64,000 bases of DNA from Pseudomonadota bacterium (GTDB taxonomy: Bacteria; Desulfobacterota; Syntrophorhabdia; Syntrophorhabdales; Syntrophorhabdaceae). Under the pieces are notes generated by a model. That model ran no database searches. It worked only from the letters and a program-made list of their open reading frames with translations, and was not told the origin of the DNA. A program made the translations under genes and the position numbers. Shown here one piece after another: positions 1-64,000 of the stretch (the stretch's first letter is position 1; each line of letters opens with the position of its first letter). The stretch is taken from contig JAPLKC010000025.1 of NCBI GenBank assembly GCA_026388255.1, positions 1 to 64,000 of the forward strand, given 5' to 3'.

Positions 1-44
1 TAACCTATATAGCTTGATGCATCCGCCCTTATTATTGCTTTCAT
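1..44 (-). CDS. pseG: PseG-like UDP-sugar hydrolase, 5' end only
   Basis: Only the first 14 codons lie in the window (ATG at 44). They read M-K-A-I-I-R-A-D-A-S-S-Y-I-G. The I-R-A-D-A-S..I-G start is the nucleotide-sugar-binding loop that opens PseG, the UDP-2,4-diacetamido-2,4,6-trideoxy-altropyranose hydrolase of pseudaminic acid synthesis; in the family the next residues are usually G-H-x-M-R-C. The ATG overlaps the TGA of the preceding cytidylyltransferase by 4 bases (ATGA), so the two are translationally coupled. SpsF-type cytidylyltransferase followed by a PseG homologue is the familiar spsF-spsG arrangement. The product is inferred from a very short stretch plus context. Confidence 0.6.
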   Translation of the reverse strand, partial: MKAIIRADASSYIG

Positions 45-919
45 TTTGTAAAAATCCCTTTTAGTTCTGGAAAAATGTCAGCGATATACATCACAAATTC
101 CACTGGTTTAACAGGTTTTCTCTGTTCGTTAAGCACAACAAAACCATCACCTGATTTGACAATCGAATATAATGGTTTTTGAACCAAGCTTTCGGCATAT
201 AAATTCACATCCTTTATTTTGACATCCGAGTTTATCTTTGCAATCTCCGGATGGTCATCAAGCCACGTGTAAACGTCTTTTAAAGAAATCGGTGAACCTT
301 TATAAAGTCCTTTATAAATATGCCTGATAAGTTCAAGATCAACAGGATAATCTACGGTCATGCGATATTCAGGTCTACAAAGATCATGTTCGATTTCAAT
401 TCCGAGGATTTTAAATTTTTCCATATTCTCCCGGATATATATACTCATGGCAGGCCCACGGTAATGCTTATGAACCTCCAGGAGTGCCTTATATGAAATA
501 AGTTCCGATAATGTCCCATACATGGCAATCAGATTGGAAACATATATATAATCGCGGTATTCCTTCTTAAATTCGCTGACAAATCTGCCAGCACTATCAA
601 TATCGAATAACGGGGTATCGCAGCTTATTCTGATTATGGCATCAGCCTTTTCTTCTTCACAGAGAGCATTGATCCGGTCAACGATATCCTGTTCCGCACC
701 TGCATACCATTTGCACCCGATGCGTTCGGCTTCTTTAATTAATTTTGAATTTGCCGAGTTTTTCGAAGTCGCAAGGTAGACATCGTCAAGCCCTTCGATA
801 TGTCGTGTCCTTTCAACAACATGCTCAAACATTGTTTTTCCTTCAATTTCACGAAGCACTTTTCCAGGAAGTCTCGTAGAGGACATCCGTGCTGTTATTG
901 TTCCAATAACCTTAGCCAT
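41..919 (-). CDS. SpsF/PseF-like cytidylyltransferase
   Basis: A 292-residue nucleotide-sugar transferase of the CTP-transferase-3 family (NeuA/KdsB/SpsF). The N-terminal signature T-A-R-M-S-S-T-R-L-P-G-K is the CTP-binding loop; R-I-S-C-D-T-P at about residue 97 is the usual downstream metal/substrate segment. The family transfers CMP to an acidic sugar. SpsF/PseF members activate pseudaminic-type acids, which fits its place between pseB and pseG. About 60 residues at the C terminus lie beyond the core domain and I do not recognise them. The ATG at 919 is preferred over the upstream GTG at 928 because GGAG sits 9 bases before it. It overlaps pseG by 4 bases and starts 6 bases after the radical SAM stop. 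This is a different subfamily from the NeuA-like gene at 7459, so the cluster has two CMP-sugar synthetases. Confidence 0.75.
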   Translation of the reverse strand: MAKVIGTITARMSSTRLPGKVLREIEGKTMFEHVVERTRHIEGLDDVYLATSKNSANSKLIKEAERIGCKWYAGAEQDIVDRINALCEEEKADAIIRISCDTPLFDIDSAGRFVSEFKKEYRDYIYVSNLIAMYGTLSELISYKALLEVHKHYRGPAMSIYIRENMEKFKILGIEIEHDLCRPEYRMTVDYPVDLELIRHIYKGLYKGSPISLKDVYTWLDDHPEIAKINSDVKIKDVNLYAESLVQKPLYSIVKSGDGFVVLNEQRKPVKPVEFVMYIADIFPELKGIFTK

Positions 920-924
920 ATAAA

Positions 925-2415
925 TCACTCTCCGGTTTTTTTATCTTTCACACCTTGTTTTTTGTAAAAATTAGTTAAAAAGTTTGCATAAATTTTTTTA
1001 TCAACTGGAAATTTATAGAACATCAACCTGTTTCGAATTTTTGCAAAGAATATAAAAAAATTGTTCTTCAGCTTATCAATGATGCTCGATATCTGGTGGT
1101 TACCCAGCCTTACTGCCGATTCCATATTTATGTAGTATGAAACAGCTTCTGCAAATTTTCCATCAATTTGCCATGGCCTGGCATATTCTGCTGAAGTATA
1201 TAATTTGATAACATCTTCATTAATCCATGACTCAAGATTCCCCGGCTCATGTAAAAACCCGTCTTTAATCAATCCTTCTGTCAGTTCGCATTTTGGATAT
1301 GGCCTGAAAGTTCCTATCCCGCATGTGAAAAAAGGGTATTTTCTCAATTTGTTTATAAACATTATTGTTTTTTTGATATCCTCACTTGTTTCGCCCGGTA
1401 CTTCTATCATGAAGGACGATCTCGCATATATTCCATGCTCATTACATTTCATTACTGCATTTTCAGCCTGATCAGGTGTTATGCCTTTTTTCATGATTTT
1501 AAGCGTATGAGAAGAACCAGACTCAATGCCAAGAGCAAGTTGTACAAGACCGGACCGTTTGCAGAGATTCAACGTCTCGTCGTTTAAAATACGGTCATTA
1601 AAGTAATCACAGCGACTCTCCCCGTCCCATGTGATTTTAATGCCTTTCCTGATAATGCCCTCACAAATGTCCCGTGCCCTTTTGATATCTACAAAAAAAT
1701 TGTCCTCAATCATTTTCACATGGGTTATGCCGAATTTTTTCACAATATATTCCAGTTCATCAACAACCTTGGGGGCGCTCTTTTTCCTATACTTCATATT
1801 ATTGGTCACGACGTTGATGCAAAATGTACATTGAGAAGGACAACCCCGGCTGCTTTCATATGGTAGCCAACGTATAGGTTTTCTTACAGATTCAGGGAAT
1901 TTGTCAGTCAGAGAACTTGTTATGAAACGCTCTAAATTGGGGTCCATATCATATTCCGGAAGAGGAAGCATATCAAGATCAAGCATTTCTTTCAGGAATA
2001 TTGCCTTTTCAGGTTTCTCACCACTTTGTAAAACATTTGCTATCTTTAGAAGATGTTCCTCGCCTTCCCCTGCAACTGCATAATCAATATACCTGCTTGA
2101 AGCCATCTGTTCAGTAAATAGGGTGCAATGCCAACCCCCTGCAACAACAGGGACGCTTGAGTGTTCCTTTATAAACTTCACAATATTATAGGTATCGGGG
2201 ACTTCCGAGGTGAGAAGCGTAATTCCGGCTAAAAGAGCATCTTCGAGTTCGTTTCCTATTGCTTTAAGATGATCTTTTTCAAAAGCTGTGTTTATGATCT
2301 TGACTTCATATCCTGCCGATTTAAGCATGGAGCCTAAGGAGATTAAACTCAACGGTGGGTAGTTGTTATAGTTATAAATATTATGTGGTCTGATTAAAAT
2401 TATTTTTTCCAACAT
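925..2415 (-). CDS. B12-binding radical SAM protein
   Basis: About 496 residues. The N terminus (I-I-L-I-R-P-H-N..P-P-L-S-L-I-S-L-G) and G-G-W-H-C-T match the cobalamin-binding domain of class B radical SAM enzymes. The radical SAM core has the cluster motif R-G-C-P-S-Q-C-T-F-C (CxxxCxxC) and G-I-E-S-G-S later in the barrel. The C-terminal 100 residues are unassigned. Such enzymes methylate or rearrange unactivated carbons; in sugar clusters they often add C-methyl groups or epimerise, but the substrate cannot be read from sequence. Start: the ATG at 2415 follows AAAGGGG by 5 bases, a much better site than the in-frame TTG at 2430. It lies between pseB (11 bases away) and the cytidylyltransferase. 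Confidence 0.8.
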   Translation of the reverse strand: MLEKIILIRPHNIYNYNNYPPLSLISLGSMLKSAGYEVKIINTAFEKDHLKAIGNELEDALLAGITLLTSEVPDTYNIVKFIKEHSSVPVVAGGWHCTLFTEQMASSRYIDYAVAGEGEEHLLKIANVLQSGEKPEKAIFLKEMLDLDMLPLPEYDMDPNLERFITSSLTDKFPESVRKPIRWLPYESSRGCPSQCTFCINVVTNNMKYRKKSAPKVVDELEYIVKKFGITHVKMIEDNFFVDIKRARDICEGIIRKGIKITWDGESRCDYFNDRILNDETLNLCKRSGLVQLALGIESGSSHTLKIMKKGITPDQAENAVMKCNEHGIYARSSFMIEVPGETSEDIKKTIMFINKLRKYPFFTCGIGTFRPYPKCELTEGLIKDGFLHEPGNLESWINEDVIKLYTSAEYARPWQIDGKFAEAVSYYINMESAVRLGNHQISSIIDKLKNNFFIFFAKIRNRLMFYKFPVDKKIYANFLTNFYKKQGVKDKKTGE

Positions 2416-2426
2416 ATAAACCCCTT

Positions 2427-3434
2427 TCAATCCTGTATAATGCTTGCCAGCTCCTCAACACTTAACCACCTGTCATTTGTGTTGCTTGCATAAAAAAAGC
2501 CTTCCTTTAGCGGTTTGCCTCCATTTGCAGTGTGCACTTCGGATGTCCACCAGTGAAATTCCGGCTGTATAATAAAATAATCATCAAATTCGAGGGAATG
2601 CCGGGCGTCGTCTTCTGTGATTAAAACCTCATGGATCTTTTCTCCAGGCCTGATACCTACAATCTCATGCAGGCAATCAGGCGCTATTGCATTGGCTAAA
2701 TCAACTAATTTCATGCTTGGAATTTTAGGAACAAATATCTCACCCCCCTCTGCAAGATCAAGACATTTCAATACAAACCTTACACCCTGCTCGAGGGTAA
2801 TCCAAAAACGGGTCATTCTCGGGTCCGTAATGGGAATAACCCCGGTCTCTTTCTTTTTTTTGAAAAATGGTATTACACTTCCCCTGCTTCCTATAACATT
2901 GCCATAACGCACAACCGAGAATCTTGTATCTTTCCATCCTGCATAAGAGTTACCTGAAATAAATAATTTGTCCGAGCATAGTTTGGTTGCTCCATAAAGG
3001 TTAATCGGATTTGCAGCTTTATCGGTACTGAGAGCAACAACCCTTTTAACACCGCAATCTATAGCTGCATTAATAATATTTTCAGCACCCATGACATTTG
3101 TCTGAATTGCTTCAAAAGGATTTCTTTCACAGGCAGGCACCTGTTTCAGCGCAGCAGCATGGATGACATAATCAACACCATAAAAAGCCCTGTATAACCT
3201 GTCTTTGTCTCTCACATCCCCGATAAAGTACCTGAGACACTGGTAATCCCTTTCCGGAAAGCGGTAATCCTTTCCAGGAAAGATCTGTGACATTTCAAAT
3301 TGTTTTAATTCATCCCGGCTGAAAACAATCAATTTTTCCGGTTTATATTCCTTCAGGATAATCTCCACGAACTTTTTCCCAAAAGAGCCTGTTCCGCCGG
3401 TTACCAGTATAGTTTTTCCATTAAATATCGACAT
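2427..3434 (-). CDS. pseB: UDP-GlcNAc 4,6-dehydratase (inverting), PseB
   Basis: A 335-residue extended SDR that performs the first step of pseudaminic acid synthesis: C4 oxidation, C6 dehydration and C5 inversion of UDP-GlcNAc. T-G-G-T-G-S-F-G-K at 12-20 is the nucleotide-binding loop. The family-specific catalytic residues are present: D138-K139 in S-T-D-K-A and Y147/K151 in Y-G-A-T-K. S-R-D-E-L-K-Q-F-E-M near 39-48 is a PseB hallmark. Length is normal. The start ATG follows AAAAGGGG. It sits in the operon 14 bases after the unknown glycosyltransferase-like gene. PseC, PseH and PseI are not in the window and probably lie past the left edge. Confidence 0.9.
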   Translation of the reverse strand: MSIFNGKTILVTGGTGSFGKKFVEIILKEYKPEKLIVFSRDELKQFEMSQIFPGKDYRFPERDYQCLRYFIGDVRDKDRLYRAFYGVDYVIHAAALKQVPACERNPFEAIQTNVMGAENIINAAIDCGVKRVVALSTDKAANPINLYGATKLCSDKLFISGNSYAGWKDTRFSVVRYGNVIGSRGSVIPFFKKKKETGVIPITDPRMTRFWITLEQGVRFVLKCLDLAEGGEIFVPKIPSMKLVDLANAIAPDCLHEIVGIRPGEKIHEVLITEDDARHSLEFDDYFIIQPEFHWWTSEVHTANGGKPLKEGFFYASNTNDRWLSVEELASIIQD

Positions 3435-3448
3435 AAATTCCCCTTTTC

Positions 3449-4612
3449 CTATAATCCTTTCTTAAGTCTGTTTGCAACAATCTGCCAATATGGCAATTCT
3501 TCCGTCCCATCCTTTTTAATATAATAGTTCCTATACCTGCGGTAAATGCCTTCATCGATCAGCATTTCTTCATCAAAATCAATAGAAACCTTTCTGTCCA
3601 GATTATGAGCCTTTTTTCCAAAAAAAGAGGCTAACCATTCAATCGTCGGGTCTTCTACTATACTGGCATTAACATTATCGGTTGTAAAAAATATCATTGG
3701 TTTTTTAAAGAGGACAACATGGTTAATAGCAGTACTGTTATGAAGGAGAATAAAGCCGGCATTCTGAACCAATTCAGCCGTCTTGCCCCTTACAACTTCT
3801 CTTCCTCCAAAATAATCAGTATGTTCTTCGTAATGCGAACGGGGATGGGCAGCTATAACAATCCGCACGTTGAAACTCTCTTCTATATAATCAAAAAATC
3901 TTACCAATGCGGGGTAGTATTCGTCTGCCGATATCTTTACAGGGAGATCGAGGTAGAGATAGTCTGTATGAAAGGGAAGGTATTCGTCCAGAAAAATGCC
4001 TACAGATGGGTCTTTCGCTTGAGGAAGATCTTTTAATCCAAGGTATGTATCGTAATCATAACTGTGGACCCAGAGAAACTCGCTTTGACTGTTTATCACA
4101 TAATAATTTGCCAGCATGTATTTTTCCGCCGGAGAAAAAACAATTCTTGCCGGTTTTACCCCACAATAAGTAAAGGGGATCATTCTGAATGTCTTATCAA
4201 AAATCCTTTTAAGGGTAATCTTTTTCAATCTTCTCAACCATAGCTCCTTTATACCTGAGCTGACAGGAAGTGCAAAGAGTGATGCTGAAAAAGGTATGCC
4301 CTGCTTCGATAACATTCTAAACAGGGGAAGTGAATAAAGTGTATAATGAACCATAGATATAACAAATGTCGAATTATCAATGGTTTTAATAGCTTCTCCG
4401 ACAGTCTCCAAAGCATCAAAACAACGATGCCTGTCCCATTGGATCGGGTCCGGCGGGTTACTCGATATATATTCTTTTGGCGCAATCAGTCTGGTAAATT
4501 CCCATACCTCAACATCAAACCCGTTGCTCATCATAGTGTCTATACCGAATCTATGATAGTCCCTTTGATTGAAGTATTCTTCGAGAAAATAGATAATCTT
4601 TTTGATTTGCAT
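3449..4612 (-). CDS. Putative GT-B-type surface-glycan transferase, unrecognised family
   Basis: A 387-residue soluble protein that I cannot place in a named family. The last third resembles the nucleotide-sugar domain of GT-B transferases and capsule polymerases: A-A-H-P-R-S-H-Y, then L-L-H-N-S-T-A-I-N-H near residues 290-300 and K-P-M-I-F-F-T just after, the usual order of donor-binding elements in polysialyltransferase-like and CDP-glycerol-transferase-like enzymes. There is no signal peptide and no membrane segment. Because it lies among nonulosonic acid genes, a transferase that puts Leg or Pse onto an acceptor is a reasonable guess. The ribosome site is weak. It follows the HisH-like gene by 19 bases. 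Confidence 0.45.
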   Translation of the reverse strand: MQIKKIIYFLEEYFNQRDYHRFGIDTMMSNGFDVEVWEFTRLIAPKEYISSNPPDPIQWDRHRCFDALETVGEAIKTIDNSTFVISMVHYTLYSLPLFRMLSKQGIPFSASLFALPVSSGIKELWLRRLKKITLKRIFDKTFRMIPFTYCGVKPARIVFSPAEKYMLANYYVINSQSEFLWVHSYDYDTYLGLKDLPQAKDPSVGIFLDEYLPFHTDYLYLDLPVKISADEYYPALVRFFDYIEESFNVRIVIAAHPRSHYEEHTDYFGGREVVRGKTAELVQNAGFILLHNSTAINHVVLFKKPMIFFTTDNVNASIVEDPTIEWLASFFGKKAHNLDRKVSIDFDEEMLIDEGIYRRYRNYYIKKDGTEELPYWQIVANRLKKGL

Positions 4613-4631
4613 TATTTGACCGATTCTGATG

Positions 4632-5288
4632 CTATTGTGACTGTGGATGTATTTTCAGGAAATTCTTTATGATTTTAAGTCCTACTATACCGCTCTTTTC
4701 GGGATGGAACTGACATCCGTAAACATTCCCAGATTGTATGGATGCACAAATGCAAAGTCCGTTATAGTCACAATCGGCAAGATCGTTAATAGGGTTTGTG
4801 GGAATGACAGAGAAAGAATGAACAAAATATACCGATTCCCCGATAGATAAGTCTTGAAAAACAGTATTATTCCAATCTTCACGATTCTTCGGAAGCAAAA
4901 GACCATTCCAGCCTATATGGGGTATTTTGTGGGGTATGCCATCGGAACCTGCCTTTGGAATCATAATTACTCTGCCCGGAATTAATGCAAGCCCCTCATA
5001 AATACCGAATTCCTCGCTTGTTTCCATCATCATTTGCATACCAAGACAAATACCTAAAAAAGGTCTGCCTGTCTTAGTAAACTTCCTGATCGCTTCTACA
5101 AGTCCCCTGCTGTGCAACTCACGTATCCCGTCTGCAAAGGCACCTACGCCTGGCAGAACAAGGTATTCGGCCCGCTCCACCTGGTTGGGAGAACTTGTAA
5201 TTACAACCCGCGCGCCGCAGTATTCAAAAGCCCTGTGTACACTCAAGAGGTTGCCCATCCCGTAATCAACCACTACAACATTCCGCAT
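4632..5288 (-). CDS. hisH: HisH-type glutamine amidotransferase of the sugar amidination system
   Basis: A 218-residue class I glutamine amidotransferase. It has the oxyanion segment P-G-V-G-A-F, the nucleophile in G-I-C-L-G-M-Q and the catalytic His/Glu in Q-F-H-P-E-K-S. The family releases ammonia from glutamine and passes it through HisF. No other histidine gene is nearby; instead the gene sits in HisH-HisF-(WbuX amidotransferase) order within a nonulosonic acid cluster. There this trio converts an N-acetyl group to an acetamidino group, as described for WbpG and PseA type systems. The start is supported by AAGGAT upstream. It is one base from the HisF-like gene, so the two are surely co-translated. 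Confidence 0.88.
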   Translation of the reverse strand: MRNVVVVDYGMGNLLSVHRAFEYCGARVVITSSPNQVERAEYLVLPGVGAFADGIRELHSRGLVEAIRKFTKTGRPFLGICLGMQMMMETSEEFGIYEGLALIPGRVIMIPKAGSDGIPHKIPHIGWNGLLLPKNREDWNNTVFQDLSIGESVYFVHSFSVIPTNPINDLADCDYNGLCICASIQSGNVYGCQFHPEKSGIVGLKIIKNFLKIHPQSQ

Positions 5289-5289
5289 T

Positions 5290-6051
5290 TTAGCATATCC
5301 TTAACTTAATTTTTCGCTGCAGACACTCATCTCTTATTTCGCCTACAGTATGTATTCCGTAATGGAGGACATGCGCCATGGCAACTGCATCGGCGTGGCC
5401 ATATTTTATAACCTTCTCAAGGTCATCAATATTCCCCATGCCTCCGCTTGCAATGACCGGTATGGGAAGCATATCAGAGATTGTCCTGACAAGCTCAAGA
5501 TCAAATCCTTTTGCCCCGCCCTCCATATCAATGGACGTAAGCAGGATTTCCCCAGCGCCGAGGTCATAGCCTTGTTGTGCCCATTCTATCACATCAATGC
5601 CTGTCTTTTCCCGGCCATAGTCGTAATAGGCCTCCCACTGTTTATTGCCGTTTTTCTTCGCTTCAATAGAAAGAACCATACACTGAGAGCCAAATCTCTG
5701 CGAGACCTCACATATAAGTTGAGGATTTTTGATTGCTGCAGTGTTTATAGCAACCTTATCGGCACCAGCGCGGAGTATCTCCTTGGCATCCTCAACAGAG
5801 CGGATCCCTCCACCAACAGTTATGGGGATGAAGACATCCTCAGAGGTTCGTCGCACAATCTCCTTAATATTATTCCGCTCATATAGACTTGCCACAATAT
5901 CCATATAAATAATCTCATCAATCCCATCGTCATAGTATTTTTTCGCAAATTTGTTGGGATTTCCCATTTTGCGGAGGCCTTCGAGTTGTATTCCTTTGAC
6001 AAGATTCGGCCCCTTAACATCAAGACGGGCGATGAGTCGCATGTTGTGCAT
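5290..6051 (-). CDS. hisF: HisF-like ammonia-channel subunit with D130 changed to E
   Basis: A 253-residue (beta/alpha)8 barrel of the HisF family. It has A-R-L-D-V-K at 8-13 (the catalytic D11 position), I-T-V-G-G-G-I-R at 77-84 and A-S-G-G-M-G near residue 203, the phosphate-binding loops. The second essential acid of true HisF, D130 in the I-D-A-K segment, is glutamate here (S-I-E-A-K, E130). That argues against imidazole glycerol phosphate synthesis and for a role as docking partner and ammonia conduit between HisH and the WbuX-type amidotransferase encoded just upstream. The ATG at 6051 is kept over the ATG at 6042 because AAAGG precedes it at good spacing and it gives canonical numbering for D11. 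Confidence 0.88.
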
Positions 6052-6063
6052 TTTTACGCCTTT

Positions 6064-7383
6064 CTATTTTCCTTCAATTTCCCATATAGGGTATCTTAAC
6101 TTCCACTGCCCATTCTCTTTTTTCCAAAGATGCTGGGAGCGGAATTTGTCGCAGAGACTCATGAAATAATCTCTGTCTACAATAGGATTATCAAACATTT
6201 TAGAAGCAACGGGAAATTCCTTTTCCGGAATGCTAAGATACCGGAAGATATCCTCTGCAAAGCGTTCTGGAAATTCGCCATCGAACTTTTTTACAAGGGC
6301 AACTCCTTCATCGCGTGTGATTTCTTCGTTCCTTATCTCTTGAGCAGCATCGTATGTAGCCCTTCCCATTCCAAACTTTATGTAGTGCGATAAGAAGTGG
6401 AAATCATCAATTTTGTCGTCGATACTATTGTACTTGCTGTAGGTACCGGGTGTTCTTTCCGGTGCACAGCGAAAATCACTGTGTTCAACAGCATAATAAT
6501 AATTACCTTGCGGATGCCACGGTAGATAATAGCCAAGAAATTGAAACTGAATGTTCATTTTTTCCATATCTTCAAGTCTTGAAGGTAGATAAGGCAGAAG
6601 GTCGTTTTGAGCCAGTCCATAATCTTTTTTCAATGCATGGACTGCAGCACCTGATATATAGACATTTTCCGGGTCATCAGCGGTCGCATACGACCAGTCC
6701 CTATTAGGGTTGAAGTTGTCTTCTACCGGATTACCGTACTCTGCTTCGTTTTCACCGAAGAATATGAGAGAAATTTTGTGCTTTAATGCAAATTTCGGTG
6801 CAAAGTTCTTCTGTCCGATAACAAAAGGTTGGAACGGGTAAAATATATTCTCTGTTGCAAGCCTCGTCAATAATCTATGAACCCTTCCGTTCGGAGTGAA
6901 AAGATAATTATCAAAACCGGCATGAATCCATGCCTGAAAGTTTTTCCAGCCCCAATCAGTGTACATATGGGGTGCCCAGGTTACCGTAAGAGGATGCATG
7001 CCGTATTTGTATTTGAGAACATGTGAAGCATAAAAGCTGTCTTTTCCACCAGAACCAGGGACAAGGCAGTCATAAGAACCATCATCTTTGCGGTGTTTAT
7101 TGCAGAGATCAATCAATTCCTGTTCTCTTTGCTTCCAGTCAACAGTGCCACCTTTCTTCATATCTGCCCAACTGCATGCATCGCATATGCCGTCGTCATT
7201 AAAATTAAGTGTTCTTTTTTTTCTATTGATATCGTGGGCAAATTCGTTGTCAGAGATTGGATTCTGGTTCGAATAAACACACTCTTTACAATACTTCACT
7301 TCTCTGGGCAATCCATAATAAGCCTCGAGTTCGCCCTCGTCATTATGGTTATTTGTTTGTTTTGACTTCTCTTCTGCGCTCAT
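6064..7383 (-). CDS. N-acetyl sugar amidotransferase (WbuX/PseA/PtmG type)
   Basis: 439 residues, the length of the N-acetyl sugar amidotransferase family. It has an N-terminal zinc-like cysteine set (C-K-E-C-V near 32, C-D-A-C near 67). It also has the PP-loop ATP-binding motif V-P-G-S-G-G-K-D-S near residue 110, typical of N-type ATP pyrophosphatases. The expected reaction is ATP-dependent activation of an acetamido carbonyl on a nonulosonic acid, then attack by ammonia delivered from HisH/HisF, giving an acetamidino group. The N-terminal 20 residues are polar and look like an extension. The start has a strong GGAGGAAGC site. HisF and HisH follow directly, and the CMP-sugar synthetase precedes it by 75 bases. 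Confidence 0.88.
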   Translation of the reverse strand: MSAEEKSKQTNNHNDEGELEAYYGLPREVKYCKECVYSNQNPISDNEFAHDINRKKRTLNFNDDGICDACSWADMKKGGTVDWKQREQELIDLCNKHRKDDGSYDCLVPGSGGKDSFYASHVLKYKYGMHPLTVTWAPHMYTDWGWKNFQAWIHAGFDNYLFTPNGRVHRLLTRLATENIFYPFQPFVIGQKNFAPKFALKHKISLIFFGENEAEYGNPVEDNFNPNRDWSYATADDPENVYISGAAVHALKKDYGLAQNDLLPYLPSRLEDMEKMNIQFQFLGYYLPWHPQGNYYYAVEHSDFRCAPERTPGTYSKYNSIDDKIDDFHFLSHYIKFGMGRATYDAAQEIRNEEITRDEGVALVKKFDGEFPERFAEDIFRYLSIPEKEFPVASKMFDNPIVDRDYFMSLCDKFRSQHLWKKENGQWKLRYPIWEIEGK

Positions 7384-7458
7384 GCTTCCTCCTTATTACT
7401 ACATACTTTCTTAAAGTTTGTTATTTGTAAAAATGGTAATACAATTTTTTTGCAGGCG

Positions 7459-8181
7459 TTACGCTATATCATTTATTCTTTCCCGCATTATCGTCTCAAT
7501 TATCATAAAGTCGTAAATATCATCTACCTCATAGCATTGCCATCTTTCTACGAAATAAGGTATTGTCCTGCGCTGATAAAAACTTTTGTATTTGTAGAGG
7601 GCTTCGATCTTTGTAATATAGATAACCCCATAGGGAAAATATGCCGGGCTGAATCCCTGTCGCCCGGTTGCTTTTTCAGGTTTTTTAATATAAGGCACCA
7701 TATAACCCTTATCGTCGACCTTCTTTATAACTGCCGGGTGCTCGAGATTAACCCTTCCCAGACTCACCAGACTATCGGCCTCTTTCTCTTTGTCTATCAA
7801 TGTGGCAATAGCATTGTCGAGATCTCCTTTTTTCCTCATCGGTGAAGTGGGCTCAAGGAGTGTTACATAATCATATTCATCACCTTTTTCTGCAAGGTAT
7901 CCAATAGCATGGGCTACTACATCAAAGGAACCTATGTTATCGCCGGAGAGTTCCTCGGGCCTCATAAAAGGTACTTCTGCTCCGTACTGTTCTGCCACAG
8001 CAGCAATCTCGTTACTGTCTGTAGAAACAATCACCCTGTCAATATATTTGCTCTCCAGGGCCTTCTCAATTGTCCATGCTATGAGGGGCTTTCCAAGGAG
8101 AATTTTAATATTTTTTCCAGGAAGACCTTTACTTCCCCCTCTTGCAGTGATTACGGCAAGACACTTTCTCTCTTTATACAT
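7459..8181 (-). CDS. neuA: CMP-nonulosonate cytidylyltransferase (NeuA/LegF/PtmB)
   Basis: A 240-residue enzyme of the acylneuraminate cytidylyltransferase family. I-T-A-R-G-G-S-K-G-L-P-G-K-N at 10-23 is the CTP-binding loop. L-L-E-P-T-S-P-M-R near residue 105 and Y-F-P-Y-G-V-I near 190 are the sialic acid recognition segments of NeuA-type enzymes. It would activate legionaminic acid made by the NeuB-like synthase at 17642 as CMP-Leg, the PtmB/LegF step. Full length for a single-domain NeuA. The ATG follows TGAGG by 5 bases. Confidence 0.88.
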   Translation of the reverse strand: MYKERKCLAVITARGGSKGLPGKNIKILLGKPLIAWTIEKALESKYIDRVIVSTDSNEIAAVAEQYGAEVPFMRPEELSGDNIGSFDVVAHAIGYLAEKGDEYDYVTLLEPTSPMRKKGDLDNAIATLIDKEKEADSLVSLGRVNLEHPAVIKKVDDKGYMVPYIKKPEKATGRQGFSPAYFPYGVIYITKIEALYKYKSFYQRRTIPYFVERWQCYEVDDIYDFMIIETIMRERINDIA

Positions 8182-8328
8182 ATAACCTCAAAATGGTTCG
8201 CTGTTCACTGTTGATTTTCACGGCTTCCTGTTACCAACAATAAGTTAAACTATTTAAGTTGCTTGAACCGTTTAAACCGGTCAAAACGTTTTAAATCCAA
8301 AATTCGCAATCCAAAATCAAAAATTGTT
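8182..8328. other. Intergenic spacer, low-complexity direct repeats
   Basis: This is the longest gap inside the glycan operon (147 bases). It contains short, nearly repeated words: AACCGTTTAAACC followed by AAAACGTTTTAAA, and AATCCAAAATTCGCAATCCAAAAT. I see no gene, no terminator with a T-run and no convincing promoter. Confidence 0.4.
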
Positions 8329-9072
8329 TTAATATATTGTCCAACCACCATCAACAAGCAGATTCTGGCCGGTTATATATCCGGAACGGCCGCTGATCAG
8401 GAAGCGTACCGCTTCAGCTGCATCAGTAGATGTCGCCATTCTTCCAAGGGGCACCCTCGAAGCGTAAGTTTTTGCAAAATCGCTCCCGCCCCTCTGTGAA
8501 TCCCCTACCCCGCCGGGAGAAACAGCGTTGCACCTGATGCCATAGCGTCCGTATTTTGCCGCTACCCATTTACAGAAATGAATGATCCCGGCCTTTGAGA
8601 CTGCATATACCAATGGAGATGTAATATTCATCCCTTCATATATGGCAAAAGTGGGGGCTACTACTCCCTGAATGGAGCCAATATTCACAATACTCCCGAA
8701 CCCCTGTCTTTTCATAAAAGGGACTACAAGCCTTACAAGCAGAAAACTGCCTACAAGATTTACTTCAAGAACCCTCCTGAATGTTTCGGGTAAATAGTCT
8801 TCAAGCTCGTTAGTAAACCCTTCAGGTTGACAGGATGCGTTGTTAACAAGACCGTGTATCTCGCACCCTTCCGAAGAGAGATATTTTTCAAGCCTTGCTA
8901 TGTCTTTTTCATCGGTTATATCACATTGAAAATATTCTCCATAGATCGTTCTGTCTTCAGGATATTCCTTTGTATCAAGCAACAGAATATCGTAGCCATC
9001 ATCAATTAATATTTTTGCATAACTCTGACCCAATACCCCTAATCCACCAGATATAATTACATATTTTTTCAT
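8329..9072 (-). CDS. Short-chain dehydrogenase, PtmA-like
   Basis: A 247-residue classical SDR. It has the glycine-rich loop S-G-G-L-G-V-L-G near 9-16, N-N-A-S near 87-90, the catalytic serine in N-I-G-S and Y-A-V-S-K as the YxxxK pair. It ends in the usual L-V-D-G-G-W. Within the Campylobacter ptm locus the corresponding SDR, PtmA, is next to the CMP-Leg synthetase and has been proposed to help make the GlcN-phosphate precursor. The same neighbour order is seen here (Gfo/Idh, SDR, NeuA-like, amidotransferase). The substrate is inferred from position only. The start has GGAAGGCC just upstream. Confidence 0.8.
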   Translation of the reverse strand: MKKYVIISGGLGVLGQSYAKILIDDGYDILLLDTKEYPEDRTIYGEYFQCDITDEKDIARLEKYLSSEGCEIHGLVNNASCQPEGFTNELEDYLPETFRRVLEVNLVGSFLLVRLVVPFMKRQGFGSIVNIGSIQGVVAPTFAIYEGMNITSPLVYAVSKAGIIHFCKWVAAKYGRYGIRCNAVSPGGVGDSQRGGSDFAKTYASRVPLGRMATSTDAAEAVRFLISGRSGYITGQNLLVDGGWTIY

Positions 9073-9087
9073 TGGCCTTCCTTTTGT

Positions 9088-10089
9088 TTAATAATGTACA
9101 TCATCAGGAGAAATCCATTTTTTCTCATCGGCAGACCTTTCAATAGCTCCTATAACTTTCATGGTATTCAAGGCAGTCTCAATATCAACCATGCTCTCCC
9201 TCTCACCCTCTATGATTCCGATAAAATTATCCAGTTCTTCCAAATAAGTATTATTAAAATCATAACCCGGTTCCAGGACAAAAACATCTTCCGATATTCT
9301 TTTGTCTTTGCTGAAATAATTAACTTTACCGCTTTTGCCGTCCCATTCCCATTCAAGAGTACCCTTCTCTGCTATAATCCTCCCACCCCTTAAGTACTTA
9401 TGTGAAAGATAATCAAGGTGAATTTCAGCAATAGCACCGTTTCTATACTTTAAAATAGCCGAACATATGTCGTCTGTTGATATTTCAAGAGAGCTGACTT
9501 TGCCTGCATATCCTGTCAGCAATTCCGGAAAACCAAGAAACCATAGAGCATATTCAATATCATGGGCAAGTTCAATATGGACGCCACCACCAAGCTCTTT
9601 TTTTGCGCTCGACGTTTCACGGTAATCAATATCAGGCCTCCAATAGGGCAGATAATAACCCACATAAATATTTGCAGCATAAATACTTCCCACAGTCGTG
9701 ATAAAGTCTTTAAGAAACCTGATTACTGGATGATAACGGAGGTTAAAGGCAATATCATACTTCTTAAAACCCTTAACTCTTATTATATCAGCCATTTCAA
9801 CTGTTGAGCGTAAATCTGAGGCAGGCGGCTTCTCAAGAAGAAAGGGAATACCCCTTTCCAATAGCGATTTCACATCATTAAGATGCATGGAAGTAGGAGA
9901 ACATACAACAGCTCCGTCAATATGCCCTTCATGCGCCAGTAGATTATCGAAGGAGTAATATTCCTTAATACCTTCTTTATTCGACTCTGTTCTTGAATGT
10001 CTTAGCAGAACAGTCTCGTGCCCTGAAGAAAGAATGTTCCTTGCATGTCTCTTTCCAATTGAGCCATATCCGATTATAAGAAATTTCAT
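9088..10089 (-). CDS. Gfo/Idh/MocA-family oxidoreductase, PtmF-like position
   Basis: 333 residues. It has an N-terminal Rossmann fold with I-I-G-Y-G-S-I-G-K-R-H, and the family E-K-P motif (F-L-L-E-K-P-P-A near residue 92). The C-terminal alpha/beta domain has G-G-G-V-H-I-E-L-A-H-D, where the conserved His acts on the sugar. The family oxidises or reduces a sugar hydroxyl with NAD(P). Its place between the aminotransferase and the PtmA-like SDR matches the PtmF position in ptm clusters. The exact substrate is unknown. Confidence 0.78.
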   Translation of the reverse strand: MKFLIIGYGSIGKRHARNILSSGHETVLLRHSRTESNKEGIKEYYSFDNLLAHEGHIDGAVVCSPTSMHLNDVKSLLERGIPFLLEKPPASDLRSTVEMADIIRVKGFKKYDIAFNLRYHPVIRFLKDFITTVGSIYAANIYVGYYLPYWRPDIDYRETSSAKKELGGGVHIELAHDIEYALWFLGFPELLTGYAGKVSSLEISTDDICSAILKYRNGAIAEIHLDYLSHKYLRGGRIIAEKGTLEWEWDGKSGKVNYFSKDKRISEDVFVLEPGYDFNNTYLEELDNFIGIIEGERESMVDIETALNTMKVIGAIERSADEKKWISPDDVHY

Positions 10090-10111
10090 ATCAATCCCGA
10101 CATCTTTATTG

Positions 10112-11407
10112 CTATATTTTCCTTATATTAAAAGCACTTATTGGTTTACCATTAATCTTATTTCTCAGTGATTTATCCTGAATAGATATTTTAATTAATG
10201 AAAATACTTCATCATAGGTCTTTAAGGTATACTCTATGTCTTTCTCTTTATGGGCAAAACAAGTATGGTGGTATCCTACAAAAAGCACTCCTCTTTGAGC
10301 ACATTCTCCCTGAATAAAGGACCTTATCTCGTTTACAGTAAAACCATCATAATCCGTTATGACAAAATGGTTCATAGGCGCAAATCCGATGATTTTAACA
10401 AAATCACCGATGTCGTGCTTATTGATAATATCTGTTATGCCATCTTTCAATAAGCTGCCCATTTTCCAATTATGTTCAATTACTTTATCCCTATCAAGTA
10501 TCTCAATGGTCTTTAATGCGGCGTTAAGTGATGCCTTCTCTGTTGCATAGGAACCGGAAAAGAAACAGTTTTCGTCTTCAAACTGCTCCATGAGGTATTT
10601 TCTTCCGGTAAGTACACTCAAAGGGAAGCCGTTGGAGAGACCTTTAGCAAACACAGCAAGATCGGGTATTACGTTAAAATATTTCTGGGCGCCTCCGATA
10701 TCAAGACGGAAACCTGTTTTCATCTCATCATATATCAGGATAATATTATTTTCTTTTGTAAGCTCCCGTATCCTCTCAAGGAAACCTTCCTCCGGTTCAT
10801 AATTTATAACAGGTTCCATAATGAGGGCTGCAATCTCATCCTTTCTCTCTTTTATGGTCTTTTCAATGGCATCAATATCATTGTAATTGTGGGGCAGGAT
10901 CCATTCGGCCATCACATCAGGTATACCTTTTTTGCGAGGCGTAGAAACAATAAACCAGTCATGGAATCCGTGATATCCGCCGACTGTCATTACCTTCAAT
11001 TTCTTCGTGTAATTTCGTGCAAGTCTGATAGCCCCTTCACAAACATCAGAGCCATTCTTACAGAATCTCACCATCTCGGCGCAAGGGATGATTTCGGTCA
11101 ACCTCTTTGCCAAGGTAGCCTCTTCCGGGCAAGAAAGAGTAAAAATCAATCCGTCATCAATGCCGGCTTTAGCCGCATTATCCACCTCTTCGTTAGCATA
11201 GCCGAGAATAATGGGACCAAGCGCCATGGAAAAATCAATGAATTCATTGTCGTCTACATCATAAATTTTGCAACCCTTTGCTGATTTTATAAACAAGGGT
11301 GCGCCACCGATTACAAAAAGATTTGGATTCTTACTAAAGGTTGATGTGCCCATGGGGATAACATCAAGGGCATATTTATACGTTTTAAGGGATTTGTCAA
11401 ATTTCAT
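10112..11407 (-). CDS. Class III (GSA-type) PLP aminotransferase
   Basis: About 431 residues related to glutamate-1-semialdehyde aminomutase. It has Y-D-E-M-K-T-G-F-R (PLP-contacting Asp) and the Schiff-base lysine in F-A-K-G-L-S-N-G-F-P. N-G-S-D-V at about 119-123 corresponds to the phosphate loop. Haem synthesis is unlikely as its role, because it is embedded in a sugar operon and starts 11 bases after an iron-containing alcohol dehydrogenase. A paired oxidation and transamination of a sugar or small precursor is a better reading. The ATG at 11407 is chosen over the codon at 11413 because AGAGGTG lies 5 bases before it. Confidence 0.8.
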   Translation of the reverse strand: MKFDKSLKTYKYALDVIPMGTSTFSKNPNLFVIGGAPLFIKSAKGCKIYDVDDNEFIDFSMALGPIILGYANEEVDNAAKAGIDDGLIFTLSCPEEATLAKRLTEIIPCAEMVRFCKNGSDVCEGAIRLARNYTKKLKVMTVGGYHGFHDWFIVSTPRKKGIPDVMAEWILPHNYNDIDAIEKTIKERKDEIAALIMEPVINYEPEEGFLERIRELTKENNIILIYDEMKTGFRLDIGGAQKYFNVIPDLAVFAKGLSNGFPLSVLTGRKYLMEQFEDENCFFSGSYATEKASLNAALKTIEILDRDKVIEHNWKMGSLLKDGITDIINKHDIGDFVKIIGFAPMNHFVITDYDGFTVNEIRSFIQGECAQRGVLFVGYHHTCFAHKEKDIEYTLKTYDEVFSLIKISIQDKSLRNKINGKPISAFNIRKI

Positions 11408-11417
11408 AAGCACCTCT

Positions 11418-12590
11418 TTATCTTAAAGAATAGATAAGTTTTTCAATTTCATCCTTGCCGAATGGCACAGGATTTTGATCAAAGGCAGCTTTAAGTTGCA
11501 TGGAATTGTCAATAATCAGTTTAGCGTTATCTTCGCTCTTCACCCCAAAACCTTTCAGGTCTGTGGGAATACCCAATGCCGCACTGAGTTTGCGTATCTC
11601 TTCAGCAAAACGGATTGATTTTTTTTTTTTTTTTAGTGATGGCTCACTGAAAATAAGATCATAAAGCATTGCATAGTCCGTATAACCATTTTCCACGTTG
11701 TACTTTACAACGCCCGGCAGAAAAACAGATCCTGCAAGACCATGAGGAACATCAAAATAAACACCGAGGGGATAGCTCAAAGCGCCAGCAGGTCCTGCAC
11801 CTGCGTTCATAAGAGCAGCCCCTGCAAGCCCGCTTCCCACGAGGAGATTGAGTTTTGTGTTGATAGATCTATCATTTTGGGCAATCTTTTTAAGGTTTGC
11901 AAATAAGAGTTTAAAAGCTTCTATTGAAAATATCCTGGAGTAAGCGCTCGCTCCGTTAGCAACAAAGCTTTCCAGCGTATGTGTCATGGCATCCATACCT
12001 GCTGAGGCATATACCATATCAGGGCAACTGTCCAGAAACCCCGGGTCATAAAGAGAAAGCCTGGGGTAGTTGTATTCGGTATTGATCCCAAATTTCCAGC
12101 GTTCTTTTGTGTCTATAAATACTGCGTATGGCGTGACTTCGCTTCCTGTCCCTGCTGTTGTGGGAAGGGCCACAACAGGAAGCGGGACCTCTTTTACTTT
12201 ACCGAACCCCCTGTATTCTATGGCCGGTCCTTTATTTGTCTTCAACGTTGCAAGGCCCTTTGTGAGGTCAAGAGCACTGCCACCGCCGATGCCAACAAAA
12301 CAGTTTAGATCTGATGACTCAAAATCTGTCTTCGCTTTATCCAGGTAATCGTATGTGGGCTCTGGCATCTCACTGACCAGCAGAACAACTTTTTCCATGC
12401 TTTTTTCCAGAAGATCGATAATTTCATTAGCATATCCATTGCCCCGATAGACGCCTTTGTCAACAACAAGACCTATCCTGTTCCAGCCAAGGCCTTTCAG
12501 CTTTTCCGGTAACTCCTTGGCGATCCCGTTGCCTGCAAAAAGCTCAGTCCTCATGATAAAACGCACATTCTCTTTAAGAAAATCTTTCAT
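11418..12590 (-). CDS. Iron-containing alcohol dehydrogenase
   Basis: A 390-residue group III alcohol dehydrogenase. It has the NAD(P)-binding segment G-I-G-G-G-S-A-L-D at about 97-105, L-P-T-T-A-G-T-G-S-E, and metal-ligand regions M-D-A-M-T-H-T-L-E-S and V-P-H-G-L-A-G. The substrate is not evident. In 8-amino-KDO synthesis a Fe-ADH (KdnB) oxidises C8 before an aminotransferase acts. The same logic could apply here with the class III aminotransferase that follows. An A16 tract in the coding strand (11619-11634) encodes five consecutive lysines and is an obvious slippage site. The start follows AGGGGG. Confidence 0.82.
   Translation of the reverse strand: MKDFLKENVRFIMRTELFAGNGIAKELPEKLKGLGWNRIGLVVDKGVYRGNGYANEIIDLLEKSMEKVVLLVSEMPEPTYDYLDKAKTDFESSDLNCFVGIGGGSALDLTKGLATLKTNKGPAIEYRGFGKVKEVPLPVVALPTTAGTGSEVTPYAVFIDTKERWKFGINTEYNYPRLSLYDPGFLDSCPDMVYASAGMDAMTHTLESFVANGASAYSRIFSIEAFKLLFANLKKIAQNDRSINTKLNLLVGSGLAGAALMNAGAGPAGALSYPLGVYFDVPHGLAGSVFLPGVVKYNVENGYTDYAMLYDLIFSEPSLKKKKKSIRFAEEIRKLSAALGIPTDLKGFGVKSEDNAKLIIDNSMQLKAAFDQNPVPFGKDEIEKLIYSLR
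11619..11634 (-). repeat. A16 homopolymer inside the Fe-ADH gene
   Basis: Sixteen T on the plus strand, A16 on the coding strand. It reads as the last base of a Leu codon plus five AAA lysines, in frame in this assembly. Gain or loss of a single A would truncate the enzyme shortly after. Confidence 0.95.
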
Positions 12591-12600
12591 TTAGCCCCCT

Positions 12601-14595
12601 TCATAGTTTGTTCTTTACTTCTTCAATATCATAATACAAATCGGTTATACGCATGTGTTCGGTCATCTTTCTCATCGTCACGTTTCTGTTTGTATGCCTG
12701 TACTGATTGATAAGCAAATTGAGAGCATCCTTTTTCTCATCGGTGAAATAAAAGAGGTAAGACACGTCTCTTCTCCTGATAGGAGATTTAAACTTACCCT
12801 TTTGCCACTCAAATATATCATAATGAAAATTCACTAACTTTCTCCTCCCGAAATCAATCTCTCCGCTGAAATCGGGCAATGTATTGGCCGAGAAATTGAT
12901 AAGATCGTCAAGTATATTCTCATGGCGGGGAAGCATTCTCTTTGCTACCTCACCAATATAGGCATCAAAATCTCTTTTACATTCAAGAATCACCTTCCAG
13001 GTATATTTACCATTCATTTTTCCAACACCGCCCGCGCGGATAAACTCAAAATTCTCCGGCCTTCCATAGTATTCTCTGAGCGCCTCAGCAGTGGGGAACC
13101 ACTCGTTAATCGATTCTTCTCTAAAATCCTGGAATATGGATCGTACAGGTCCGGTGGCATCTTTTGCCGACTCAATAACAGATACAGTAAAATCCACAGG
13201 GTTCACATCATGCAGGTGAAGATACTTTAGAAGCGGGAAATATGCCCGATAGTTCCAAAAAAATTGGATAAGCCAATGAACAGGGCGAAAAAAAAGAATA
13301 TCCTCCTCTGACATCGTGGAAGTAAAACGTATCCCTTCCTCGGATTCAAAAGAAAGCATGTCATCGTACTGGCTGAAAGAGCTGTCGATAAGACGAAACT
13401 TCGTTTTAATCCTATATTTTTCACGTTCTTCCGGCAGAGTAAGTTCACTTCCGTTTATGAGGAGACAGTTATAACAGATAATATAGCTTACGTTCCAGCC
13501 AAAGATCATCCGTAGACTGTTCAGATGGCTCTCTTTTGTTTCTCCGGGTAGCGCAAGGATAATCTCAGTACCTGAAATGCCACCTGCTTCATTAACATGA
13601 TCTATTATCTCCCGGAAATGATCATTTTCTATGTTATTCCGCTTGATATTCTTAAGTACAACAGGGTCAACAGATTGTAATGACGATACAAGATATGCCG
13701 ATTCACCCATAATTTCGGCAAGAGCTATGCTCTGTCTCGTTTTTACCCAGTTTATTACGCAACGTCGAGGATAATCCTTCTCTGTTTGAAGCGCATGTAT
13801 CTTTTCTCCGATCCTTATATCCCTCGGCACTATCCCAAAGTTTGCATCGGCAAAACAAAGGAGATTCGTCTTCTTCACATGACCTGCTATATAGTCAAGC
13901 TCTTCCAATACCCGGTCAATATCAAAAAGCTTTACCCTGTGCTGCGATACAAGACCCTGAGCACAGTAAGTGCAGGAAAAGGGACATCCTCTGTTTGTTT
14001 CCACAATAGGAATAAGGTCATATTCAAAAAACTCATTCAACATGCCTGTGAGGTATGGCGAAGGAATACTATTGAGGTCGTCGATCCTATCAGGTCTTTC
14101 CCCTATAACGATATCCTTATTGCGAAGGAAGATACACCCATCTATAGCTGTATCCTTAGTCCTTGATAAATCACAATCAACATTGAGATATTGCCTGATG
14201 AGGTTTATAAAACTAGTCTCCCCCTCGTTGATAGCATAGAAATCTACTGCCTTGTTTTCTGCAAAGAAGTCTCTATAGCCGCCTTCGGTCTGGTTGATGT
14301 TGGGGCCTCCACACACAATAAGTGTTCCAGAAGAAAGGGATTTTGCAAGACCGGAGACCCTGTTATTCAAGTGAGCGTTCCAGCTATAGTGCCCTAAACC
14401 CAGAATATCGGGTAGGTCTTCCTTCAGCCTTTTTATCAGATGGTCAGGATATTTGAAGATTTCAATATCAATATAGTCACCGAAGATCTTCCTTGCATAG
14501 GATGCAACGAAACCGACGTTCAGAGGGAACATATACGATCCGCCGCCAAGGTAATTGTGGACAAGGTCAGCTAAGTAAACTTTTATTTTTCCCAT
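12601..14595 (-). CDS. B12-binding radical SAM protein (large)
   Basis: About 664 residues. The N-terminal cobalamin-binding-like domain contains D-I-L-G-L-G-H-Y-S-W and V-C-G-G-P-N. A radical SAM core follows with R-G-C-P-F-S-C-T-Y-C (CxxxCxxC) and A-L-P-G-E-T-K-E-S-H. The long C-terminal part after residue 400 is unassigned. It probably acts on a sugar of the cluster, or on its lipid or peptide acceptor; no more can be said. The ATG at 14595 has AAAGGC upstream and begins the homologous region, so the longer start at 14637 is rejected. The gap to the methyltransferase upstream is 65 bases. Confidence 0.8.
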   Translation of the reverse strand: MGKIKVYLADLVHNYLGGGSYMFPLNVGFVASYARKIFGDYIDIEIFKYPDHLIKRLKEDLPDILGLGHYSWNAHLNNRVSGLAKSLSSGTLIVCGGPNINQTEGGYRDFFAENKAVDFYAINEGETSFINLIRQYLNVDCDLSRTKDTAIDGCIFLRNKDIVIGERPDRIDDLNSIPSPYLTGMLNEFFEYDLIPIVETNRGCPFSCTYCAQGLVSQHRVKLFDIDRVLEELDYIAGHVKKTNLLCFADANFGIVPRDIRIGEKIHALQTEKDYPRRCVINWVKTRQSIALAEIMGESAYLVSSLQSVDPVVLKNIKRNNIENDHFREIIDHVNEAGGISGTEIILALPGETKESHLNSLRMIFGWNVSYIICYNCLLINGSELTLPEEREKYRIKTKFRLIDSSFSQYDDMLSFESEEGIRFTSTMSEEDILFFRPVHWLIQFFWNYRAYFPLLKYLHLHDVNPVDFTVSVIESAKDATGPVRSIFQDFREESINEWFPTAEALREYYGRPENFEFIRAGGVGKMNGKYTWKVILECKRDFDAYIGEVAKRMLPRHENILDDLINFSANTLPDFSGEIDFGRRKLVNFHYDIFEWQKGKFKSPIRRRDVSYLFYFTDEKKDALNLLINQYRHTNRNVTMRKMTEHMRITDLYYDIEEVKNKL

Positions 14596-14660
14596 AATTC
14601 TGCCTTTATGTTTCAATTGTACAGGGGTTGCTACCAAGTCTGTCTATTAATGAAGACTTC

Positions 14661-15341
14661 CTACCCTTTTTCGGCATAGCCGAGCAATTGGACTTCCTTT
14701 GAAAATCTGATCAGTTTTTTAAACTCCGTTAGCTCTGACGTCTGCGTATATTTTAAAGGAATAAGTGCAAAAAGTTTTGTCAGGCTCTTATATAAGGCAT
14801 TTTTCCATGTGAAAGGAAGGTGGTAGAAGTGCTCTACAAAACAATTCTTAAATTCAAACATCTTGAACATATCCTCCATTGACGCCTTGGTGAATGGCGT
14901 CTTATGGGTGTAGTCATCGTAAAAAACCTTATAGTTTTTCTTCCAGTCACAGGTAGTGGCAAGAAAGCATCCGCCAGGTTTCAGAACACGGTATACTTCA
15001 CTTATCAGATTGTCAATATTCCGTATATGTTCAATGGCAGACTTCATCATAATTACATCAAAAAAATCATCTTCATAAGGAAAGGGCTCTTCCTCAATAT
15101 TAACAATGGCTACGCTAAGCCCTTTGTCCCTGGCAACCGTATCCATATCGATTCCGTATACACTAAAACCTATCTTCTGAAAGATTTCCAAGTGTTCTCC
15201 CCTGCCGCAGCAAAGATCCAGTAGTTTCCCCGATCTTCTTTTAAAATAATGGTCTGCAAGATGGTTGCAGAGCTTCTCAGGATATTTCGTGTAGGGTCTG
15301 AGATTTTCGTTATAATGAACATTAGTATAACGGTTTTTCAT
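14661..15341 (-). CDS. SAM-dependent class I methyltransferase
   Basis: 226 residues. It has motif I L-L-D-L-C-C-G-R-G-E-H at about 41-51, an acidic residue closing beta-2 (G-I-D-M-D), and V-I-M-M-K-S-A-I-E-H-I and V-L-K-P-G-G as motifs II-III, a typical Methyltransf_11 core. An O- or N-methylated legionaminic acid derivative is one possibility, since methyltransferases occur in ptm loci (PtmH), but I cannot show homology to PtmH. The ATG overlaps the stop of the PtmE-like gene (ATGA). Confidence 0.8.
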   Translation of the reverse strand: MKNRYTNVHYNENLRPYTKYPEKLCNHLADHYFKRRSGKLLDLCCGRGEHLEIFQKIGFSVYGIDMDTVARDKGLSVAIVNIEEEPFPYEDDFFDVIMMKSAIEHIRNIDNLISEVYRVLKPGGCFLATTCDWKKNYKVFYDDYTHKTPFTKASMEDMFKMFEFKNCFVEHFYHLPFTWKNALYKSLTKLFALIPLKYTQTSELTEFKKLIRFSKEVQLLGYAEKG

Positions 15342-16417
15342 GAGATGTTAAATCCTCCAAATTTTTCTACACTCTTTTTATACTCTTCCCACTGACCGAT
15401 ATCAACCCAGCCTCCGTATATGGGATATACAACAACTTTTTTATCCTTCGACACAATTTCAATCAGCTCGTTCATATTCATATGCTCGTTGTGACTCAGG
15501 TATGATAATACAACGGGTTCCATTACATACACACCTGTATTGATAATCATATCATGGACAGGTTTTTCTATAATACCTTCCAGAATCCCGTTGTCCAACT
15601 GAAGTACACCGAAGGGTATTTTCACCTCATTATGGCATCCGATAATCGTCATGGCTGCCCCTTTTGACTCATGCCATCTCAATACATCTGCATAGTCCAC
15701 ATCCAAAAGAGAATCGCAGTTGGTAACAAAAAAGGTATCGTTAACTTTGTCTTTTAATAGCGCCAGACTACCTGCCGTTCCATAATAATCATTTTCCTCA
15801 ACCCAGTCAATCTCATAGTTCGACTTGTTCTCTCTGAGAAAAAGTTTTATGTATTCTTTTTTATAGTTGAGTGAATAAATAAAACGATAAAAGCCGCATT
15901 TATAAAAACTCTCCATAATATATTCAATAACCGGCTTATTTCCGATGGGAATAAGAGGCTTCGGCAGTATTCTCGTGAAAGGCTCAAGTCTCGTTCCCTT
16001 TCCGCCTGCCATCACAATCACTGATTTTTCAAAGATTTTTTCAGGCTTTGCGCTTTCTCCCTTTCCAAGGAGGTCAGTCCAGAGGAAAACATCAACAATA
16101 ACATCCTCATCATCAAGCACAGGTATCTGCTCGATCTTGTTCTGCACCATAAGGGTTTTTATATGCTGCTCCATGTTTAGCATGCCTTCTTTCACAGCTA
16201 CAAACCGCTTGTACATTACAATTTCTATTAAATCGGTAAATTTTAAGCCGTTTATAAGTGCTGTCCTTATATCACCGTCAGTCACTGTCCCCAGAAGCAT
16301 TTCTTTTTCATCGACAACAAAGAGTATCCTTTCAGACGTCTCACTAAGCCTCTGCATTGCCTGTTTAATAGTAGTATCAGGCGGAACAAGAAGGGATTTA
16401 AGTTTTGCTTTATCCAT
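15338..16417 (-). CDS. CBS-domain nucleotidyltransferase, PtmE-like
   Basis: About 359 residues in two parts. Two CBS domains occupy roughly 1-120 (T-V-T-D-G-D-I-R, then P-V-L-D-D). A sugar-1-phosphate nucleotidyltransferase follows, with A-G-G-K-G-T-R-L-E-P at its start, L-P-K-P-L-I-P-I-G and V-T-N-C-D. This fusion is the architecture of PtmE, the GlcN-1-phosphate guanylyltransferase that starts the GDP-linked legionaminic pathway in Campylobacter. Homologues also act as other sugar nucleotidylyltransferases. The ATG at 16417 (AAGGA upstream) is preferred over a TTG at 16435. It overlaps the NeuC-like gene by 8 bases. Confidence 0.85.
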   Translation of the reverse strand: MDKAKLKSLLVPPDTTIKQAMQRLSETSERILFVVDEKEMLLGTVTDGDIRTALINGLKFTDLIEIVMYKRFVAVKEGMLNMEQHIKTLMVQNKIEQIPVLDDEDVIVDVFLWTDLLGKGESAKPEKIFEKSVIVMAGGKGTRLEPFTRILPKPLIPIGNKPVIEYIMESFYKCGFYRFIYSLNYKKEYIKLFLRENKSNYEIDWVEENDYYGTAGSLALLKDKVNDTFFVTNCDSLLDVDYADVLRWHESKGAAMTIIGCHNEVKIPFGVLQLDNGILEGIIEKPVHDMIINTGVYVMEPVVLSYLSHNEHMNMNELIEIVSKDKKVVVYPIYGGWVDIGQWEEYKKSVEKFGGFNIS

Positions 16418-17636
16418 TTGCTTCTTCCTTATCAATGATTTTGAAATCTATATCGTAAAACTCTTTTTTTAGTTCTAAATTATTCATTTTGGATTTGAGA
16501 ATATATACGATCTTCCTGGCGGTATTCTGGCCGTCATATGGATTGGATACCGATTTAATTTTTGTTTGAAAATTTTCTGAATACAGTTTTTTAAAGGCTT
16601 TTATGATATCATTTTTTGCGGGCGTACAATCAATAACGCTTTCCGCCTTCATTCTCCCTTTCTGCCTGTCACCTATATTGATTGTTCCAATCTTAAAACT
16701 CGGTGCTTCGATAATTCCACTGGAAGAGTTACCGACAACCGCATCTACATATTGCATGGCTGAAAAGTATCTGAGATGTCCCATAGAGGAAAAAACAACT
16801 GATTTTATTAGATTTTCAGAGACATATTCCTCAATTATTTTATTTATAGCGCTACCACCTGGATCTGCGTTTGCCTTCGTAAAGATAATATGGGTTTCTT
16901 CCAGTTTATCCAGTACAGAAAGCAAATTTTGCAACTGTATTGCCGAATCATTCTCCAGAGTGACAGGGTGAAATGTAACCAGCACATTATGCTTATTGAA
17001 TGTAAACTTTAACTTCTTTTCCAGTTCTTTCTTGGACAGAATCTTCAACGTCTTTATTGTGTCCAATGCAAGTGCGCCCGTATTAAAAACCCTGTCAGGC
17101 GATTCCCCCAACTGGACAACCCTTTTTCGATACTCTTCTGTAGCAGTAAAATGAAAATGGCTCATTTTTGTTATAGCGTGACGGAAAGCATCATCAAAGG
17201 CCCCTTCAGTAATCTCACCCCCGTGTATGTGTGCTACAGGGATTCTGCAAACATGTGCCGATGCAGCAAGTGCAAGTATTTCATATCTATCGCCAAGCAC
17301 AACAACCACATCCGGATTCAGCCTTTCCCAGACTCCAGGGGCATTGATCATTGCATTCCCCATTGCAACAGAAACATCACTATTTGTAATCCCGCCATCA
17401 GTAACAGAAGATGTCAGTATATCAATTCTTTCATTAATATCAAATCCGTCTTTTTCTATATCGGTTACGGTATTGCCGAATTCCCTGACAAGATGTGCCC
17501 CGGTAACAATCAATTGCAACTTCAGATCTGGATCATTCTTGATCTCATTAATAAGCGGTTTTAATATCCAATACTCAGCCCTCGTACCTGTAATAACTGC
17601 AATTTTATGCTTTTTATTCGCCTTTTTCATGCCCAT
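16410..17636 (-). CDS. neuC: Hydrolysing NDP-sugar 2-epimerase (NeuC/LegG)
   Basis: A 408-residue enzyme of the UDP-GlcNAc 2-epimerase family, NeuC branch. It has T-G-T-R-A-E-Y-W near the N terminus, V-L-G-D-R-Y-E, and A-H-I-H-G-G-E-I-T-E-G-A-F-D-D-A-F-R-H-A, the hydrolysing-type signature. G-N-S-S-S-G-I-I-E-A near residue 285 is the nucleotide site. It would convert the NDP-diacetamido sugar to the free 2-epimer for the synthase encoded 5 bases upstream. Two candidate ATGs (17636 and 17630) have equally poor ribosome sites; I keep the longer. Confidence 0.9.
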   Translation of the reverse strand: MGMKKANKKHKIAVITGTRAEYWILKPLINEIKNDPDLKLQLIVTGAHLVREFGNTVTDIEKDGFDINERIDILTSSVTDGGITNSDVSVAMGNAMINAPGVWERLNPDVVVVLGDRYEILALAASAHVCRIPVAHIHGGEITEGAFDDAFRHAITKMSHFHFTATEEYRKRVVQLGESPDRVFNTGALALDTIKTLKILSKKELEKKLKFTFNKHNVLVTFHPVTLENDSAIQLQNLLSVLDKLEETHIIFTKANADPGGSAINKIIEEYVSENLIKSVVFSSMGHLRYFSAMQYVDAVVGNSSSGIIEAPSFKIGTINIGDRQKGRMKAESVIDCTPAKNDIIKAFKKLYSENFQTKIKSVSNPYDGQNTARKIVYILKSKMNNLELKKEFYDIDFKIIDKEEANG

Positions 17637-17641
17637 ATCTA

Positions 17642-18664
17642 TTACAACGTTATCATTTCGTCCGGTTGAAAATATCTTTTTGCCTTTCGACCAATCACAT
17701 CATCCCATTTCATCGGGCTAATCCCTGTGCCGGGTCTCTTAACAGCAATATTCTTTTCCGTAAAAATATCGCCTTTTTTAATCTCCCCGAAAGCAACGAT
17801 GCTCTTTCGAGCAATAACCATATTTTTTGTTTCCGAAGGTGACGGGTTTTTTACCCCATTACCAAGGGCTTCCTCTATGTTTCTTATGGCCGTCACCATT
17901 GCCTCAAGTTCTTTCGGTTCAAGAGATGCCCTATGGTCAGGGCCTTCGGCATTCCTGTCGAGTGTAAAGTGTTTTTCAATGACCTCGGCACCCAGAGCCA
18001 CAGCAGCTACAGGAACTTCTATTCCCAATGTATGGTCGGAATAGCCTACCCTTACACCAAAACTGCTTCTCATTGAAACCATGGCGAGAAGATTCACGTC
18101 CTTTACAGGTGTCGGGTATTCCGTGTTGCAGTGAAGAAGCGTGATACTCTCTTTCGATGTACCGGCTTCAATGAGGATTTTCATTGCCTTTCCGATTTCC
18201 TTCATATCGGCCATTCCAGTAGACATGATGACTTTCTTATTCAAACCCCCGATTTTTCTTAAGTAAGGCAGATTTGTAATCTCGCCTGAAGGGACCTTGA
18301 GTGTCTCAAGGCCAAGATTGTTGAGGAGGTCTATACTATCCATATCAAAAGGTGTTGACAAAAATTGTATGCCCTTTTTTTTACAGTAATCAATAAGCTC
18401 TTTATGCGCATCGGCGTCAAGAGTCAGTTTTTTCAGCATTTCAAGTTGTGATTCTCTCTTATCCGTTGTGTTTTTCTGATATTCTGCCTTCGGCGCTTCT
18501 CTGCTCACTATATTTTCCGGTATAAAGGTCTGAAATTTAACGGCGTCAGCACCTGCTTTAACTGCCGCATCGATCATTTTTTTCGCAGTTTTAATATCTC
18601 CGTTGTGATTCACACCCGCTTCGGCAATAATAAAGGTCTTTTGTTTTAACGGCTTTTTTTTCAT
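17642..18664 (-). CDS. neuB: Nonulosonate synthase (NeuB/LegI)
   Basis: 340 residues. It has a TIM barrel with I-I-A-E-A-G-V-N-H-N-G at 12-22, D-A-V-K-F-Q-T-F near 40 and G-Y-S-D-H-T-L-G near 240, and E-K-H-F-T-L-D-R (metal and PEP site). A C-terminal SAF/antifreeze-like domain runs from about 285 to the end. It condenses PEP with the 6-deoxy diacetamido-mannose-type sugar. The partner genes (LegG-, LegH-, LegC- and PtmE-like) make legionaminic acid more likely than Neu5Ac. The start ATG overlaps the preceding stop (ATGA) and has AAAAAGG. Confidence 0.92.
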   Translation of the reverse strand: MKKKPLKQKTFIIAEAGVNHNGDIKTAKKMIDAAVKAGADAVKFQTFIPENIVSREAPKAEYQKNTTDKRESQLEMLKKLTLDADAHKELIDYCKKKGIQFLSTPFDMDSIDLLNNLGLETLKVPSGEITNLPYLRKIGGLNKKVIMSTGMADMKEIGKAMKILIEAGTSKESITLLHCNTEYPTPVKDVNLLAMVSMRSSFGVRVGYSDHTLGIEVPVAAVALGAEVIEKHFTLDRNAEGPDHRASLEPKELEAMVTAIRNIEEALGNGVKNPSPSETKNMVIARKSIVAFGEIKKGDIFTEKNIAVKRPGTGISPMKWDDVIGRKAKRYFQPDEMITL

Positions 18665-19296
18665 GCCTTTTTGGGACCTTTTCTGTTTGCCGGGAATCTC
18701 TCACAAGGCCCAACATCGGCAGAGACAGTGACCCCGCTTTTAACGAAAGCACCTTCACCGATTTCTATATACTGTTTTGTAGCACTATTACTCCCTAAAA
18801 AAGTCTTTGCTCCGATTTTTGTCCCCCCGTTCACCACTGCTGCAGTTGAGATATGGCAATGATCCCCGATAACAACATCATGCTCGATAATAGCACCTGT
18901 ATTGATGATGCAGTTTCTGCCTACCTGAGCGTCTGTATTGACTATAGCATTATGCATTATAATAGTACCTTCATTGATAACAGAATGCTTCGACACATGC
19001 GCTTTAGGCGAAATGATTACAGGAAATAATGCGCCAAGTTGTTTTAAGTTATTAAATTTTTCTATTCTTACCTCAGCACTTTCTATCTGGCCTATTGTGA
19101 TAAAAAAATACCTGAATTTTTTGACAAGGCCGGGCAAATCATCTTCTGTGGTAAAAATCTCATACCCCAGAACCTTCTGGTGCAACTTTTCCTCTACGTC
19201 AACAATCCCTGCAATACGGAAAAGGTTTTCAGCTTCGATAACATCTATACAGGATCTGCAATGTCCACCGCCTCCAAAAAGTATCAAGTCTTCCAT
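18661..19296 (-). CDS. Sugar O/N-acyltransferase (NeuD/PglD/LegH type)
   Basis: 211 residues. The N-terminal small Rossmann-like domain has I-L-F-G-G-G-G-H-C. A left-handed beta-helix of hexapeptide repeats follows (V-N-E-G-T-I, I-I-N-T-G-A-I-I-E-H-D-V-V-I-G and so on). This is the PglD/NeuD fold; the His in I-E-H-D is the usual catalytic base. LegH members acetylate the C4 amine made by the LegC aminotransferase, which is the next gene upstream (2 bases away). Confidence 0.87.
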   Translation of the reverse strand: MEDLILFGGGGHCRSCIDVIEAENLFRIAGIVDVEEKLHQKVLGYEIFTTEDDLPGLVKKFRYFFITIGQIESAEVRIEKFNNLKQLGALFPVIISPKAHVSKHSVINEGTIIMHNAIVNTDAQVGRNCIINTGAIIEHDVVIGDHCHISTAAVVNGGTKIGAKTFLGSNSATKQYIEIGEGAFVKSGVTVSADVGPCERFPANRKGPKKA

Positions 19297-19298
19297 GG

Positions 19299-20393
19299 TT
19301 ATGAAATAATCTCCTTTATTGCCTTGCAGGCAAAATAAATATCATCGGCAGAATTCAGCGTAGAACCTGGCAGGCAAAGGCCCTTTTCGTATATTTCATG
19401 GGAGTTTTTCAAAGAGAATTTGTCCGTCATCATGTATGGCGGAAAATCGGTGATAGGCATAAACACTCTCCGAACAGGCACGCCCTTATTTTTCAGTGAA
19501 TCCATGACAGCGGCAAGATCAACCTCTTTGTGTATGGTTATACAAGTAAACCAGAAAGAGCTCTCGGAGTCGTCATATGATTCTTGAAACCGGATAGTAT
19601 CTATCTTGCTCAATTCTTCGCGATATATGTCATTATACATCTTCTTCTTTGTAAGAAATTCATCAAGTCTCTCCATCTGGGCCAGCCCCATGGCTGCTTC
19701 AAGATTCGTCATTCTATAGTTGAACCCTATCTCCGGGTGGTAGTAACCCCTCGACTCATCCCTTGCCTGATTTACAAGAAATTTGACGTGCTCCATGCGC
19801 TTTTCATCATTTCCTACAACCATGCCGCCGCCGCCTGTGGTGATAGTTTTATTGCCATTGAAGCTCAAGCAACCTAAATCCCCTGCATTTCCCATATATT
19901 GGCCTTTGTATTTTGCGCCAAGACTCTCTGTTGCATCCTCTATGACAAAAAGCCCGTATTTTCCTGCTATCTCCATTATTTCATTCATTTTGCAAGGGTT
20001 TCCGTAAAGATGAACAGGAATAATTGCCTTCGTCCTCGGTGATATACAGCGTTCTATTTCCTCAGGGCTGATATTCCAGGTCGTTATATCAACATCGGCA
20101 AATACAGGTTTTGCATTTACATATGCAATAGGATTCACCGTAGCAACAAAGGTAAGAGCAGGGACAATAACCTCATCCCCTTCTCTGATTCCCAACTCAT
20201 ACAAGGCTACGTGGAGGGCAGCGGTTCCGCTCTGGGTGGATACCGCCCTTTTTGCGCCAAGGTAACATGCGATTTTCTCTTCAAACTGTGGTACAAAAGG
20301 ACCGAAGGTTGAGACGAAGTTCGAGTCAATTACCCTTTCTATATAGGCCTTTTCAATTGCACCCAGATTGGGCGCATCAAGCTCTATCTTCAC
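19299..20393 (-). CDS. DegT/DnrJ/EryC1/StrS sugar aminotransferase (LegC type)
   Basis: A 364-residue PLP enzyme. It has S-G-T-A-A-L-H-V-A-L near 56-65, E-D-A-T-E-S-L-G near 152, and the lysine in F-N-G-N-K-T-I-T-T-G-G-G-G. It transfers an amine from glutamate to a 4-keto NDP-sugar. The E-D-A-T-E and G-N-K-T segments fit the LegC/PglE-like branch. GTG start (AGGA 6 bases before it), overlapping the SDR gene upstream by 17 bases, which implies translational coupling. Confidence 0.88.
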   Translation of the reverse strand: MKIELDAPNLGAIEKAYIERVIDSNFVSTFGPFVPQFEEKIACYLGAKRAVSTQSGTAALHVALYELGIREGDEVIVPALTFVATVNPIAYVNAKPVFADVDITTWNISPEEIERCISPRTKAIIPVHLYGNPCKMNEIMEIAGKYGLFVIEDATESLGAKYKGQYMGNAGDLGCLSFNGNKTITTGGGGMVVGNDEKRMEHVKFLVNQARDESRGYYHPEIGFNYRMTNLEAAMGLAQMERLDEFLTKKKMYNDIYREELSKIDTIRFQESYDDSESSFWFTCITIHKEVDLAAVMDSLKNKGVPVRRVFMPITDFPPYMMTDKFSLKNSHEIYEKGLCLPGSTLNSADDIYFACKAIKEIIS

Positions 20394-21366
20394 CGGAATT
20401 CCTCAGCCTCGGTTGAGTGTTGTAATATATATTTTCATACGGGTTTTCTATAATCCCCAAAGACAGCATATTCACAACCTCCCTAACCCCGTCTTCCACA
20501 GTAAAAACATTTGTCAAGTCAAGATAGTGCTTGAGTTTTGTAAAATCCACCTGATAATCCCTTAAATCAGCGCCCTTATCTACCACATCTATTTTCAGAT
20601 CGGGAATGAACTTCTTCACAATCTCAGCAATCCTTATCTTCTGGTAATTTTCACTATTGAATCCAACGTTGAAAACATTTTTACAAACCTTATCGAATTG
20701 CCCGATCATTGAGATAATTACCCTTGCTGCATCGTAAACATGGATATATGGTCTGTATGTATAAGGCAAAAAGACATCGAGATATTTCTTCATAAAGGCA
20801 TTTAGTGCAAAATCGTTGACTGTAAGGTCAAAACGCATTCTCGGTGATGCTCCGTAGATAGTAGACATTCTGCATATAACCCAATCGATATTGTTTGAGC
20901 CATCCATCAATAAACGCTCCACTCTTACCTTGGTATCGGCATAGAGCGAAAGAGGCTTCAAACTTGTATTCTCGTTTGCAAGTCCGTCAACAACACCGTA
21001 GTTAGAACAGGTAGAAAGGAAGACAAAACCCTTTACCCCCTCTTCTGCCGCAAGCCTGATAAGTTCCTTTGTAGCTCCGAAATTTGTTTTTTCTGTCAAA
21101 TCAGGAAATTTATTGCTTGCAGGCTCTCCTACTATTGCAGCAGTGTGTATCACAAAATCAATATCTTTCAGGTATGGTTTAAGATTGTCGGTATCCATAA
21201 TATCGAGACGGATAAATTCATAATGAGGATTGCCCAGATGTATCAAAGGCACTTTACTGTCAAAATACAGGGAATCTACAACCCTTACCTTATAACCGTT
21301 ATTGAGCGCTGTGTTTGTAAGGACTGACCCGACGTATCCGGCGCCACCTGTAATAAGCAGCTTCAT
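20377..21366 (-). CDS. Extended SDR NDP-sugar epimerase/reductase in the LegB position
   Basis: 329 residues. It has T-G-G-A-G-Y-V-G-S at 6-14, a Y142/K146 pair in Y-A-D-T-K, and the sugar-site segment Y-R-P-Y-I-H-V-Y-D-A. In 4,6-dehydratases the segment before YxxxK reads S-T-D-E or S-T-S-E; here it is S-T-C-S-N-Y-G (C120, S121). The Asp/Glu acid-base pair for dehydration is therefore missing, and an epimerase or reductase is more likely than a true LegB. It stands directly before the LegC-like gene, where LegB would be expected. The start has GGGGG upstream and lies 4 bases from the regulator stop. Confidence 0.8.
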   Translation of the reverse strand: MKLLITGGAGYVGSVLTNTALNNGYKVRVVDSLYFDSKVPLIHLGNPHYEFIRLDIMDTDNLKPYLKDIDFVIHTAAIVGEPASNKFPDLTEKTNFGATKELIRLAAEEGVKGFVFLSTCSNYGVVDGLANENTSLKPLSLYADTKVRVERLLMDGSNNIDWVICRMSTIYGASPRMRFDLTVNDFALNAFMKKYLDVFLPYTYRPYIHVYDAARVIISMIGQFDKVCKNVFNVGFNSENYQKIRIAEIVKKFIPDLKIDVVDKGADLRDYQVDFTKLKHYLDLTNVFTVEDGVREVVNMLSLGIIENPYENIYYNTQPRLRNSGEDRA

Positions 21367-21370
21367 GTGC

Positions 21371-21727
21371 TTAAACCCCCTTCCCTTGTTTTTGACCTGC
21401 TTTCCCCTGCCGTACCTCGTCCGTATCTCTCTTCAATTCATCAATCTCCATCTTTAACTTTTCGTATTCTTCCATCTTTTTTTGAAGGAAATACTGTGTT
21501 TGCTTGACACGAGCGTTTATTCCCTGAGGCGTCAGAACATAAATATAGGCTGCTTTTTTACTCGAGTTTTTAAAGCGCTGGGTCTTTACATACCCTTTTT
21601 GAATGAGTTCTTTCACTATATAGTTGATGCTCCCAAGGCTCAAACCTACTTTCTTGGAAAGGTCACGTTGAGAAACAGTTCCTTCAACTGATAATTCTTT
21701 AAGAGTCTTAAATTGAGCTTCGTTCAT
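21371..21727 (-). CDS. EPS-associated MarR-type winged-helix regulator
   Basis: 118 residues. A winged-helix domain occupies roughly 1-75 (S-Q-R-D-L-S-K-K-V-G-L-S is the recognition-helix region). A lysine/glutamate-rich coiled coil fills the last 40 residues. This size and layout match the MarR-like regulators that head exopolysaccharide and O-antigen clusters in deltaproteobacteria. It is the first gene of the glycan operon, behind a sigma-70 promoter overlapped by dyads, so autoregulation is plausible. No clear Shine-Dalgarno precedes the ATG. Confidence 0.8.
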   Translation of the reverse strand: MNEAQFKTLKELSVEGTVSQRDLSKKVGLSLGSINYIVKELIQKGYVKTQRFKNSSKKAAYIYVLTPQGINARVKQTQYFLQKKMEEYEKLKMEIDELKRDTDEVRQGKAGQKQGKGV

Positions 21728-21794
21728 CGGGTGTTTTTAGGTAGGCTACCGCCATTAATGAATGTAACCGGTGAAGATAAATAAATTTTGGATA

Positions 21795-21811
21795 TGTTCA
21801 ACCACTGAACA
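21795..21811. promoter_or_regulatory. Operator-like dyad TGTTCA-N5-TGAACA
   Basis: A perfect 6-bp inverted repeat with a 5-base centre, located just downstream of the -10 box of the operon promoter and so around the expected transcription start. A second dyad, GTAAAcTATTTAC-like, lies in the promoter spacer (21825-21837). Likely binding sites for the MarR-type protein, but unproven. Confidence 0.45.
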
Positions 21812-21816
21812 AACTA

Positions 21817-21845
21817 ATAATGACAGTAAACTATTTACATGTCAA
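21817..21845 (-). promoter_or_regulatory. Sigma-70 promoter of the glycan operon
   Basis: Reading on the minus strand: TTGACA (21845-21840), a 17-base spacer, then CATTAT (21822-21817). The match to consensus is strong, and it lies about 90 bases before the regulator gene. Confidence 0.65.
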
Positions 21846-21953
21846 GAAATTTTAATCTCTCGATATTTTTTTGTATATATTATGCTTTATTTATTTAACA
21901 AATCTAACTTCATTGGAACAGCCGGCAGCATCAACTTTCTATTTTATTTATTC

Positions 21954-23054
21954 TTATTTAATATGTTTTCTTAAAATCGTTTCCAGCATCTTTCCTACAC
22001 TCTCTATGGCATATTTGCCCGATACCTCAAATCCACGTTTGATGATAGTAAGACGCATTTCTTCATTTTCTGTTATATCAATAACGGCCTTCGCAATCTC
22101 TTCAGGTTTGTGGACATTTACAAAATATGCATAGTCATGTGCATCATCAAATGCAAGAAAGGGGGAAACCTTTGTCAGGATTACAGGTGTTCCTGTGCTC
22201 ATAGCCTCGACGGGCGGCAAACCGAAACCTTCTATCTCGGTTGACGCAGAAACAAGTATATGCGTTTCCCGATACAGGTTTGCCATCTCCTGCTCGGATA
22301 TCCTTACGAAAAACCTGTCCACCACCCCATAATTCTTTTCTTCATCCGGAATATCTGCCGGGGATACCCTTGTCAGGAAAACGCTTTTCCCGTTTTCTTT
22401 CAAAATCTTCACTGCCTTTAATATATCCGGTATAGCCTTGTATTCTATGGTAGAATTTCCAACAGAAAGTATTCTGATCGTACCTGAATAATCAAGTTCT
22501 GCCACCTTCGGATAAAATACCTGCTGATCAATTCCATTTGGCAAGAGGTAACAGGGCATATCGAATCTCTTTTCAACACCTGCAACAAGATGAGGGGAAA
22601 TGGCCATCTTCACAGTAGGGAGCTTGTACAACTCATCAAATCTTTTAAGTTTTTGCTTCCAACCATGCTTTTTCCGTAAATAGTTCAGCCTTGTCAGAAA
22701 TCCCTTCGAGCGGAAACGCTCCGGCACAACATCTCCCCTGATCCTCTCAAGCACATAGTCAGGCTCAAATCCTTGCATGAAATGAAAGAGCGGGATATTC
22801 CTTTTTTTGGCAATTTTCCATAGGTCCTCCACGTCTTTCGGGGTTGTGATTACAATTGCATCCGCCTCCGGCACATGCATCTCATCAAATGAAGGAACTA
22901 TTTCCGGTGTTACCCTGAACCCCCACTTTTCATCAATAAAACGCGTGATAAGATAGACCGTATGTCCCATGTTTCGCAAAAGCTCTACATGTTGAAAGAA
23001 TACCTTAACTCCGCCGGTTAAGCCTACATGTCGTATTGCATAAACTATTTTCAT
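21954..23054 (-). CDS. Glycosyltransferase family 4
   Basis: About 366 residues of GT-B fold. The N-terminal acceptor domain has R-H-V-G-L-T-G-G-V-K-V-F-F. The C-terminal donor domain has I-L-S-V-G-N-S-T-I-E-Y-K and the E-x7-E region S-A-S-T-E-I-E-G-F-G-L-P-P-V-E-A-M-S-T-G (glutamates near residues 278 and 286). It would transfer a sugar from a nucleotide donor in glycan assembly. The ATG at 23054 is preferred over the TTG at 23060. It is separated from the glycan operon by 226 AT-rich bases that hold the operon promoter, and follows the MaoC-like gene by 46 bases. Confidence 0.85.
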   Translation of the reverse strand: MKIVYAIRHVGLTGGVKVFFQHVELLRNMGHTVYLITRFIDEKWGFRVTPEIVPSFDEMHVPEADAIVITTPKDVEDLWKIAKKRNIPLFHFMQGFEPDYVLERIRGDVVPERFRSKGFLTRLNYLRKKHGWKQKLKRFDELYKLPTVKMAISPHLVAGVEKRFDMPCYLLPNGIDQQVFYPKVAELDYSGTIRILSVGNSTIEYKAIPDILKAVKILKENGKSVFLTRVSPADIPDEEKNYGVVDRFFVRISEQEMANLYRETHILVSASTEIEGFGLPPVEAMSTGTPVILTKVSPFLAFDDAHDYAYFVNVHKPEEIAKAVIDITENEEMRLTIIKRGFEVSGKYAIESVGKMLETILRKHIK

Positions 23055-23100
23055 TAGCAAAATACCGTTATCACAACACTATCGAACTATTCAATAAATA

Positions 23101-23577
23101 TTATCCCCTGATACGGCAGCGTGTGATCCCTACCGCTGTCCTGGTCATCACTACCTCGCGATTCTGATTCAACACCTCCACCATTGACCGTACAACACCT
23201 CGGTCAGGCTTTGATTTCGAGCGTCTTGCTTCCAGAACCTTTACCCGTATAGAAAGCTCATCGCCTGGTCGTACCGGTTTGAGCCAGCGCAATTCATCGG
23301 CGCCGGGTGAACCCAGACTTGCAACACGGGAAATGTAGTGATCGACAAGCAGTCTCATTGTCAGCGCTGCTGTATGCCATCCACTTGCGATAAGTCCGCC
23401 GAATCCGGTCTTTCGGGCAGCAATCGGATCAACATGGAATATCTGCGGGTCATATCGCTTCGCAAATTCAATGATTTCCTCTTCCGTCACCACTATAGAT
23501 CCGAATTCATATATCGAACCGGGCACGTAATCTTCGAAGTACCGCTCATCAATCGGCACGTTAAAAACAGCATTCAT
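23101..23577 (-). CDS. MaoC-like hotdog dehydratase
   Basis: 158 residues of single hotdog fold. The hydratase signature is present as F-A-K-R-Y-D-P-Q-I-F-H-V-D, with Asp and His at catalytic spacing, followed by G-L-I-A-S-G-W-H-T-A. Members hydrate enoyl-CoA or act on related acyl thioesters, in fatty-acid or aromatic degradation. There is no pathway partner nearby, so the substrate is open. It lies 21 bases after the FMN reductase and is probably co-transcribed. Confidence 0.82.
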   Translation of the reverse strand: MNAVFNVPIDERYFEDYVPGSIYEFGSIVVTEEEIIEFAKRYDPQIFHVDPIAARKTGFGGLIASGWHTAALTMRLLVDHYISRVASLGSPGADELRWLKPVRPGDELSIRVKVLEARRSKSKPDRGVVRSMVEVLNQNREVVMTRTAVGITRCRIRG

Positions 23578-23598
23578 AATAATGGCCCCTCTAAGGTG

Positions 23599-24180
23599 TT
23601 ACTTTAAATTCAACTTTTTAGTCCAGTTAATCAGACTTTCAAGCAATTCTTTTATTTTTTCTCTTGTTTTTTCGTCTTTCAATTTTCCGTTATTATCAAT
23701 TTTTTCTGCAACAAAGGGGATTATAATTTCCGGTTGGTTCAGCGCATAAACGTTAAGGAAAACAAGGGTCTGCCGGAGGTGATACTGTGCCCTTGCAGTT
23801 CCGAGCATGCCTATGGACGCGCCCATCAACGCAAGAGGCTTACCGGAAAATACATTATCTCCGTAAGGGCGCGAAGCCCAGTCAATGGCATTTTTAAGCA
23901 CACCGGGTACGGAATAGTTATATTCCGGTGTGGCGATCAAAATTGCATCAGCCGCCCTGATCTTTTCCTTGAATTCCTTTACCCGTTTTGGTAGCTGTTT
24001 CTCAAGGTCCTGATTGAATGGAGGTATACCTTTGAGATCAAAAATCTCAAGCTTTGCACCTTCAGGGAGAAGTTCAACTGCTGCCCTTAAGATTGCCTTG
24101 TTGAAAGAACCTTTTCTTAAACTTCCCGCAAAACCGAGAATAGAAATAAGTTTAAACGCTTTTCCCTCAATTTTTTTCAT
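23599..24180 (-). CDS. NADPH-dependent FMN reductase
   Basis: A 193-residue flavodoxin-fold protein of the NADPH-dependent FMN reductase/chromate-quinone reductase family. The phosphate loop is G-S-L-R-K-G-S-F-N near 19-27. A-T-P-E-Y-N-Y-S-V-P near 83-92 and M-G-A-S-I-G-M-L-G-T form the flavin site. It likely reduces quinones or other electrophiles by two electrons. Strong AAAGGAGG site. First gene of a short operon with its own promoter at 24256. Confidence 0.88.
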   Translation of the reverse strand: MKKIEGKAFKLISILGFAGSLRKGSFNKAILRAAVELLPEGAKLEIFDLKGIPPFNQDLEKQLPKRVKEFKEKIRAADAILIATPEYNYSVPGVLKNAIDWASRPYGDNVFSGKPLALMGASIGMLGTARAQYHLRQTLVFLNVYALNQPEIIIPFVAEKIDNNGKLKDEKTREKIKELLESLINWTKKLNLK

Positions 24181-24255
24181 AACATCCTCCTTTGTTTAAG
24201 AGCGTTTTTTCCTGAAGCTGTCTCGTGCTGTAAAATTTATTAATCCTGTAAAGCA

Positions 24256-24283
24256 ATTATAATCACGTCCTTGAATAAGTCAA
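24256..24283 (-). promoter_or_regulatory. Sigma-70 promoter for the FMN reductase operon
   Basis: On the minus strand: TTGACT (24283-24278), a 16-base spacer, then TATAAT (24261-24256), about 75 bases before the start codon. Confidence 0.6.
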
Positions 24284-24321
24284 ACACATATTTTCCATTA
24301 GTATAAGTATCGGTGTCGGGC

Positions 24322-24475
24322 TGTCCCCGGCAAACACGCTCATTACGCTCCGGCGGCGGCGTGAACCTCTGTATGAGAATTCATTTAGCTCACACGGTGA
24401 GCCTGGTACCCGCTTGCGGGTGCTGGAGGCTCCACGAACTTTGTTCGTGGAAGGGGCGACCCCCTTACGGGGACA
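24322..24475. repeat. GC-rich multi-hairpin element with closing inverted repeat
   Basis: A 154-base GC-rich block in AT-rich surroundings. Outer arms TGTCCCCG (24322-24329) and CGGGGACA (24468-24475) are perfect complements. Inside are successive perfect hairpins: CACGC/GCGTG (24335-24363), GCTCAC-acg-GTGAGC (24388-24402), ACCCGC-tt-GCGGGT (24408-24421) and TCCACGAAC-ttt-GTTCGTGGA (24431-24451). No convincing ORF. It could be a structured RNA gene or a non-autonomous palindromic mobile repeat. Confidence 0.6.
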
Positions 24476-24503
24476 GGCTAAGCCCCAGTAAATATAAACA
24501 GCC

Positions 24504-26114
24504 TTACATATCAACAATCAGTGAGTTCATCGTCTTGAAACCCCTGATTACAGCTTTGTCAGCCTTCATGAAGAATGCGCTGATGAGTTCTTTGTCCTGC
24601 GGCTCATCGGCAAACCACCTTTTCCTTATGTCATAATGGATTAATCTTTTTTCGAGTAAGAGCGTATTGAAGATATGTCTGTCAGTATATTCTTTATCAT
24701 TGCTGAGTAATGCAGGAAGATCGCTCAGTTTTTTCAGGGAAGGTTCTTTATCAAGGCAGTGCTTTACAAAATTTATAAATCTTGTGAGTTGCATAAAGGT
24801 AAAAATAGTATCTCTTGAAAATAAAGGATTTACTTCAGTCATACAACTTGATCTCATAGACTTCAGGTGTTTTTGCCAATCTTTGATGAGATACTTATCG
24901 AATAGCGGACTGCCCGGCGCAAGGTAAAATATGCTCGGTCCCGGCAGCAGCCTTTTACCCATAAGGAAGATAAGCGTTTCAATCACATCTTCCGGCTTTT
25001 GCTCCGGCAGCCCTATTATAAAGTGGATTTCAACGAGAAATGGAGAATATTCAAGGTACGGTAAAAGCTTCAGGAAGTTTGCCGGCAGATGTCTTTTTTG
25101 CCTCCTGATAACTGATGAGCTTATGTCTACTAAGGAGAAGTTGAGCCTCCTGAATCCTGCATCATACATTCTGTTAAGCGTATCTTTATCCAACGTTTCG
25201 GCATAGATTCCATTCATAGCAGAAAGGGTCACGCCCTTCCCTATCAAAGTGTCTAAGACATGATTGAAGAATTTTGTATCATATGTGAGCATGTCATCTT
25301 CAAAATCAATAGCTTGAATATTCAGATTTATGCATTCTTCAACCTCTTTTTCAATGCTCGCAATGTTCCTTCTTCTGTATGGAACAGGCGGTTTGCCGCA
25401 GAATGAACAATGAAGAGGACAACCTCTTGAAGTCAGGAAAAAGGTATAGTTTTTTCTGCCTATCCGGTAGTTTTCCGCTTTAAAAAACCGCCTGTCAGGG
25501 ATCAGGTCAATGTTATCTTCAACGTTTATGCTCGAAATACACATACTGTCATTACTTTTTTTAAAACAGACCCCCGGGATTTCATCTATTCTGTCTTCCC
25601 TGTCTTTTTGCAGAAAATTAATCAAACGGAAAAGGGGCGTTTCCCCTTCTCCCCTGATAATATAGTCAATATCGGGGCTGTTCAATACAAGCTCCGGGAA
25701 AACCGTGGGGTGCGTCCCGCCTATTACGGTAATAATCTCCCTGCTTACTTCTTTGGCAATCCCCGCAATCTCTTGCGCCTCTTCAGCATAGGTTGTAAAC
25801 AGAGACGATACGGCAACGACATCAGGCTTACTGTTAGAAATTGTCTCCCTTATCTCATCACTACCGGCGCCGAAACGGTAGTATTTATTAAACATGGAAA
25901 AAGGCGTATGGATGCCATCCATATAATAGTTATCTAATTCATAGAAAGGATGTTCCGACATTACCTTCGATTTCACATTTGTCCTGAAATCAACGACAGA
26001 TACGTCACAGATATCTTTAATCCTTGTCGCAAGGTACACAAGCTGCAGGGGGTATGTCCTTATCTTTGTGTGGTAAAAATCTTCAATGGGCGGTTGTATA
26101 AGCAAAACCTTCAT
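24504..26114 (-). CDS. B12-binding radical SAM protein
   Basis: About 536 residues. An N-terminal cobalamin-binding domain (L-L-I-Q-P-P-I-E-D-F; V-I-G-G-T-H-P-T) precedes a radical SAM core with S-R-G-C-P-L-H-C-S-F-C-G (CxxxCxxC). H-F-I-I-G-L-P-E-Q lies later in the barrel. The C-terminal 150 residues are unassigned. I read the start at 26114 (M-K-V-L-L-I-Q-P-P) because it begins the homologous domain. The upstream extension to 26228 would cross the divergent thioesterase start and looks spurious. The ribosome site is weak. Function unknown; the family includes methyltransferases and lipid-modifying enzymes such as HpnP/HpnR types. Confidence 0.78.
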   Translation of the reverse strand: MKVLLIQPPIEDFYHTKIRTYPLQLVYLATRIKDICDVSVVDFRTNVKSKVMSEHPFYELDNYYMDGIHTPFSMFNKYYRFGAGSDEIRETISNSKPDVVAVSSLFTTYAEEAQEIAGIAKEVSREIITVIGGTHPTVFPELVLNSPDIDYIIRGEGETPLFRLINFLQKDREDRIDEIPGVCFKKSNDSMCISSINVEDNIDLIPDRRFFKAENYRIGRKNYTFFLTSRGCPLHCSFCGKPPVPYRRRNIASIEKEVEECINLNIQAIDFEDDMLTYDTKFFNHVLDTLIGKGVTLSAMNGIYAETLDKDTLNRMYDAGFRRLNFSLVDISSSVIRRQKRHLPANFLKLLPYLEYSPFLVEIHFIIGLPEQKPEDVIETLIFLMGKRLLPGPSIFYLAPGSPLFDKYLIKDWQKHLKSMRSSCMTEVNPLFSRDTIFTFMQLTRFINFVKHCLDKEPSLKKLSDLPALLSNDKEYTDRHIFNTLLLEKRLIHYDIRKRWFADEPQDKELISAFFMKADKAVIRGFKTMNSLIVDM

Positions 26115-26216
26115 GCTAGAGAGTATAATTGAAAGAATGGGAAAATGATAGCCGGTTTTTTGAAATAAATATCTTGATAATATGTAAACATTGGTATAAA
26201 TTTTTACACAATCAGT

Positions 26217-26612
26217 ATGAATAAACATGCACTGTTAGAGTTGGCAAAAAACACGCCCTTTTATCAGCATATCGGCATCGAGGTTGTTGAGACCGGAGAT
26301 GGATTTGTAAAGCTTGCGCTAAAATATAAGGATTGCCTTGCCCACCCCTTCGGGTATTTCCACGGAGGGGTTATCGCAAGCCTTGCAGATTCGGCAGGCA
26401 TAAATGCAGTGTTGACTACGTTGCAAAAAGATGAAAAGGCCCTTACCCTTGAGATGAAGATAAATTTCCTCTTGCCGTCAAAAGACCAGGAAATATATGC
26501 TGAAGGCAAGGTAATTCATAGAGGAAGGAAAATTGCAGTATCTGATATTGATGTAAAAAACATTAAAGGGCGACTGATTGCAAAGGCTATCGTGACATGC
26601 TCAATCTCTTAA
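26217..26612 (+). CDS. PaaI-family acyl-CoA thioesterase
   Basis: A 131-residue hotdog thioesterase. F-H-G-G-V-I-A-S-L-A-D-S-A-G near residues 44-57 contains the H-G-G and the catalytic acid helix of the PaaI branch. The length is normal. It would hydrolyse aromatic or medium-chain acyl-CoA. No good Shine-Dalgarno is seen before the ATG. A TATAAA at about 26192 leaves a very short leader, so leaderless or near-leaderless translation is possible. Divergent from the radical SAM gene. Confidence 0.82.
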   Translation: MNKHALLELAKNTPFYQHIGIEVVETGDGFVKLALKYKDCLAHPFGYFHGGVIASLADSAGINAVLTTLQKDEKALTLEMKINFLLPSKDQEIYAEGKVIHRGRKIAVSDIDVKNIKGRLIAKAIVTCSIS

Positions 26613-26629
26613 AATAATCCGGCAAACAG

Positions 26630-26646
26630 TTGCTGATCATCAGCAA
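26630..26646. repeat. Palindrome TTGCTGAT-c-ATCAGCAA
   Basis: Perfect 8-bp dyad 17 bases after the thioesterase stop, without a U-rich tail. It may be a weak terminator or a protein site. The rest of 26647-26840 is AT-rich leader. A small G/C hairpin (GGCGG/CCGCC, about 26798-26810) sits immediately before the GAGGGG site of the PBP gene. Confidence 0.4.
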
Positions 26647-26840
26647 AACTTCCCTAAAATATGCATGGCATTTAAAATTTATTTTAAGTAAGCTTAACGC
26701 TAAGTATTTATAGCCGGTTGAGATGAGCTTGTTAAATGATATTTTCATGATCAAAAGGTGCTTGACGATATGAATGAATTAATCCGTGTCGCAAAGGGCG
26801 GGCAGCCGCCAAAGTAAGAAACCCGAGGGGAAATAATATT

Positions 26841-28964
26841 TTGAAAAAACGATTACACTTTTACCTTATTTCGCTTGTAGTTTTATCTGTATGTTTCATA
26901 GTTGTAGGCTATGCCATCTATATAATAAAAGATATACCATCCGTAAACGTCCTGAAGGACCTGCGCAACAAGCCCGCAAGCAGTATCTATGGCTCAAATG
27001 ATCAGCTTGTATATCTTGTTGTCCCTGACAACAGAATTTTCGTTTCATACAATAAGATTCCGAAACATGTAAAGGATGCCTTTCTGGCTGCTGAAGATGC
27101 TGAGTTTTTCAAGCATGGAGCTGTTGAGTTTCAAGGCATTGCAAGGGCATTCTGGAAAAACATTATACACGGGAGGTTTGTCCAGGGGGGCAGCACAATT
27201 ACTCAGCAGGTAATTAAGACGCTTATTCTTGGTCCTGAGAAAAGCGCATTGAGGAAGTTGAGGGAGGCTGTACTTGCATATAAACTGGAAAGGTACCTGA
27301 CAAAAGGAGAGATCCTCAACCTCTACCTGAACAATGTGTATATGGGGCATGGCGTTTATGGGGTTGAAGCTGCATCGCAGGTATATTTCGGAAAGCACAT
27401 CTGGGAAACTACGCGTGCAGAAGCAGCCCTTCTGGCCGGGATAGTACAAGCGCCTTCAAGGTATACACCTAAGAAGCATCCCGGAAATGCGCGTGTCAGG
27501 CAGGAATATGTAATTGATCAGATGTTCGAAAAAAACATGATTGACAGTAAGAGAAAGAAGGAACTGTTAGACGAGAAGATTCATATCAGAGAAGACGACG
27601 GTGTGTTTGCAGATACTTATTTTAAGGACTTTATCTTTCAATATGTTGAAGGAAAATTCGGAAAAGGCATTCTATCAAGAAAAAAACTCCAGATATATGC
27701 AACAGTGGATGGCCAGTCCCAGAAACTTGCAGAAGAAGCAGTAAAGAGAGGCTTATATCTCTATGAGCAGCGCAAAGGCAATTATGTTGTACTCTATCGC
27801 CTGGAAAGAAGAAAATGGGACGACTTTATGCGGGCAAGCGACAGGGACTTAAAGTTTGCCGGGGTTTTACCTGGAAAGACTTATTCGGTTTTGATTTCGG
27901 AAAGGCTAAAAAATGGTTATCAGGTATTTGTGGGCCATGAAAAAGGCGCTATCACGATGGATACCTTTCCATATAAACCGGGAGATATTGTAAAAGCAGT
28001 TTATAGCAGCACAGATAAAAAGAAAATCCACATTTTCCAGCCTGTCAGGAGCCTGAAGGTTGAAGGAGCATTGTTGTGTATGAATGTAAATACAGGGTAT
28101 GTGCTCGCAATGGTCGGAGGACGGGATTTTGAAAAAAGCCCTTATAACAGGGCTGTTTCCGCGAAAGTACAGTCCGGAAGCGCCTTCAAACCCTTTATCT
28201 ATCTGGCAGCTTTAAAAAAGGGATATGAACCTGATTCGGTAATCATAGATGAACCGAAGACTTATTCTTCGGGACTGGGGGGAGTATGGACACCCAGAAA
28301 TTATGACGGAAAATATGAAGGTCAGATTACTATAAAGGACGCCGTTGCATATTCAAAAAATGCTGCTACAGTCAGGCTTCTTGAGGATGTCGGCATAAGG
28401 ACTGTTAAAGAAACTATAGCTGAGCTTGGCATTGATGCTGAAATCCCCGATAACCTCTCTATTGCACTGGGCACATCAAATATGACGCTCCTTGACCTTG
28501 TGAAGGGTTTTTCCGTATTTGCAAACGGAGGATACAGGATAAAACCTATTTTTATCAGGAAGATAATTGATGAAGATGGAAACGTACTCGAAGAGAACGG
28601 GATTGAAAAACAGAGGGTTATCCCTGAAGAGATAGCCCAGAAAATGAATATGCTTTTGAAAGGGCCGGTTGAATACGGAACGGCAAAGGGGGCAACAAGA
28701 ATAGGCTATCCGATTGCAGGAAAGACCGGCACTACGAGTAATTATTATGATGCACTTTTTATGGGTTATTCACCACACATAGCCGCAGGCGTATGGGTAG
28801 GATTCGATGCAAGAACTTCCCTCGGTAAGGGAGAAAGCGGCGCCAAGGTCTGCCTACCCATCTGGATGAGCTTTATGGGGTCTGCATTGAGAAACTATCC
28901 ACCGGACGACTTTGGGCAATCCGTAGAGCCTGAGCATGAGGATACAAAAGCTCCTGAAAAGTAG
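26841..28964 (+). CDS. Class A penicillin-binding protein (PBP1A family)
   Basis: A 707-residue bifunctional murein synthase. It has an N-terminal membrane anchor (about residues 7-28). The glycosyltransferase family 51 domain has A-A-E-D-A-E-F-F-K-H near 75, G-G-S-T-I-T-Q-Q and L-Y-L-N-N-V-Y-M-G. The transpeptidase domain has S-A-F-K (SxxK), Y-S-K-N (SxN) and K-T-G-T. It polymerises lipid II and cross-links peptides in the periplasm. It starts at TTG with GAGGGG 10 bases before it. It stands alone, not in an operon with division genes. It is shorter than the enterobacterial PBP1A (about 850), lacking most of the insert domain. Confidence 0.92.
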   Translation: MKKRLHFYLISLVVLSVCFIVVGYAIYIIKDIPSVNVLKDLRNKPASSIYGSNDQLVYLVVPDNRIFVSYNKIPKHVKDAFLAAEDAEFFKHGAVEFQGIARAFWKNIIHGRFVQGGSTITQQVIKTLILGPEKSALRKLREAVLAYKLERYLTKGEILNLYLNNVYMGHGVYGVEAASQVYFGKHIWETTRAEAALLAGIVQAPSRYTPKKHPGNARVRQEYVIDQMFEKNMIDSKRKKELLDEKIHIREDDGVFADTYFKDFIFQYVEGKFGKGILSRKKLQIYATVDGQSQKLAEEAVKRGLYLYEQRKGNYVVLYRLERRKWDDFMRASDRDLKFAGVLPGKTYSVLISERLKNGYQVFVGHEKGAITMDTFPYKPGDIVKAVYSSTDKKKIHIFQPVRSLKVEGALLCMNVNTGYVLAMVGGRDFEKSPYNRAVSAKVQSGSAFKPFIYLAALKKGYEPDSVIIDEPKTYSSGLGGVWTPRNYDGKYEGQITIKDAVAYSKNAATVRLLEDVGIRTVKETIAELGIDAEIPDNLSIALGTSNMTLLDLVKGFSVFANGGYRIKPIFIRKIIDEDGNVLEENGIEKQRVIPEEIAQKMNMLLKGPVEYGTAKGATRIGYPIAGKTGTTSNYYDALFMGYSPHIAAGVWVGFDARTSLGKGESGAKVCLPIWMSFMGSALRNYPPDDFGQSVEPEHEDTKAPEK

Positions 28965-29034
28965 GTTCCGCTGGTTTGTTATTGCGATCAATGCAACAAA
29001 GGTCGCAAGCCTGCTTTGCTTGCCGTTGAAGACC

Positions 29035-29154
29035 TTTGCAAAACTCTAAAAATGCCTCTATACCGGTGAAAACCGGTATCCAGAAGTAATTGAATTCACT
29101 TGATTTCGGCTTCCGCCGGAATGACAGGAAACGGCGGCAGGGTACTTTTGCAAA
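29035..29154. repeat. MITE-like repeat with 9-bp terminal inverted repeats
   Basis: A 120-base block between TTTGCAAAA (29035-29043) and TTTTGCAAA (29146-29154), which are exact reverse complements. It holds the palindromes ATACCGGT-gaaa-ACCGGTAT (29060-29079) and TTCCG-c-CGGAA (29111-29121). The CCGCCGGAATGACA-like core is a common dispersed intergenic repeat in deltaproteobacterial and related genomes. No gene in 28965-29168. Confidence 0.6.
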
Positions 29155-29168
29155 TGTATCTGCTGGAA

Positions 29169-29615
29169 TTATACGTATTTTCCCGCGATATAATCGCTTA
29201 ACTGTTCTATGAGCTTCTCCTGTTCGGCTACCTTACCCTTAACAACATCGCCTATTGATATGAGACCTAAAAATTTATCACCATCAAAAACCGGGAGGTG
29301 CCTTATACGCTTGCCGGTTATAATTACCATACAATCATCAATGGTATTATCAAGTTTTACAGTGTACATACTTGACATTGGGGTCATAATCTCTTCCACG
29401 GGGGTTTCCCTTGAAGTCTTACCTTTCAGGATGATCTTCCTGGCATAGTCCCTCTCTGAGATAATGCCGGCCACTTTCCCGTTATCATCCATTACCATCA
29501 CTGCGCCGATTTCTTTTTCTCCCATAAGCTTCAATGCCTCAAAAACAGTCGCTTTTGAAGAAACAGACCATACATCTTTGGATTTAATTTTCAGAATTTC
29601 TTTTACTGTTCTCAT
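29169..29615 (-). CDS. Paired CBS-domain protein
   Basis: A 148-residue protein made only of two CBS repeats. The first ends in V-A-G-I-I-S-E-R-D-Y-A; the second has H-L-P-V-F-D and L-G-L-I-S-I-G-D-V-V. The pair forms a Bateman module that binds adenosine nucleotides such as AMP, ATP or SAM. Stand-alone members are presumed regulatory sensors with unknown partners. Monocistronic, divergent from the helicase gene. Confidence 0.88.
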   Translation of the reverse strand: MRTVKEILKIKSKDVWSVSSKATVFEALKLMGEKEIGAVMVMDDNGKVAGIISERDYARKIILKGKTSRETPVEEIMTPMSSMYTVKLDNTIDDCMVIITGKRIRHLPVFDGDKFLGLISIGDVVKGKVAEQEKLIEQLSDYIAGKYV

Positions 29616-29854
29616 CTTTTGCCTCCACTTAATAAATTATTGTAAAATTGTTGATTGTCATATAATTATATTGAACAATATATAGCGGAAAAGGCTGCCA
29701 CGCAAGTAATATTTTAAAAAACGTAAGGCGTCTGATATTTATGGTAGCCAATCATCAGGTTATGTTTTCATAATAACTTAAAATATATAAGTTTAAACCT
29801 GCGGCTGCCAATTTTCCCCAATAACCTGCAATTTACCTCCAATAAATGATAACC

Positions 29855-29884
29855 TTTGCAATACCTCATAATAAGTGGTATAAT
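29855..29884 (+). promoter_or_regulatory. Sigma-70 promoter of the DEAD-box helicase gene
   Basis: TTTGCA (29855-29860), an 18-base spacer, then a perfect TATAAT (29879-29884). This leaves a leader of about 95 bases before the ATG at 29988. Such leaders are usual for cold-inducible RNA helicase genes, but no cold-box was identified. Confidence 0.6.
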
Positions 29885-29987
29885 ACTCAGTGTTGTGTTT
29901 TCAATTTATTCGCTTTTTCCATCACTTTTAACCAAATACGGATAATCTGATTCACGGCCAAAATCAAAAATAGAAGAAGGAATTATT

Positions 29988-31397
29988 ATGGCAGTAGAAA
30001 AGTTTGAAGATCTTTTGTTATCAAAAGAATTGCGCAGGGCAGTTCAAGACCTCGGTTTTGAAGAAATGACACCCATTCAGGCAAAGGCAATTCCTTTCAT
30101 CATTGAGGGGAGAGATATCATAGGACAGGCACAGACAGGGACAGGAAAGACACTCGCATTCGGCCTCCCTATATTGGAGTCAATCCATCCTAAGATAAAA
30201 AAAGTACAGGCTATCATTCTCTGTCCAACAAGAGAACTTGCTATCCAGGTTGCAGAGGAAATGAAAAGGGCTCTTAAATACAAAAAAGACATTACTATAT
30301 TGTCCGTATATGGCGGGCAGCCCATAGAAAGACAGATATCTACCCTCAGGGCAGGAGCTCATGTCGTTATAGGCACACCGGGCCGTACCATAGATCATAT
30401 CAACAGGGGTACCTTAAAACTCGATAATGTAAAGACAGTTGTTCTTGATGAAGCGGATGAAATGCTGAATATGGGTTTCATTGACGATGTAGAAACTATA
30501 CTCCGGAGTGTTCCCTCTGAACGGCAGACACTCCTTTTTTCAGCGACAATGCCCAAACCTATTTTAGAACTAACCAAAAAATATCAAAAGTCGCCGGAGT
30601 ATGTCAGGGTTGTTCCAAGACAGTTGACTGTTCCTAATGTAGAACAGTCTTATATTGAAGTAAAAGAGGCAACAAAACTTGATGTCCTGTGTCGTATCAT
30701 TGATATGAACGGTTTTAAATCTTCCCTTGTCTTTTGCAATATGAAAAGAAGGGTTGATGAAGTAGTTATGCACCTTGAGGCACGAGGTTACCTTGTTCAG
30801 GGTATCCACGGTGATATGACACAGCCCCAGAGGATACATGCCATGGAAAGGTTTAAGCGTAATCATACAGAAATCCTTGTGGCTACAGACGTTGCAGCAA
30901 GAGGGATCGACATAGAGAATATTGAAGCTGTTTTTAATTACGACATCCCACAGGATGATGAGTATTATGTCCATCGTATCGGCAGAACCGCCCGTGCCGG
31001 GAAAAATGGACAGGCATTTACCTTTGTCGTAGGTAGAGAAATCTATAAGCTCAGAGATATTGAATCTTATGCTGCGACAAAAATTTCCCGCAGACCAATA
31101 CCTACGCTTGATGATGTGGAAGAGGTAAAAACCATGGCGTTCCTCGACAAGGTAAAGGACATTCTCGATAAAGGCAATCTCGAACGATATGAGCATCTGA
31201 TTGAGCCGCTTCTTAAAGAGGACTATACCTCCTTAGATATTGCAACAGCACTTCTCAAGATGACCATGGATGAAGAAGGTAAAGAGTATAGGGAACATAA
31301 AGATTTTCCGCAGGCAACCGAGAGTAAGTTTAAAAACGAACGCACTTCATTTTCAAGAAAAAAAACGAGCGGAAGGAACAGAGGGCGTAGATACTGA
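29988..31397 (+). CDS. deaD: DEAD-box ATP-dependent RNA helicase
   Basis: 469 residues. The Q motif is T-P-I-Q near 26-29, followed by motif I A-Q-T-G-T-G-K-T, Ia P-T-R-E-L-A, II D-E-A-D, III S-A-T, V A-R-G-I-D and VI H-R-I-G-R-T-A-R, all present. The C-terminal extension after about 370 is short, helical and ends in a basic R-K-K-T-S-G-R-N-R-G-R-R-Y tail for RNA binding. It lacks the long RNA-binding domain of E. coli DeaD and is closer to CshA/RhlE size. Roles are RNA unwinding in ribosome assembly and decay. A good AAGGA site precedes the ATG. Confidence 0.9.
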   Translation: MAVEKFEDLLLSKELRRAVQDLGFEEMTPIQAKAIPFIIEGRDIIGQAQTGTGKTLAFGLPILESIHPKIKKVQAIILCPTRELAIQVAEEMKRALKYKKDITILSVYGGQPIERQISTLRAGAHVVIGTPGRTIDHINRGTLKLDNVKTVVLDEADEMLNMGFIDDVETILRSVPSERQTLLFSATMPKPILELTKKYQKSPEYVRVVPRQLTVPNVEQSYIEVKEATKLDVLCRIIDMNGFKSSLVFCNMKRRVDEVVMHLEARGYLVQGIHGDMTQPQRIHAMERFKRNHTEILVATDVAARGIDIENIEAVFNYDIPQDDEYYVHRIGRTARAGKNGQAFTFVVGREIYKLRDIESYAATKISRRPIPTLDDVEEVKTMAFLDKVKDILDKGNLERYEHLIEPLLKEDYTSLDIATALLKMTMDEEGKEYREHKDFPQATESKFKNERTSFSRKKTSGRNRGRRY

Positions 31398-31524
31398 TCA
31401 CATTGCCTTAGCAATCACCGAGTATCCACATGAAGTATATGATTTTTATCTGATCCGGGTAAATCACATAATATCAATTAATTTGATTATTCCCACATAG
31501 CTAAAGTCGCCCTGGGCTTATTCA

Positions 31525-31740
31525 TCAGGTAGGGGCGTGTATTCGTACAAAAATGTCCTTTCTCTTCTTCAATTTATTGACATGTTGTTTTACTGGCGAA
31601 TAAGATCCGGCAAAACCTGCTGCTGCCAATTCTTCATGGATTTTTACTACGTTTAAGCCTCCTTCGAGCATACTCAGTATCTTCTCCTTATGGGGATCAA
31701 GGATGCTTTCTCTTTCTTTTATATAGGGAACTCCATTCTT
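31525..31740 (-). pseudogene. IS21-type transposase (IstA) remnant
   Basis: An open frame of about 71 codons on the minus strand between two stops, with no proper start. It reads V-P-Y-I-K-E-R-E-S-I-L-D-P-H-K-E, then A-G-F-A-G-S-Y-S-P-V-K. This matches the N-terminal region of IS21 IstA just before its helix-turn-helix and the start of the catalytic domain; the rest of the transposase and IstB are gone. The surrounding 31398-32007 holds no other gene I can support. Confidence 0.6.
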
Positions 31741-32007
31741 TTATATCATTGATAACTTTAGTCTATGGTTTTCCAGTAAGGAAGGATTGTATCTGGTTCG
31801 TACACCTGATTTATTATATTCCTGCTATGGAATTTATTCTGCCTTTGAGGGGTGTAACAATTAAAGAGGGGCGGTAAGACAGGTTCTTTTATTTGGAAGG
31901 GGTCAAGGGTATTGACTGCGCAGCTAATAGTAAAGAGATTGTAATAGTCTATTTTAAGATGTTTTATTAAGCTTATCCGTGGATACTTTGAAAAAGAGGA
32001 GGTCAGG

Positions 32008-32133
32008 ATGAATAGGGTTATTTTTTTAGGTACACTGCTATGCATATTTTGCTATGCATTCCCTTTGTCAGCACAGGATTGCAGCAAAGCTGATAAATCT
32101 TCTTTGGATAGATACTTGAAGAGAATAATTTGA
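32008..32133 (+). CDS. Small putative secreted peptide (41 aa)
   Basis: ATG with an excellent GAGGAGG site 6 bases before it. The peptide starts M-N-R-V-I-F-L-G-T-L-L-C-I-F-C-Y-A-F, a convincing signal peptide, with a likely cut after P-L-S-A. The mature part would be only about 20 residues, Q-D-C-S-K-A-D-K-S and so on, ending in L-K-R-I-I. It could be a real small exported peptide or the intact 5' end of a longer periplasmic protein that has decayed; the downstream 27 bases do not continue it. No family recognised. Confidence 0.45.
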   Translation: MNRVIFLGTLLCIFCYAFPLSAQDCSKADKSSLDRYLKRII

Positions 32134-32160
32134 AGAGTAATCCAAGATAATTAATTGGAA

Positions 32161-32892
32161 TCATGTAACTTTTCCGACCAGTGGCAAGCTGTCATCTTTC
32201 AGATCGCTCTTATCAAAATCTGCATAATACGATATATAAGTGAAACCTGCCTTTTTCAGTGCCATATCCAGCTCATGTTTTCTTAAGGGATACAGAAGGA
32301 TTATGTTTTCTATAACTCTATTAGATTCTTTAACAGTCAATACAGTCCTGAACTCAATGAGATTATTAATACCATCGTATTCGTAGTATCGTTCAAATGT
32401 AATGGTATTGTTTTCAATCAGCGGCAGAGATTTGATATTGTGGTCCAGAATATGGTCGTAATTGAGGATCTGAAAAAGAAACGCGCCGTCATCTTTTAAT
32501 ATCTTCTTTACCTGTTTACAGAAGTTATCTATCTCTGGGAGGCTGGTTAAATGGACAAGGGTATTGCCGAAGCAGAGAACTATATCAAATAAGGGTATAT
32601 TAAAATGCTCTGTGACTCTTTTCATATCCATACCGATAAAGGAAACAGGGTTATCTTTGTTTATTTTTTCTCTGGCCTTACAAAGCATCTTTTCGTCAGT
32701 ATCAATACCGATGACTTGCAGACCCATATCAGCGAAAGCTATTGCAAGGTCTCCTGTACCACAACCTATATCTAATACAGATCTATTCTCACATGGTTCT
32801 TTGATGCAGCTTTTAACAAAATCAATCTGATTTCTGTTGAATGGAAAGATGGAGTCATAGTAATCTGCAATTTTTGAATAGAAAGGCATCAT
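32161..32892 (-). CDS. SAM-dependent class I methyltransferase
   Basis: 243 residues. It has motif I V-L-D-I-G-C-G-T-G-D-L-A-I-A near 40-53, an acidic residue after beta-2 in G-I-D-T-D-E-K-M, and F-D-I-V-L-C-F-G-N-T-L as motif II. A small-molecule methyltransferase core with a C-terminal beta-strand cap; the acceptor is unknown. It lies 13 bases downstream of the HAD gene, likely one transcript. Confidence 0.85.
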   Translation of the reverse strand: MMPFYSKIADYYDSIFPFNRNQIDFVKSCIKEPCENRSVLDIGCGTGDLAIAFADMGLQVIGIDTDEKMLCKAREKINKDNPVSFIGMDMKRVTEHFNIPLFDIVLCFGNTLVHLTSLPEIDNFCKQVKKILKDDGAFLFQILNYDHILDHNIKSLPLIENNTITFERYYEYDGINNLIEFRTVLTVKESNRVIENIILLYPLRKHELDMALKKAGFTYISYYADFDKSDLKDDSLPLVGKVT

Positions 32893-32905
32893 GTATAGAG
32901 TATCA

Positions 32906-33433
32906 CTATTCTTTCAGGAAATGAAGTACCTCTGGCAGATTATAAAACAGAGGATAGTCTTCATGTTCATTCCATGGCATCTTCAACCCGGTACCTATAA
33001 TGCCAGCATTGGTAGCTTTCTCTAATGTAAATGGACTATCATCAACAATGGCCCAACATTCATTAAAAAGGACCGTCTTGTCGTAGCTGAGATGGATTTC
33101 GTCGAATATAAGACTATGCTGTTTTAACCATTTTATCGTAGCACCAAGCGTTCCTTTCTCCCTGTGGCTTGCGATGATGATATGAATATCAAGTTCTTTC
33201 AGTGATGTCAGAAACGATTGTGCATCCTGATAGGGAAGAAACCGTTCCTGATCCATATGGATGCTTTTAATGATGGAGTAAAATGTTTGTGAAGAAACAT
33301 AAGCTTTCCAGAAATCGAAGACATACCATTCCTTTGGTGGTGCAACAGCAGTGTTTACCTTTCTTATCCGCTCATAGAGAACAGTGGCAAAATCCCATAA
33401 TGTGTTATCAATATCGACAATGATTTTTTTCAC
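32906..33433 (-). CDS. HAD phosphatase, 5'(3')-deoxyribonucleotidase-like
   Basis: 175 residues. HAD motif I is V-D-I-D-N-T-L-W-D (nucleophile and acid-base Asp), motif II is I-I-A-S-H-R-E and motif III/IV is I-V-D-D-S-P-F. The size and the N-T-L-W-D-F start fit the NT5C/YqfW-like nucleotidase branch, which removes phosphate from deoxynucleoside monophosphates. Substrate by family only. Confidence 0.8.
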   Translation of the reverse strand: MKKIIVDIDNTLWDFATVLYERIRKVNTAVAPPKEWYVFDFWKAYVSSQTFYSIIKSIHMDQERFLPYQDAQSFLTSLKELDIHIIIASHREKGTLGATIKWLKQHSLIFDEIHLSYDKTVLFNECWAIVDDSPFTLEKATNAGIIGTGLKMPWNEHEDYPLFYNLPEVLHFLKE

Positions 33434-33685
33434 AGGGCTTATTATATACCATAAAATTCTGTTGCTAAAAGGGTGAATTGCTTATCATCTGAAATACAAC
33501 AATGGGATTTTTACTGCCGCCCATTATTATTTAAGGATAGAGTATGATGATATATTCGGAGAGCGGCAGAATAGTATTTGTTGATCCTTGAAGACAGTAT
33601 TTCATACTTATCAGATAAAACTCTGTAAATAATCGTTAGTATATTTGCTTCTACTCTCTCCGGGGTAATTTGAAAATTTCTGTTT

Positions 33686-33742
33686 CGGCACCAGATTGTG
33701 CCGGTAGATATATAAGAATTCTATTTTCTACTGATACCGGCA
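33686..33742. promoter_or_regulatory. Overlapping alternative stem-loops upstream of rpoD
   Basis: The segment GTGCCGGTA (33698-33706) can pair with upstream CGGCAC (33686-33691) or with downstream TACCGGCA (33735-33742), but not with both. This is an attenuator-like layout in the 570-base gap before rpoD. The rest of the gap is AT-rich and holds no gene. Whether it is transcribed is unknown. Confidence 0.4.
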
Positions 33743-33899
33743 AAAGGTCTTATATATGAATTCTTACCGATAACAATCTATCCCGAAAAAGATATATAAT
33801 GTCTTCTATATTCTCCTTTCCCGCTTTTCTATATATGGGAAAGTAGAGAACAGGTGTCCTGCTTATGGCGAGAAAAGACAGGTGGTGAATTAAACTGCC

Positions 33900-33929
33900 T
33901 TGACGCAAGGCAAACAGGTATTGTATTAT
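33900..33929 (+). promoter_or_regulatory. Sigma-70 promoter of rpoD
   Basis: TTGACG (33900-33905), an 18-base spacer, then TATTAT (33924-33929), leaving a leader of about 70 bases before the rpoD ATG. Confidence 0.6.
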
Positions 33930-34006
33930 ATGTATAAATAAAATTAGGTACATAAATTGAAAAGCCCTTTTCAAGCAAAAGGACATTTTTACTTTTGGAG
34001 TTAATA

Positions 34007-35521
34007 ATGACAATAAAGAATTCCGCTGAGATCAAGCAACTGATGGACATAGGAATGGAGAAGGGCTTTCTTACGTCCGATGAAATTAACGACCTCCTCC
34101 CTCGGAATGTCTTTTCTCCCGAAGATATTGAAGATGTATGCGACTTTCTTTCAGAATCTGATATCGACATAGTCGAAACTATGCAAGAGAAGGTTGAATC
34201 ACATGATGATGTGAGCGCTGATTGGGGAGAAACTGAAAAGTTACCTTCAGAAAGAGCCGATAACATAATATGGGCCTATTTAAGGGATATCGGGCGTGTA
34301 TCACTGCTCACACCCGATGAAGAACACCGGATAGCAAAAAAGATAGAAGAAGGTGAAAGAAAGGCAAGGAACATCTTGTTTGAGCTACCCCAGGCAGTGG
34401 ATGAGCTTTTGAAAATCAGTCAGCAACTGAAGGAAGAGACCGTAAACATAGCAGACGTGATCAACAGTATCGACAAAATGAACTATACGCAAAAAGATGA
34501 GGAGAAATATAAGAAACAAACCATATCCTCCATTAAAAACATAAAAAATCTTCATGAGAAAAAGGAAGAAATCAAAAGCAAACTGCTTGGAGCGGATGAA
34601 ACAAGCACGAAGGAACTCAGGAAAGACCTGAAGATGATCGGAAACAAGACAGAAGAAATCCTGCTTAATCTCAAACTCAACAAGAAGATTCTCGTAGAAA
34701 TCATCAGAAAGATAGCGCAACAGATGAAGTTCATGGACGATGGCGAGGCGAGGATTGTAAAGCATAAATTGATGGAACTCAGCGAAATTGATAACAAACT
34801 GAAGATTGTCAAAAACAGGCTTGTTCAGGCAAACCTGAGACTTGTCATTAATATTGCCAAGAAACACATGAACAGGGGTCTTTCCTTCCTCGACCTTATT
34901 CAGGAAGGGAACATGGGCATCATGAAGGCTGCTGAAAAATATGATTATCAGAAAGGCTACAAGTTTTCTACATACTCAACGTGGTGGATCAGGCAGGCTA
35001 TGACAAGGGCAATTGCAGATTACGCACGTACCATCAGGGTACCGGTCCATATACTTGAAACCACAAATAAGATCAGCAAGGTGACTATAGCCCTCTTCCA
35101 GGAGCTGGGGAGAGACCCGAATCTCGAAGAAATTTCACTTAAAGTCGGACTCCCCCTGGAGAAAGTCAGAAAGATCATGAAGATTTCTAATGGGACCGTA
35201 TCAATCGAAACTCCTATCGGAGATGATGAGTCCAAACTCGGTGATTTCATCGCAGATCCAAAAGCCTCTTCGCCTTTTATGGAGTTCGTAGGTATCTCTC
35301 TCAAGGAAGAGATATACAAAGTTTTGTCAACCCTTACTCCGAGAGAAGAAAAGGTTATCAGGATGAGGCTCGGTATCGGCGAGAAGACCGATTCTACTTT
35401 AGAAGAAGTGGGTGATGTCTTTGGGCTTACCCGTGAACGTATACGTCAGATTGAGGCCAAAGCCCTGAGAAAGCTGCAACACCCGTCAAGGCGAAAAAGA
35501 CTGGAGAGCTTTCAGGAATAA
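34007..35521 (+). CDS. rpoD: Primary sigma factor RpoD (sigma-70)
   Basis: About 504 residues. Region 1.2 is near 83-115 ([12 protein letters not shown]). A short non-conserved region is followed by regions 2.1-2.4 ([30 protein letters not shown]). Region 3 follows, then region 4 with [13 protein letters not shown] as the -35 recognition helix. The protein is shorter than most proteobacterial RpoD (about 590-615), mainly from a reduced region 1.1/non-conserved segment, but all core regions are intact. The ATG at 34007 (GGAG upstream) is preferred over the TTG at 33995. A strong terminator follows. It stands without the dnaG neighbour common in other bacteria. Confidence 0.93.
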
Positions 35522-35563
35522 ACAAGCTGTGAAATGTTAGCGATTAGTATAAAGCTGATACAA

Positions 35564-35594
35564 CTCCCTGATTTTTTCAGGGGGTTTTTGTTTG
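35564..35594 (+). terminator. Rho-independent terminator after rpoD
   Basis: Stem CCCTGA (35566-35571) with TCAGGG (35577-35582), loop of T, followed by GGTTTTTGTTTG. Located 45 bases after the rpoD stop. Confidence 0.75.
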
Positions 35595-35967
35595 TCATTA
35601 TTTTTTATCCTGCTTTTCCCGGAACAGAAGGAAACAGCCCAATAGCTTTTTTTATAAAACAAGGGGCACCCAGAGTTGATTGGCTCGCAAAAACATCACG
35701 GGCTTCATTTTTATTCCGCCTCACAAGGTTGCTGCGGGCTTCATGCCATAAATGGCTATGGGTACCCCTTCTTAATATAGTAATAGCACATGAAATATAT
35801 ATGTCAAGCTCCTCCTGTACAATGCCCCACAAACACGATTTTAAGCTGTTATCATCCATATCGACAACTATTTTTTGCATAAGGTTTTAGTATACCAAAA
35901 GCATTTCAAATCTTTTAGCGACACCATCTATGGCAACAAGAACAAAGTCCTTGCCGCTAATAAATTA
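35595..35967. other. Gene-poor stretch with imperfect inverted repeat
   Basis: A 91-codon open frame exists on the minus strand (35605-35880), but it has no recognisable domain and no ribosome site. The block is bounded by GGGGCACCC (35664) and GGGTACCCC (about 35760), near-perfect complements, and has CGGGCTTCAT twice. It looks like a short repeat element or decayed sequence rather than a gene. Confidence 0.4.
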
Positions 35968-37162
35968 TCAATACCTTGAGCGGCGGTGCACCGGTCTGTA
36001 TATCGGCTCCGCTGTCCGCTTTTCAAAGGTCTTTTCCACATTCACGGGATCCAGGAACCTGCAGTGTCTGCCTGTGGATCGCTCATTAGAAACCTTCCTG
36101 ATGTAGAAGCTTAGGAAGAGCTCCTCCTTTGCCCGTGTGATTGCCACGTAGAAGAGCCTCTTCTCTTCCTCGATATCGCCCTCATCGGCATCAACAAGAG
36201 CCCTGTTCGACGGGAACACGCCATCCACCAGGCCGATAAGGAACACCCTGCCCCATTCAAGCCCCTTTGCTGAATGGACTGTGGAAAGGGTAAGAAATTC
36301 GAAATCATCATCTTTTGTATCCTTGTCGGGATCGACAGCTACATCGGCAAGAAAGCCCTTCAAGGTGCGGTACCTTTGGGCCATCTGTCCGAGCATGACC
36401 AGTTCCTTTACCCTGGACGAATCCTTCTTGTATTTCACCTTCATGATGGGGCCGTAATGCTCCATAACAAGCTCAAGCTGACGGGCCGGCAACATGGACG
36501 GACCGGAGATAGTCTGGAGAAGTGTTTTCAGGGAGGCAAATACTTCCGAGTTTTTCTGACCGGTGCAGAAGGGCAAAAAAACTTTATCGATAATATCTGC
36601 AAGGTTGTTGTAATGGATAATCAGCTCAAGAAGTCTTTCAACGGTCCTGACACCAATACCGGGAAGCAGCAGCAGGACCCGGTGCCATGCCAGTTCATCA
36701 GTGGGGTTAGCAACGAGCCTCAGTTAAGAGACTACATCGCGGACATGGGCCATTTCGGAGAATTTCCGACCCCCGAAGAGTTTAAAGCGTATCCCCTGTT
36801 TTACCAGTTCCGCCTGGAGGGGCATGGAGGTAAATACAGTCCTGAAGAGAATAGCCATCTCTCTCACGGCAATGCCGGTTGACTTCAGAGTCTGGACTCT
36901 CTGTGCCACCCAGGCAGCCTCCTCGTACACATCATCAAATTGTGATACCACAGGTTTTTTCACCAATGCTGCCCGTAGCCGACACAAGCCTTTTTTCGAA
37001 TTTATGTGACATGTTATTAAGGACCGCATTGCCCACATCAAGGATAGACTGGGTGCTGCGATAGTTTTCCTGGAGCTTGATTATTTTGCAGCCCTTGAAT
37101 TCCTTGGGGAATTGAAGGATATTCAGGTGATTAGCGCCCCTGAAACCGATATTAAAGTACAA
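35968..37162 (-). pseudogene. UvrD/Rep-type DNA helicase remnant
   Basis: The C-terminal two thirds of a superfamily I helicase. Motif IV region F-R-G-A-N-H-L-N-I-L and Q-E-N-Y-R-S-T near 37100 are present, as are V-H-S-A-K-G-L-E-W (motif V) and Y-V-A-I-T-R-A-K (motif VI) near 36150-36260. The N-terminal ATPase half with Walker A is missing. There is a frameshift at an A6 run (about 36957-36962), where A5 would restore the frame, and an in-frame TAA (36724-36726) where relatives have Tyr in D-V-x-x-Y-L-R-L. Three independent lesions make it a true relic. It is unrelated in detail to the AddA-like gene at 58134. Confidence 0.85.
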
Positions 37163-37376
37163 AAGGCAGATCTTTGTCCAGACCTCTCTGGCAGTGATTC
37201 AAAAACAGGAGGAAATCTAACCCTGAAAGTGATACAATTAGTCGGGGCAGATCAAAACCAGAGAGATGAAGGGGATTGTGGAAGCAAAGGCATAATCTGA
37301 ATTCATTGACATCGCCGGTAGTGTCCGGGGAAATCGGTCTGTTCGACTTAAACGAGAGCAGGTGAGGCAAGTTTAA

Positions 37377-37628
37377 ATGTCTATCCATATAATTCCAGTA
37401 AATAAACTCAGCCCTGAAGCCCTGCAAGGCGTTGTTGAAGAATTTATTTCAAGAGACGGTACTGATTATGGTGAAAGAGAGGCTTCCCAGGAAACAAAAT
37501 TCAGACAGGTAAAACATAAACTTGAAAACGGATTGGCAGTTCTTGTTTTTGATGACGAGAATGAAACCACCAATATATTCCTGGCTGATAACCCTATTTT
37601 AAAAAAGATTAAGGTGTTAACCGAGTGA
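37377..37628 (+). CDS. YheU-like (UPF0270) small protein
   Basis: 83 residues. The UPF0270/YheU pattern is clear: L-S-P-E-A-L-Q, E-E-F-I-S-R-D-G-T-D-Y-G-E near 21-33, K-L-E-N-G-L-A-V-L-V-F and an N-I-F close. The family is widespread, about 75 residues, and of unknown function. AGGTGAGG lies upstream of the ATG. The 214 bases before it (37163-37376) hold nothing I can support. Confidence 0.75.
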   Translation: MSIHIIPVNKLSPEALQGVVEEFISRDGTDYGEREASQETKFRQVKHKLENGLAVLVFDDENETTNIFLADNPILKKIKVLTE

Positions 37629-37746
37629 TAATGCCTATCCCGAATCTTGCCGGTATATATATTTGATAATTTTTGAAACACAGGGCACATTCAGAAAAGC
37701 CGGCAACAAGGTATTAGGGCAATAAAAAACACGGAAAGGATTGACT

Positions 37747-38169
37747 ATGGACAAACCCAGCGAACAGAAACAACGTATAACAGAAATATTAGGCGCAGAC
37801 AATCTGGCTGTTACTTTGAAATCACTGACACTATACCGGGACTATCTCAGGATAAATCTCGATACGCCCTGTATCATGACCGGTATCGAAGACTTTCCAT
37901 GGCAAGCAAGGTATGTTTTTGGTTATGATGATAAAACTGAGTATGAGGCTCTGAAAAAGAAACAGCCTTCGTATACCGATACTTATGAACTGAAACGTTT
38001 TGAAGACCTCATAAATGAAGTTACGGGAATACTCATTAAGGTGAAACGGGTACATGACAACCAACGATTCATCCTTGAACTTGCATCACTGAAAGCAATA
38101 GATGAAACATCAAAGAACTATACGCTTCTTGATGATTATAGCGTGTGGTTCGTCAATATACTGAAATGA
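37747..38169 (+). CDS. Conserved-looking hypothetical protein
   Basis: 140 residues, no signal peptide and no membrane helix. It is charged and rich in Tyr and Asp (D-F-P-W-Q-A-R-Y-V-F-G-Y, then Y-T-L-L-D-D-Y near the C terminus). I do not recognise a family. ATG at 37747 with GGAAAGGA upstream; the TTG two codons earlier is less likely. It follows the UPF0270 gene by 118 bases in the same direction. The next 418 bases (38170-38587) contain no gene, only the direct repeat described separately. Confidence 0.6.
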   Translation: MDKPSEQKQRITEILGADNLAVTLKSLTLYRDYLRINLDTPCIMTGIEDFPWQARYVFGYDDKTEYEALKKKQPSYTDTYELKRFEDLINEVTGILIKVKRVHDNQRFILELASLKAIDETSKNYTLLDDYSVWFVNILK

Positions 38170-38511
38170 AAAGAAGATTGGTGCATGGCACGGGAGTTAC
38201 TTCTACTTCTATGCCGCCTATTGTTGTCCTTTTCCCGATGCAACCTCATCAGTTTAATCTCTCCTACATGCGGCATACCGGACAATGACATGAGATATAT
38301 TCAGAAATGTCTCCGGATGAGTGTCTGGTAAAGATCAGGGATGAAGTACATTTTGGGATGTAAAAGTGTGGGAATAGAAAGGAGTGTTTGGTAAAAGAGG
38401 TATCGTTCATAGCTTAATAAAAACGAGTTTTTCACAAAGAAGCAATTCATACTGTATTTCGAATGGCAATCAACATCCAAATAGATATTGATTTTTTGAT
38501 GGATATTGTCG

Positions 38512-38565
38512 GGTTTTTAACCATAAAATCTGCACGTTCGTATTGAGAAATTGCTTTTCTTGTGT
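38512..38565. repeat. Direct repeat, left copy, beside the CHAT gene
   Basis: Shares GGTTTTTAACCATAAAATC (19 bases), GTTCGTATTGA, AAATTGC and TTTTCTTGTGT, in the same order and orientation, with 41833-41897. The right copy has an 11-base insertion. It begins 23 bases after the CHAT gene's stop end. Confidence 0.85.
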
Positions 38566-38587
38566 AAAGAGAGCCCTTCTAATTCTG

Positions 38588-41500
38588 TCAGTCTTCTCTT
38601 CCCCCGTCACCAAAGAGGACAAAAGGTGCCCAGAACAGAGGATGGGCATAGCTTGCCACAATCTTCTGCGAAATCGGATCAATATATCCGGGATCTTTGA
38701 TTAGATTCAGCATGGCCTTTTGGAGTGCCTGGGAACGGGTATATTCTCTGTTCTCAATCTGATTTTGAAAGAGCTGCGTAGTCAGCTTTTTCGCCGATGT
38801 TGTTTCAACAGGATACATGGTTGCAATAACAGCCCTTGTGCCGGCATAGAAAAATGCCTTCCCGAGTCCGGAGAGTGCCTCAGCCCCCGATCCCGCCGCA
38901 GCACCTGTGTTGCAGGCAGAAAGTACAACCCAGTCAGCATTTAACTTCAACTTCATAATCTCGCCCATCGTCAACAATCCATCATCATTAATGCCGGTAA
39001 CCTTGGGTGAAGAAAGGGCAAGAGCCGGCTGGTCAAGTCCGTCTAAGTCACCGGGGACTAACGCATGAGTGGCAAAGGCAATAACCTGCCGGTCAGAGAG
39101 ATCCATGGTTTTAACCCTGTTTTCAGAAGCCTCTTTCCCCAAGAAAACATCGCGGGGCATGTCTGCTTTCAGTGCTACGGCAATAGCCTTAATTTCTTCG
39201 GCGGTATCAGGGAGACGTTCCAGGTTTTCAATCTGGCTTGAAATAAGCTTACTGCTGTCAAGCCCGCCCCTGTTTGACAGACGCACACTTCTCACCTGAA
39301 TCGTCGCCTCATTTGACGGGGTTTGTTTTTCTGACATGGCGACCTGTCCGGGATTGAAGATCGGATCGCCAAAGCCAGCAAAGGCTTTTCGTTGTATTGG
39401 GCCTGCAGGTAACATACGAAGCGAGATGAGCGACGATGCAGAAGGCACCATGGTTATAGAAACCTGACGAATAAGCCATGGGACATTTCTATATCCGTCA
39501 AAAAGGAGTTTCTCTTCTTTCGGTTGTTTAAACGGTTCTGTTGTGAGGGTAGCCAGGGGTATCTGGCTTATCGGCTCGTTTACTATGACCAGAATATCGT
39601 GGGCATCCTTCCATCCATCTCTTACCGGGAGGAAGAATGTGCTGAATAATTCATGTGCGAGGTTAGTGTCAAATAGTGGAATATCGCTGAATGAGGACGG
39701 ATTTGGGTCGAGTGATTTCCGGAGCGCTGAGACAATCTCATCGAGGTCTGTTTTAAGGACAGGCACGGAAGCAAATCTTATATTACCGCTCTGAGGAATT
39801 GCCCAGATGTATGTACGATCATCAAGGGTATAAATCGAAATCAGCGACTCATGGGGACGGAGGTGCTTTTGCACTGTAGCAGGGAGCGGGGTCTGTGGAT
39901 TGACAAACTCAGCGTATTTTTTTGAACGTTTTTTGATCTCGTCAATCAGTATGCCCCTCGCCTGCCGAAGAGCATCCAGTTTTGCATGGAGGCTTTTGAT
40001 TAGTTGCGGGTTCTGCTGGTCAGGCGATGCTGAGATGATTTCAAGAATTGAAGTCTCCGTAACGCTTATCTGTTTCAATGTATCCTGTTCCTGGCGGATC
40101 AGGTTGATAACCTCGGGATCTGTCTCTGCAGCCCTGGCGCTGCTTGCCATGACAGCACTCTGTACCGTTTGACCACGTGTTATCTCGGCGAGCTGAAAAG
40201 ACAATCCGATCGTATCAATCGCAGGATCGGTTTCGCGAACACGATCAAGGAGCCTCATGTAGTCCTGAATGATGATTTTCACCCGCTGGCTTCTGATATA
40301 GCCGCCTCTATCCGCAACATATTGCGTGAGTATATTGATTGAGTTAGAAAAGTCTTCCCGGGCCTGCTTGAGGTTCCCTTGACGGAAATGTGCCATTCCA
40401 CGGAGTGCCAGCATTTCTGCAGTATTGAAATCTTTCTCACCGAAGACGTTCCTGAACTTCTCGTAGTTATCGGATATGATGCCCGTTGCCTCCCCGGTGC
40501 GGCCTGTCATAAGAAGGGAAAGAAGTAGCGCCGGGTTTTTTGTAAACGATTTGTCATAAAGATATTGGTTTTCCTGCATGCCTGTTTTCACAAGATCGAA
40601 TTGCTCCATGGCGCGCCTGTAGTTGCCACTGGCGGTAAGCAAATTACCATAGCCGCTCCTTGCCTGAGCTGCTAACAGTGAATCGTTTGTAACTCCGGAA
40701 GCCTCGAGGGTTTTAATCGCTGAAGATAGCAGTCGTTCTGCTTCCAGGATTCTCCCCTGTGCTGCCAGGTCAAGAGAAATTATGAAGACCGCAAAAAATG
40801 TCTGTGCGGATTCCTGACCGCCATGACCGAGGGATTCATTCAATACATCGCGGGCTGCTATTTCTGACTCAAAAAAACGTCCCTGAAAAAACAGATTGCG
40901 GGCAAGCCATGTTTTCCAACGCAGTACGCCTCCAGGAGTGTAAAAATTAAATTGTGCGCCAAGGGCTCTGTCGAGCGAATCGCGGATGTATGGTTCTGCC
41001 TCTCTGTATTTGCCCTGTGCCTCAAGGATAGCGGCTTCCATATGTGCTTTGATGATTTGGCAAAGGGCTGCTCCTCTTTTCCCTTCTCTACAATTCCTGA
41101 TTCCATCCTCTTTTATCCTGCTTGCAGCTTCTATGTCTCCTATGGAAGCGTATGTAAACGCCAAAAACGCATAACTCCATATGTAATTTGATGCCTTTAT
41201 ATTTTGTTCGTATAATTGTATGGCACGCCGAAAATTGCCGGCTTCTCTCTCGGCAGTAGCAAATTTTTGTATAAAAATAGGATCTGTGATCCCTGCCTTC
41301 CCGGCATAATGTTCAGCCATCTTACCATCTTCCAGCGTCTGCTTGCTGCGGCCTAATTCATATGCTGCAATGCTTCTGTTTTTATAGAAATCTGCCTGGC
41401 CTTGTTCGGTTTCGTTAGCTGGAGGAGCAGCAGCGGCTTTACTTTTATAGTAGTCGGTAGAGCCTGAAGTAGACTTACCGGGTTGATTTAATATCGCGGT

Positions 41501-41656
41501 GATGTCTTCAACACGACGTGGCGGGGGCACAAAAGTGTCCTCGCCCATCATAGAGATAGTTACCCGTTTTGCCTCTTCTAAAGACATGGTTGTTGTTGTA
41601 ACACAAGACTGGAGTGTAGCTACGATCAGGGATAATATGAGAAGGATCCTGCCCAT
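38588..41656 (-). CDS. TPR lipoprotein with C-terminal CHAT protease domain
   Basis: 1022 residues. The lipoprotein signal ends L15-Q16-S17-C18. The residue after the cysteine is Val, not Asp, so outer-membrane sorting is likely. Roughly 90-480 is a helical repeat array with TPR-like units (F-R-R-A-I-Q-L-Y-E, G-N-Y-R-R-A-M-E-Q-F, G-N-L-K-Q-A-R-E-D-F). A coiled segment spans about 500-590. The CHAT (caspase-like, clan CD) domain fills the C terminus, with catalytic His864 in F-A-T-H-A and Cys915 in L-S-A-C-N-T-G, both intact. The family cleaves proteins; the TPR part would recognise the target. It stands divergent from a CHASE2 cyclase and FecR operon and is flanked by direct repeats. No clear ribosome site. 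Confidence 0.85.
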   Translation of the reverse strand: MGRILLILSLIVATLQSCVTTTTMSLEEAKRVTISMMGEDTFVPPPRRVEDITAILNQPGKSTSGSTDYYKSKAAAAPPANETEQGQADFYKNRSIAAYELGRSKQTLEDGKMAEHYAGKAGITDPIFIQKFATAEREAGNFRRAIQLYEQNIKASNYIWSYAFLAFTYASIGDIEAASRIKEDGIRNCREGKRGAALCQIIKAHMEAAILEAQGKYREAEPYIRDSLDRALGAQFNFYTPGGVLRWKTWLARNLFFQGRFFESEIAARDVLNESLGHGGQESAQTFFAVFIISLDLAAQGRILEAERLLSSAIKTLEASGVTNDSLLAAQARSGYGNLLTASGNYRRAMEQFDLVKTGMQENQYLYDKSFTKNPALLLSLLMTGRTGEATGIISDNYEKFRNVFGEKDFNTAEMLALRGMAHFRQGNLKQAREDFSNSINILTQYVADRGGYIRSQRVKIIIQDYMRLLDRVRETDPAIDTIGLSFQLAEITRGQTVQSAVMASSARAAETDPEVINLIRQEQDTLKQISVTETSILEIISASPDQQNPQLIKSLHAKLDALRQARGILIDEIKKRSKKYAEFVNPQTPLPATVQKHLRPHESLISIYTLDDRTYIWAIPQSGNIRFASVPVLKTDLDEIVSALRKSLDPNPSSFSDIPLFDTNLAHELFSTFFLPVRDGWKDAHDILVIVNEPISQIPLATLTTEPFKQPKEEKLLFDGYRNVPWLIRQVSITMVPSASSLISLRMLPAGPIQRKAFAGFGDPIFNPGQVAMSEKQTPSNEATIQVRSVRLSNRGGLDSSKLISSQIENLERLPDTAEEIKAIAVALKADMPRDVFLGKEASENRVKTMDLSDRQVIAFATHALVPGDLDGLDQPALALSSPKVTGINDDGLLTMGEIMKLKLNADWVVLSACNTGAAAGSGAEALSGLGKAFFYAGTRAVIATMYPVETTSAKKLTTQLFQNQIENREYTRSQALQKAMLNLIKDPGYIDPISQKIVASYAHPLFWAPFVLFGDGGRED

Positions 41657-41818
41657 GATTGTCTATATGTTATATCATAAACAAAGATAAAAATATTATA
41701 TTTGATTGTATTGGCTTCCAGGGGAAAGTTGTTACGTTTTTGGCGTGCTTAAACATGGGAATTCTGAAATTCAAAAGACGACTTACAAAATTATGTGATT
41801 TTGTCCAACTGAAAAAAC

Positions 41819-41848
41819 TTGACAAATTATTTGGTTTTTAACCATAAA
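41819..41848 (+). promoter_or_regulatory. Sigma-70 promoter of the CHASE2 cyclase operon
   Basis: TTGACA (41819-41824), an 18-base spacer, CATAAA (41843-41848). The right-hand direct repeat begins inside this promoter. The left copy of the repeat lacks the TTGACA. Confidence 0.5.
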
Positions 41849-41897
41849 ATCGATAAGTTCGTATTGATAAATTGCTGATAATTTGCTTTTCTTGTGT
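41833..41897. repeat. Direct repeat, right copy
   Basis: Partner of 38512-38565, 3.3 kb apart, enclosing the CHAT gene and its leader. Contains an extra TGATAATTTGC relative to the left copy. Confidence 0.85.
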
Positions 41898-41988
41898 TAT
41901 TTTTATCGCATGCCGAAAAAAATCCTGTCAGTTCTTCTGGACTCAAAAGTAGTTTCGGTAAAATATGCATGAGTACTCAAAGGAATGC

Positions 41989-43803
41989 ATGAGGAAAAGA
42001 AAATACTGGGTTCCGATAATCATTGGTTTTGTCATAACGGGAATTCTCTTCCTGACACAAAGACTGTGGAATCCCCTGGACCTGAAGTCATACGACATCA
42101 GGTTCCAAATATCTGAATTGCTCGGCATTGGACAAGTACAAACCTCAGGCAGAATAGTGGTTGTTGGTATCGATGAGAGAAAACTTCTCTCGGAAAAACC
42201 CCTTATGTTCCTTTATCCTGACATTGGAAACTTTATTAACAAAATGAGTGATTACAAAGTATCCGTCATCGGGCTTGACATCATCCCTATCCATGAACAG
42301 AGCGAGAAGTTCAAGAAATCGGTCCTCTCGCTCTATGACAAAACTCCGCAGGCCTACATTAGCTTCATAGAAAAGACCGGCAGGAAGCTCGATAATTCGC
42401 TTCTTGAACCGATCATACGTGTCTCTCGTGATATTCCTGTGGTACAGGCATATCACGAGAGCCTGACACCTTTCTACTACGGGCTGGTACCATTCATGGG
42501 CAATGTCCATCTTTCAGATATCGTGCTTACTGATGGCGACACGACAAGAAACGACGGCATCATACGCAGGCAGGAACTGCTCCCCGGAAACAAGGAGTCC
42601 TTTGCTTTTACAATCGTCAGGCTTCTTGACCATCAGTCGCCACCTTCTGCGTCAGTCAATCTGAACTTCTTCCTCCTCAAAAATATCCCGATCTTCTGCT
42701 TTGAAGACGTTATGCACGGCAAGGTTGGGCAAGATGCCTTCCGGGGGAAAGCGGTTATTCTCGGCTACATAAGTCCCCATGAGGATGTCCATCAGACACC
42801 GCTCAGCAATTACAGACTTTCTTCTTGCGGAGGGGCAATGCCTGAAAAAATTGCATTGCAAAGAAAGGTCCGTATCCCGGGTTCTCTCATACATGCCGTG
42901 GCAGCCGAGACTCTCCTGACAAAGACTTTTCTTAAAGACCTCGGCATGACAATAAAGGCCGCCTTGCTTATTATTCTTGGTCTTACAGGAATTTCCATAG
43001 CGTTGAAAATGAAGCCCCAGTATGGAATATCCGCCACTTTTCTATTGATGTGCATCTATTTCGCGTGCAGCGTATTTTTTTTCTCACGGGGTCATATAAT
43101 CCCTTTATTCCCCCATATCCTCGCCCCGTTCCTTGTCACGGCATTTATTTACCCCTACCACTACATTATAGAAGAGAGGGATAAGAGGCGACTCTACAAG
43201 ACTTTTGGATATTATGTGGACAAAGAAGTGATCGACTCCCTCATTGATCGGGACCCTGAAAACCTCCTGAAGGGCGAATATAGAGATGCCTCTATTCTGT
43301 TCCTTGACATCAGGGACTTTACAATGCTCTCGATGAACCATAAGGCTCAGGATATTGTGAGCCTCCTGAACCTTTATTTTGGAACCATTACCGACATTGT
43401 GAAACATCACGGCGGGTTTGTGAACAAGTTCATCGGCGACGGAGTTCTCGCATTTTTTGCAGGTGAAGAGAACCCGGTAAGTAGCACGATACAATCCGCC
43501 CTTGAAATCCTTCATGAAACGCAAAGACTGAACGATGAAGGTGTGCTCACGCCATTCATTGGAGATACAAAACTTTTTATTGGCATAGGCATTCACTATG
43601 GAAAGGTCGTAATGGGGAACATCGGATCTGAGAAGAAGATGGACTTCACTATTATGGGTGCCAATGTGAACATTGCATCAAGAATAGAGGGGCTTACCAA
43701 ACAGCTAAAAAAACCTGTGCTTTTAAGCGCTTCTGCGTATAATATGCTGAAAGACGAATACTGTTTCGAGGATCTCGGAACCCAGGAGGTGAATAATGAG
43801 TAA
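41989..43803 (+). CDS. CHASE2-domain class III adenylate/guanylate cyclase
   Basis: About 604 residues. A basic N terminus and TM1 (V-P-I-I-I-G-F-V-I-T-G-I-L-F-L) lead to an extracytoplasmic CHASE2 domain of about 270 residues. Three more TM helices lie near 310-400, followed by a cytoplasmic class III cyclase domain. Metal-binding Asp residues are in L-F-L-D-I-R-D-F and F-I-G-D-G. A lysine two before F-I-G-D and N-I-A-S-R near the end are the substrate and transition-state residues, so it should be active. ATP is the likelier substrate. The ATG at 41989 has AAAGGA 5 bases before it; the track ATG at 41965 has none. It overlaps the FecR gene by 8 bases. Confidence 0.88.
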   Translation: MRKRKYWVPIIIGFVITGILFLTQRLWNPLDLKSYDIRFQISELLGIGQVQTSGRIVVVGIDERKLLSEKPLMFLYPDIGNFINKMSDYKVSVIGLDIIPIHEQSEKFKKSVLSLYDKTPQAYISFIEKTGRKLDNSLLEPIIRVSRDIPVVQAYHESLTPFYYGLVPFMGNVHLSDIVLTDGDTTRNDGIIRRQELLPGNKESFAFTIVRLLDHQSPPSASVNLNFFLLKNIPIFCFEDVMHGKVGQDAFRGKAVILGYISPHEDVHQTPLSNYRLSSCGGAMPEKIALQRKVRIPGSLIHAVAAETLLTKTFLKDLGMTIKAALLIILGLTGISIALKMKPQYGISATFLLMCIYFACSVFFFSRGHIIPLFPHILAPFLVTAFIYPYHYIIEERDKRRLYKTFGYYVDKEVIDSLIDRDPENLLKGEYRDASILFLDIRDFTMLSMNHKAQDIVSLLNLYFGTITDIVKHHGGFVNKFIGDGVLAFFAGEENPVSSTIQSALEILHETQRLNDEGVLTPFIGDTKLFIGIGIHYGKVVMGNIGSEKKMDFTIMGANVNIASRIEGLTKQLKKPVLLSASAYNMLKDEYCFEDLGTQEVNNE

Positions 43804-44665
43804 AACGTTGGCTACTTTAATATTAATACTTGCATGCATGTTGACCCTCATTCCAGGATCATCGTACTCCTTAGATAATTTCGGGATGTTGTTTGAGATT
43901 GAAGGCGATGTCAAGGTAACTGATTCTACAGGGAAGACATCCGGTCTGAGCAGGAGCAAGGATCTTCTCCGTCCGATTGTGGAGGGTGATAGGATTGAGG
44001 TCGCAAAAGGAAAAGCTATTGTTGTTTCCGCAAAGAAGAACAAAGGTTATGAATTTACCTCGAATTCAACAGGACAGGTGAAGGGCGATAAAATGCTGAC
44101 GATCAAGGGCCAGATCAATATAAAAGATGGTCTTCATGCGCCAAGGGAAAGCTCGCCGGGAACCATGGGCGCCCTTGTGCTGAGAAAGGATAAATCTCTA
44201 TGTTTAGGGACATTATCGCCTTTGAACACTGCAGTCATTGAGCTTGCACCAGAGCTCAGATGGAAAAACTCCTGCCAGGGGCCGAAGAATGTAGCGATAA
44301 TTGTATTTGATAAAGAAGAAGTTGTATATGCCTCAAAAACCGATAAGGATAACCTTAAAATCCCAAACAATATCCTGAAATATGGCAACATATACCGGTG
44401 GATCGTAAAAAGTAATCGTCTTGAGGCCGGTGGGAGGTTTAATATACCTGAAGAAAATGAGGTCAATGCAATTCAGAAGAAACTTTTATCTTCGAGACTG
44501 AACAAAGACGATACTTCCCAAAGACTTTCCCTTGTCTTCTATCTCCTTGCAAAGAACTTTATGGAATTGGCGAAAGATGAGATAACGATGCTCCGGAATG
44601 ATTTCCCTGACAATGAGTATTTCAAAAATATTCTTGTTGATTGGACCAATGGTGATAGCCACTGA
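43796..44665 (+). CDS. FecR-domain periplasmic protein
   Basis: 289 residues with a signal peptide (basic start, then L-I-L-I-L-A-C-M-L-T-L; cut near S-S-Y-S). Residues about 30-110 resemble a FecR-type beta domain: G-D-V-K-V-T, a D-R-I-E-V-A-K-G-K-A turn and a repeat of short strands. The C terminus is helical. FecR domains sit in the periplasm and often pair with CHASE2 cyclases and secreted sensors. A perfect AGGAGG site lies within the end of the cyclase gene, so synthesis is coupled. It could hand a periplasmic signal to CHASE2. Confidence 0.75.
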   Translation: MSKTLATLILILACMLTLIPGSSYSLDNFGMLFEIEGDVKVTDSTGKTSGLSRSKDLLRPIVEGDRIEVAKGKAIVVSAKKNKGYEFTSNSTGQVKGDKMLTIKGQINIKDGLHAPRESSPGTMGALVLRKDKSLCLGTLSPLNTAVIELAPELRWKNSCQGPKNVAIIVFDKEEVVYASKTDKDNLKIPNNILKYGNIYRWIVKSNRLEAGGRFNIPEENEVNAIQKKLLSSRLNKDDTSQRLSLVFYLLAKNFMELAKDEITMLRNDFPDNEYFKNILVDWTNGDSH

Positions 44666-44908
44666 AGGCTTTAGATGCTTAAAATGATGCTTCGCCCCGG
44701 AATGGAGCCCAAAATACCATTCGACCACTTCGCGCATCAGCCAGCCCGATAGATGGGGGCCTCAGATAGACGGAAGCGGATACATAACCGCCTCTTCGGA
44801 AACAAAGCCTGATAAGATTTCCTATTTCTAAACAGAATTTCGTACTCCATATTCTTCCCGTAAGTACGCCATGAACGTGGTGCGCTTTATATATAGAGTG
44901 CATTACTT

Positions 44909-44953
44909 CAGCAATTCTCTCTGAGTTGCATTTATGCATAGAGAGAATTGCTG
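44909..44953. repeat. Perfect 14-bp stem-loop with nested palindrome
   Basis: CAGCAATTCTCTCT pairs perfectly with AGAGAGAATTGCTG. The 17-base loop contains TGCAT-tt-ATGCA. It sits 240 bases after the FecR stop and 120 before the next gene. An AT-rich run follows. It may be a terminator or a repeat. The rest of 44666-45071 holds no supportable gene. Confidence 0.55.
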
Positions 44954-45071
44954 TTCATTAATGTTTTATTTTTATAATTATTCATGATATTGATAACACG
45001 GAAGGTAAATTACTGCGACCATATGAATATACGGTATTGAATAAACTTTCGACTCGGCAAAGGAACAAACG

Positions 45072-45809
45072 ATGAGTACTTTTGAACACATCCGGGAAAC
45101 CTTGAAATACATGATCATCGTTGTAGTAACGTTTGCTGTCCTCCAGGCGCTGGTCATCATCATGCACGAGTTTACCCATAGCATCAGCGCATGGCTCCTC
45201 GGTTGTATGCCAAATCCTCTCGGCATCGTCTGGGGAAATCCTCTGACGATGACTTGCTGGGATGAAGGGGTGCATTATTACCGACTCTTTCCCTCCGCCA
45301 ATTGCGCTACGGAAGCGATCATCGGCGGGAGCCCCCTGGGCGTCCATGCGGTCATTGTTATCCTTGGCCTGGTGTTTCTGCAGAAAGAAGGGATGAAGAA
45401 TAGGAAATGGCTCATGCACATCCTGTTCTGGTTTGTCATTGCCAATTTCATGGAACTTATTGCCTATATCCTGATGCGCCCGTTTGCCTCAGGAGGAGAC
45501 ACCGGCCATTTCAACCGGGGGCTGGGGCTTTCACCCTGGATACTCTTTATCGTTGGAACGCTGATGATCATGGTGGGATTGCACATCCTGTTCCGTAGAA
45601 TCCTGCCCCTTATGTATGCCATCTTTGCGCGGAAGAACCGCCTGAGCGAATGGATGATCCTGTCGCTGACCGCCTTTTTTCTTTTTCTGTGGGGCAGCGG
45701 GATACGCGTGGTACTTTACGTCTACCCGGATCCACAGTGGATGTTTGGTCTCCTTGGGTTTGTGGCATTTTGCCTGGTCTTGGCCGTATACAATCCAACC
45801 AGACGTTAA
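45072..45809 (+). CDS. Polytopic membrane protein with HExxH motif
   Basis: 245 residues, about six predicted membrane helices. H32-E33-F-T-H36 falls at the end of the first helix (V-I-I-M-H-E-F-T-H-S-I), the place of the zinc site in M50-type and related intramembrane metalloproteases. A matching third-ligand motif (NPxxD-like) is not evident, so activity is uncertain. The helices are followed by a basic C terminus. AAAGGA lies before the ATG. The 357 bases after it (45810-46166) show no gene I can support. Confidence 0.6.
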   Translation: MSTFEHIRETLKYMIIVVVTFAVLQALVIIMHEFTHSISAWLLGCMPNPLGIVWGNPLTMTCWDEGVHYYRLFPSANCATEAIIGGSPLGVHAVIVILGLVFLQKEGMKNRKWLMHILFWFVIANFMELIAYILMRPFASGGDTGHFNRGLGLSPWILFIVGTLMIMVGLHILFRRILPLMYAIFARKNRLSEWMILSLTAFFLFLWGSGIRVVLYVYPDPQWMFGLLGFVAFCLVLAVYNPTRR

Positions 45810-46166
45810 TCACCGCCGCTGAATTCAAAAGTTATCGCTTTCGTTTGTAAATCAACAACTTTTACTTTCATCTTATATCAACATTTTGTGCTCGTTTTTG
45901 ATGCTTTGCTATTTCCTGAAGTCCTGAACCGGCAAGCCGCCGGAAATTATGAAAAATTCAAATGGCATTTGATTATTGGATCGACGATTTTCTTCTTGAA
46001 GTTTGTTCACAATTGCGGGAGAATGGATTCATGGGCGGGAAAATCAATAAAGTTACGGAAGTTACCAACGTCCCCGATGGCCCCAGAGAACGTTCCTTCA
46101 GTCCCGTGAAGCACTCTTACCAAAATATGCAAGGTCCTTTTCGAATTTCACCTGATGGAGGTGGCC

Positions 46167-48773
46167 ATGAGTGATCCAGATTTTGCCTTAAAGATACTTC
46201 AAGAAATCTACGAAGAATTTAGAGAGTTTTGTAAGAAGCATGGGAATGTTAGCGAAGCGGACACACGAGTAAAAATTATAGATCGAATACTGACTGAGGT
46301 TCTTTTATGGCCTGAGAGCCAAATAAAGCGAGAGGAAAGAACCCAACAGGGATTTATGGATTACCGCCTGAGTGTTCATGGGCGGCCATATGTGGTAGTG
46401 GAAGCTAAAAAAGAAGGATTGCCATTTGTATTTCCCGTACCGGTAAACCGGAAATATTTGAGCCTTTCTGGAACCTTGTTGACAGGTGAAAATGTTGGCG
46501 AGGCTGTAAAGCAGGTTCGGGGATACTGCGATGATCAAGGCATTAGATACGCCGTGGCTACCAATGGGTACTCATGGGTAGTATTTAGAGCCATTCGTGA
46601 AGACATACCATGGCGTTCTGGTATGGCAAAAATTTTCTCAGGCATGGAAGACATCATTGCTGATTTTACCGAATTTTGGAACACTCTCTCCTATGATGCA
46701 ATCTACCGCGGTTCTCTGGACGCTCATTTTGGAGTGTCGCGGCGTACAAAGCGCGAGCTTCACAGAGTTACAGATCGGCTATTTAATGCCGATCTGCCCT
46801 TGCAACGAAATCGGCTTAATGCCCAGTTACATCATCTTATCCGCAAGATTTTCGAGGATATAGCCGATCAAGATCAGGTCGAAATCCTTCAATCATGCTA
46901 TGTGCATTCTGCTAGTCTTAAAATCATAGCAAAAGACCTTGATCTTGTTATCACCGATTCTATTCCCAGTCTTTTAAAAGATGAGGGAACTATACCAATA
47001 TTTCAAAATAAGTCTGATGCAGGTCGTTTTGGAGAGTCTGTAGCTATAGCGATTAATTCACAAGATAGTCAACTCTTCCTGCTTTTGGGAGGAATTGGTT
47101 CTGGAAAAACCACTTTTCTGAAGCGTTACCAAAGAACAGTTGGTAAGGATTTGCTGGAGCAGAATGTTGTCTGGTTCCATGTTGACTTTCTGCAGGCGCC
47201 TCTCGATCCATTTCAAATGGAAGAGTTTGTCTGGCGCTCTGTTTTGGAGCAATTGAGAGGGCGATACAGCACCCCACATTTGGAAACGCATCGTGATATA
47301 AAACGTGCTTTCAGAGATGAAATAGAAGCTTTGAAGGAAACAGCTCTAGTATATCTACAAGAGGGGACCGAAGAATTTGAGAAAATTTTATCGCCTTTTC
47401 TTCAGAAGTGGCAAGAAAACTTGCGAGAGTATGTCCCTCGATTGCTCACCATTTGCAGACAAAAGCGAAAGAAGGGTGTTCTTTTCTTCATAGACAACGT
47501 AGATCAATTACCGCCTGACTATCAGGCTCAGATTTTTTTATTGGCTCAAAGAATTACTAGGATAGTCAACGCAATCACTATAGTTGCCCTTCGGGAAGAA
47601 TCATACTATGCTGCAAGTATTCAAAGGAGTTTTACCGCTTACACTAATCGTAAATTTCATATTGCTTCCCCAAGATTTGGGGTGTTATTAGGAAGCCGGA
47701 TTAAATTCGCTCTCGGCTATTTGGAAGGTTTACCTGGAATTGTAGAAATAATGGATTCCAAAGGAATAAGCATCGATAAGGCTGCTGTAGCTGATTTCTT
47801 GAAAATTGTCCAGAATAGTATCTTTGAAAAGAACAAAAACATAGCGCGATTTATTGAGGCAATATGCTATGGAAATATGAGACGTGCTTTGCAGATGTTT
47901 ACTACTTTCCTTGTATCTGGAGCTACCGACGTTGATAAAATGCTAACCATACATAGACGCGATGGTAATTATTATGTGGCCTTCCACGAATTTGTCAAAT
48001 CCATCATGCTGGAGGATAGGTACTACTATAAAGAAGCTCATAGCCAGATCATGAATGTTTTTAATTGTTCAAATCAGAATAACTCAAGCCATTTCACAAG
48101 CTTGCGCGTTCTAAACTTTCTGTTGAATTGCAGGGGAGATTCAAGCAAAGAGGGACGCGGTTTTGTTGAAATAGCCCGCTTAGTCGAGACATTTGAGGAC
48201 GTCTTCGATAATAGAGAAGATTTGCTGATAGCAATGAATTCTCTCGTGAGTAGGCAGTTGTTAGAGATTAACACTAGGGCTACAGAGAACATTACAAATG
48301 CCAGTCACATCCGGATAACTTCCGCTGGCTGGTACTATTTGCGATATCTCGTAAACTCCTTCGCCTATTTGGATCTAATATTACAGGATACTCCGTTTAG
48401 TGACAAAGCTATTTGCGATGAGATAAAAGATATGGTTGCTAAAGTAGATAACTTAGTTGACAGAGAGGAAGAGAAATGGGAAAGGACTAGTACTCGATTC
48501 CGGCGTGTGGAGCTTTTTCTGGATTATCTTCTGAAAGAAGAAAAGGAAGAATTCTCCAGGTTTGATTTGGGTTCCATCGAGGGTGAACTTGGTGAGATAT
48601 TTGTTTCGAAAATTAGGGAACGCTATGACAAACAGAGGGAATGGATTACTCATCGGTTGAAAGAAAATAAGGAGAAATACTCTGAAGAACAACTGTTCTG
48701 GGGATTCGACGCTGAAGAAAAAGAAATGATTGCTGCGGCAGAAGAAGGTGGGGAAGTCGACAAAGATTTTTAG
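46167..48773 (+). CDS. PD-(D/E)xK (HsdR_N-like) nuclease fused to P-loop ATPase, candidate defence protein
   Basis: About 868 residues. Residues 35-145 resemble the N-terminal nuclease domain of type I restriction HsdR: a Glu in V-S-E-A-D-T-R, Asp65 in F-M-D-Y-R-L, and Glu79/Lys81 in V-V-V-E-A-K-K form the PD-(D/E)xK set. A helical linker leads to a P-loop NTPase with Walker A G-G-I-G-S-G-K-T-T (308-316) and Walker B V-L-F-F-I-D-N-V-D near 437-447, plus A-L-R-E-E as a possible sensor. The last 350 residues are helical with no recognised domain. There are no DEAH helicase motifs, so it is not HsdR. Start 46167 follows GGAGG; the ATG at 46155 contributes that site. A single-gene nuclease-STAND/KAP-like antiphage system is the best guess. 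Confidence 0.7.
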   Translation: MSDPDFALKILQEIYEEFREFCKKHGNVSEADTRVKIIDRILTEVLLWPESQIKREERTQQGFMDYRLSVHGRPYVVVEAKKEGLPFVFPVPVNRKYLSLSGTLLTGENVGEAVKQVRGYCDDQGIRYAVATNGYSWVVFRAIREDIPWRSGMAKIFSGMEDIIADFTEFWNTLSYDAIYRGSLDAHFGVSRRTKRELHRVTDRLFNADLPLQRNRLNAQLHHLIRKIFEDIADQDQVEILQSCYVHSASLKIIAKDLDLVITDSIPSLLKDEGTIPIFQNKSDAGRFGESVAIAINSQDSQLFLLLGGIGSGKTTFLKRYQRTVGKDLLEQNVVWFHVDFLQAPLDPFQMEEFVWRSVLEQLRGRYSTPHLETHRDIKRAFRDEIEALKETALVYLQEGTEEFEKILSPFLQKWQENLREYVPRLLTICRQKRKKGVLFFIDNVDQLPPDYQAQIFLLAQRITRIVNAITIVALREESYYAASIQRSFTAYTNRKFHIASPRFGVLLGSRIKFALGYLEGLPGIVEIMDSKGISIDKAAVADFLKIVQNSIFEKNKNIARFIEAICYGNMRRALQMFTTFLVSGATDVDKMLTIHRRDGNYYVAFHEFVKSIMLEDRYYYKEAHSQIMNVFNCSNQNNSSHFTSLRVLNFLLNCRGDSSKEGRGFVEIARLVETFEDVFDNREDLLIAMNSLVSRQLLEINTRATENITNASHIRITSAGWYYLRYLVNSFAYLDLILQDTPFSDKAICDEIKDMVAKVDNLVDREEEKWERTSTRFRRVELFLDYLLKEEKEEFSRFDLGSIEGELGEIFVSKIRERYDKQREWITHRLKENKEKYSEEQLFWGFDAEEKEMIAAAEEGGEVDKDF

Positions 48774-49157
48774 CCCTTGAGAGAGAACAAGGCGATGTAT
48801 CCGCGCCATCATACGCGAATAAAAAAGTTTGCCTGCCCAGGGAAGTCTTTCGCAAGACAATTATACCGTTGATGAGTTGCTTGGTTATTGCCCCTTTTAA
48901 TCCATAATGTTCAATTATCACAAAAACGAGCGCTACATAACTTGTAGTGAATCTAACAATTTTCATAAAACACATTCCCAACTGATTTGCTCGACACAGA
49001 AAAGATGCAGAATGCCTGTCGGCCCAGGAGAAAGCTCGAAAATGTCTTGACACATTGTTTCTAAATATCTACAATAAAATATCAGCATCACGGGGGATTA
49101 AAGACAGTGAATGGTGAATAGCGATGAAGGCAGTTAATAGGTTACGACTATTCATCT

Positions 49158-49175
49158 ACTAACGACTATTCACTG
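49158..49175. repeat. 18-bp direct repeat, left copy
   Basis: ACTAACGACTATTCACTG, identical to 50217-50234, immediately before the ParB-like relic. A related TACGACTATTCA lies 15 bases upstream and an inverted CAGTGAAT at 49105, so the area has several related words. Confidence 0.9.
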
Positions 49176-49198
49176 AATTTCAAAAAAGGGATAAAATT

Positions 49199-50120
49199 AT
49201 GGCAACGAAGAAGACAAGTGTAAATCCTGAATTTCTGTGCATTCCCATAGAAAAGATTGTGGTGTTGGAACAGGTTCGATCAAACATTGCTATCGAAACA
49301 GACTCATTCAAATCGCTCATGCAATCGATCAAAGACAAAGGCATCTTAGAACCCCTCCTTGTAACGGGACGGGATGACGGGACATATATCCTCATATGCG
49401 GGGAAAGGCGTCTTGTGGCAGCCCAACAACTCGGACTTGAAACCATACCGGTGCGAGTAATAGAAGCAGGCAAAGAATTAGGGGACACTATAGCCTTTCA
49501 ACTCACTGAAAACCTTCAACGGGAAGGCTTAAGTCCCATAGATCAGGCCAAAGGAATACTCTCTTTTATTCAGGCGAAACGTCCCGACAAGGGGTATGAT
49601 GTGGACGGAGTGATGAGTGAGTTGGTGATGTATAATCGGAGACCCGAGGACGTGTCGGAACAATTTGCGTTCACTGTGAACGCAATTATAGAAATCTCCG
49701 CAAAGTCTTATCCTACCTTGTTCCGCACAATTTAACTTTTAAAACTTTCTCCTGAAATTCAGACAGCAATTCAAGCAGGAAACCTCCCTGTTTCCCAGGG
49801 GTATCTCTTTGCCGCAAACCTCGATTGTCCCGACCTAAATAAAATATTCGATGCTATTATTAAAGCGCCTGTCACAAATGCTACACTGGAGCAGATCATA
49901 CAAAAAAGTTAAACCTGACCCTGTTGATACGAAGCCCAAATCCGTTAAGAAGCAAGTTAAAGGCCTGATATCCATAAAGACAAATTTTGATAAGGGTCTT
50001 GCAACGTATATAAGAGAAGACGTTGAAAAGCTCCTATATGAACTACAGGTTTTCTGTGATCATGTCCAACAACAGGTGTCCATGATCCCATACGGCAAGA
50101 AAAGGCCGCCACAAGTGTGA
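49199..50120 (+). pseudogene. ParB/Spo0J-like protein, broken
   Basis: The first 178 codons read as a ParB N-terminal nuclease-like domain: I-P-I-E-K-I-V near 17, G-I-L-E-P-L-L near 50, C-G-E-R-R-L-V-A-A near 71-79 and L-T-E-N-L-Q-R-E near 103. An in-frame TAA (49733-49735) then interrupts R-T-I-*-L-L-K-L-S-P-E-I-Q, after which the same frame continues with good ParB-like sequence. At an A6 run near 49904 the frame shifts by one, with A5 restoring it, into a C-terminal helical tail ending at 50120. AAGGG lies before the ATG. No parA is present, so it was probably a mobile-element or plasmid-type gene. It lies between exact 18-bp direct repeats. Confidence 0.8.
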
Positions 50121-50216
50121 GAGGGGCCGTGAAGCGGATAAACCCGTGAAGTCCCCGCAAGCGAGGACAGGCACAAAGAAAGCTGACGTGAAACGTGAAG
50201 CGGGATTAAACCGTAC

Positions 50217-50234
50217 ACTAACGACTATTCACTG
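50217..50234. repeat. 18-bp direct repeat, right copy
   Basis: Exact copy of 49158-49175, ending 12 bases from the 3' end of the tRNA-Leu gene. Confidence 0.9.
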
Positions 50235-50245
50235 TACTTAAATAT

Positions 50246-50333
50246 TGGTGCCGAAGGGGGGGCTTGAACCCCCATGTCCGCAAGGGACACCGGATTTTGA
50301 GTCCGGCGCGTCTGCCAATTCCACCACTCCGGC
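50246..50333 (-). tRNA. tRNA-Leu (anticodon CAA)
   Basis: 88 bases on the minus strand, CCA encoded. Acceptor GCCGGAG pairs with CTTCGGC (one G-T). The anticodon stem CCGGA/TCCGG encloses CTCAAAA, giving CAA at 34-36. There is a long variable arm (GTGTCCCTTGCGGACATG region), and the T arm is GGGGGTTCAAGCCCCCC. Its 3' end faces the accessory region to the left, a usual integration site for genomic islands. Confidence 0.95.
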
Positions 50334-50404
50334 TTATTATGCGCTGCCTTAATAAGTTTAGAGCATATCAAAACCATTATTATAAGTCAACAGGTTGCCG
50401 TCCT

Positions 50405-51298
50405 TTAAAAACAGGCCTTAATAAATTTTATCAGATAATCTACCTTTAAAATACGGTCAGGTTTAAGAGAAAGGGCCTTCCCGTAATGTTCTCGGGCAAT
50501 CTTTTTATCCCCATTTAAGTACAGTTTTCTAAAAAGTTCCAGATGTCTGTTGGCTATATAATCTTTGCGAAGATGCTCGATTGCTCCACCATAAAAAGGG
50601 TCGTCAAAAATAACCTGCGCAAGGCTTACACCCTGCCTTTTCAGTTCCCCGATATCGTGCCGCAGGCTGTCGCTATGCCATACCGTAACAGCAGTAGGTT
50701 CTGTTAAATAGTAAACAGGTGCAATGAAAAATATTTTTGTAAAATAGACAACATCCTCCCCGTTTGATATGCCCGTCGGGAATCTGAATTGCTTTGCAAT
50801 AGAGCTGCGTATCAAGGCTGCACAGGTTCCAAAGGGAAATCTTCCCAACAGCAGGTCTTCATAGAATTTATCCGACATGGTATCGGATTTAAACCTGGGT
50901 TTGCAGGACAAACCCTCGTTTTTCTGTGAATATGTTTCTGTAATAACGGCGCCTGCTTCGGGATTTTGCAACAGCACATTGAGCCTTATCTCAATAGCAT
51001 TTTCCGTAAGGTAGTCGTCTGCATCGAGAAAGGCGATATAATCACCGGCAGCATGATCCAACCCCCTGTTTCTGGCAGAAGACACGCCTGAATTTTCCTG
51101 TTGGATATAAATAATCATGTTGCCGTAACTCTCTGCAATCTCTTTTGTGTTATCCGTTGAACCGTCATCAATAACAATAATCTCAATGGACTTATAGGAT
51201 TGATTAAGGCACGATTGTATAGCTCTATGCAAAAAACCTGCATAATTATAAGTCGGTATGATGATGGAGACTAATGGGAAATCTGTTTTGTCTTTCAT
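50405..51298 (-). CDS. Glycosyltransferase family 2
   Basis: 297 residues of GT-A fold. It has S-I-I-I-P-T-Y-N-Y near the N terminus, I-D-D-G-S-T-D-N-T at about 41-49, F-L-D-A-D-D as the DxD metal site near 90, and G-E-D-V-V near 180 as the catalytic base region. It adds a sugar to a surface glycan. No other glycan genes adjoin it, so it is a solitary transferase. Predicted soluble, with no C-terminal membrane helix. Confidence 0.9.
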   Translation of the reverse strand: MKDKTDFPLVSIIIPTYNYAGFLHRAIQSCLNQSYKSIEIIVIDDGSTDNTKEIAESYGNMIIYIQQENSGVSSARNRGLDHAAGDYIAFLDADDYLTENAIEIRLNVLLQNPEAGAVITETYSQKNEGLSCKPRFKSDTMSDKFYEDLLLGRFPFGTCAALIRSSIAKQFRFPTGISNGEDVVYFTKIFFIAPVYYLTEPTAVTVWHSDSLRHDIGELKRQGVSLAQVIFDDPFYGGAIEHLRKDYIANRHLELFRKLYLNGDKKIAREHYGKALSLKPDRILKVDYLIKFIKACF

Positions 51299-51368
51299 GA
51301 CGTTTAATTTTTCTTATACACTGTCAATTTGTGTTTGTCTATATAATTGAGGCATCAAATTTTTTGTC

Positions 51369-51397
51369 TTGACAATCGATACTTGATTGCACATATT
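51369..51397 (+). promoter_or_regulatory. Sigma-70 promoter of the hydrogenase-kinase operon
   Basis: TTGACA (51369-51374), a 17-base spacer, CATATT (51392-51397), about 95 bases upstream of the kinase gene. Confidence 0.5.
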
Positions 51398-51441
51398 ATC
51401 ACATGCTATAAGGTAAATTTTCGCTGGTCTTATGGCAAGAA

Positions 51442-51458
51442 GTTGTACTTCATACAAC
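51442..51458. promoter_or_regulatory. Dyad GTTGTA-N5-TACAAC
   Basis: Perfect 6-bp inverted repeat in the leader of the redox operon, downstream of the promoter. A possible operator, for example for one of the response regulators encoded here. Confidence 0.35.
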
Positions 51459-51492
51459 ATAAACATAATTTTACTGGATAAATTGTATTTTA

Positions 51493-53550
51493 ATGGAACC
51501 TGAAACATTAAATAAACAGAGCTTTTTGTTTCCCGGGAATGGAACTTCCAGCGATATAAGCATCAACAACAATAAATGCCGCAGGTGCTTCTACTGTATA
51601 CAGATATGTCCTGCAAAGGCCATCAGAGTCGAAAAAAACAGCATTAAGATAATCCCTGAGCGGTGTCTCTTGTGCGGAAGCTGTATAACATCATGCCCCC
51701 GTCAGGCATTGGATTATAAGAGTGGTCTTGGCCATGTGGTTAAGCTGTTATCAGACAAGGAAAAAACAATAGCCTGCCTTGATCCGGCATTTCCGGCAGA
51801 CCTCAATATGTGTACACCAGGACAACTTGCAACGACTCTGAAAACAATCGGTTTTACAGAGGTCTGGGAGGGCGCCTTCGGGGCTGAGTTGATATCCCGG
51901 GCTTACAGAAAACTTCTTTTAGAAGAAACCGGCGAAATGATAATTTCCTCCTTTTGTCCCGTAATAGTTTTTTACATTCAAAAATACCTTCCCCAACTGA
52001 TTCCTAATATAGCGCCCATCGTATCTCCAATGATTGCCATAGGCAGGGTTGCCCGTGAAATAAAAGGGGCAGACTGGAAAATTGTCTATGTAACACCTTG
52101 TATGGCTCAGGCAAGAGAGATGAATGTCCCCGAAGTAGCCGGGGTTATTGACGAAGTAATTACCTTCCGCGACATAAGGCAATTGATTGACAGAAAGGGC
52201 ATCGATTGCAATAAGCTTGATGAGACTAATTTTGATGGTCCAAAACCTTATCTCGGAAGGACAATTTCTGTAACACCAGGACTTTACAGGACCATTGATG
52301 TACATTATGATATTTTGATGGACGATATCAGCGTTATATATGGACAAAAACGAGCCATAGGTGCATTAAATCAGTTGGCAGTAGATTATATAAAGACTAA
52401 ATTTCTCGATTTTGTTTACTGTTTTGGCTGCGTGAATGGGCCTTTTGTCGACAGCGAATTGTCTGTCCTTGGCCGTCGGCAAGTAGTCGTAAGGCATGCA
52501 AAGGCTGAAATGAGCCGCCAGGATGTTGCGGATGTTAATGCCGAACTTGATTTATATAAAAATGTCGATTTGAGCAGGCGATTCGATAACATGGAACAGA
52601 AACTCCCGGTGCCGACAGAAGAACAGATAATGGCTGTGCTTAAAAAGATCGACAAATCCCCGCCGAACCACAATCTTGATTGCAGGGCATGCGGCCACGA
52701 GAGTTGTCGTGATAAGGCAATTGCAGTGGTTCAGGGGATTGCTGAGACGGAATATTGCCTGCACTACCTTCTTGAACAAAGTAAACAAATATATCAACAA
52801 CTTAAAAAGTCTCATAAACAATTACAGCAATCGCATCAGGAACTGGAGCAGGCTCATGCGCAACTGATAAAAACAGAAAAATTTGCCTCTCTCGGGCAAC
52901 TTGCTGCCGGTGTGGCACACGAGATCAATAACCCCCTTGGAACGATTACTATTTATTCCCATCTTTTATTAAAAAGTCTTGAAAATGAAGATCCCAGAAA
53001 AGAAGATATTGAATTGATTATAAGTGAGGCAAATCGTGCCAAAGAGATTGTTCAGGGGCTTTTGAGCTTTGCAAGGGAAACAAAGCTCCGTGAGTCCGAG
53101 ATGAATGTAAATGACCTGCTGGAAGATGTCCTTGCTCTTATAACAAACCAATCTTTGTTCTATAATATTAAGATAGAAAAGTCCTTTTATCAGGACATAC
53201 CAACAATCAATGCCGACGAGACCAAGCTTAAACAGGTTTTTTTAAATATTATTTTAAATGCCGCTCAAGCCATGGAAGGAAACGGGAAACTGATAATCAG
53301 CACAACTGCGGATAAAAAACAGGTTAAGATAAAGATTCAGGATACAGGTCCCGGTATTCCTCCTGAAAATATGGATAAACTCTTTTCCCCGTTTTTTACA
53401 ACAAAAGAGAAGGGGACAGGGCTTGGACTGGCTATTTCATACGGTATAATTGAGAGGCATAAGGGCAAAATCGATGTTTATTCGGAACTTGGAAAGGGCA
53501 GCACCTTTATCATAATCCTTCCAATAACAAAATGTGAAGAAATATCATAA
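51493..53550 (+). CDS. [FeFe]-hydrogenase-domain sensor histidine kinase
   Basis: 685 residues. There are two 4Fe-4S ferredoxin motifs (C29/32/35/39 and C58/61/64/68). An iron-hydrogenase large-subunit-like domain spans about 90-350 with H-cluster-type cysteines C155 (S-S-F-C-P), C203 (T-P-C-M-A-Q), and C310 and C313. A 4Fe-4S 'Fe-S' domain follows (C397, C400, C405, C422), then a Q-rich coiled coil, a HisKA box with H476 (V-A-H-E-I-N-N-P) and an HATPase with G-T-G-L-G-L-A-I. The last H-cluster motif is CxxC, not the catalytic CxxxC, so it is probably a sensor, not an H2-producing enzyme. It would sense H2 or ferredoxin redox state and phosphorylate the regulators encoded next. No Shine-Dalgarno is seen. 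Confidence 0.9.
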   Translation: MEPETLNKQSFLFPGNGTSSDISINNNKCRRCFYCIQICPAKAIRVEKNSIKIIPERCLLCGSCITSCPRQALDYKSGLGHVVKLLSDKEKTIACLDPAFPADLNMCTPGQLATTLKTIGFTEVWEGAFGAELISRAYRKLLLEETGEMIISSFCPVIVFYIQKYLPQLIPNIAPIVSPMIAIGRVAREIKGADWKIVYVTPCMAQAREMNVPEVAGVIDEVITFRDIRQLIDRKGIDCNKLDETNFDGPKPYLGRTISVTPGLYRTIDVHYDILMDDISVIYGQKRAIGALNQLAVDYIKTKFLDFVYCFGCVNGPFVDSELSVLGRRQVVVRHAKAEMSRQDVADVNAELDLYKNVDLSRRFDNMEQKLPVPTEEQIMAVLKKIDKSPPNHNLDCRACGHESCRDKAIAVVQGIAETEYCLHYLLEQSKQIYQQLKKSHKQLQQSHQELEQAHAQLIKTEKFASLGQLAAGVAHEINNPLGTITIYSHLLLKSLENEDPRKEDIELIISEANRAKEIVQGLLSFARETKLRESEMNVNDLLEDVLALITNQSLFYNIKIEKSFYQDIPTINADETKLKQVFLNIILNAAQAMEGNGKLIISTTADKKQVKIKIQDTGPGIPPENMDKLFSPFFTTKEKGTGLGLAISYGIIERHKGKIDVYSELGKGSTFIIILPITKCEEIS

Positions 53551-53622
53551 ATGATATAATAAAGGAAGAAACGGGTTCGCATAAATCGCCGTTTCAAAAT
53601 AAAAAAACAGGGAGAAAAAGCT

Positions 53623-54030
53623 ATGGCTAAAAAACCGAAAATATTACTTGTTGACAACGATGTGGACTTTATAGACCTGAATAAAGCTGTTCTCGAAAAT
53701 AGCGGTTTCGAGGTAGCAGTGGCATATGCAGGCCGGGAAGTAATGGATAAGGTTAAATTTGAGCAGCCGGATTTAATAGTGCTTGACCTTATGATGGAAA
53801 AACACGACACCGGTTTTGGTGTAGCAAAGGCACTGAAAGCAGATCCTGTTTACAGGAATATTCCCATATTAATGCTTACAGCAGTCCTTGGCGAAACCGG
53901 CATGGATTTTAACCAGAAACTCGACGGTTATTGGATGAAAACAGATGATTATGCATGTAAACCGCTTACACCTGAAGAATTGATAAATAAAATAAATGAG
54001 CTATATGCAAGGTCAAAAGCCGGCGAATAA
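53623..54030 (+). CDS. Stand-alone response regulator receiver
   Basis: 135 residues, a single REC domain. D-N-D is near 11-13, phospho-acceptor Asp is in L-I-V-L-D-L-M, followed by a Thr in M-L-T-A and Lys in C-K-P-L. There is no output domain, so it relays phosphate or binds a partner protein, in the manner of CheY or Spo0F. GGGAG precedes the ATG. It lies 72 bases after the kinase gene and most likely takes phosphate from it. Confidence 0.88.
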   Translation: MAKKPKILLVDNDVDFIDLNKAVLENSGFEVAVAYAGREVMDKVKFEQPDLIVLDLMMEKHDTGFGVAKALKADPVYRNIPILMLTAVLGETGMDFNQKLDGYWMKTDDYACKPLTPEELINKINELYARSKAGE

Positions 54031-54139
54031 TATGGACTTTGGGTTTGCCCGGGAAAATAAAGAAGCATGGATCAATCCACATGGACAAAACTCATAGCTC
54101 AAACGCCAGGGTTGTGAACCATGAATAAAATGGTGATTA

Positions 54140-55636
54140 ATGGATGACAAGATAACGATTTTAGTCGTCGATGATGAAAAGGGTATCCGCGAAGGCTGCC
54201 GGAGAATCCTTGCAAGCGAAGGTTTTGACGTTAATGTGGCAGCTAATGGTAAAGAAGGCCTGGAAATGGTAATGGCCAGACCATATGATCTCATGCTTGT
54301 TGATTTAATGATGCCCGGCATGGGCGGTCTGGAGATGATGGAGCAGGTAAGAAAGATTGATCCTGAAATCATCATGATTGTTATCACCGGTTTCGCCACT
54401 ATTGAGACTGCCGTTAATGCAATGAAACGCGGCGCCTACGACTACATTCCAAAACCTTTTACGCCTGACCAGTTGCTTGCTTTTGTAAACAGGGGTCTGG
54501 AAAAACGCCGTTTGAGCATACAAGCAAAGCGGCTTATGGAAGAGAGGGATCAGAAGCTGCTGGAAGTTGCAAATGAGCGTTCGAAGACCCATACAATAAT
54601 AAACTCCATTGCCGACGGCATATTAGTAATCAACAGGGAGCGCCAGCTTGTGCTGTTTAACCCTGCTGCAATAAAAATGCTTGCATTAGGTGGAAAGCTT
54701 GAACCCGGAAAAGATATTAGTGAGATTATTATGAACGGAGATTTAATCCGTATTATTGAAAAAGGGTTCAGTTCCGAATCATCCCAGTATACAATGCTGT
54801 CGGAAGAGGTTGAGCTGTCAACGCCGATTAACAAGACATTGATGGTAAATGTTTCAAAGGTAAGAGATGAGATGGGACAGGACTTCGGGGTTGTCAGCAC
54901 CATGCGTGACATAACAAGCTTGAAGGAGATAAACCAGATAAAATCACAGTTTGTAGCAATGGTAACACACGAGTTGAGGGCCCCGCTCTCCGCCATTGAA
55001 GGATATCTTTCCGCATATTTAACCCAGGCAGCAGGAAGCGACCCGCAGATGTACAAACAAATGATGGAACGTGCAAAACAACGGGCACATTCATTGCTTG
55101 AGCTTATTAATGATCTTTTGCAGTACAGCCGCCTTGAGGTGAAGTCTGTTGCAAGGAAAAAGGAGCCTCTTAATATTTCCGATATTATTCTAAGCACTGT
55201 AGAATTGCTTAAAATGCAGGGTACGGCAAAGAACCTTAAGTTTGAAACAGATGTAACCGAACAGTTGCCTCTCATTGAGGCAGACAGGACTGAGATGGAA
55301 CAATTGATTACAAATCTTGTTTCCAATGCAATTAAATATAATGTTAAAAACGGAAAGGTAATAATAAATGCAAGACCCGACGGCAATTTCCTGCATATTA
55401 CAGTAGCCGACACAGGGATAGGAATCGACAAAGAAAGCTTGCCCTGTATTTTTGACGAGTTTTATCGTGTATGCGGGCCTGATACGAGGTATGTAACAGG
55501 CACCGGTCTCGGATTGTCTATAGTAAAAAAGATTGTGGAATCACACTTCGGCCACATTACAATAGACAGTAAGGTAGGCAAGGGTACGGCATTTACCGTT
55601 ATGTTGCCGATTCAACAGGGTAAGGAATCAAAATAA
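54140..55636 (+). CDS. Hybrid REC-PAS-histidine kinase
   Basis: 498 residues. An N-terminal REC domain occupies about 1-120 (V-V-D-D-E-K-G, phospho-Asp in L-V-D-L-M-M-P-G). A coiled linker is followed by a PAS domain at about 150-260 (I-N-S-I-A-D-G-I-L-V-I-N). HisKA has V-T-H-E-L-R-A-P-L near 275, and HATPase has N-L-V-S-N-A-I-K-Y, D-T-G-I-G-I and G-T-G-L-G-L-S-I. It can receive phosphate from the upstream kinase and autophosphorylate in response to the PAS signal, so it forms the second tier of a phosphorelay. No DNA-binding output is encoded in the operon; the final regulator must lie elsewhere. It lies 30 bases before the NfnAB gene. Confidence 0.9.
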   Translation: MDDKITILVVDDEKGIREGCRRILASEGFDVNVAANGKEGLEMVMARPYDLMLVDLMMPGMGGLEMMEQVRKIDPEIIMIVITGFATIETAVNAMKRGAYDYIPKPFTPDQLLAFVNRGLEKRRLSIQAKRLMEERDQKLLEVANERSKTHTIINSIADGILVINRERQLVLFNPAAIKMLALGGKLEPGKDISEIIMNGDLIRIIEKGFSSESSQYTMLSEEVELSTPINKTLMVNVSKVRDEMGQDFGVVSTMRDITSLKEINQIKSQFVAMVTHELRAPLSAIEGYLSAYLTQAAGSDPQMYKQMMERAKQRAHSLLELINDLLQYSRLEVKSVARKKEPLNISDIILSTVELLKMQGTAKNLKFETDVTEQLPLIEADRTEMEQLITNLVSNAIKYNVKNGKVIINARPDGNFLHITVADTGIGIDKESLPCIFDEFYRVCGPDTRYVTGTGLGLSIVKKIVESHFGHITIDSKVGKGTAFTVMLPIQQGKESK

Positions 55637-55666
55637 AGTAAATTTTATTATAAAAAAGGAGAAGAT

Positions 55667-57925
55667 ATGGCAAATGAACCAAAACTTAATGAAATTGTTG
55701 AAAAACGGACATTGGCGCCCTCAATCGTCCTCTTTAAGCTCTATGTACCTGATATCGTTAAAAAAGCCAGACCTGGACAGTTTGTGGTCTTAAGAGTAGA
55801 CGATTACGCAGAGCGTATACCGTTAACTATAGCAGATTTTGACCGGGGAACAGGTTTGCTTACAGTTATATTCCAGGTAGTTGGAACTTCAACACAAAAA
55901 ATGAATAAGTTTGAACAGGGTCAGACAATCCTCGATGTGGTGGGGCCTTTGGGAAAACCGAGTCACATTGAGAGTTTCGGAACAGTCGTCTGCGTAGGCG
56001 GTGGTGTCGGTGTTGCCCCTGTATATCCGATTGCAAAAGCCCTCTTTGAAAAAGGAAATAAGGTTATCAACATTATAGGCGCACGCACAAAGGATATGCT
56101 GATCCTTGAAGAAGAGATGAAGGCGATAAGCACCGAATTATACGTGACAACAGATGATGGAACATACGGTCATCATGGATTTGTTACCGACGTGCTGAAA
56201 AAACTCATCGCAGAAAAAGGAAAGATTGACCTTGTAATAGGCATAGGACCGGTCATGATGATGAAAGCGGTATGTGATGTAACCCGTCCTCATAATTTAA
56301 AGACCGTTGTGAGCTTAAACACTATCATGGTTGACGGCACCGGTATGTGCGGTTGCTGCCGCGCCACTGTCGGTGGAGAAACAAAGTTTGTTTGCGTTGA
56401 CGGCCCGGAATTCGACGGCCACAAGGTTGAATTTAGTGAACTGATGCTCCGTGGAAAGATGTACAACAGGGAAGAGCGTCGTGCCATGTGGGATCACAAA
56501 TGTAAGCTCGAGGAAAAAGAGAAGGCATTGAAAAAATCAAAGAAGCGTGAGCCCATGCCGGAGCAGAACCCGAAAGTAAGGATTCAGAATTTTAACGAAG
56601 TCGCCCTGGGATATGCCAGAGAAAACGCACTTCGTGAGGCGGCGCGCTGCCTGAACTGCAAGAATATGCCCTGCGTTGAGGGATGCCCCGTTAATGTCCA
56701 GATACCCCAGTTTATCAAAAAAATTAAGGATGGCGATTTTATGGGCGCAATCCATACGATAAAAGAAACAAACAGTCTGCCGGCAGTGTGCGGACGCGTC
56801 TGCCCACAGGAAACACAGTGCGAGGAAAAATGTATCCTCGGTAAAAAGGGACAACCCATCGCAATAGGACGGCTTGAGCGTTTTGTCGCTGATTATGAAC
56901 TCAATCAGGGTGATGTACGCGCACCTGAGCCTGCAAAACCGACCGGCAAAAAGATTGCTGTAGTTGGCGCAGGACCTGCAGGATTGACCGTGGCCGGAGA
57001 GATGGCAAAAAAGGGCCATGAGGTAACGATCTTTGAGGCGCTCCATAAGGCAGGCGGCGTTCTTGTTTATGGAATTCCCGAATTCCGTCTTCCCAAGGCA
57101 ATAGTTCAGAGGGAAGTGGATTACGTAGGGAAACTCGGGGCCAGGATAAAGGTTGATATGATTATCGGCCAGACCACAACAGTTGACGAGCTTTTTGAAC
57201 AGGGTTATGATGCGATCTTTGTCGGCACCGGAGCAGGCTTGCCCTACTTTATGGAGGTTCCTGGCGAAAACCTGAACGGTGTCTATTCTGCCAACGAATT
57301 TCTTACCCGGGCTAACTTAATGAAGGCTTACCTCTTCCCTGAGTATGATACACCCGTAAGAGTAGGAAACAAAGTGGCCGTTATCGGCGGCGGTAACGTG
57401 GCAATGGACGGAGCAAGAATTTCAAAGAGAATGGGCGCTGACGATGTATATCTTATTTATCGTCGCTCCCGTGCAGAGATGCCGGCCAGGGCAGAAGAAG
57501 CTCACCACGCGGAAGAAGAAGGCATCGATTTCAGACTGCTCACAGCCCCTGTCAGGGTTATAGGAGATGAGAACGGATGGGTCAAAGGCATCGAATGTGT
57601 GAAGATGGAACTTGGCGAGCCTGATGCATCAGGCAGGAGAAGACCTGTTGAAGTTAAAGGTTCTGAGCATATCATCGACGTGGATGTTATTATTGTGGCT
57701 ATTGGACAGGGCCCTAACCCGATATTGACGTCAACAACAGAAGGATTGAATTTGCGCAAGTCCGGAAACATCGAAGCTGATCCGGAAACAGGCAAGACGA
57801 GCAGGAAGGGCGTATTTGCCGGCGGCGATATTGTAACCGGCGCTGCAACGGTTATTCTTGCAATGGGTGCAGGCAGGAAAGCAGCGGCAGCAATGGAAGA
57901 ATATCTGCAGACCGGGCAATGGTAG
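55667..57925 (+). CDS. nfnAB: NfnAB fusion: NADH-dependent ferredoxin-NADP+ oxidoreductase
   Basis: 752 residues fusing both Nfn subunits. The NfnA half (about 1-280) has R-I-P-L-T-I-A-D (FAD site), G-G-G-V-G-V-A-P-V (NAD site) and a 2Fe-2S centre in D-G-T-G-M-C-G-C-C-R plus a later V-C-V-D. The NfnB half is like the glutamate synthase small chain, with C-L-N-C..C-V-E-G-C-P and C-G-R-V-C-P-Q-E clusters. FAD is bound at V-V-G-A-G-P-A-G-L and NADPH at V-I-G-G-G-N-V-A-M-D. The reaction couples NADH and ferredoxin oxidation to NADP+ reduction by flavin bifurcation, in the cytoplasm. Usually two genes; fused here. Strong AAGGAG site. Last gene of the redox operon, closed by a terminator. Confidence 0.9.
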   Translation: MANEPKLNEIVEKRTLAPSIVLFKLYVPDIVKKARPGQFVVLRVDDYAERIPLTIADFDRGTGLLTVIFQVVGTSTQKMNKFEQGQTILDVVGPLGKPSHIESFGTVVCVGGGVGVAPVYPIAKALFEKGNKVINIIGARTKDMLILEEEMKAISTELYVTTDDGTYGHHGFVTDVLKKLIAEKGKIDLVIGIGPVMMMKAVCDVTRPHNLKTVVSLNTIMVDGTGMCGCCRATVGGETKFVCVDGPEFDGHKVEFSELMLRGKMYNREERRAMWDHKCKLEEKEKALKKSKKREPMPEQNPKVRIQNFNEVALGYARENALREAARCLNCKNMPCVEGCPVNVQIPQFIKKIKDGDFMGAIHTIKETNSLPAVCGRVCPQETQCEEKCILGKKGQPIAIGRLERFVADYELNQGDVRAPEPAKPTGKKIAVVGAGPAGLTVAGEMAKKGHEVTIFEALHKAGGVLVYGIPEFRLPKAIVQREVDYVGKLGARIKVDMIIGQTTTVDELFEQGYDAIFVGTGAGLPYFMEVPGENLNGVYSANEFLTRANLMKAYLFPEYDTPVRVGNKVAVIGGGNVAMDGARISKRMGADDVYLIYRRSRAEMPARAEEAHHAEEEGIDFRLLTAPVRVIGDENGWVKGIECVKMELGEPDASGRRRPVEVKGSEHIIDVDVIIVAIGQGPNPILTSTTEGLNLRKSGNIEADPETGKTSRKGVFAGGDIVTGAATVILAMGAGRKAAAAMEEYLQTGQW

Positions 57926-58014
57926 TCGTCAGTAGTTCTGTATGCTTGCGTGACTAAGGTTGCCGCATCTATAGGCCTCTGGCGGCATCTATAAGTCTCT
58001 GTGATGTTAAAACT
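57926..58014. repeat. Short tandem words before the terminator
   Basis: GCATCTATAGGCCTCTGG is followed directly by GCATCTATAAGTCTCTG, two copies of a roughly 20-base unit. No gene. Confidence 0.5.
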
Positions 58015-58056
58015 AAAGGGGAACCGGAAATATTTCCAGTTCCCCTTTTCTATTTT
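58015..58056 (+). terminator. Rho-independent terminator after NfnAB
   Basis: AAAGGGGAACCGGAAA (58015-58030) pairs with TTTCCAGTTCCCCTTT (58033-58048) with one mismatch, followed by TCTATTTTTG. It is symmetric enough to work in either direction. Confidence 0.8.
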
Positions 58057-58133
58057 TGTTGTTACAATAGTTTGAGACCTGAATACATTAAAAAGGTTGA
58101 AAAGGATCAAAAAAAACAGAGCAGTATGCATAA

Positions 58134-61100
58134 GTGACTGAAAACAACCGGGCATTGTCCCACATCCTCATTGTAAAATCCTCAGCCGGAGCAGGAAAAA
58201 CATATAATCTTGCGTTAAGGTACCTGCAACTCCTCCTTCAGGATAAAATCACAGATTCACCGATAAAAACACACATCTCCAACATTGTCGCCATTACATT
58301 TACCAATAAAGCTGCTCACGAGATGCGTTCCCGCATTATAGAGTGGATGAAACGGATAATCCTCGATCTGCCCTTTGAAGGCTCATCGGGCAGGCCCATA
58401 GATGAAATATTGAAAAACAGGTCCGGGGTAAGCGGCAATGGAACAGAAGATTTAAAAACCCTTGAAGATTCAATCAAAGAGGCAATTGAAATAAATTTCG
58501 AGGCTTTAATTAAAAATTTCTATGATTTTAATGTAAGTACCATCGACAGTTTTGTTAATCTCACACTCAAAGCCTCTGCCTTTAAATTAAATCTCCTGCC
58601 GGATTTTGACATCTCCGTTGATTCTGCAGGCTACATCGATATTGTTCTCCAGGAATGCCTCCAGAAGATACTCGAAGACAATGCTGTGAAGGAAAGGTTT
58701 GACCGGTTTTTAAGGAACTATATCGAGTTGGAAGGCGAGTATGTAAACTGGATACCCAAGGATTTCCTGCGGGATATTATATCCAGCTTCTGGCGTGAAG
58801 AAGCCAAGGAGAACGCAACCTTTATCTATAAGGCAAATATATCGCATATAGAGCGCATCAAAAACCGCATTGAAGAGGAAGTCTCAGGGTTGGGTTCATA
58901 CCTGAAAGCCACTGAGGGGATGAAGCCCGACAAAAGGTTCATCAATGCCCTTGAACAATTCTCCATTTCAAAGAAGTCTGAGATTAAGGGGAGCAGTTAT
59001 TTCTTACGGCCGACTATCGCGGCGTCTCTGAATAAGGGCAGCGCGCAGCCTGACAGTGAGCATGAGGATTTATGGAAAGATATACTGGGATCACTCTCAA
59101 TGTTTTTCGAAGCAGTTTCGGAATCAAAATTTTCTTCCTATGTTGATATCTATTTGCTCTTCAAAAAGGTGCTCAGCAAAGAAATCACACACAACAAAAG
59201 AATTGTACTGATAGAACAACTGAATACACTATTGCAGCACATATTAGATAAAGAACATTTTATCCCTGAAATATATTATGCCCTTGCAGAGCGTTATTCC
59301 CATTTTCTCATAGATGAATTTCAGGACACAAACCACCTCCAGTGGAAAAATGTAGAGATACTTGCAGAAGAGGCCTTAAGCAGAGGGGGTACGCTGTTCC
59401 TTGTGGGCGATAAAAAACAGGCCATATATCGCTGGCGGGGCGGCAAATCCGAACTGGTGGATGAAGTGGCGCTGAAGTACAGCGCCTATCCTGTTTATGA
59501 GTTCAAACTTACAGAAAACTACAGAAGCGATGAATACATCGTAAAATTCAACAATACTGTTTTTGATGCTACCAATCTTAATTCCCTAATAGAATCTACC
59601 GCACAGGCCTATTCCCCTGAAAATATGCCAAATGTCATGGAAACATATGCTGATACTGCCCAGGTATTCATCAGTACAAAAGCGGATAAAGGATACATCA
59701 GCATCGAAAGAATGGTGGAGCAGGCAGATGCTCAAGAACAGGAATTGGTAAAGGATAATTTCAGTTCCCTCTCGAAAGATGAGAAAAATGAGATCACAAA
59801 AGACAGATTCCGGCAAGTGATCCGGCGCATAAAGGACAGGGGCGTTTTTCAGGATAAGGATATTGCCGTCCTTGTGAGGAGAAAGGAAGAGGCGCGCTTT
59901 ATCGTCAGGATACTTCTTGAAACCGGTTTCAGCGTTGAATCGGAATTTACCGTAAACGTAAGGAATAACCATCTCGTAAAAGAGATGATAGACTTTTTAA
60001 GCTTTATTAATGCCCCGGATGATGATCTTGCCTTTGCCGGTTTTCTTACGGGCAGCATCTTTCAAAACAGAACATTGCTGCCTGAAGGCCGGATCATCCA
60101 ATGGATTGAGCACAACAGGATAAAGGGCAATTCAGGCTATCTCTATGAGACGTTCAAAGAGTCCCATAAAAATATCTGGGATGAATATTTTGAATATTTT
60201 TTTAAACGTGCCGGGTATCTGCCGCTGTACGAACTTGTTGTACTCTTCCTGAAAAAGTGGCGGATACTGATAAACTATCCCGGGGATGCACCTTATTTTA
60301 TGCATGTTTGTGAACTTATAAAAGAAAGAGAGGCACTTGAAGGCAATAACCTCAATAAATTCCTGCAATTCTGGAACGGAAATTCAAGTATATTCTTCCG
60401 GGATAGCCAGGAAGGAGAAAAGCCCTTCCTTTTAAATACCTTTGAAGGGACAAATGCCGTTAAGGTCATGACAATTCACCGGGCAAAGGGGCTTCAATTT
60501 CCCGTTGTCATCCTTCCCTTTTTAAAGCTAAATGCCTTCGGTGTTTCCGATGCAAGGAACAAGACAAAATATTTCGTAAGAGAAAAAGAGGACATGCATC
60601 TGCTGTATATAAAAAAGGACTTTACAAAATATTCGCAAAAGTTAAATAAAATCTATCAGGAAAAAGAAGCCGAATACCTCCTTGACGAACTTAATAATAT
60701 GTACGTTGCCTGTACACGCGCTCAGAAAGAACTCTATATATTTCTGGGCGATTCAAAAAGGCAGAAAAACTATTTAATTGATTACCTCTTTCAAATTGAA
60801 GGTCTGAAGGCATATATACATGGCGATGTTATTGAAATGGGCAGGCAGACAAATGCAGTACCGCCGGAAGACGGGGGAAAGGAGACAGGAGACAAAACAA
60901 AAACAGACGCCGGGAGCCTGTTATTTGATGATTTGGGAGATGATATAAAATGGATGGAAAAAATCGGCACGAAGCTTGAAGGAGTGCCTGGTTTTTTTAA
61001 AGAGCAGTTGTTTGCAAAAAAGAAGGGCGATGTCATTCACTATATACTTTCCTTGATTACAAGGCTGCCCGATCAATATGAAGGGTTTTTAGATACATGT

Positions 61101-61457
61101 ATATCTGCCGGTATAGCAAGATATGTATTTCATCCTTATGCCCGTGAGATTCGGAAAATGATTGTCAACGTCTTTCTAAACCTTGAATTTAAGAGGTTCT
61201 TCCAGCCGGAAGAAGGTGCGCTGGTATATACGGAAAAGGAGATTATAGACAGCCGCGGCAATGCCTATAAAGTCGACAGAATAACGATAACGGATGATTG
61301 CATTGATATTGTAGATTTTAAGACAGGCGAAACCCGCTCAGGGGAACATGCCCGTCAGATCATGCATTATGCCGGTCTAATTGAAAATATCCATCCGGAC
61401 AAGCCAATAAAGAAATACATCCTCTATCTTGATGAGGGCGGGATAAAAGAGGTATGA
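58134..61457 (+). CDS. AddA/RecB-like helicase-nuclease
   Basis: 1107 residues of UvrD/RecB family. Walker A is S-S-A-G-A-G-K-T at 16-23. Q-D-T-N-H-L-Q-W marks motif II/III (about residue 395), Y-R-W-R-G-G-K-S and N-Y-R-S-D follow, and M-T-I-H-R-A-K-G-L-Q-F is motif V near 780. A C-terminal RecB-type nuclease has V-D-R near 1047 and V-D-F-K-T-G about 15 residues on. It unwinds and degrades DNA ends for recombinational repair. GTG start with a weak ribosome site. The next gene starts in its stop (ATGA), so the two form a complex. Confidence 0.88.
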   Translation: MTENNRALSHILIVKSSAGAGKTYNLALRYLQLLLQDKITDSPIKTHISNIVAITFTNKAAHEMRSRIIEWMKRIILDLPFEGSSGRPIDEILKNRSGVSGNGTEDLKTLEDSIKEAIEINFEALIKNFYDFNVSTIDSFVNLTLKASAFKLNLLPDFDISVDSAGYIDIVLQECLQKILEDNAVKERFDRFLRNYIELEGEYVNWIPKDFLRDIISSFWREEAKENATFIYKANISHIERIKNRIEEEVSGLGSYLKATEGMKPDKRFINALEQFSISKKSEIKGSSYFLRPTIAASLNKGSAQPDSEHEDLWKDILGSLSMFFEAVSESKFSSYVDIYLLFKKVLSKEITHNKRIVLIEQLNTLLQHILDKEHFIPEIYYALAERYSHFLIDEFQDTNHLQWKNVEILAEEALSRGGTLFLVGDKKQAIYRWRGGKSELVDEVALKYSAYPVYEFKLTENYRSDEYIVKFNNTVFDATNLNSLIESTAQAYSPENMPNVMETYADTAQVFISTKADKGYISIERMVEQADAQEQELVKDNFSSLSKDEKNEITKDRFRQVIRRIKDRGVFQDKDIAVLVRRKEEARFIVRILLETGFSVESEFTVNVRNNHLVKEMIDFLSFINAPDDDLAFAGFLTGSIFQNRTLLPEGRIIQWIEHNRIKGNSGYLYETFKESHKNIWDEYFEYFFKRAGYLPLYELVVLFLKKWRILINYPGDAPYFMHVCELIKEREALEGNNLNKFLQFWNGNSSIFFRDSQEGEKPFLLNTFEGTNAVKVMTIHRAKGLQFPVVILPFLKLNAFGVSDARNKTKYFVREKEDMHLLYIKKDFTKYSQKLNKIYQEKEAEYLLDELNNMYVACTRAQKELYIFLGDSKRQKNYLIDYLFQIEGLKAYIHGDVIEMGRQTNAVPPEDGGKETGDKTKTDAGSLLFDDLGDDIKWMEKIGTKLEGVPGFFKEQLFAKKKGDVIHYILSLITRLPDQYEGFLDTCISAGIARYVFHPYAREIRKMIVNVFLNLEFKRFFQPEEGALVYTEKEIIDSRGNAYKVDRITITDDCIDIVDFKTGETRSGEHARQIMHYAGLIENIHPDKPIKKYILYLDEGGIKEV

Positions 61458-64000
61458 AAAATATATACTCCATACCGTTCGGCTCTGATTTTATTGATGT
61501 ACTTAAGGATTTTATCCTTGATCGCAGCAAAGACATATCAAGGGTTGCCGTTGTTTTTCCCGGCAAAAGACCGTCTCTCTATCTCAAGAGAAGGCTTGCG
61601 GAACACTTTCAAAGGCCTTTTTATCCCCCAACATTCTTCTCCATAGAGGAATTTATCGATTATATCGTAAAGCAGCGATATCACGACTATTCGGACATTG
61701 AATATGCCGACGCCATTTGGCTGCTGTATCAAACGGTTCAGTCATTAAAGGCCTTCAACAACCATGCCTTGAAGAATAAGGGTTTCGGGGAATTCTTTTC
61801 CTGGGGACACTACATGCTCGATTTTATCAACCAGCTTGACATGGAAAATATTCCGAATACAAAACTCCTTTCCCTGGAAAACAATGCAAAGATCGGATAT
61901 GACATTCCTGAAAGCATAAATGAACTGCTGATGAATATAAGTATCTTAAGGGAGGAATTTCACGCATCGCTGAAAGAGCAAAAATGTTTTAGCCCCGGGT
62001 TGAAACATCTGTGCTCGCTTGAGGTCATTGAAGAGGTTGATTTCAGTGAATTTGAAATGATCTGTTTTGCAGGACTTTTTGCAGCAGGAGAGGTGGAGAA
62101 AAAACTTATTAAGACTATCTGTGAGAGAGGCAAAGGGGAAATCATCGTAGAAGGCAACCCCGAAGAATGGCCTGTATTAAAACAGTTTGTTTCATATCTC
62201 GGCGCCGGTATTGAACAGATTGAATGTCAAACTACAGAACCTGCACTTGTAAAGATGTATGCCGGATTCGATACCCACTCCGAGATTATGAAGGTACAGG
62301 AGATACTAAAAACAGTCAATTCAAAAAAAACTGCCATTATCCTCCCTTTGTCGGAATCGCTTTTCCCTCTCCTTACCTTTGCAATTGACAGGATTGACGC
62401 AAAATACAATATTTCCCTCGGATACCCTTTTTCGAGGACATCTGTTTTTGATTTGATTGCAAGCGTGTTGAATGCACAACTCACAAAGCGAAAAGGAGGC
62501 CTGTATTCAACAGGCAGCTACCTTCAGGTCGTCCTCCATCCCTTTATAAAAAACCTTGAAATACCGGAAAATATTAGAGCACTCATCTACTATATTGAAA
62601 AGTCGCTTACCGGCGATATTCGCAGCAGTATCTCAGGCAAACCATTTATAAGACTGGAAGAGGTTGAATCCATGCTGCAGGGGAAGGAGTCAATAACCGG
62701 CAATGCACGTGAAATCCTGAAAGAATTACAGGCAATGTTCTTTCAAAGTATTGAAAAAGCGGATAATTTATTCGAAATGACCGAAGCCCTGGAGAAGGCC
62801 CTTCAGTTCATTCTCGCATATACGCCTCTTCGCTCTTACGTGCTTTCAGGGGAGATATTCAAGCAGGTATATGAATCTCTTGAAAACCTGAAACATGCCG
62901 GGTTCTGCAGAGAAACCCTGAATCCTGATCAAGAGGAAAATAAAAGAATACTCTGCGACTTTATCCTGTATCATTTGAGAACAATCAATCTGCCTTTCGA
63001 AACAAAACCGATTGAGGATCTGGAGATCATCGGTGTCCTTGAATCGAGAAATATTGCTTTTGATACTGTAATTATGCTCGACGTGAATGAAGGGATCATG
63101 CCTCAGCCGAAAAAGATAGACCCGCTCATACCCTTGGGCATATATGATAAGCTCGGCATTCCATCGCCTGAATTCAATGAAGAGATCTACCGGTATTACT
63201 TTTACCGTCTCATTAAATCGGCAAAAGAGATACACCTGCTGTACATAAATGCGGAAGACAGACAGCGAAGCAGGTACATTGAACAACTCCTGTGGGAACA
63301 TGAAAAATTGAAAAAACAACTTAACGTCATCCCCATAGAACATGCAGTCTATAAAGTCAATCTAAGACCCGGTATATACCTGCCTGAGATAAAAAAAACA
63401 GGCATGGTACTGCAACAACTCAGGAACATGGTCTATTCACCATCTGCAATAGACAATTATATAAAATGCCCGATACTGTTTTACTACAGCAACATCCTCA
63501 AATTTGAGGAAAAACGTTTTGTAACAGAGGATATAGATATAATGGACAGGGGGAATCTGATTCATCGGATTCTTTTTGATACCTTTAAGGGTTTTATGAA
63601 TATGGAGATCGATCCTTTGCATTACAACGATATCCTTGAAAAGATGCATGAGGCAATTGAAAGTTGTTTCAAGGACAAGGTGGTTACAGGCGACTACTAC
63701 CTTTTTAAAACACTGGCACTCTACAAGCTGGAAGGGTTTTTAAGAAAAAATGTCAAAAATGTGTCCGGACCGTTCATTATTCAATACCTCGAAGAAACAG
63801 TAAGAGGTGATATAAGCACAGGGGATGTACCCATTCGCTTTAAAGGGAGGATAGACCGGGTTGATTGCTCCCTTGACAGCAACTACATGATAATTGATTA
63901 CAAAACCGGCAATACAAAAGAATATTCACAGAATATCCTGAAAAAAACAGATTTCAGCTCCATTGACGATATCCATAAACATATTGAATCCTTCCAACTG
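61454..64000 (+). CDS. AddB/RecC-like PD-(D/E)xK nuclease, 3' end missing
   Basis: 849 codons, open to the right edge without a stop. ATG overlaps the AddA-like stop by 4 bases. The N-terminal part has V-V-F-P-G-K-R-P-S in place of a Walker A, and so looks ATPase-dead in the manner of AddB/RecC proteins. Late in the frame, Y-I-K-C-P-I-L-F-Y-Y near 672 resembles the first Fe-S cysteine of AddB. R-G-N-L-I-H follows, and then G-R-I-D-R-V-D with I-I-D-Y-K-T-G near 800-820 is the PD-(D/E)xK nuclease site. With AddA it would resect double-strand breaks and load recombinase. Confidence 0.85.
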   Translation, partial: MKNIYSIPFGSDFIDVLKDFILDRSKDISRVAVVFPGKRPSLYLKRRLAEHFQRPFYPPTFFSIEEFIDYIVKQRYHDYSDIEYADAIWLLYQTVQSLKAFNNHALKNKGFGEFFSWGHYMLDFINQLDMENIPNTKLLSLENNAKIGYDIPESINELLMNISILREEFHASLKEQKCFSPGLKHLCSLEVIEEVDFSEFEMICFAGLFAAGEVEKKLIKTICERGKGEIIVEGNPEEWPVLKQFVSYLGAGIEQIECQTTEPALVKMYAGFDTHSEIMKVQEILKTVNSKKTAIILPLSESLFPLLTFAIDRIDAKYNISLGYPFSRTSVFDLIASVLNAQLTKRKGGLYSTGSYLQVVLHPFIKNLEIPENIRALIYYIEKSLTGDIRSSISGKPFIRLEEVESMLQGKESITGNAREILKELQAMFFQSIEKADNLFEMTEALEKALQFILAYTPLRSYVLSGEIFKQVYESLENLKHAGFCRETLNPDQEENKRILCDFILYHLRTINLPFETKPIEDLEIIGVLESRNIAFDTVIMLDVNEGIMPQPKKIDPLIPLGIYDKLGIPSPEFNEEIYRYYFYRLIKSAKEIHLLYINAEDRQRSRYIEQLLWEHEKLKKQLNVIPIEHAVYKVNLRPGIYLPEIKKTGMVLQQLRNMVYSPSAIDNYIKCPILFYYSNILKFEEKRFVTEDIDIMDRGNLIHRILFDTFKGFMNMEIDPLHYNDILEKMHEAIESCFKDKVVTGDYYLFKTLALYKLEGFLRKNVKNVSGPFIIQYLEETVRGDISTGDVPIRFKGRIDRVDCSLDSNYMIIDYKTGNTKEYSQNILKKTDFSSIDDIHKHIESFQL

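Follow-up and report, generated by a model that had tools for sequence, protein, structure and literature searches.

A probable envelope signalling module of a predicted exported TPR-CHAT protein, a periplasmic FecR/DUF928-like protein and a CHASE2 cyclase in a member of the Syntrophorhabdaceae

The window analysed here comprises 64,000 nucleotides (positions 1-64,000, forward strand, of contig JAPLKC010000025.1, assembly GCA_026388255.1) of a Pseudomonadota bacterium, which is placed by GTDB in the lineage Bacteria; Desulfobacterota; Syntrophorhabdia; Syntrophorhabdales; Syntrophorhabdaceae. In the region of interest (38588-44665), a gene for a TPR-CHAT protein stands back to back with a gene pair encoding a cyclase and a periplasmic protein (Table 1). 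A preliminary description of this DNA had placed three open reading frames here; all of them are real genes and lie where it put them.

Table 1. Features of the TPR-CHAT/cyclase locus in window coordinates.
Feature	Position	Strand	Basis or remark
Exported TPR-CHAT protein, 1022 aa; predicted outer-membrane lipoprotein, putative caspase-like protease	38588..41656	-	Pfam CHAT + TPR_12
CHAT (caspase-like) domain	38606..39661	-	PF12770 match
Catalytic Cys915 codon	38912..38914	-	VVLSACNT; Cys in 75/79 CHAT domains
Catalytic His864 codon	39065..39067	-	FATHALV; His in 76/79 CHAT domains
Signal peptide and lipobox L-Q-S-Cys18	41603..41656	-	Read from sequence; hydrophobicity peaks at residues 4-22
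Intergenic region between the divergent TPR-CHAT and cyclase genes	41657..41964		308 bp
CHASE2 adenylate cyclase, 612 aa	41965..43803	+	Pfam CHASE2 75.3 bits, Guanylate_cyc 75.4 bits
CHASE2 extracytoplasmic sensor domain	42031..42987	+	PF05226 match
Class III cyclase catalytic domain	43276..43791	+	PF00211, residues 438-609
Periplasmic FecR/DUF928-like protein, 289 aa	43796..44665	+	Orthologues in 13 family genomes; AF2; hhalign

The TPR-CHAT protein matches the CHAT model with 142.8 bits (E 2e-41, residues 666-1017; cut-off 24), and its TPRs also exceed the Pfam cut-off (TPR_12, 47.7 bits). Full-length relatives share 64, 53 and 49% identity with it. Of 79 aligned CHAT domains, 73 retain both the His and the Cys, and the window protein has the two residues, H864 and C915, exactly where the preliminary description of a lipoprotein with an intact His/Cys pair had put them. 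The lipobox is plausible; Gln is not the commonest residue at position -2. The two closest orthologues (L001 and L002) have L-P-S-C at the same place, and the only close paralogue in the genome (C96) carries Trp instead of the lipobox Cys. An AF2 model, built from three sequences only, reached a pLDDT of 48.6 overall and still less over the CHAT domain, and no PDB match for CHAT was found with phmmer.

The cyclase was correctly described as a membrane protein with an extracytoplasmic CHASE2 domain: one transmembrane helix lies ahead of CHASE2 and a cluster of transmembrane helices behind it, and the catalytic residues are complete (metal-binding Asp448/Asp492, adenine-specifying Lys488/Asp560 and transition-state Asn569/Arg573). 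Judged by its sequence, the enzyme is predicted to produce cAMP.

The third gene, which lies behind an AGGAGG, shares its first 8 bp with the end of the cyclase gene, and its product has a signal peptide. This protein had been labelled FecR-type, a label that was not borne out; no match to Pfam FecR (PF04773) was obtained for the protein up to E 10 or for its nine closest relatives, and none to Pfam DUF928 (PF06051) for the protein itself. Using hhalign, it could be aligned colinearly with DUF928 proteins over its C-terminal half (prob 23.9, E 8e-4; unrelated control E 0.28) and, at prob 98 and E 2.5e-13, with a set headed by a FecR/DUF928 hybrid. It appears to be a distant FecR/DUF928-like protein, and the link is remote. 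In its AlphaFold model (pLDDT 81), residues 28-111 form a beta domain and residues 135-220 an Ig/Fn3-like domain, and the C-terminus is helical; the matches listed by Foldseek and VIA-align were Ig/Fn3 domains aligned to residues 135-220, and none of them extended over the N-terminal beta domain. When 395 genomes of the phylum were searched with a profile of the periplasmic protein, matches were confined to members of the family, and the wider survey was therefore run through CHAT, C14 and DUF928.

Within the family, the periplasmic gene is present in 13 of 39 genomes and adjoins the cyclase gene wherever both are found on one retrieved contig. In seven of these 13 genomes, the divergent neighbour of the pair encodes an exported WD40-Peptidase_C14 protein, another caspase-fold protease with intact His and Cys; the seven genomes span the genera g4, g7 and g12, and the surroundings of the genes differ. 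WD40-Peptidase_C14 occurs in 11/13 genomes with the pair, compared to 7/26 without it (Fisher p 0.0015). It is absent from the window's genome, in which CHAT takes its place. The divergent layout with CHAT was seen in the window's genome only; the sole other genome of the genus has neither CHAT nor the periplasmic gene, and at L011, L014 and L026 the pair has no adjacent protease. A phylum-wide linkage of C14 and CHASE2 was rejected, with C14 lying within 1.5 kb of CHASE2 in none of 54 cases outside the family.

It had been stated that a joint role would be doubtful if CHAT and the cyclase/FecR genes were rarely adjacent in relatives, and this is what was found for the window's CHAT subfamily. 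L001 and L002, the nearest orthologues, are preceded by an apparent threonine synthase gene and have no cyclase gene close by, and a full-length relative (35% identity) on a Bradyrhizobium plasmid stands alone. The paralogue C96 (64% identity) also adjoins a CHASE2 gene, the product of which has no cyclase domain, and cAMP is thus not obligatory. A segmental duplication as the source of this second CHAT-CHASE2 pair was rejected because DNA similarity (69%) is limited to the CHAT gene; hence, the CHASE2 neighbours were not duplicated along with CHAT. The periplasmic gene at the C96 locus (L004:12124-13011) was dismissed as a relative of the window's periplasmic gene, as no similarity could be detected. 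Adjacency across the phylum was measured on retrieved loci with profiles built in this analysis: 4/70 CHAT genes have CHASE2 within 1.5 kb, where 0.06-0.08 would be expected (P about 1e-6), and the other 66 do not. The third gene of these four loci codes for DUF928 in two (134 and 108 bits) and for a FecR/DUF928 hybrid in one, which has a cNMP-binding protein next door. The position of CHAT beside the cyclase pair is more than chance, but it is not a fixed pairing of CHAT.

Fourteen cyanobacterial plasmid loci with DUF928 have CHASE2 (12 loci), CHAT (10) or both (nine) nearby. L136, L137 and L144 encode CHAT-CHASE2 fusion proteins in which His and Cys are kept, and nearly all CHAT proteins of CHAT-CHASE2/DUF928 loci carry a hydrophobic export segment at the N-terminus. 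Genes are arranged in tandem in other lineages. Some CHASE2 partners lack enzymatic output altogether, which suggests that what stays constant is the extracytoplasmic trio rather than cAMP. Since similar trios are found in unrelated bacteria and are occasionally fused, the three genes of the window are probably an envelope signalling module that has not been described before. Of the earlier proposal, the joint function is probable, with the divergent WD40-C14 genes of seven genomes, the CHAT/CHASE2/DUF928 linkage and the fusions in its favour; the FecR label did not stand, and the order of events is not favoured over its reverse.

From the genes present, their complete catalytic residues, the predicted export, the conservation of the linkage and the fusions, we favour, as somewhat probable, an envelope-spanning relay in which an exported protease, a FecR/DUF928-like adaptor and a CHASE2 receptor are combined with an interchangeable output, here cAMP. 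The TPR-CHAT protein, a predicted lipoprotein, would be located at the outer face of the envelope and join a TPR scaffold to a presumed protease of the caspase fold. The periplasmic protein may act as the adaptor that links it to CHASE2 of the cyclase in the inner membrane. A trigger from outside, which could be a ligand at the TPRs, a defect of the envelope or cleavage by CHAT, would be passed inwards by physical contact to CHASE2, and the cyclase would respond with cAMP, which would act on the cyclic-nucleotide-binding proteins of the cell. CHAT-TPR and WD40-Peptidase_C14 would be alternatives for the protease slot, and CHASE2 could be followed by a cyclase, by a histidine kinase or by no output at all.

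To our knowledge, no function has been assigned to DUF928, and we know of no established role for exported CHAT proteins. The ligands of CHASE2 have been described as unknown (PMC5192318). The conserved CHAT/CHASE2/DUF928 linkage and the fusions offer one hypothesis for all three, namely that a protease of the caspase fold, placed outside the inner membrane, provides the input for a membrane receptor and for a second messenger. If this is true, bacterial caspase relatives serve envelope signalling, beyond defence or cell death. More tentatively, and somewhat short of probable, the locus could be the lipoprotein/cAMP variant of a widespread, undescribed class of systems that convert proteolysis outside into a second messenger inside; these would consist of an extracytoplasmic CHAT-TPR or WD40-C14 protein, a DUF928/FecR-like adaptor and CHASE2, with a cAMP cyclase, a histidine kinase or no output, often together with two-partner secretion genes.

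In the preliminary description, the signal ran in the opposite direction. On this reading, CHASE2 and the periplasmic protein would sense it, cAMP would rise, and the CHAT protease would be the output, either induced by cAMP or activated against an envelope target. Nothing was found that favours this order over the reverse, and we consider it rather unlikely. It would be in line with the divergent layout and its intergenic region, with the 13 cNMP-binding domains of the window's genome and with the finding that in Sinorhizobium meliloti CHASE2 cyclases and Clr control genes encoding FecR and TPR proteins outside the cytoplasm (PMC5498481); however, a site scan that could have linked cAMP to CHAT expression revealed 24 CRP-like sites in the window versus 29 expected, which is not above chance, and no regulatory site shared by the genes, a result that also weighs against the favoured relay. 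The tandem arrangement in other lineages also speaks against this order, which moreover has no use for CHASE2 partners without enzymatic output. It is unlikely that CHAT is an independent envelope protein with the cyclase/periplasmic pair beside it by accident. Such neighbours without joint function would explain why CHASE2 is missing beside the nearest orthologues and beside most CHAT genes and why the exact layout with CHAT is restricted to one genome, but not why seven relatives have WD40-C14 in the same divergent place, why the second CHAT copy likewise stands beside CHASE2, or why triads and fusions recur elsewhere.

A module for defence or regulated death, in which envelope damage by phages or rivals would activate the caspase-fold protease with cAMP as the alarm, is very improbable. 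Craspase and predicted conflict systems use caspase and CHAT proteins as effectors (PMC10028731, PMC8195603); however, the known effectors act in the cytoplasm, unlike the exported CHAT and C14 partners. The PADLOC PycC models match the cyclase domain (76 bits), but these matches reflect the generic class III cyclase fold; no Pycsar effector (PycTIR/PycTM) was present among six proteins scanned, and no complete PADLOC system among the proteins scanned. In Craspase, the TPR-CHAT gene accompanies gRAMP/Cas7-11 and its product works in the cytoplasm; here, no Cas protein was detected among about 17 window proteins scanned, and the TPR-CHAT protein has a signal peptide.

The module was not found described in the literature searched, in agreement with the earlier statement that no lipoprotein-CHAT with a cyclase was known; several systems share parts of it. 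Craspase Csx29 of type III-E CRISPR also combines a TPR array with a CHAT protease, but it is activated by target RNA through gRAMP, whereas the window protein is predicted to be exported (PMC9729208, PMC10028731). A caspase-fold protease is joined to CHASE2 in the metacaspase-CHASE2 fusion of Trichodesmium; however, this is one protein with a predicted cytoplasmic protease and no cyclase or periplasmic partner (PMC3501461, PMC2853523). In the BiofilmReg operon of Burkholderia, the gene of a periplasmic LysM/FecR protein adjoins that of a CHASE2 membrane sensor, but CHASE2 drives a histidine kinase and there is no protease (PMC5192318). The NsrA - CyaD1/CyaD2/CyaK - Clr pathway of S. meliloti resembles the window in coupling CHASE2 adenylate cyclases to an outer-membrane protein, and its cAMP pathway involves periplasmic, FecR and TPR extracytoplasmic proteins (PMC13001267, PMC5498481); its outer-membrane partner, however, is a beta-barrel and not a protease, and CHAT or caspase proteins are not described. 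The WD40-CHASE2-DUF928 cluster of Nostoc punctiforme was described as species-specific, without CHAT, cyclase or a mechanism, but it parallels the WD40-C14 version in the window's relatives (PMC5587647).

The TPR-CHAT protein consists of 1022 amino acids, in which Pfam recognizes a CHAT (142.8 bits) and a TPR_12 domain (47.7 bits). Its N-terminus carries a hydrophobic segment ending in L-Q-S-Cys18, a putative lipobox that is shared by two orthologues, in which it reads LPSC. The three genes lie where the preliminary description had placed them, and the His864/Cys915 pair it had pointed out is exactly the conserved CHAT dyad; both residues are kept in 73 of 79 aligned CHAT domains. By its domains, the second gene encodes a CHASE2 adenylate cyclase with one transmembrane segment ahead of CHASE2 and a transmembrane cluster behind it, and all catalytic residues are present, including the adenine-specifying Lys488 and Asp560. 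The third gene overlaps the cyclase gene by 8 bp, is preceded by a strong ribosome-binding site and encodes a protein with a signal peptide. The earlier observation was largely right except for the label FecR, which is unproven for this protein and is not assigned by Pfam. In its structural model (pLDDT 81), residues 28-111 form a beta domain, which is followed by an Ig/Fn3-like domain and C-terminal helices. Profile comparison aligned it over its full length (probability 98, E 2.5e-13) with a group of proteins headed by the third gene product of locus L056, which also carries CHAT and CHASE2; that product is itself a weak FecR and DUF928 hybrid in Pfam. The match to pure DUF928 proteins is weak and colinear (E 8e-4; unrelated control 0.28). 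We call the protein FecR/DUF928-like.

Coordinates of the genes described in the window and in two cyanobacterial plasmid records
Record	Position	Strand	Feature
window	36106-37147	-	frame-broken UvrD/Rep-type helicase remnant
window	38588-41656	-	TPR-CHAT
window	41965-43803	+	CHASE2 cyclase
window	43796-44665	+	periplasmic FecR/DUF928-like protein
window	45072-45809	+	245-aa multi-TM protein, weak Peptidase_M50 match
window	46155-48773	+	872-aa P-loop NTPase (AAA_16/KAP-like), weak type I restriction HSDR_N at N-terminus
window	51493-53550	+	685-aa iron-only hydrogenase large-subunit/ferredoxin/histidine kinase (HisKA + HATPase) fusion
window	54140-55636		response-regulator/PAS kinase
L138	10716-14963		POTRA-TPR-CHAT fusion
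L145	12281-16183		POTRA-TPR-CHAT fusion

Strong matches to the periplasmic gene were found in 13 of 39 Syntrophorhabdaceae genomes, and on every fetched contig that carries both, it adjoins the cyclase gene. Among these genomes, CHAT stands beside it only in that of the window. In seven others (G006, G008, G013, G014, G021, G031 and G034), which represent three genera with differing gene surroundings, the divergent place is taken by a WD40-repeat protein of about 1000 amino acids with a Peptidase_C14 (caspase) domain, whose His and Cys are intact. The intact copies begin with a signal peptide, and the G034 gene is split over two ORFs. This protease occurs in 11 of the 13 genomes with the cyclase-periplasmic gene pair compared with 7 of the 26 without it (Fisher p 0.0015), and a search for it in the window's genome found none. 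A slot for a predicted exported caspase-fold protease is thus conserved beside the pair, and its occupant varies. Outside the family C14 has no comparable linkage, with CHASE2 within 1.5 kb in 0 of 54 cases and at 2.5 kb at one locus.

A survey of the phylum covered 70 CHAT genes at 60 loci, with the window's own genome set aside. Four of these genes (G180, G171, G175 and G001) have CHASE2 within 1.5 kb, where 0.06-0.08 are expected if 220-300 CHASE2 genes are spread over 197 genomes of about 3.5 Mb each (P ~1e-6). The gene order is CHAT, CHASE2-cyclase and DUF928 (134 bits) in G171; a secretion-partner-sized gene, a 1959-aa TPS-TPR-CHAT, CHASE2-cyclase and DUF928 (108 bits) in G001; and CHAT, FecR/DUF928, CHASE2-cyclase and a cyclic-nucleotide-binding protein in G180. 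A Sphingobium plasmid carries consecutive CHAT, CHASE2-cyclase and two-partner-secretion-like genes. Querying with the G171 DUF928 protein yielded 14 cyanobacterial plasmid records; with purpose-built profiles, CHASE2 was found within 8 kb of DUF928 in 12, CHAT within 6 kb of it in 10 and both in 9. Since the records were picked via DUF928 rather than CHAT or CHASE2, this linkage was not selected for, but all of them are plasmids and some are closely related. The CHASE2 proteins have no further domain in L135, L138 and L145, are joined to a histidine kinase in L140 and L148 (with a weaker match in L146 and L147), and are fused to an N-terminal CHAT with His and Cys kept in L136, L137 and L144.

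The closest CHAT relatives outside the genome lie behind an apparent threonine synthase gene with no cyclase there, and a full-length relative on a Bradyrhizobium plasmid (35%) also stands alone. The only close paralogue in the window's genome (64%, contig C96) has Trp in place of the lipobox Cys, and a CHASE2 membrane protein without cyclase is encoded 198 bp downstream. A single duplicated segment as the source of both CHASE2 neighbours was rejected, because DNA similarity between the loci is almost confined to the CHAT gene. The helicase remnant in the window matches (36%) an intact 659-aa UvrD-like gene just upstream of the C96 paralogue; a UvrD-like gene thus lies near both CHAT copies.

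The earlier interpretation is supported in part: linkage and fusion speak for co-function of CHAT, CHASE2 and the periplasmic gene, as had been proposed, and proteolysis and the order of signalling are putative. The elements predicted to lie outside the cytoplasm (protease, DUF928/FecR-like protein and CHASE2) are constant and the cytoplasmic output is variable, which favours contact or cleavage within the envelope as the common step; cAMP would be the output employed by the window's version. The preliminary description had the FecR/CHASE2 side sense a signal and make a cyclic nucleotide, with CHAT cleaving a periplasmic or envelope target, an order that puts CHAT downstream; we tentatively prefer CHAT upstream in the relay. 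A scan of the window revealed no CRP-like sites above chance; the genome encodes 13 cNMP-binding domains, which could read cAMP. The best-characterized comparison is with S. meliloti, in which a plant protein sensed via the outer-membrane barrel NsrA makes CHASE2 cyclases raise cAMP (PMC13001267); the partner is analogous, not homologous.

Components and pairwise links are partly known, since earlier papers describe a WD40-CHASE2-DUF928 cluster confined to a single Nostoc (PMC5587647), a protein of Trichodesmium that fuses a caspase to CHASE2 (PMC3501461) and, in Burkholderia, FecR adjoining a CHASE2 kinase (PMC5192318). Among the freely accessible journal papers searched, none combines CHAT domain, CHASE2 and FecR, and within this scope the protease-adaptor-CHASE2 module itself is undescribed.

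The POTRA-TPR-CHAT fusions are exported, adjoin CHASE2 and DUF928 genes and apparently tie a CHAT protease to outer-membrane translocation machinery. DUF1822 genes recurrently adjoin CHASE2/DUF928 in Nostoc plasmids (L136, L137 and L142), two of which (L137 and L142) also have a sigma-70 family factor there; both are possible further module parts. G127, a genome of the phylum, has 11 CHAT matches (loci L073-L075, L080 and L081), several clustered on one contig. In the window, the multi-TM gene directly downstream of the cyclase operon was left out of the module because the loci first collected from relatives yielded no homologue of it. The P-loop NTPase, two genes from that operon, weakly matches PADLOC mads_8 and is a possible defence gene, and the hydrogenase-kinase fusion, followed by the response-regulator/PAS kinase gene, is possibly a hydrogen- or redox-sensing kinase.
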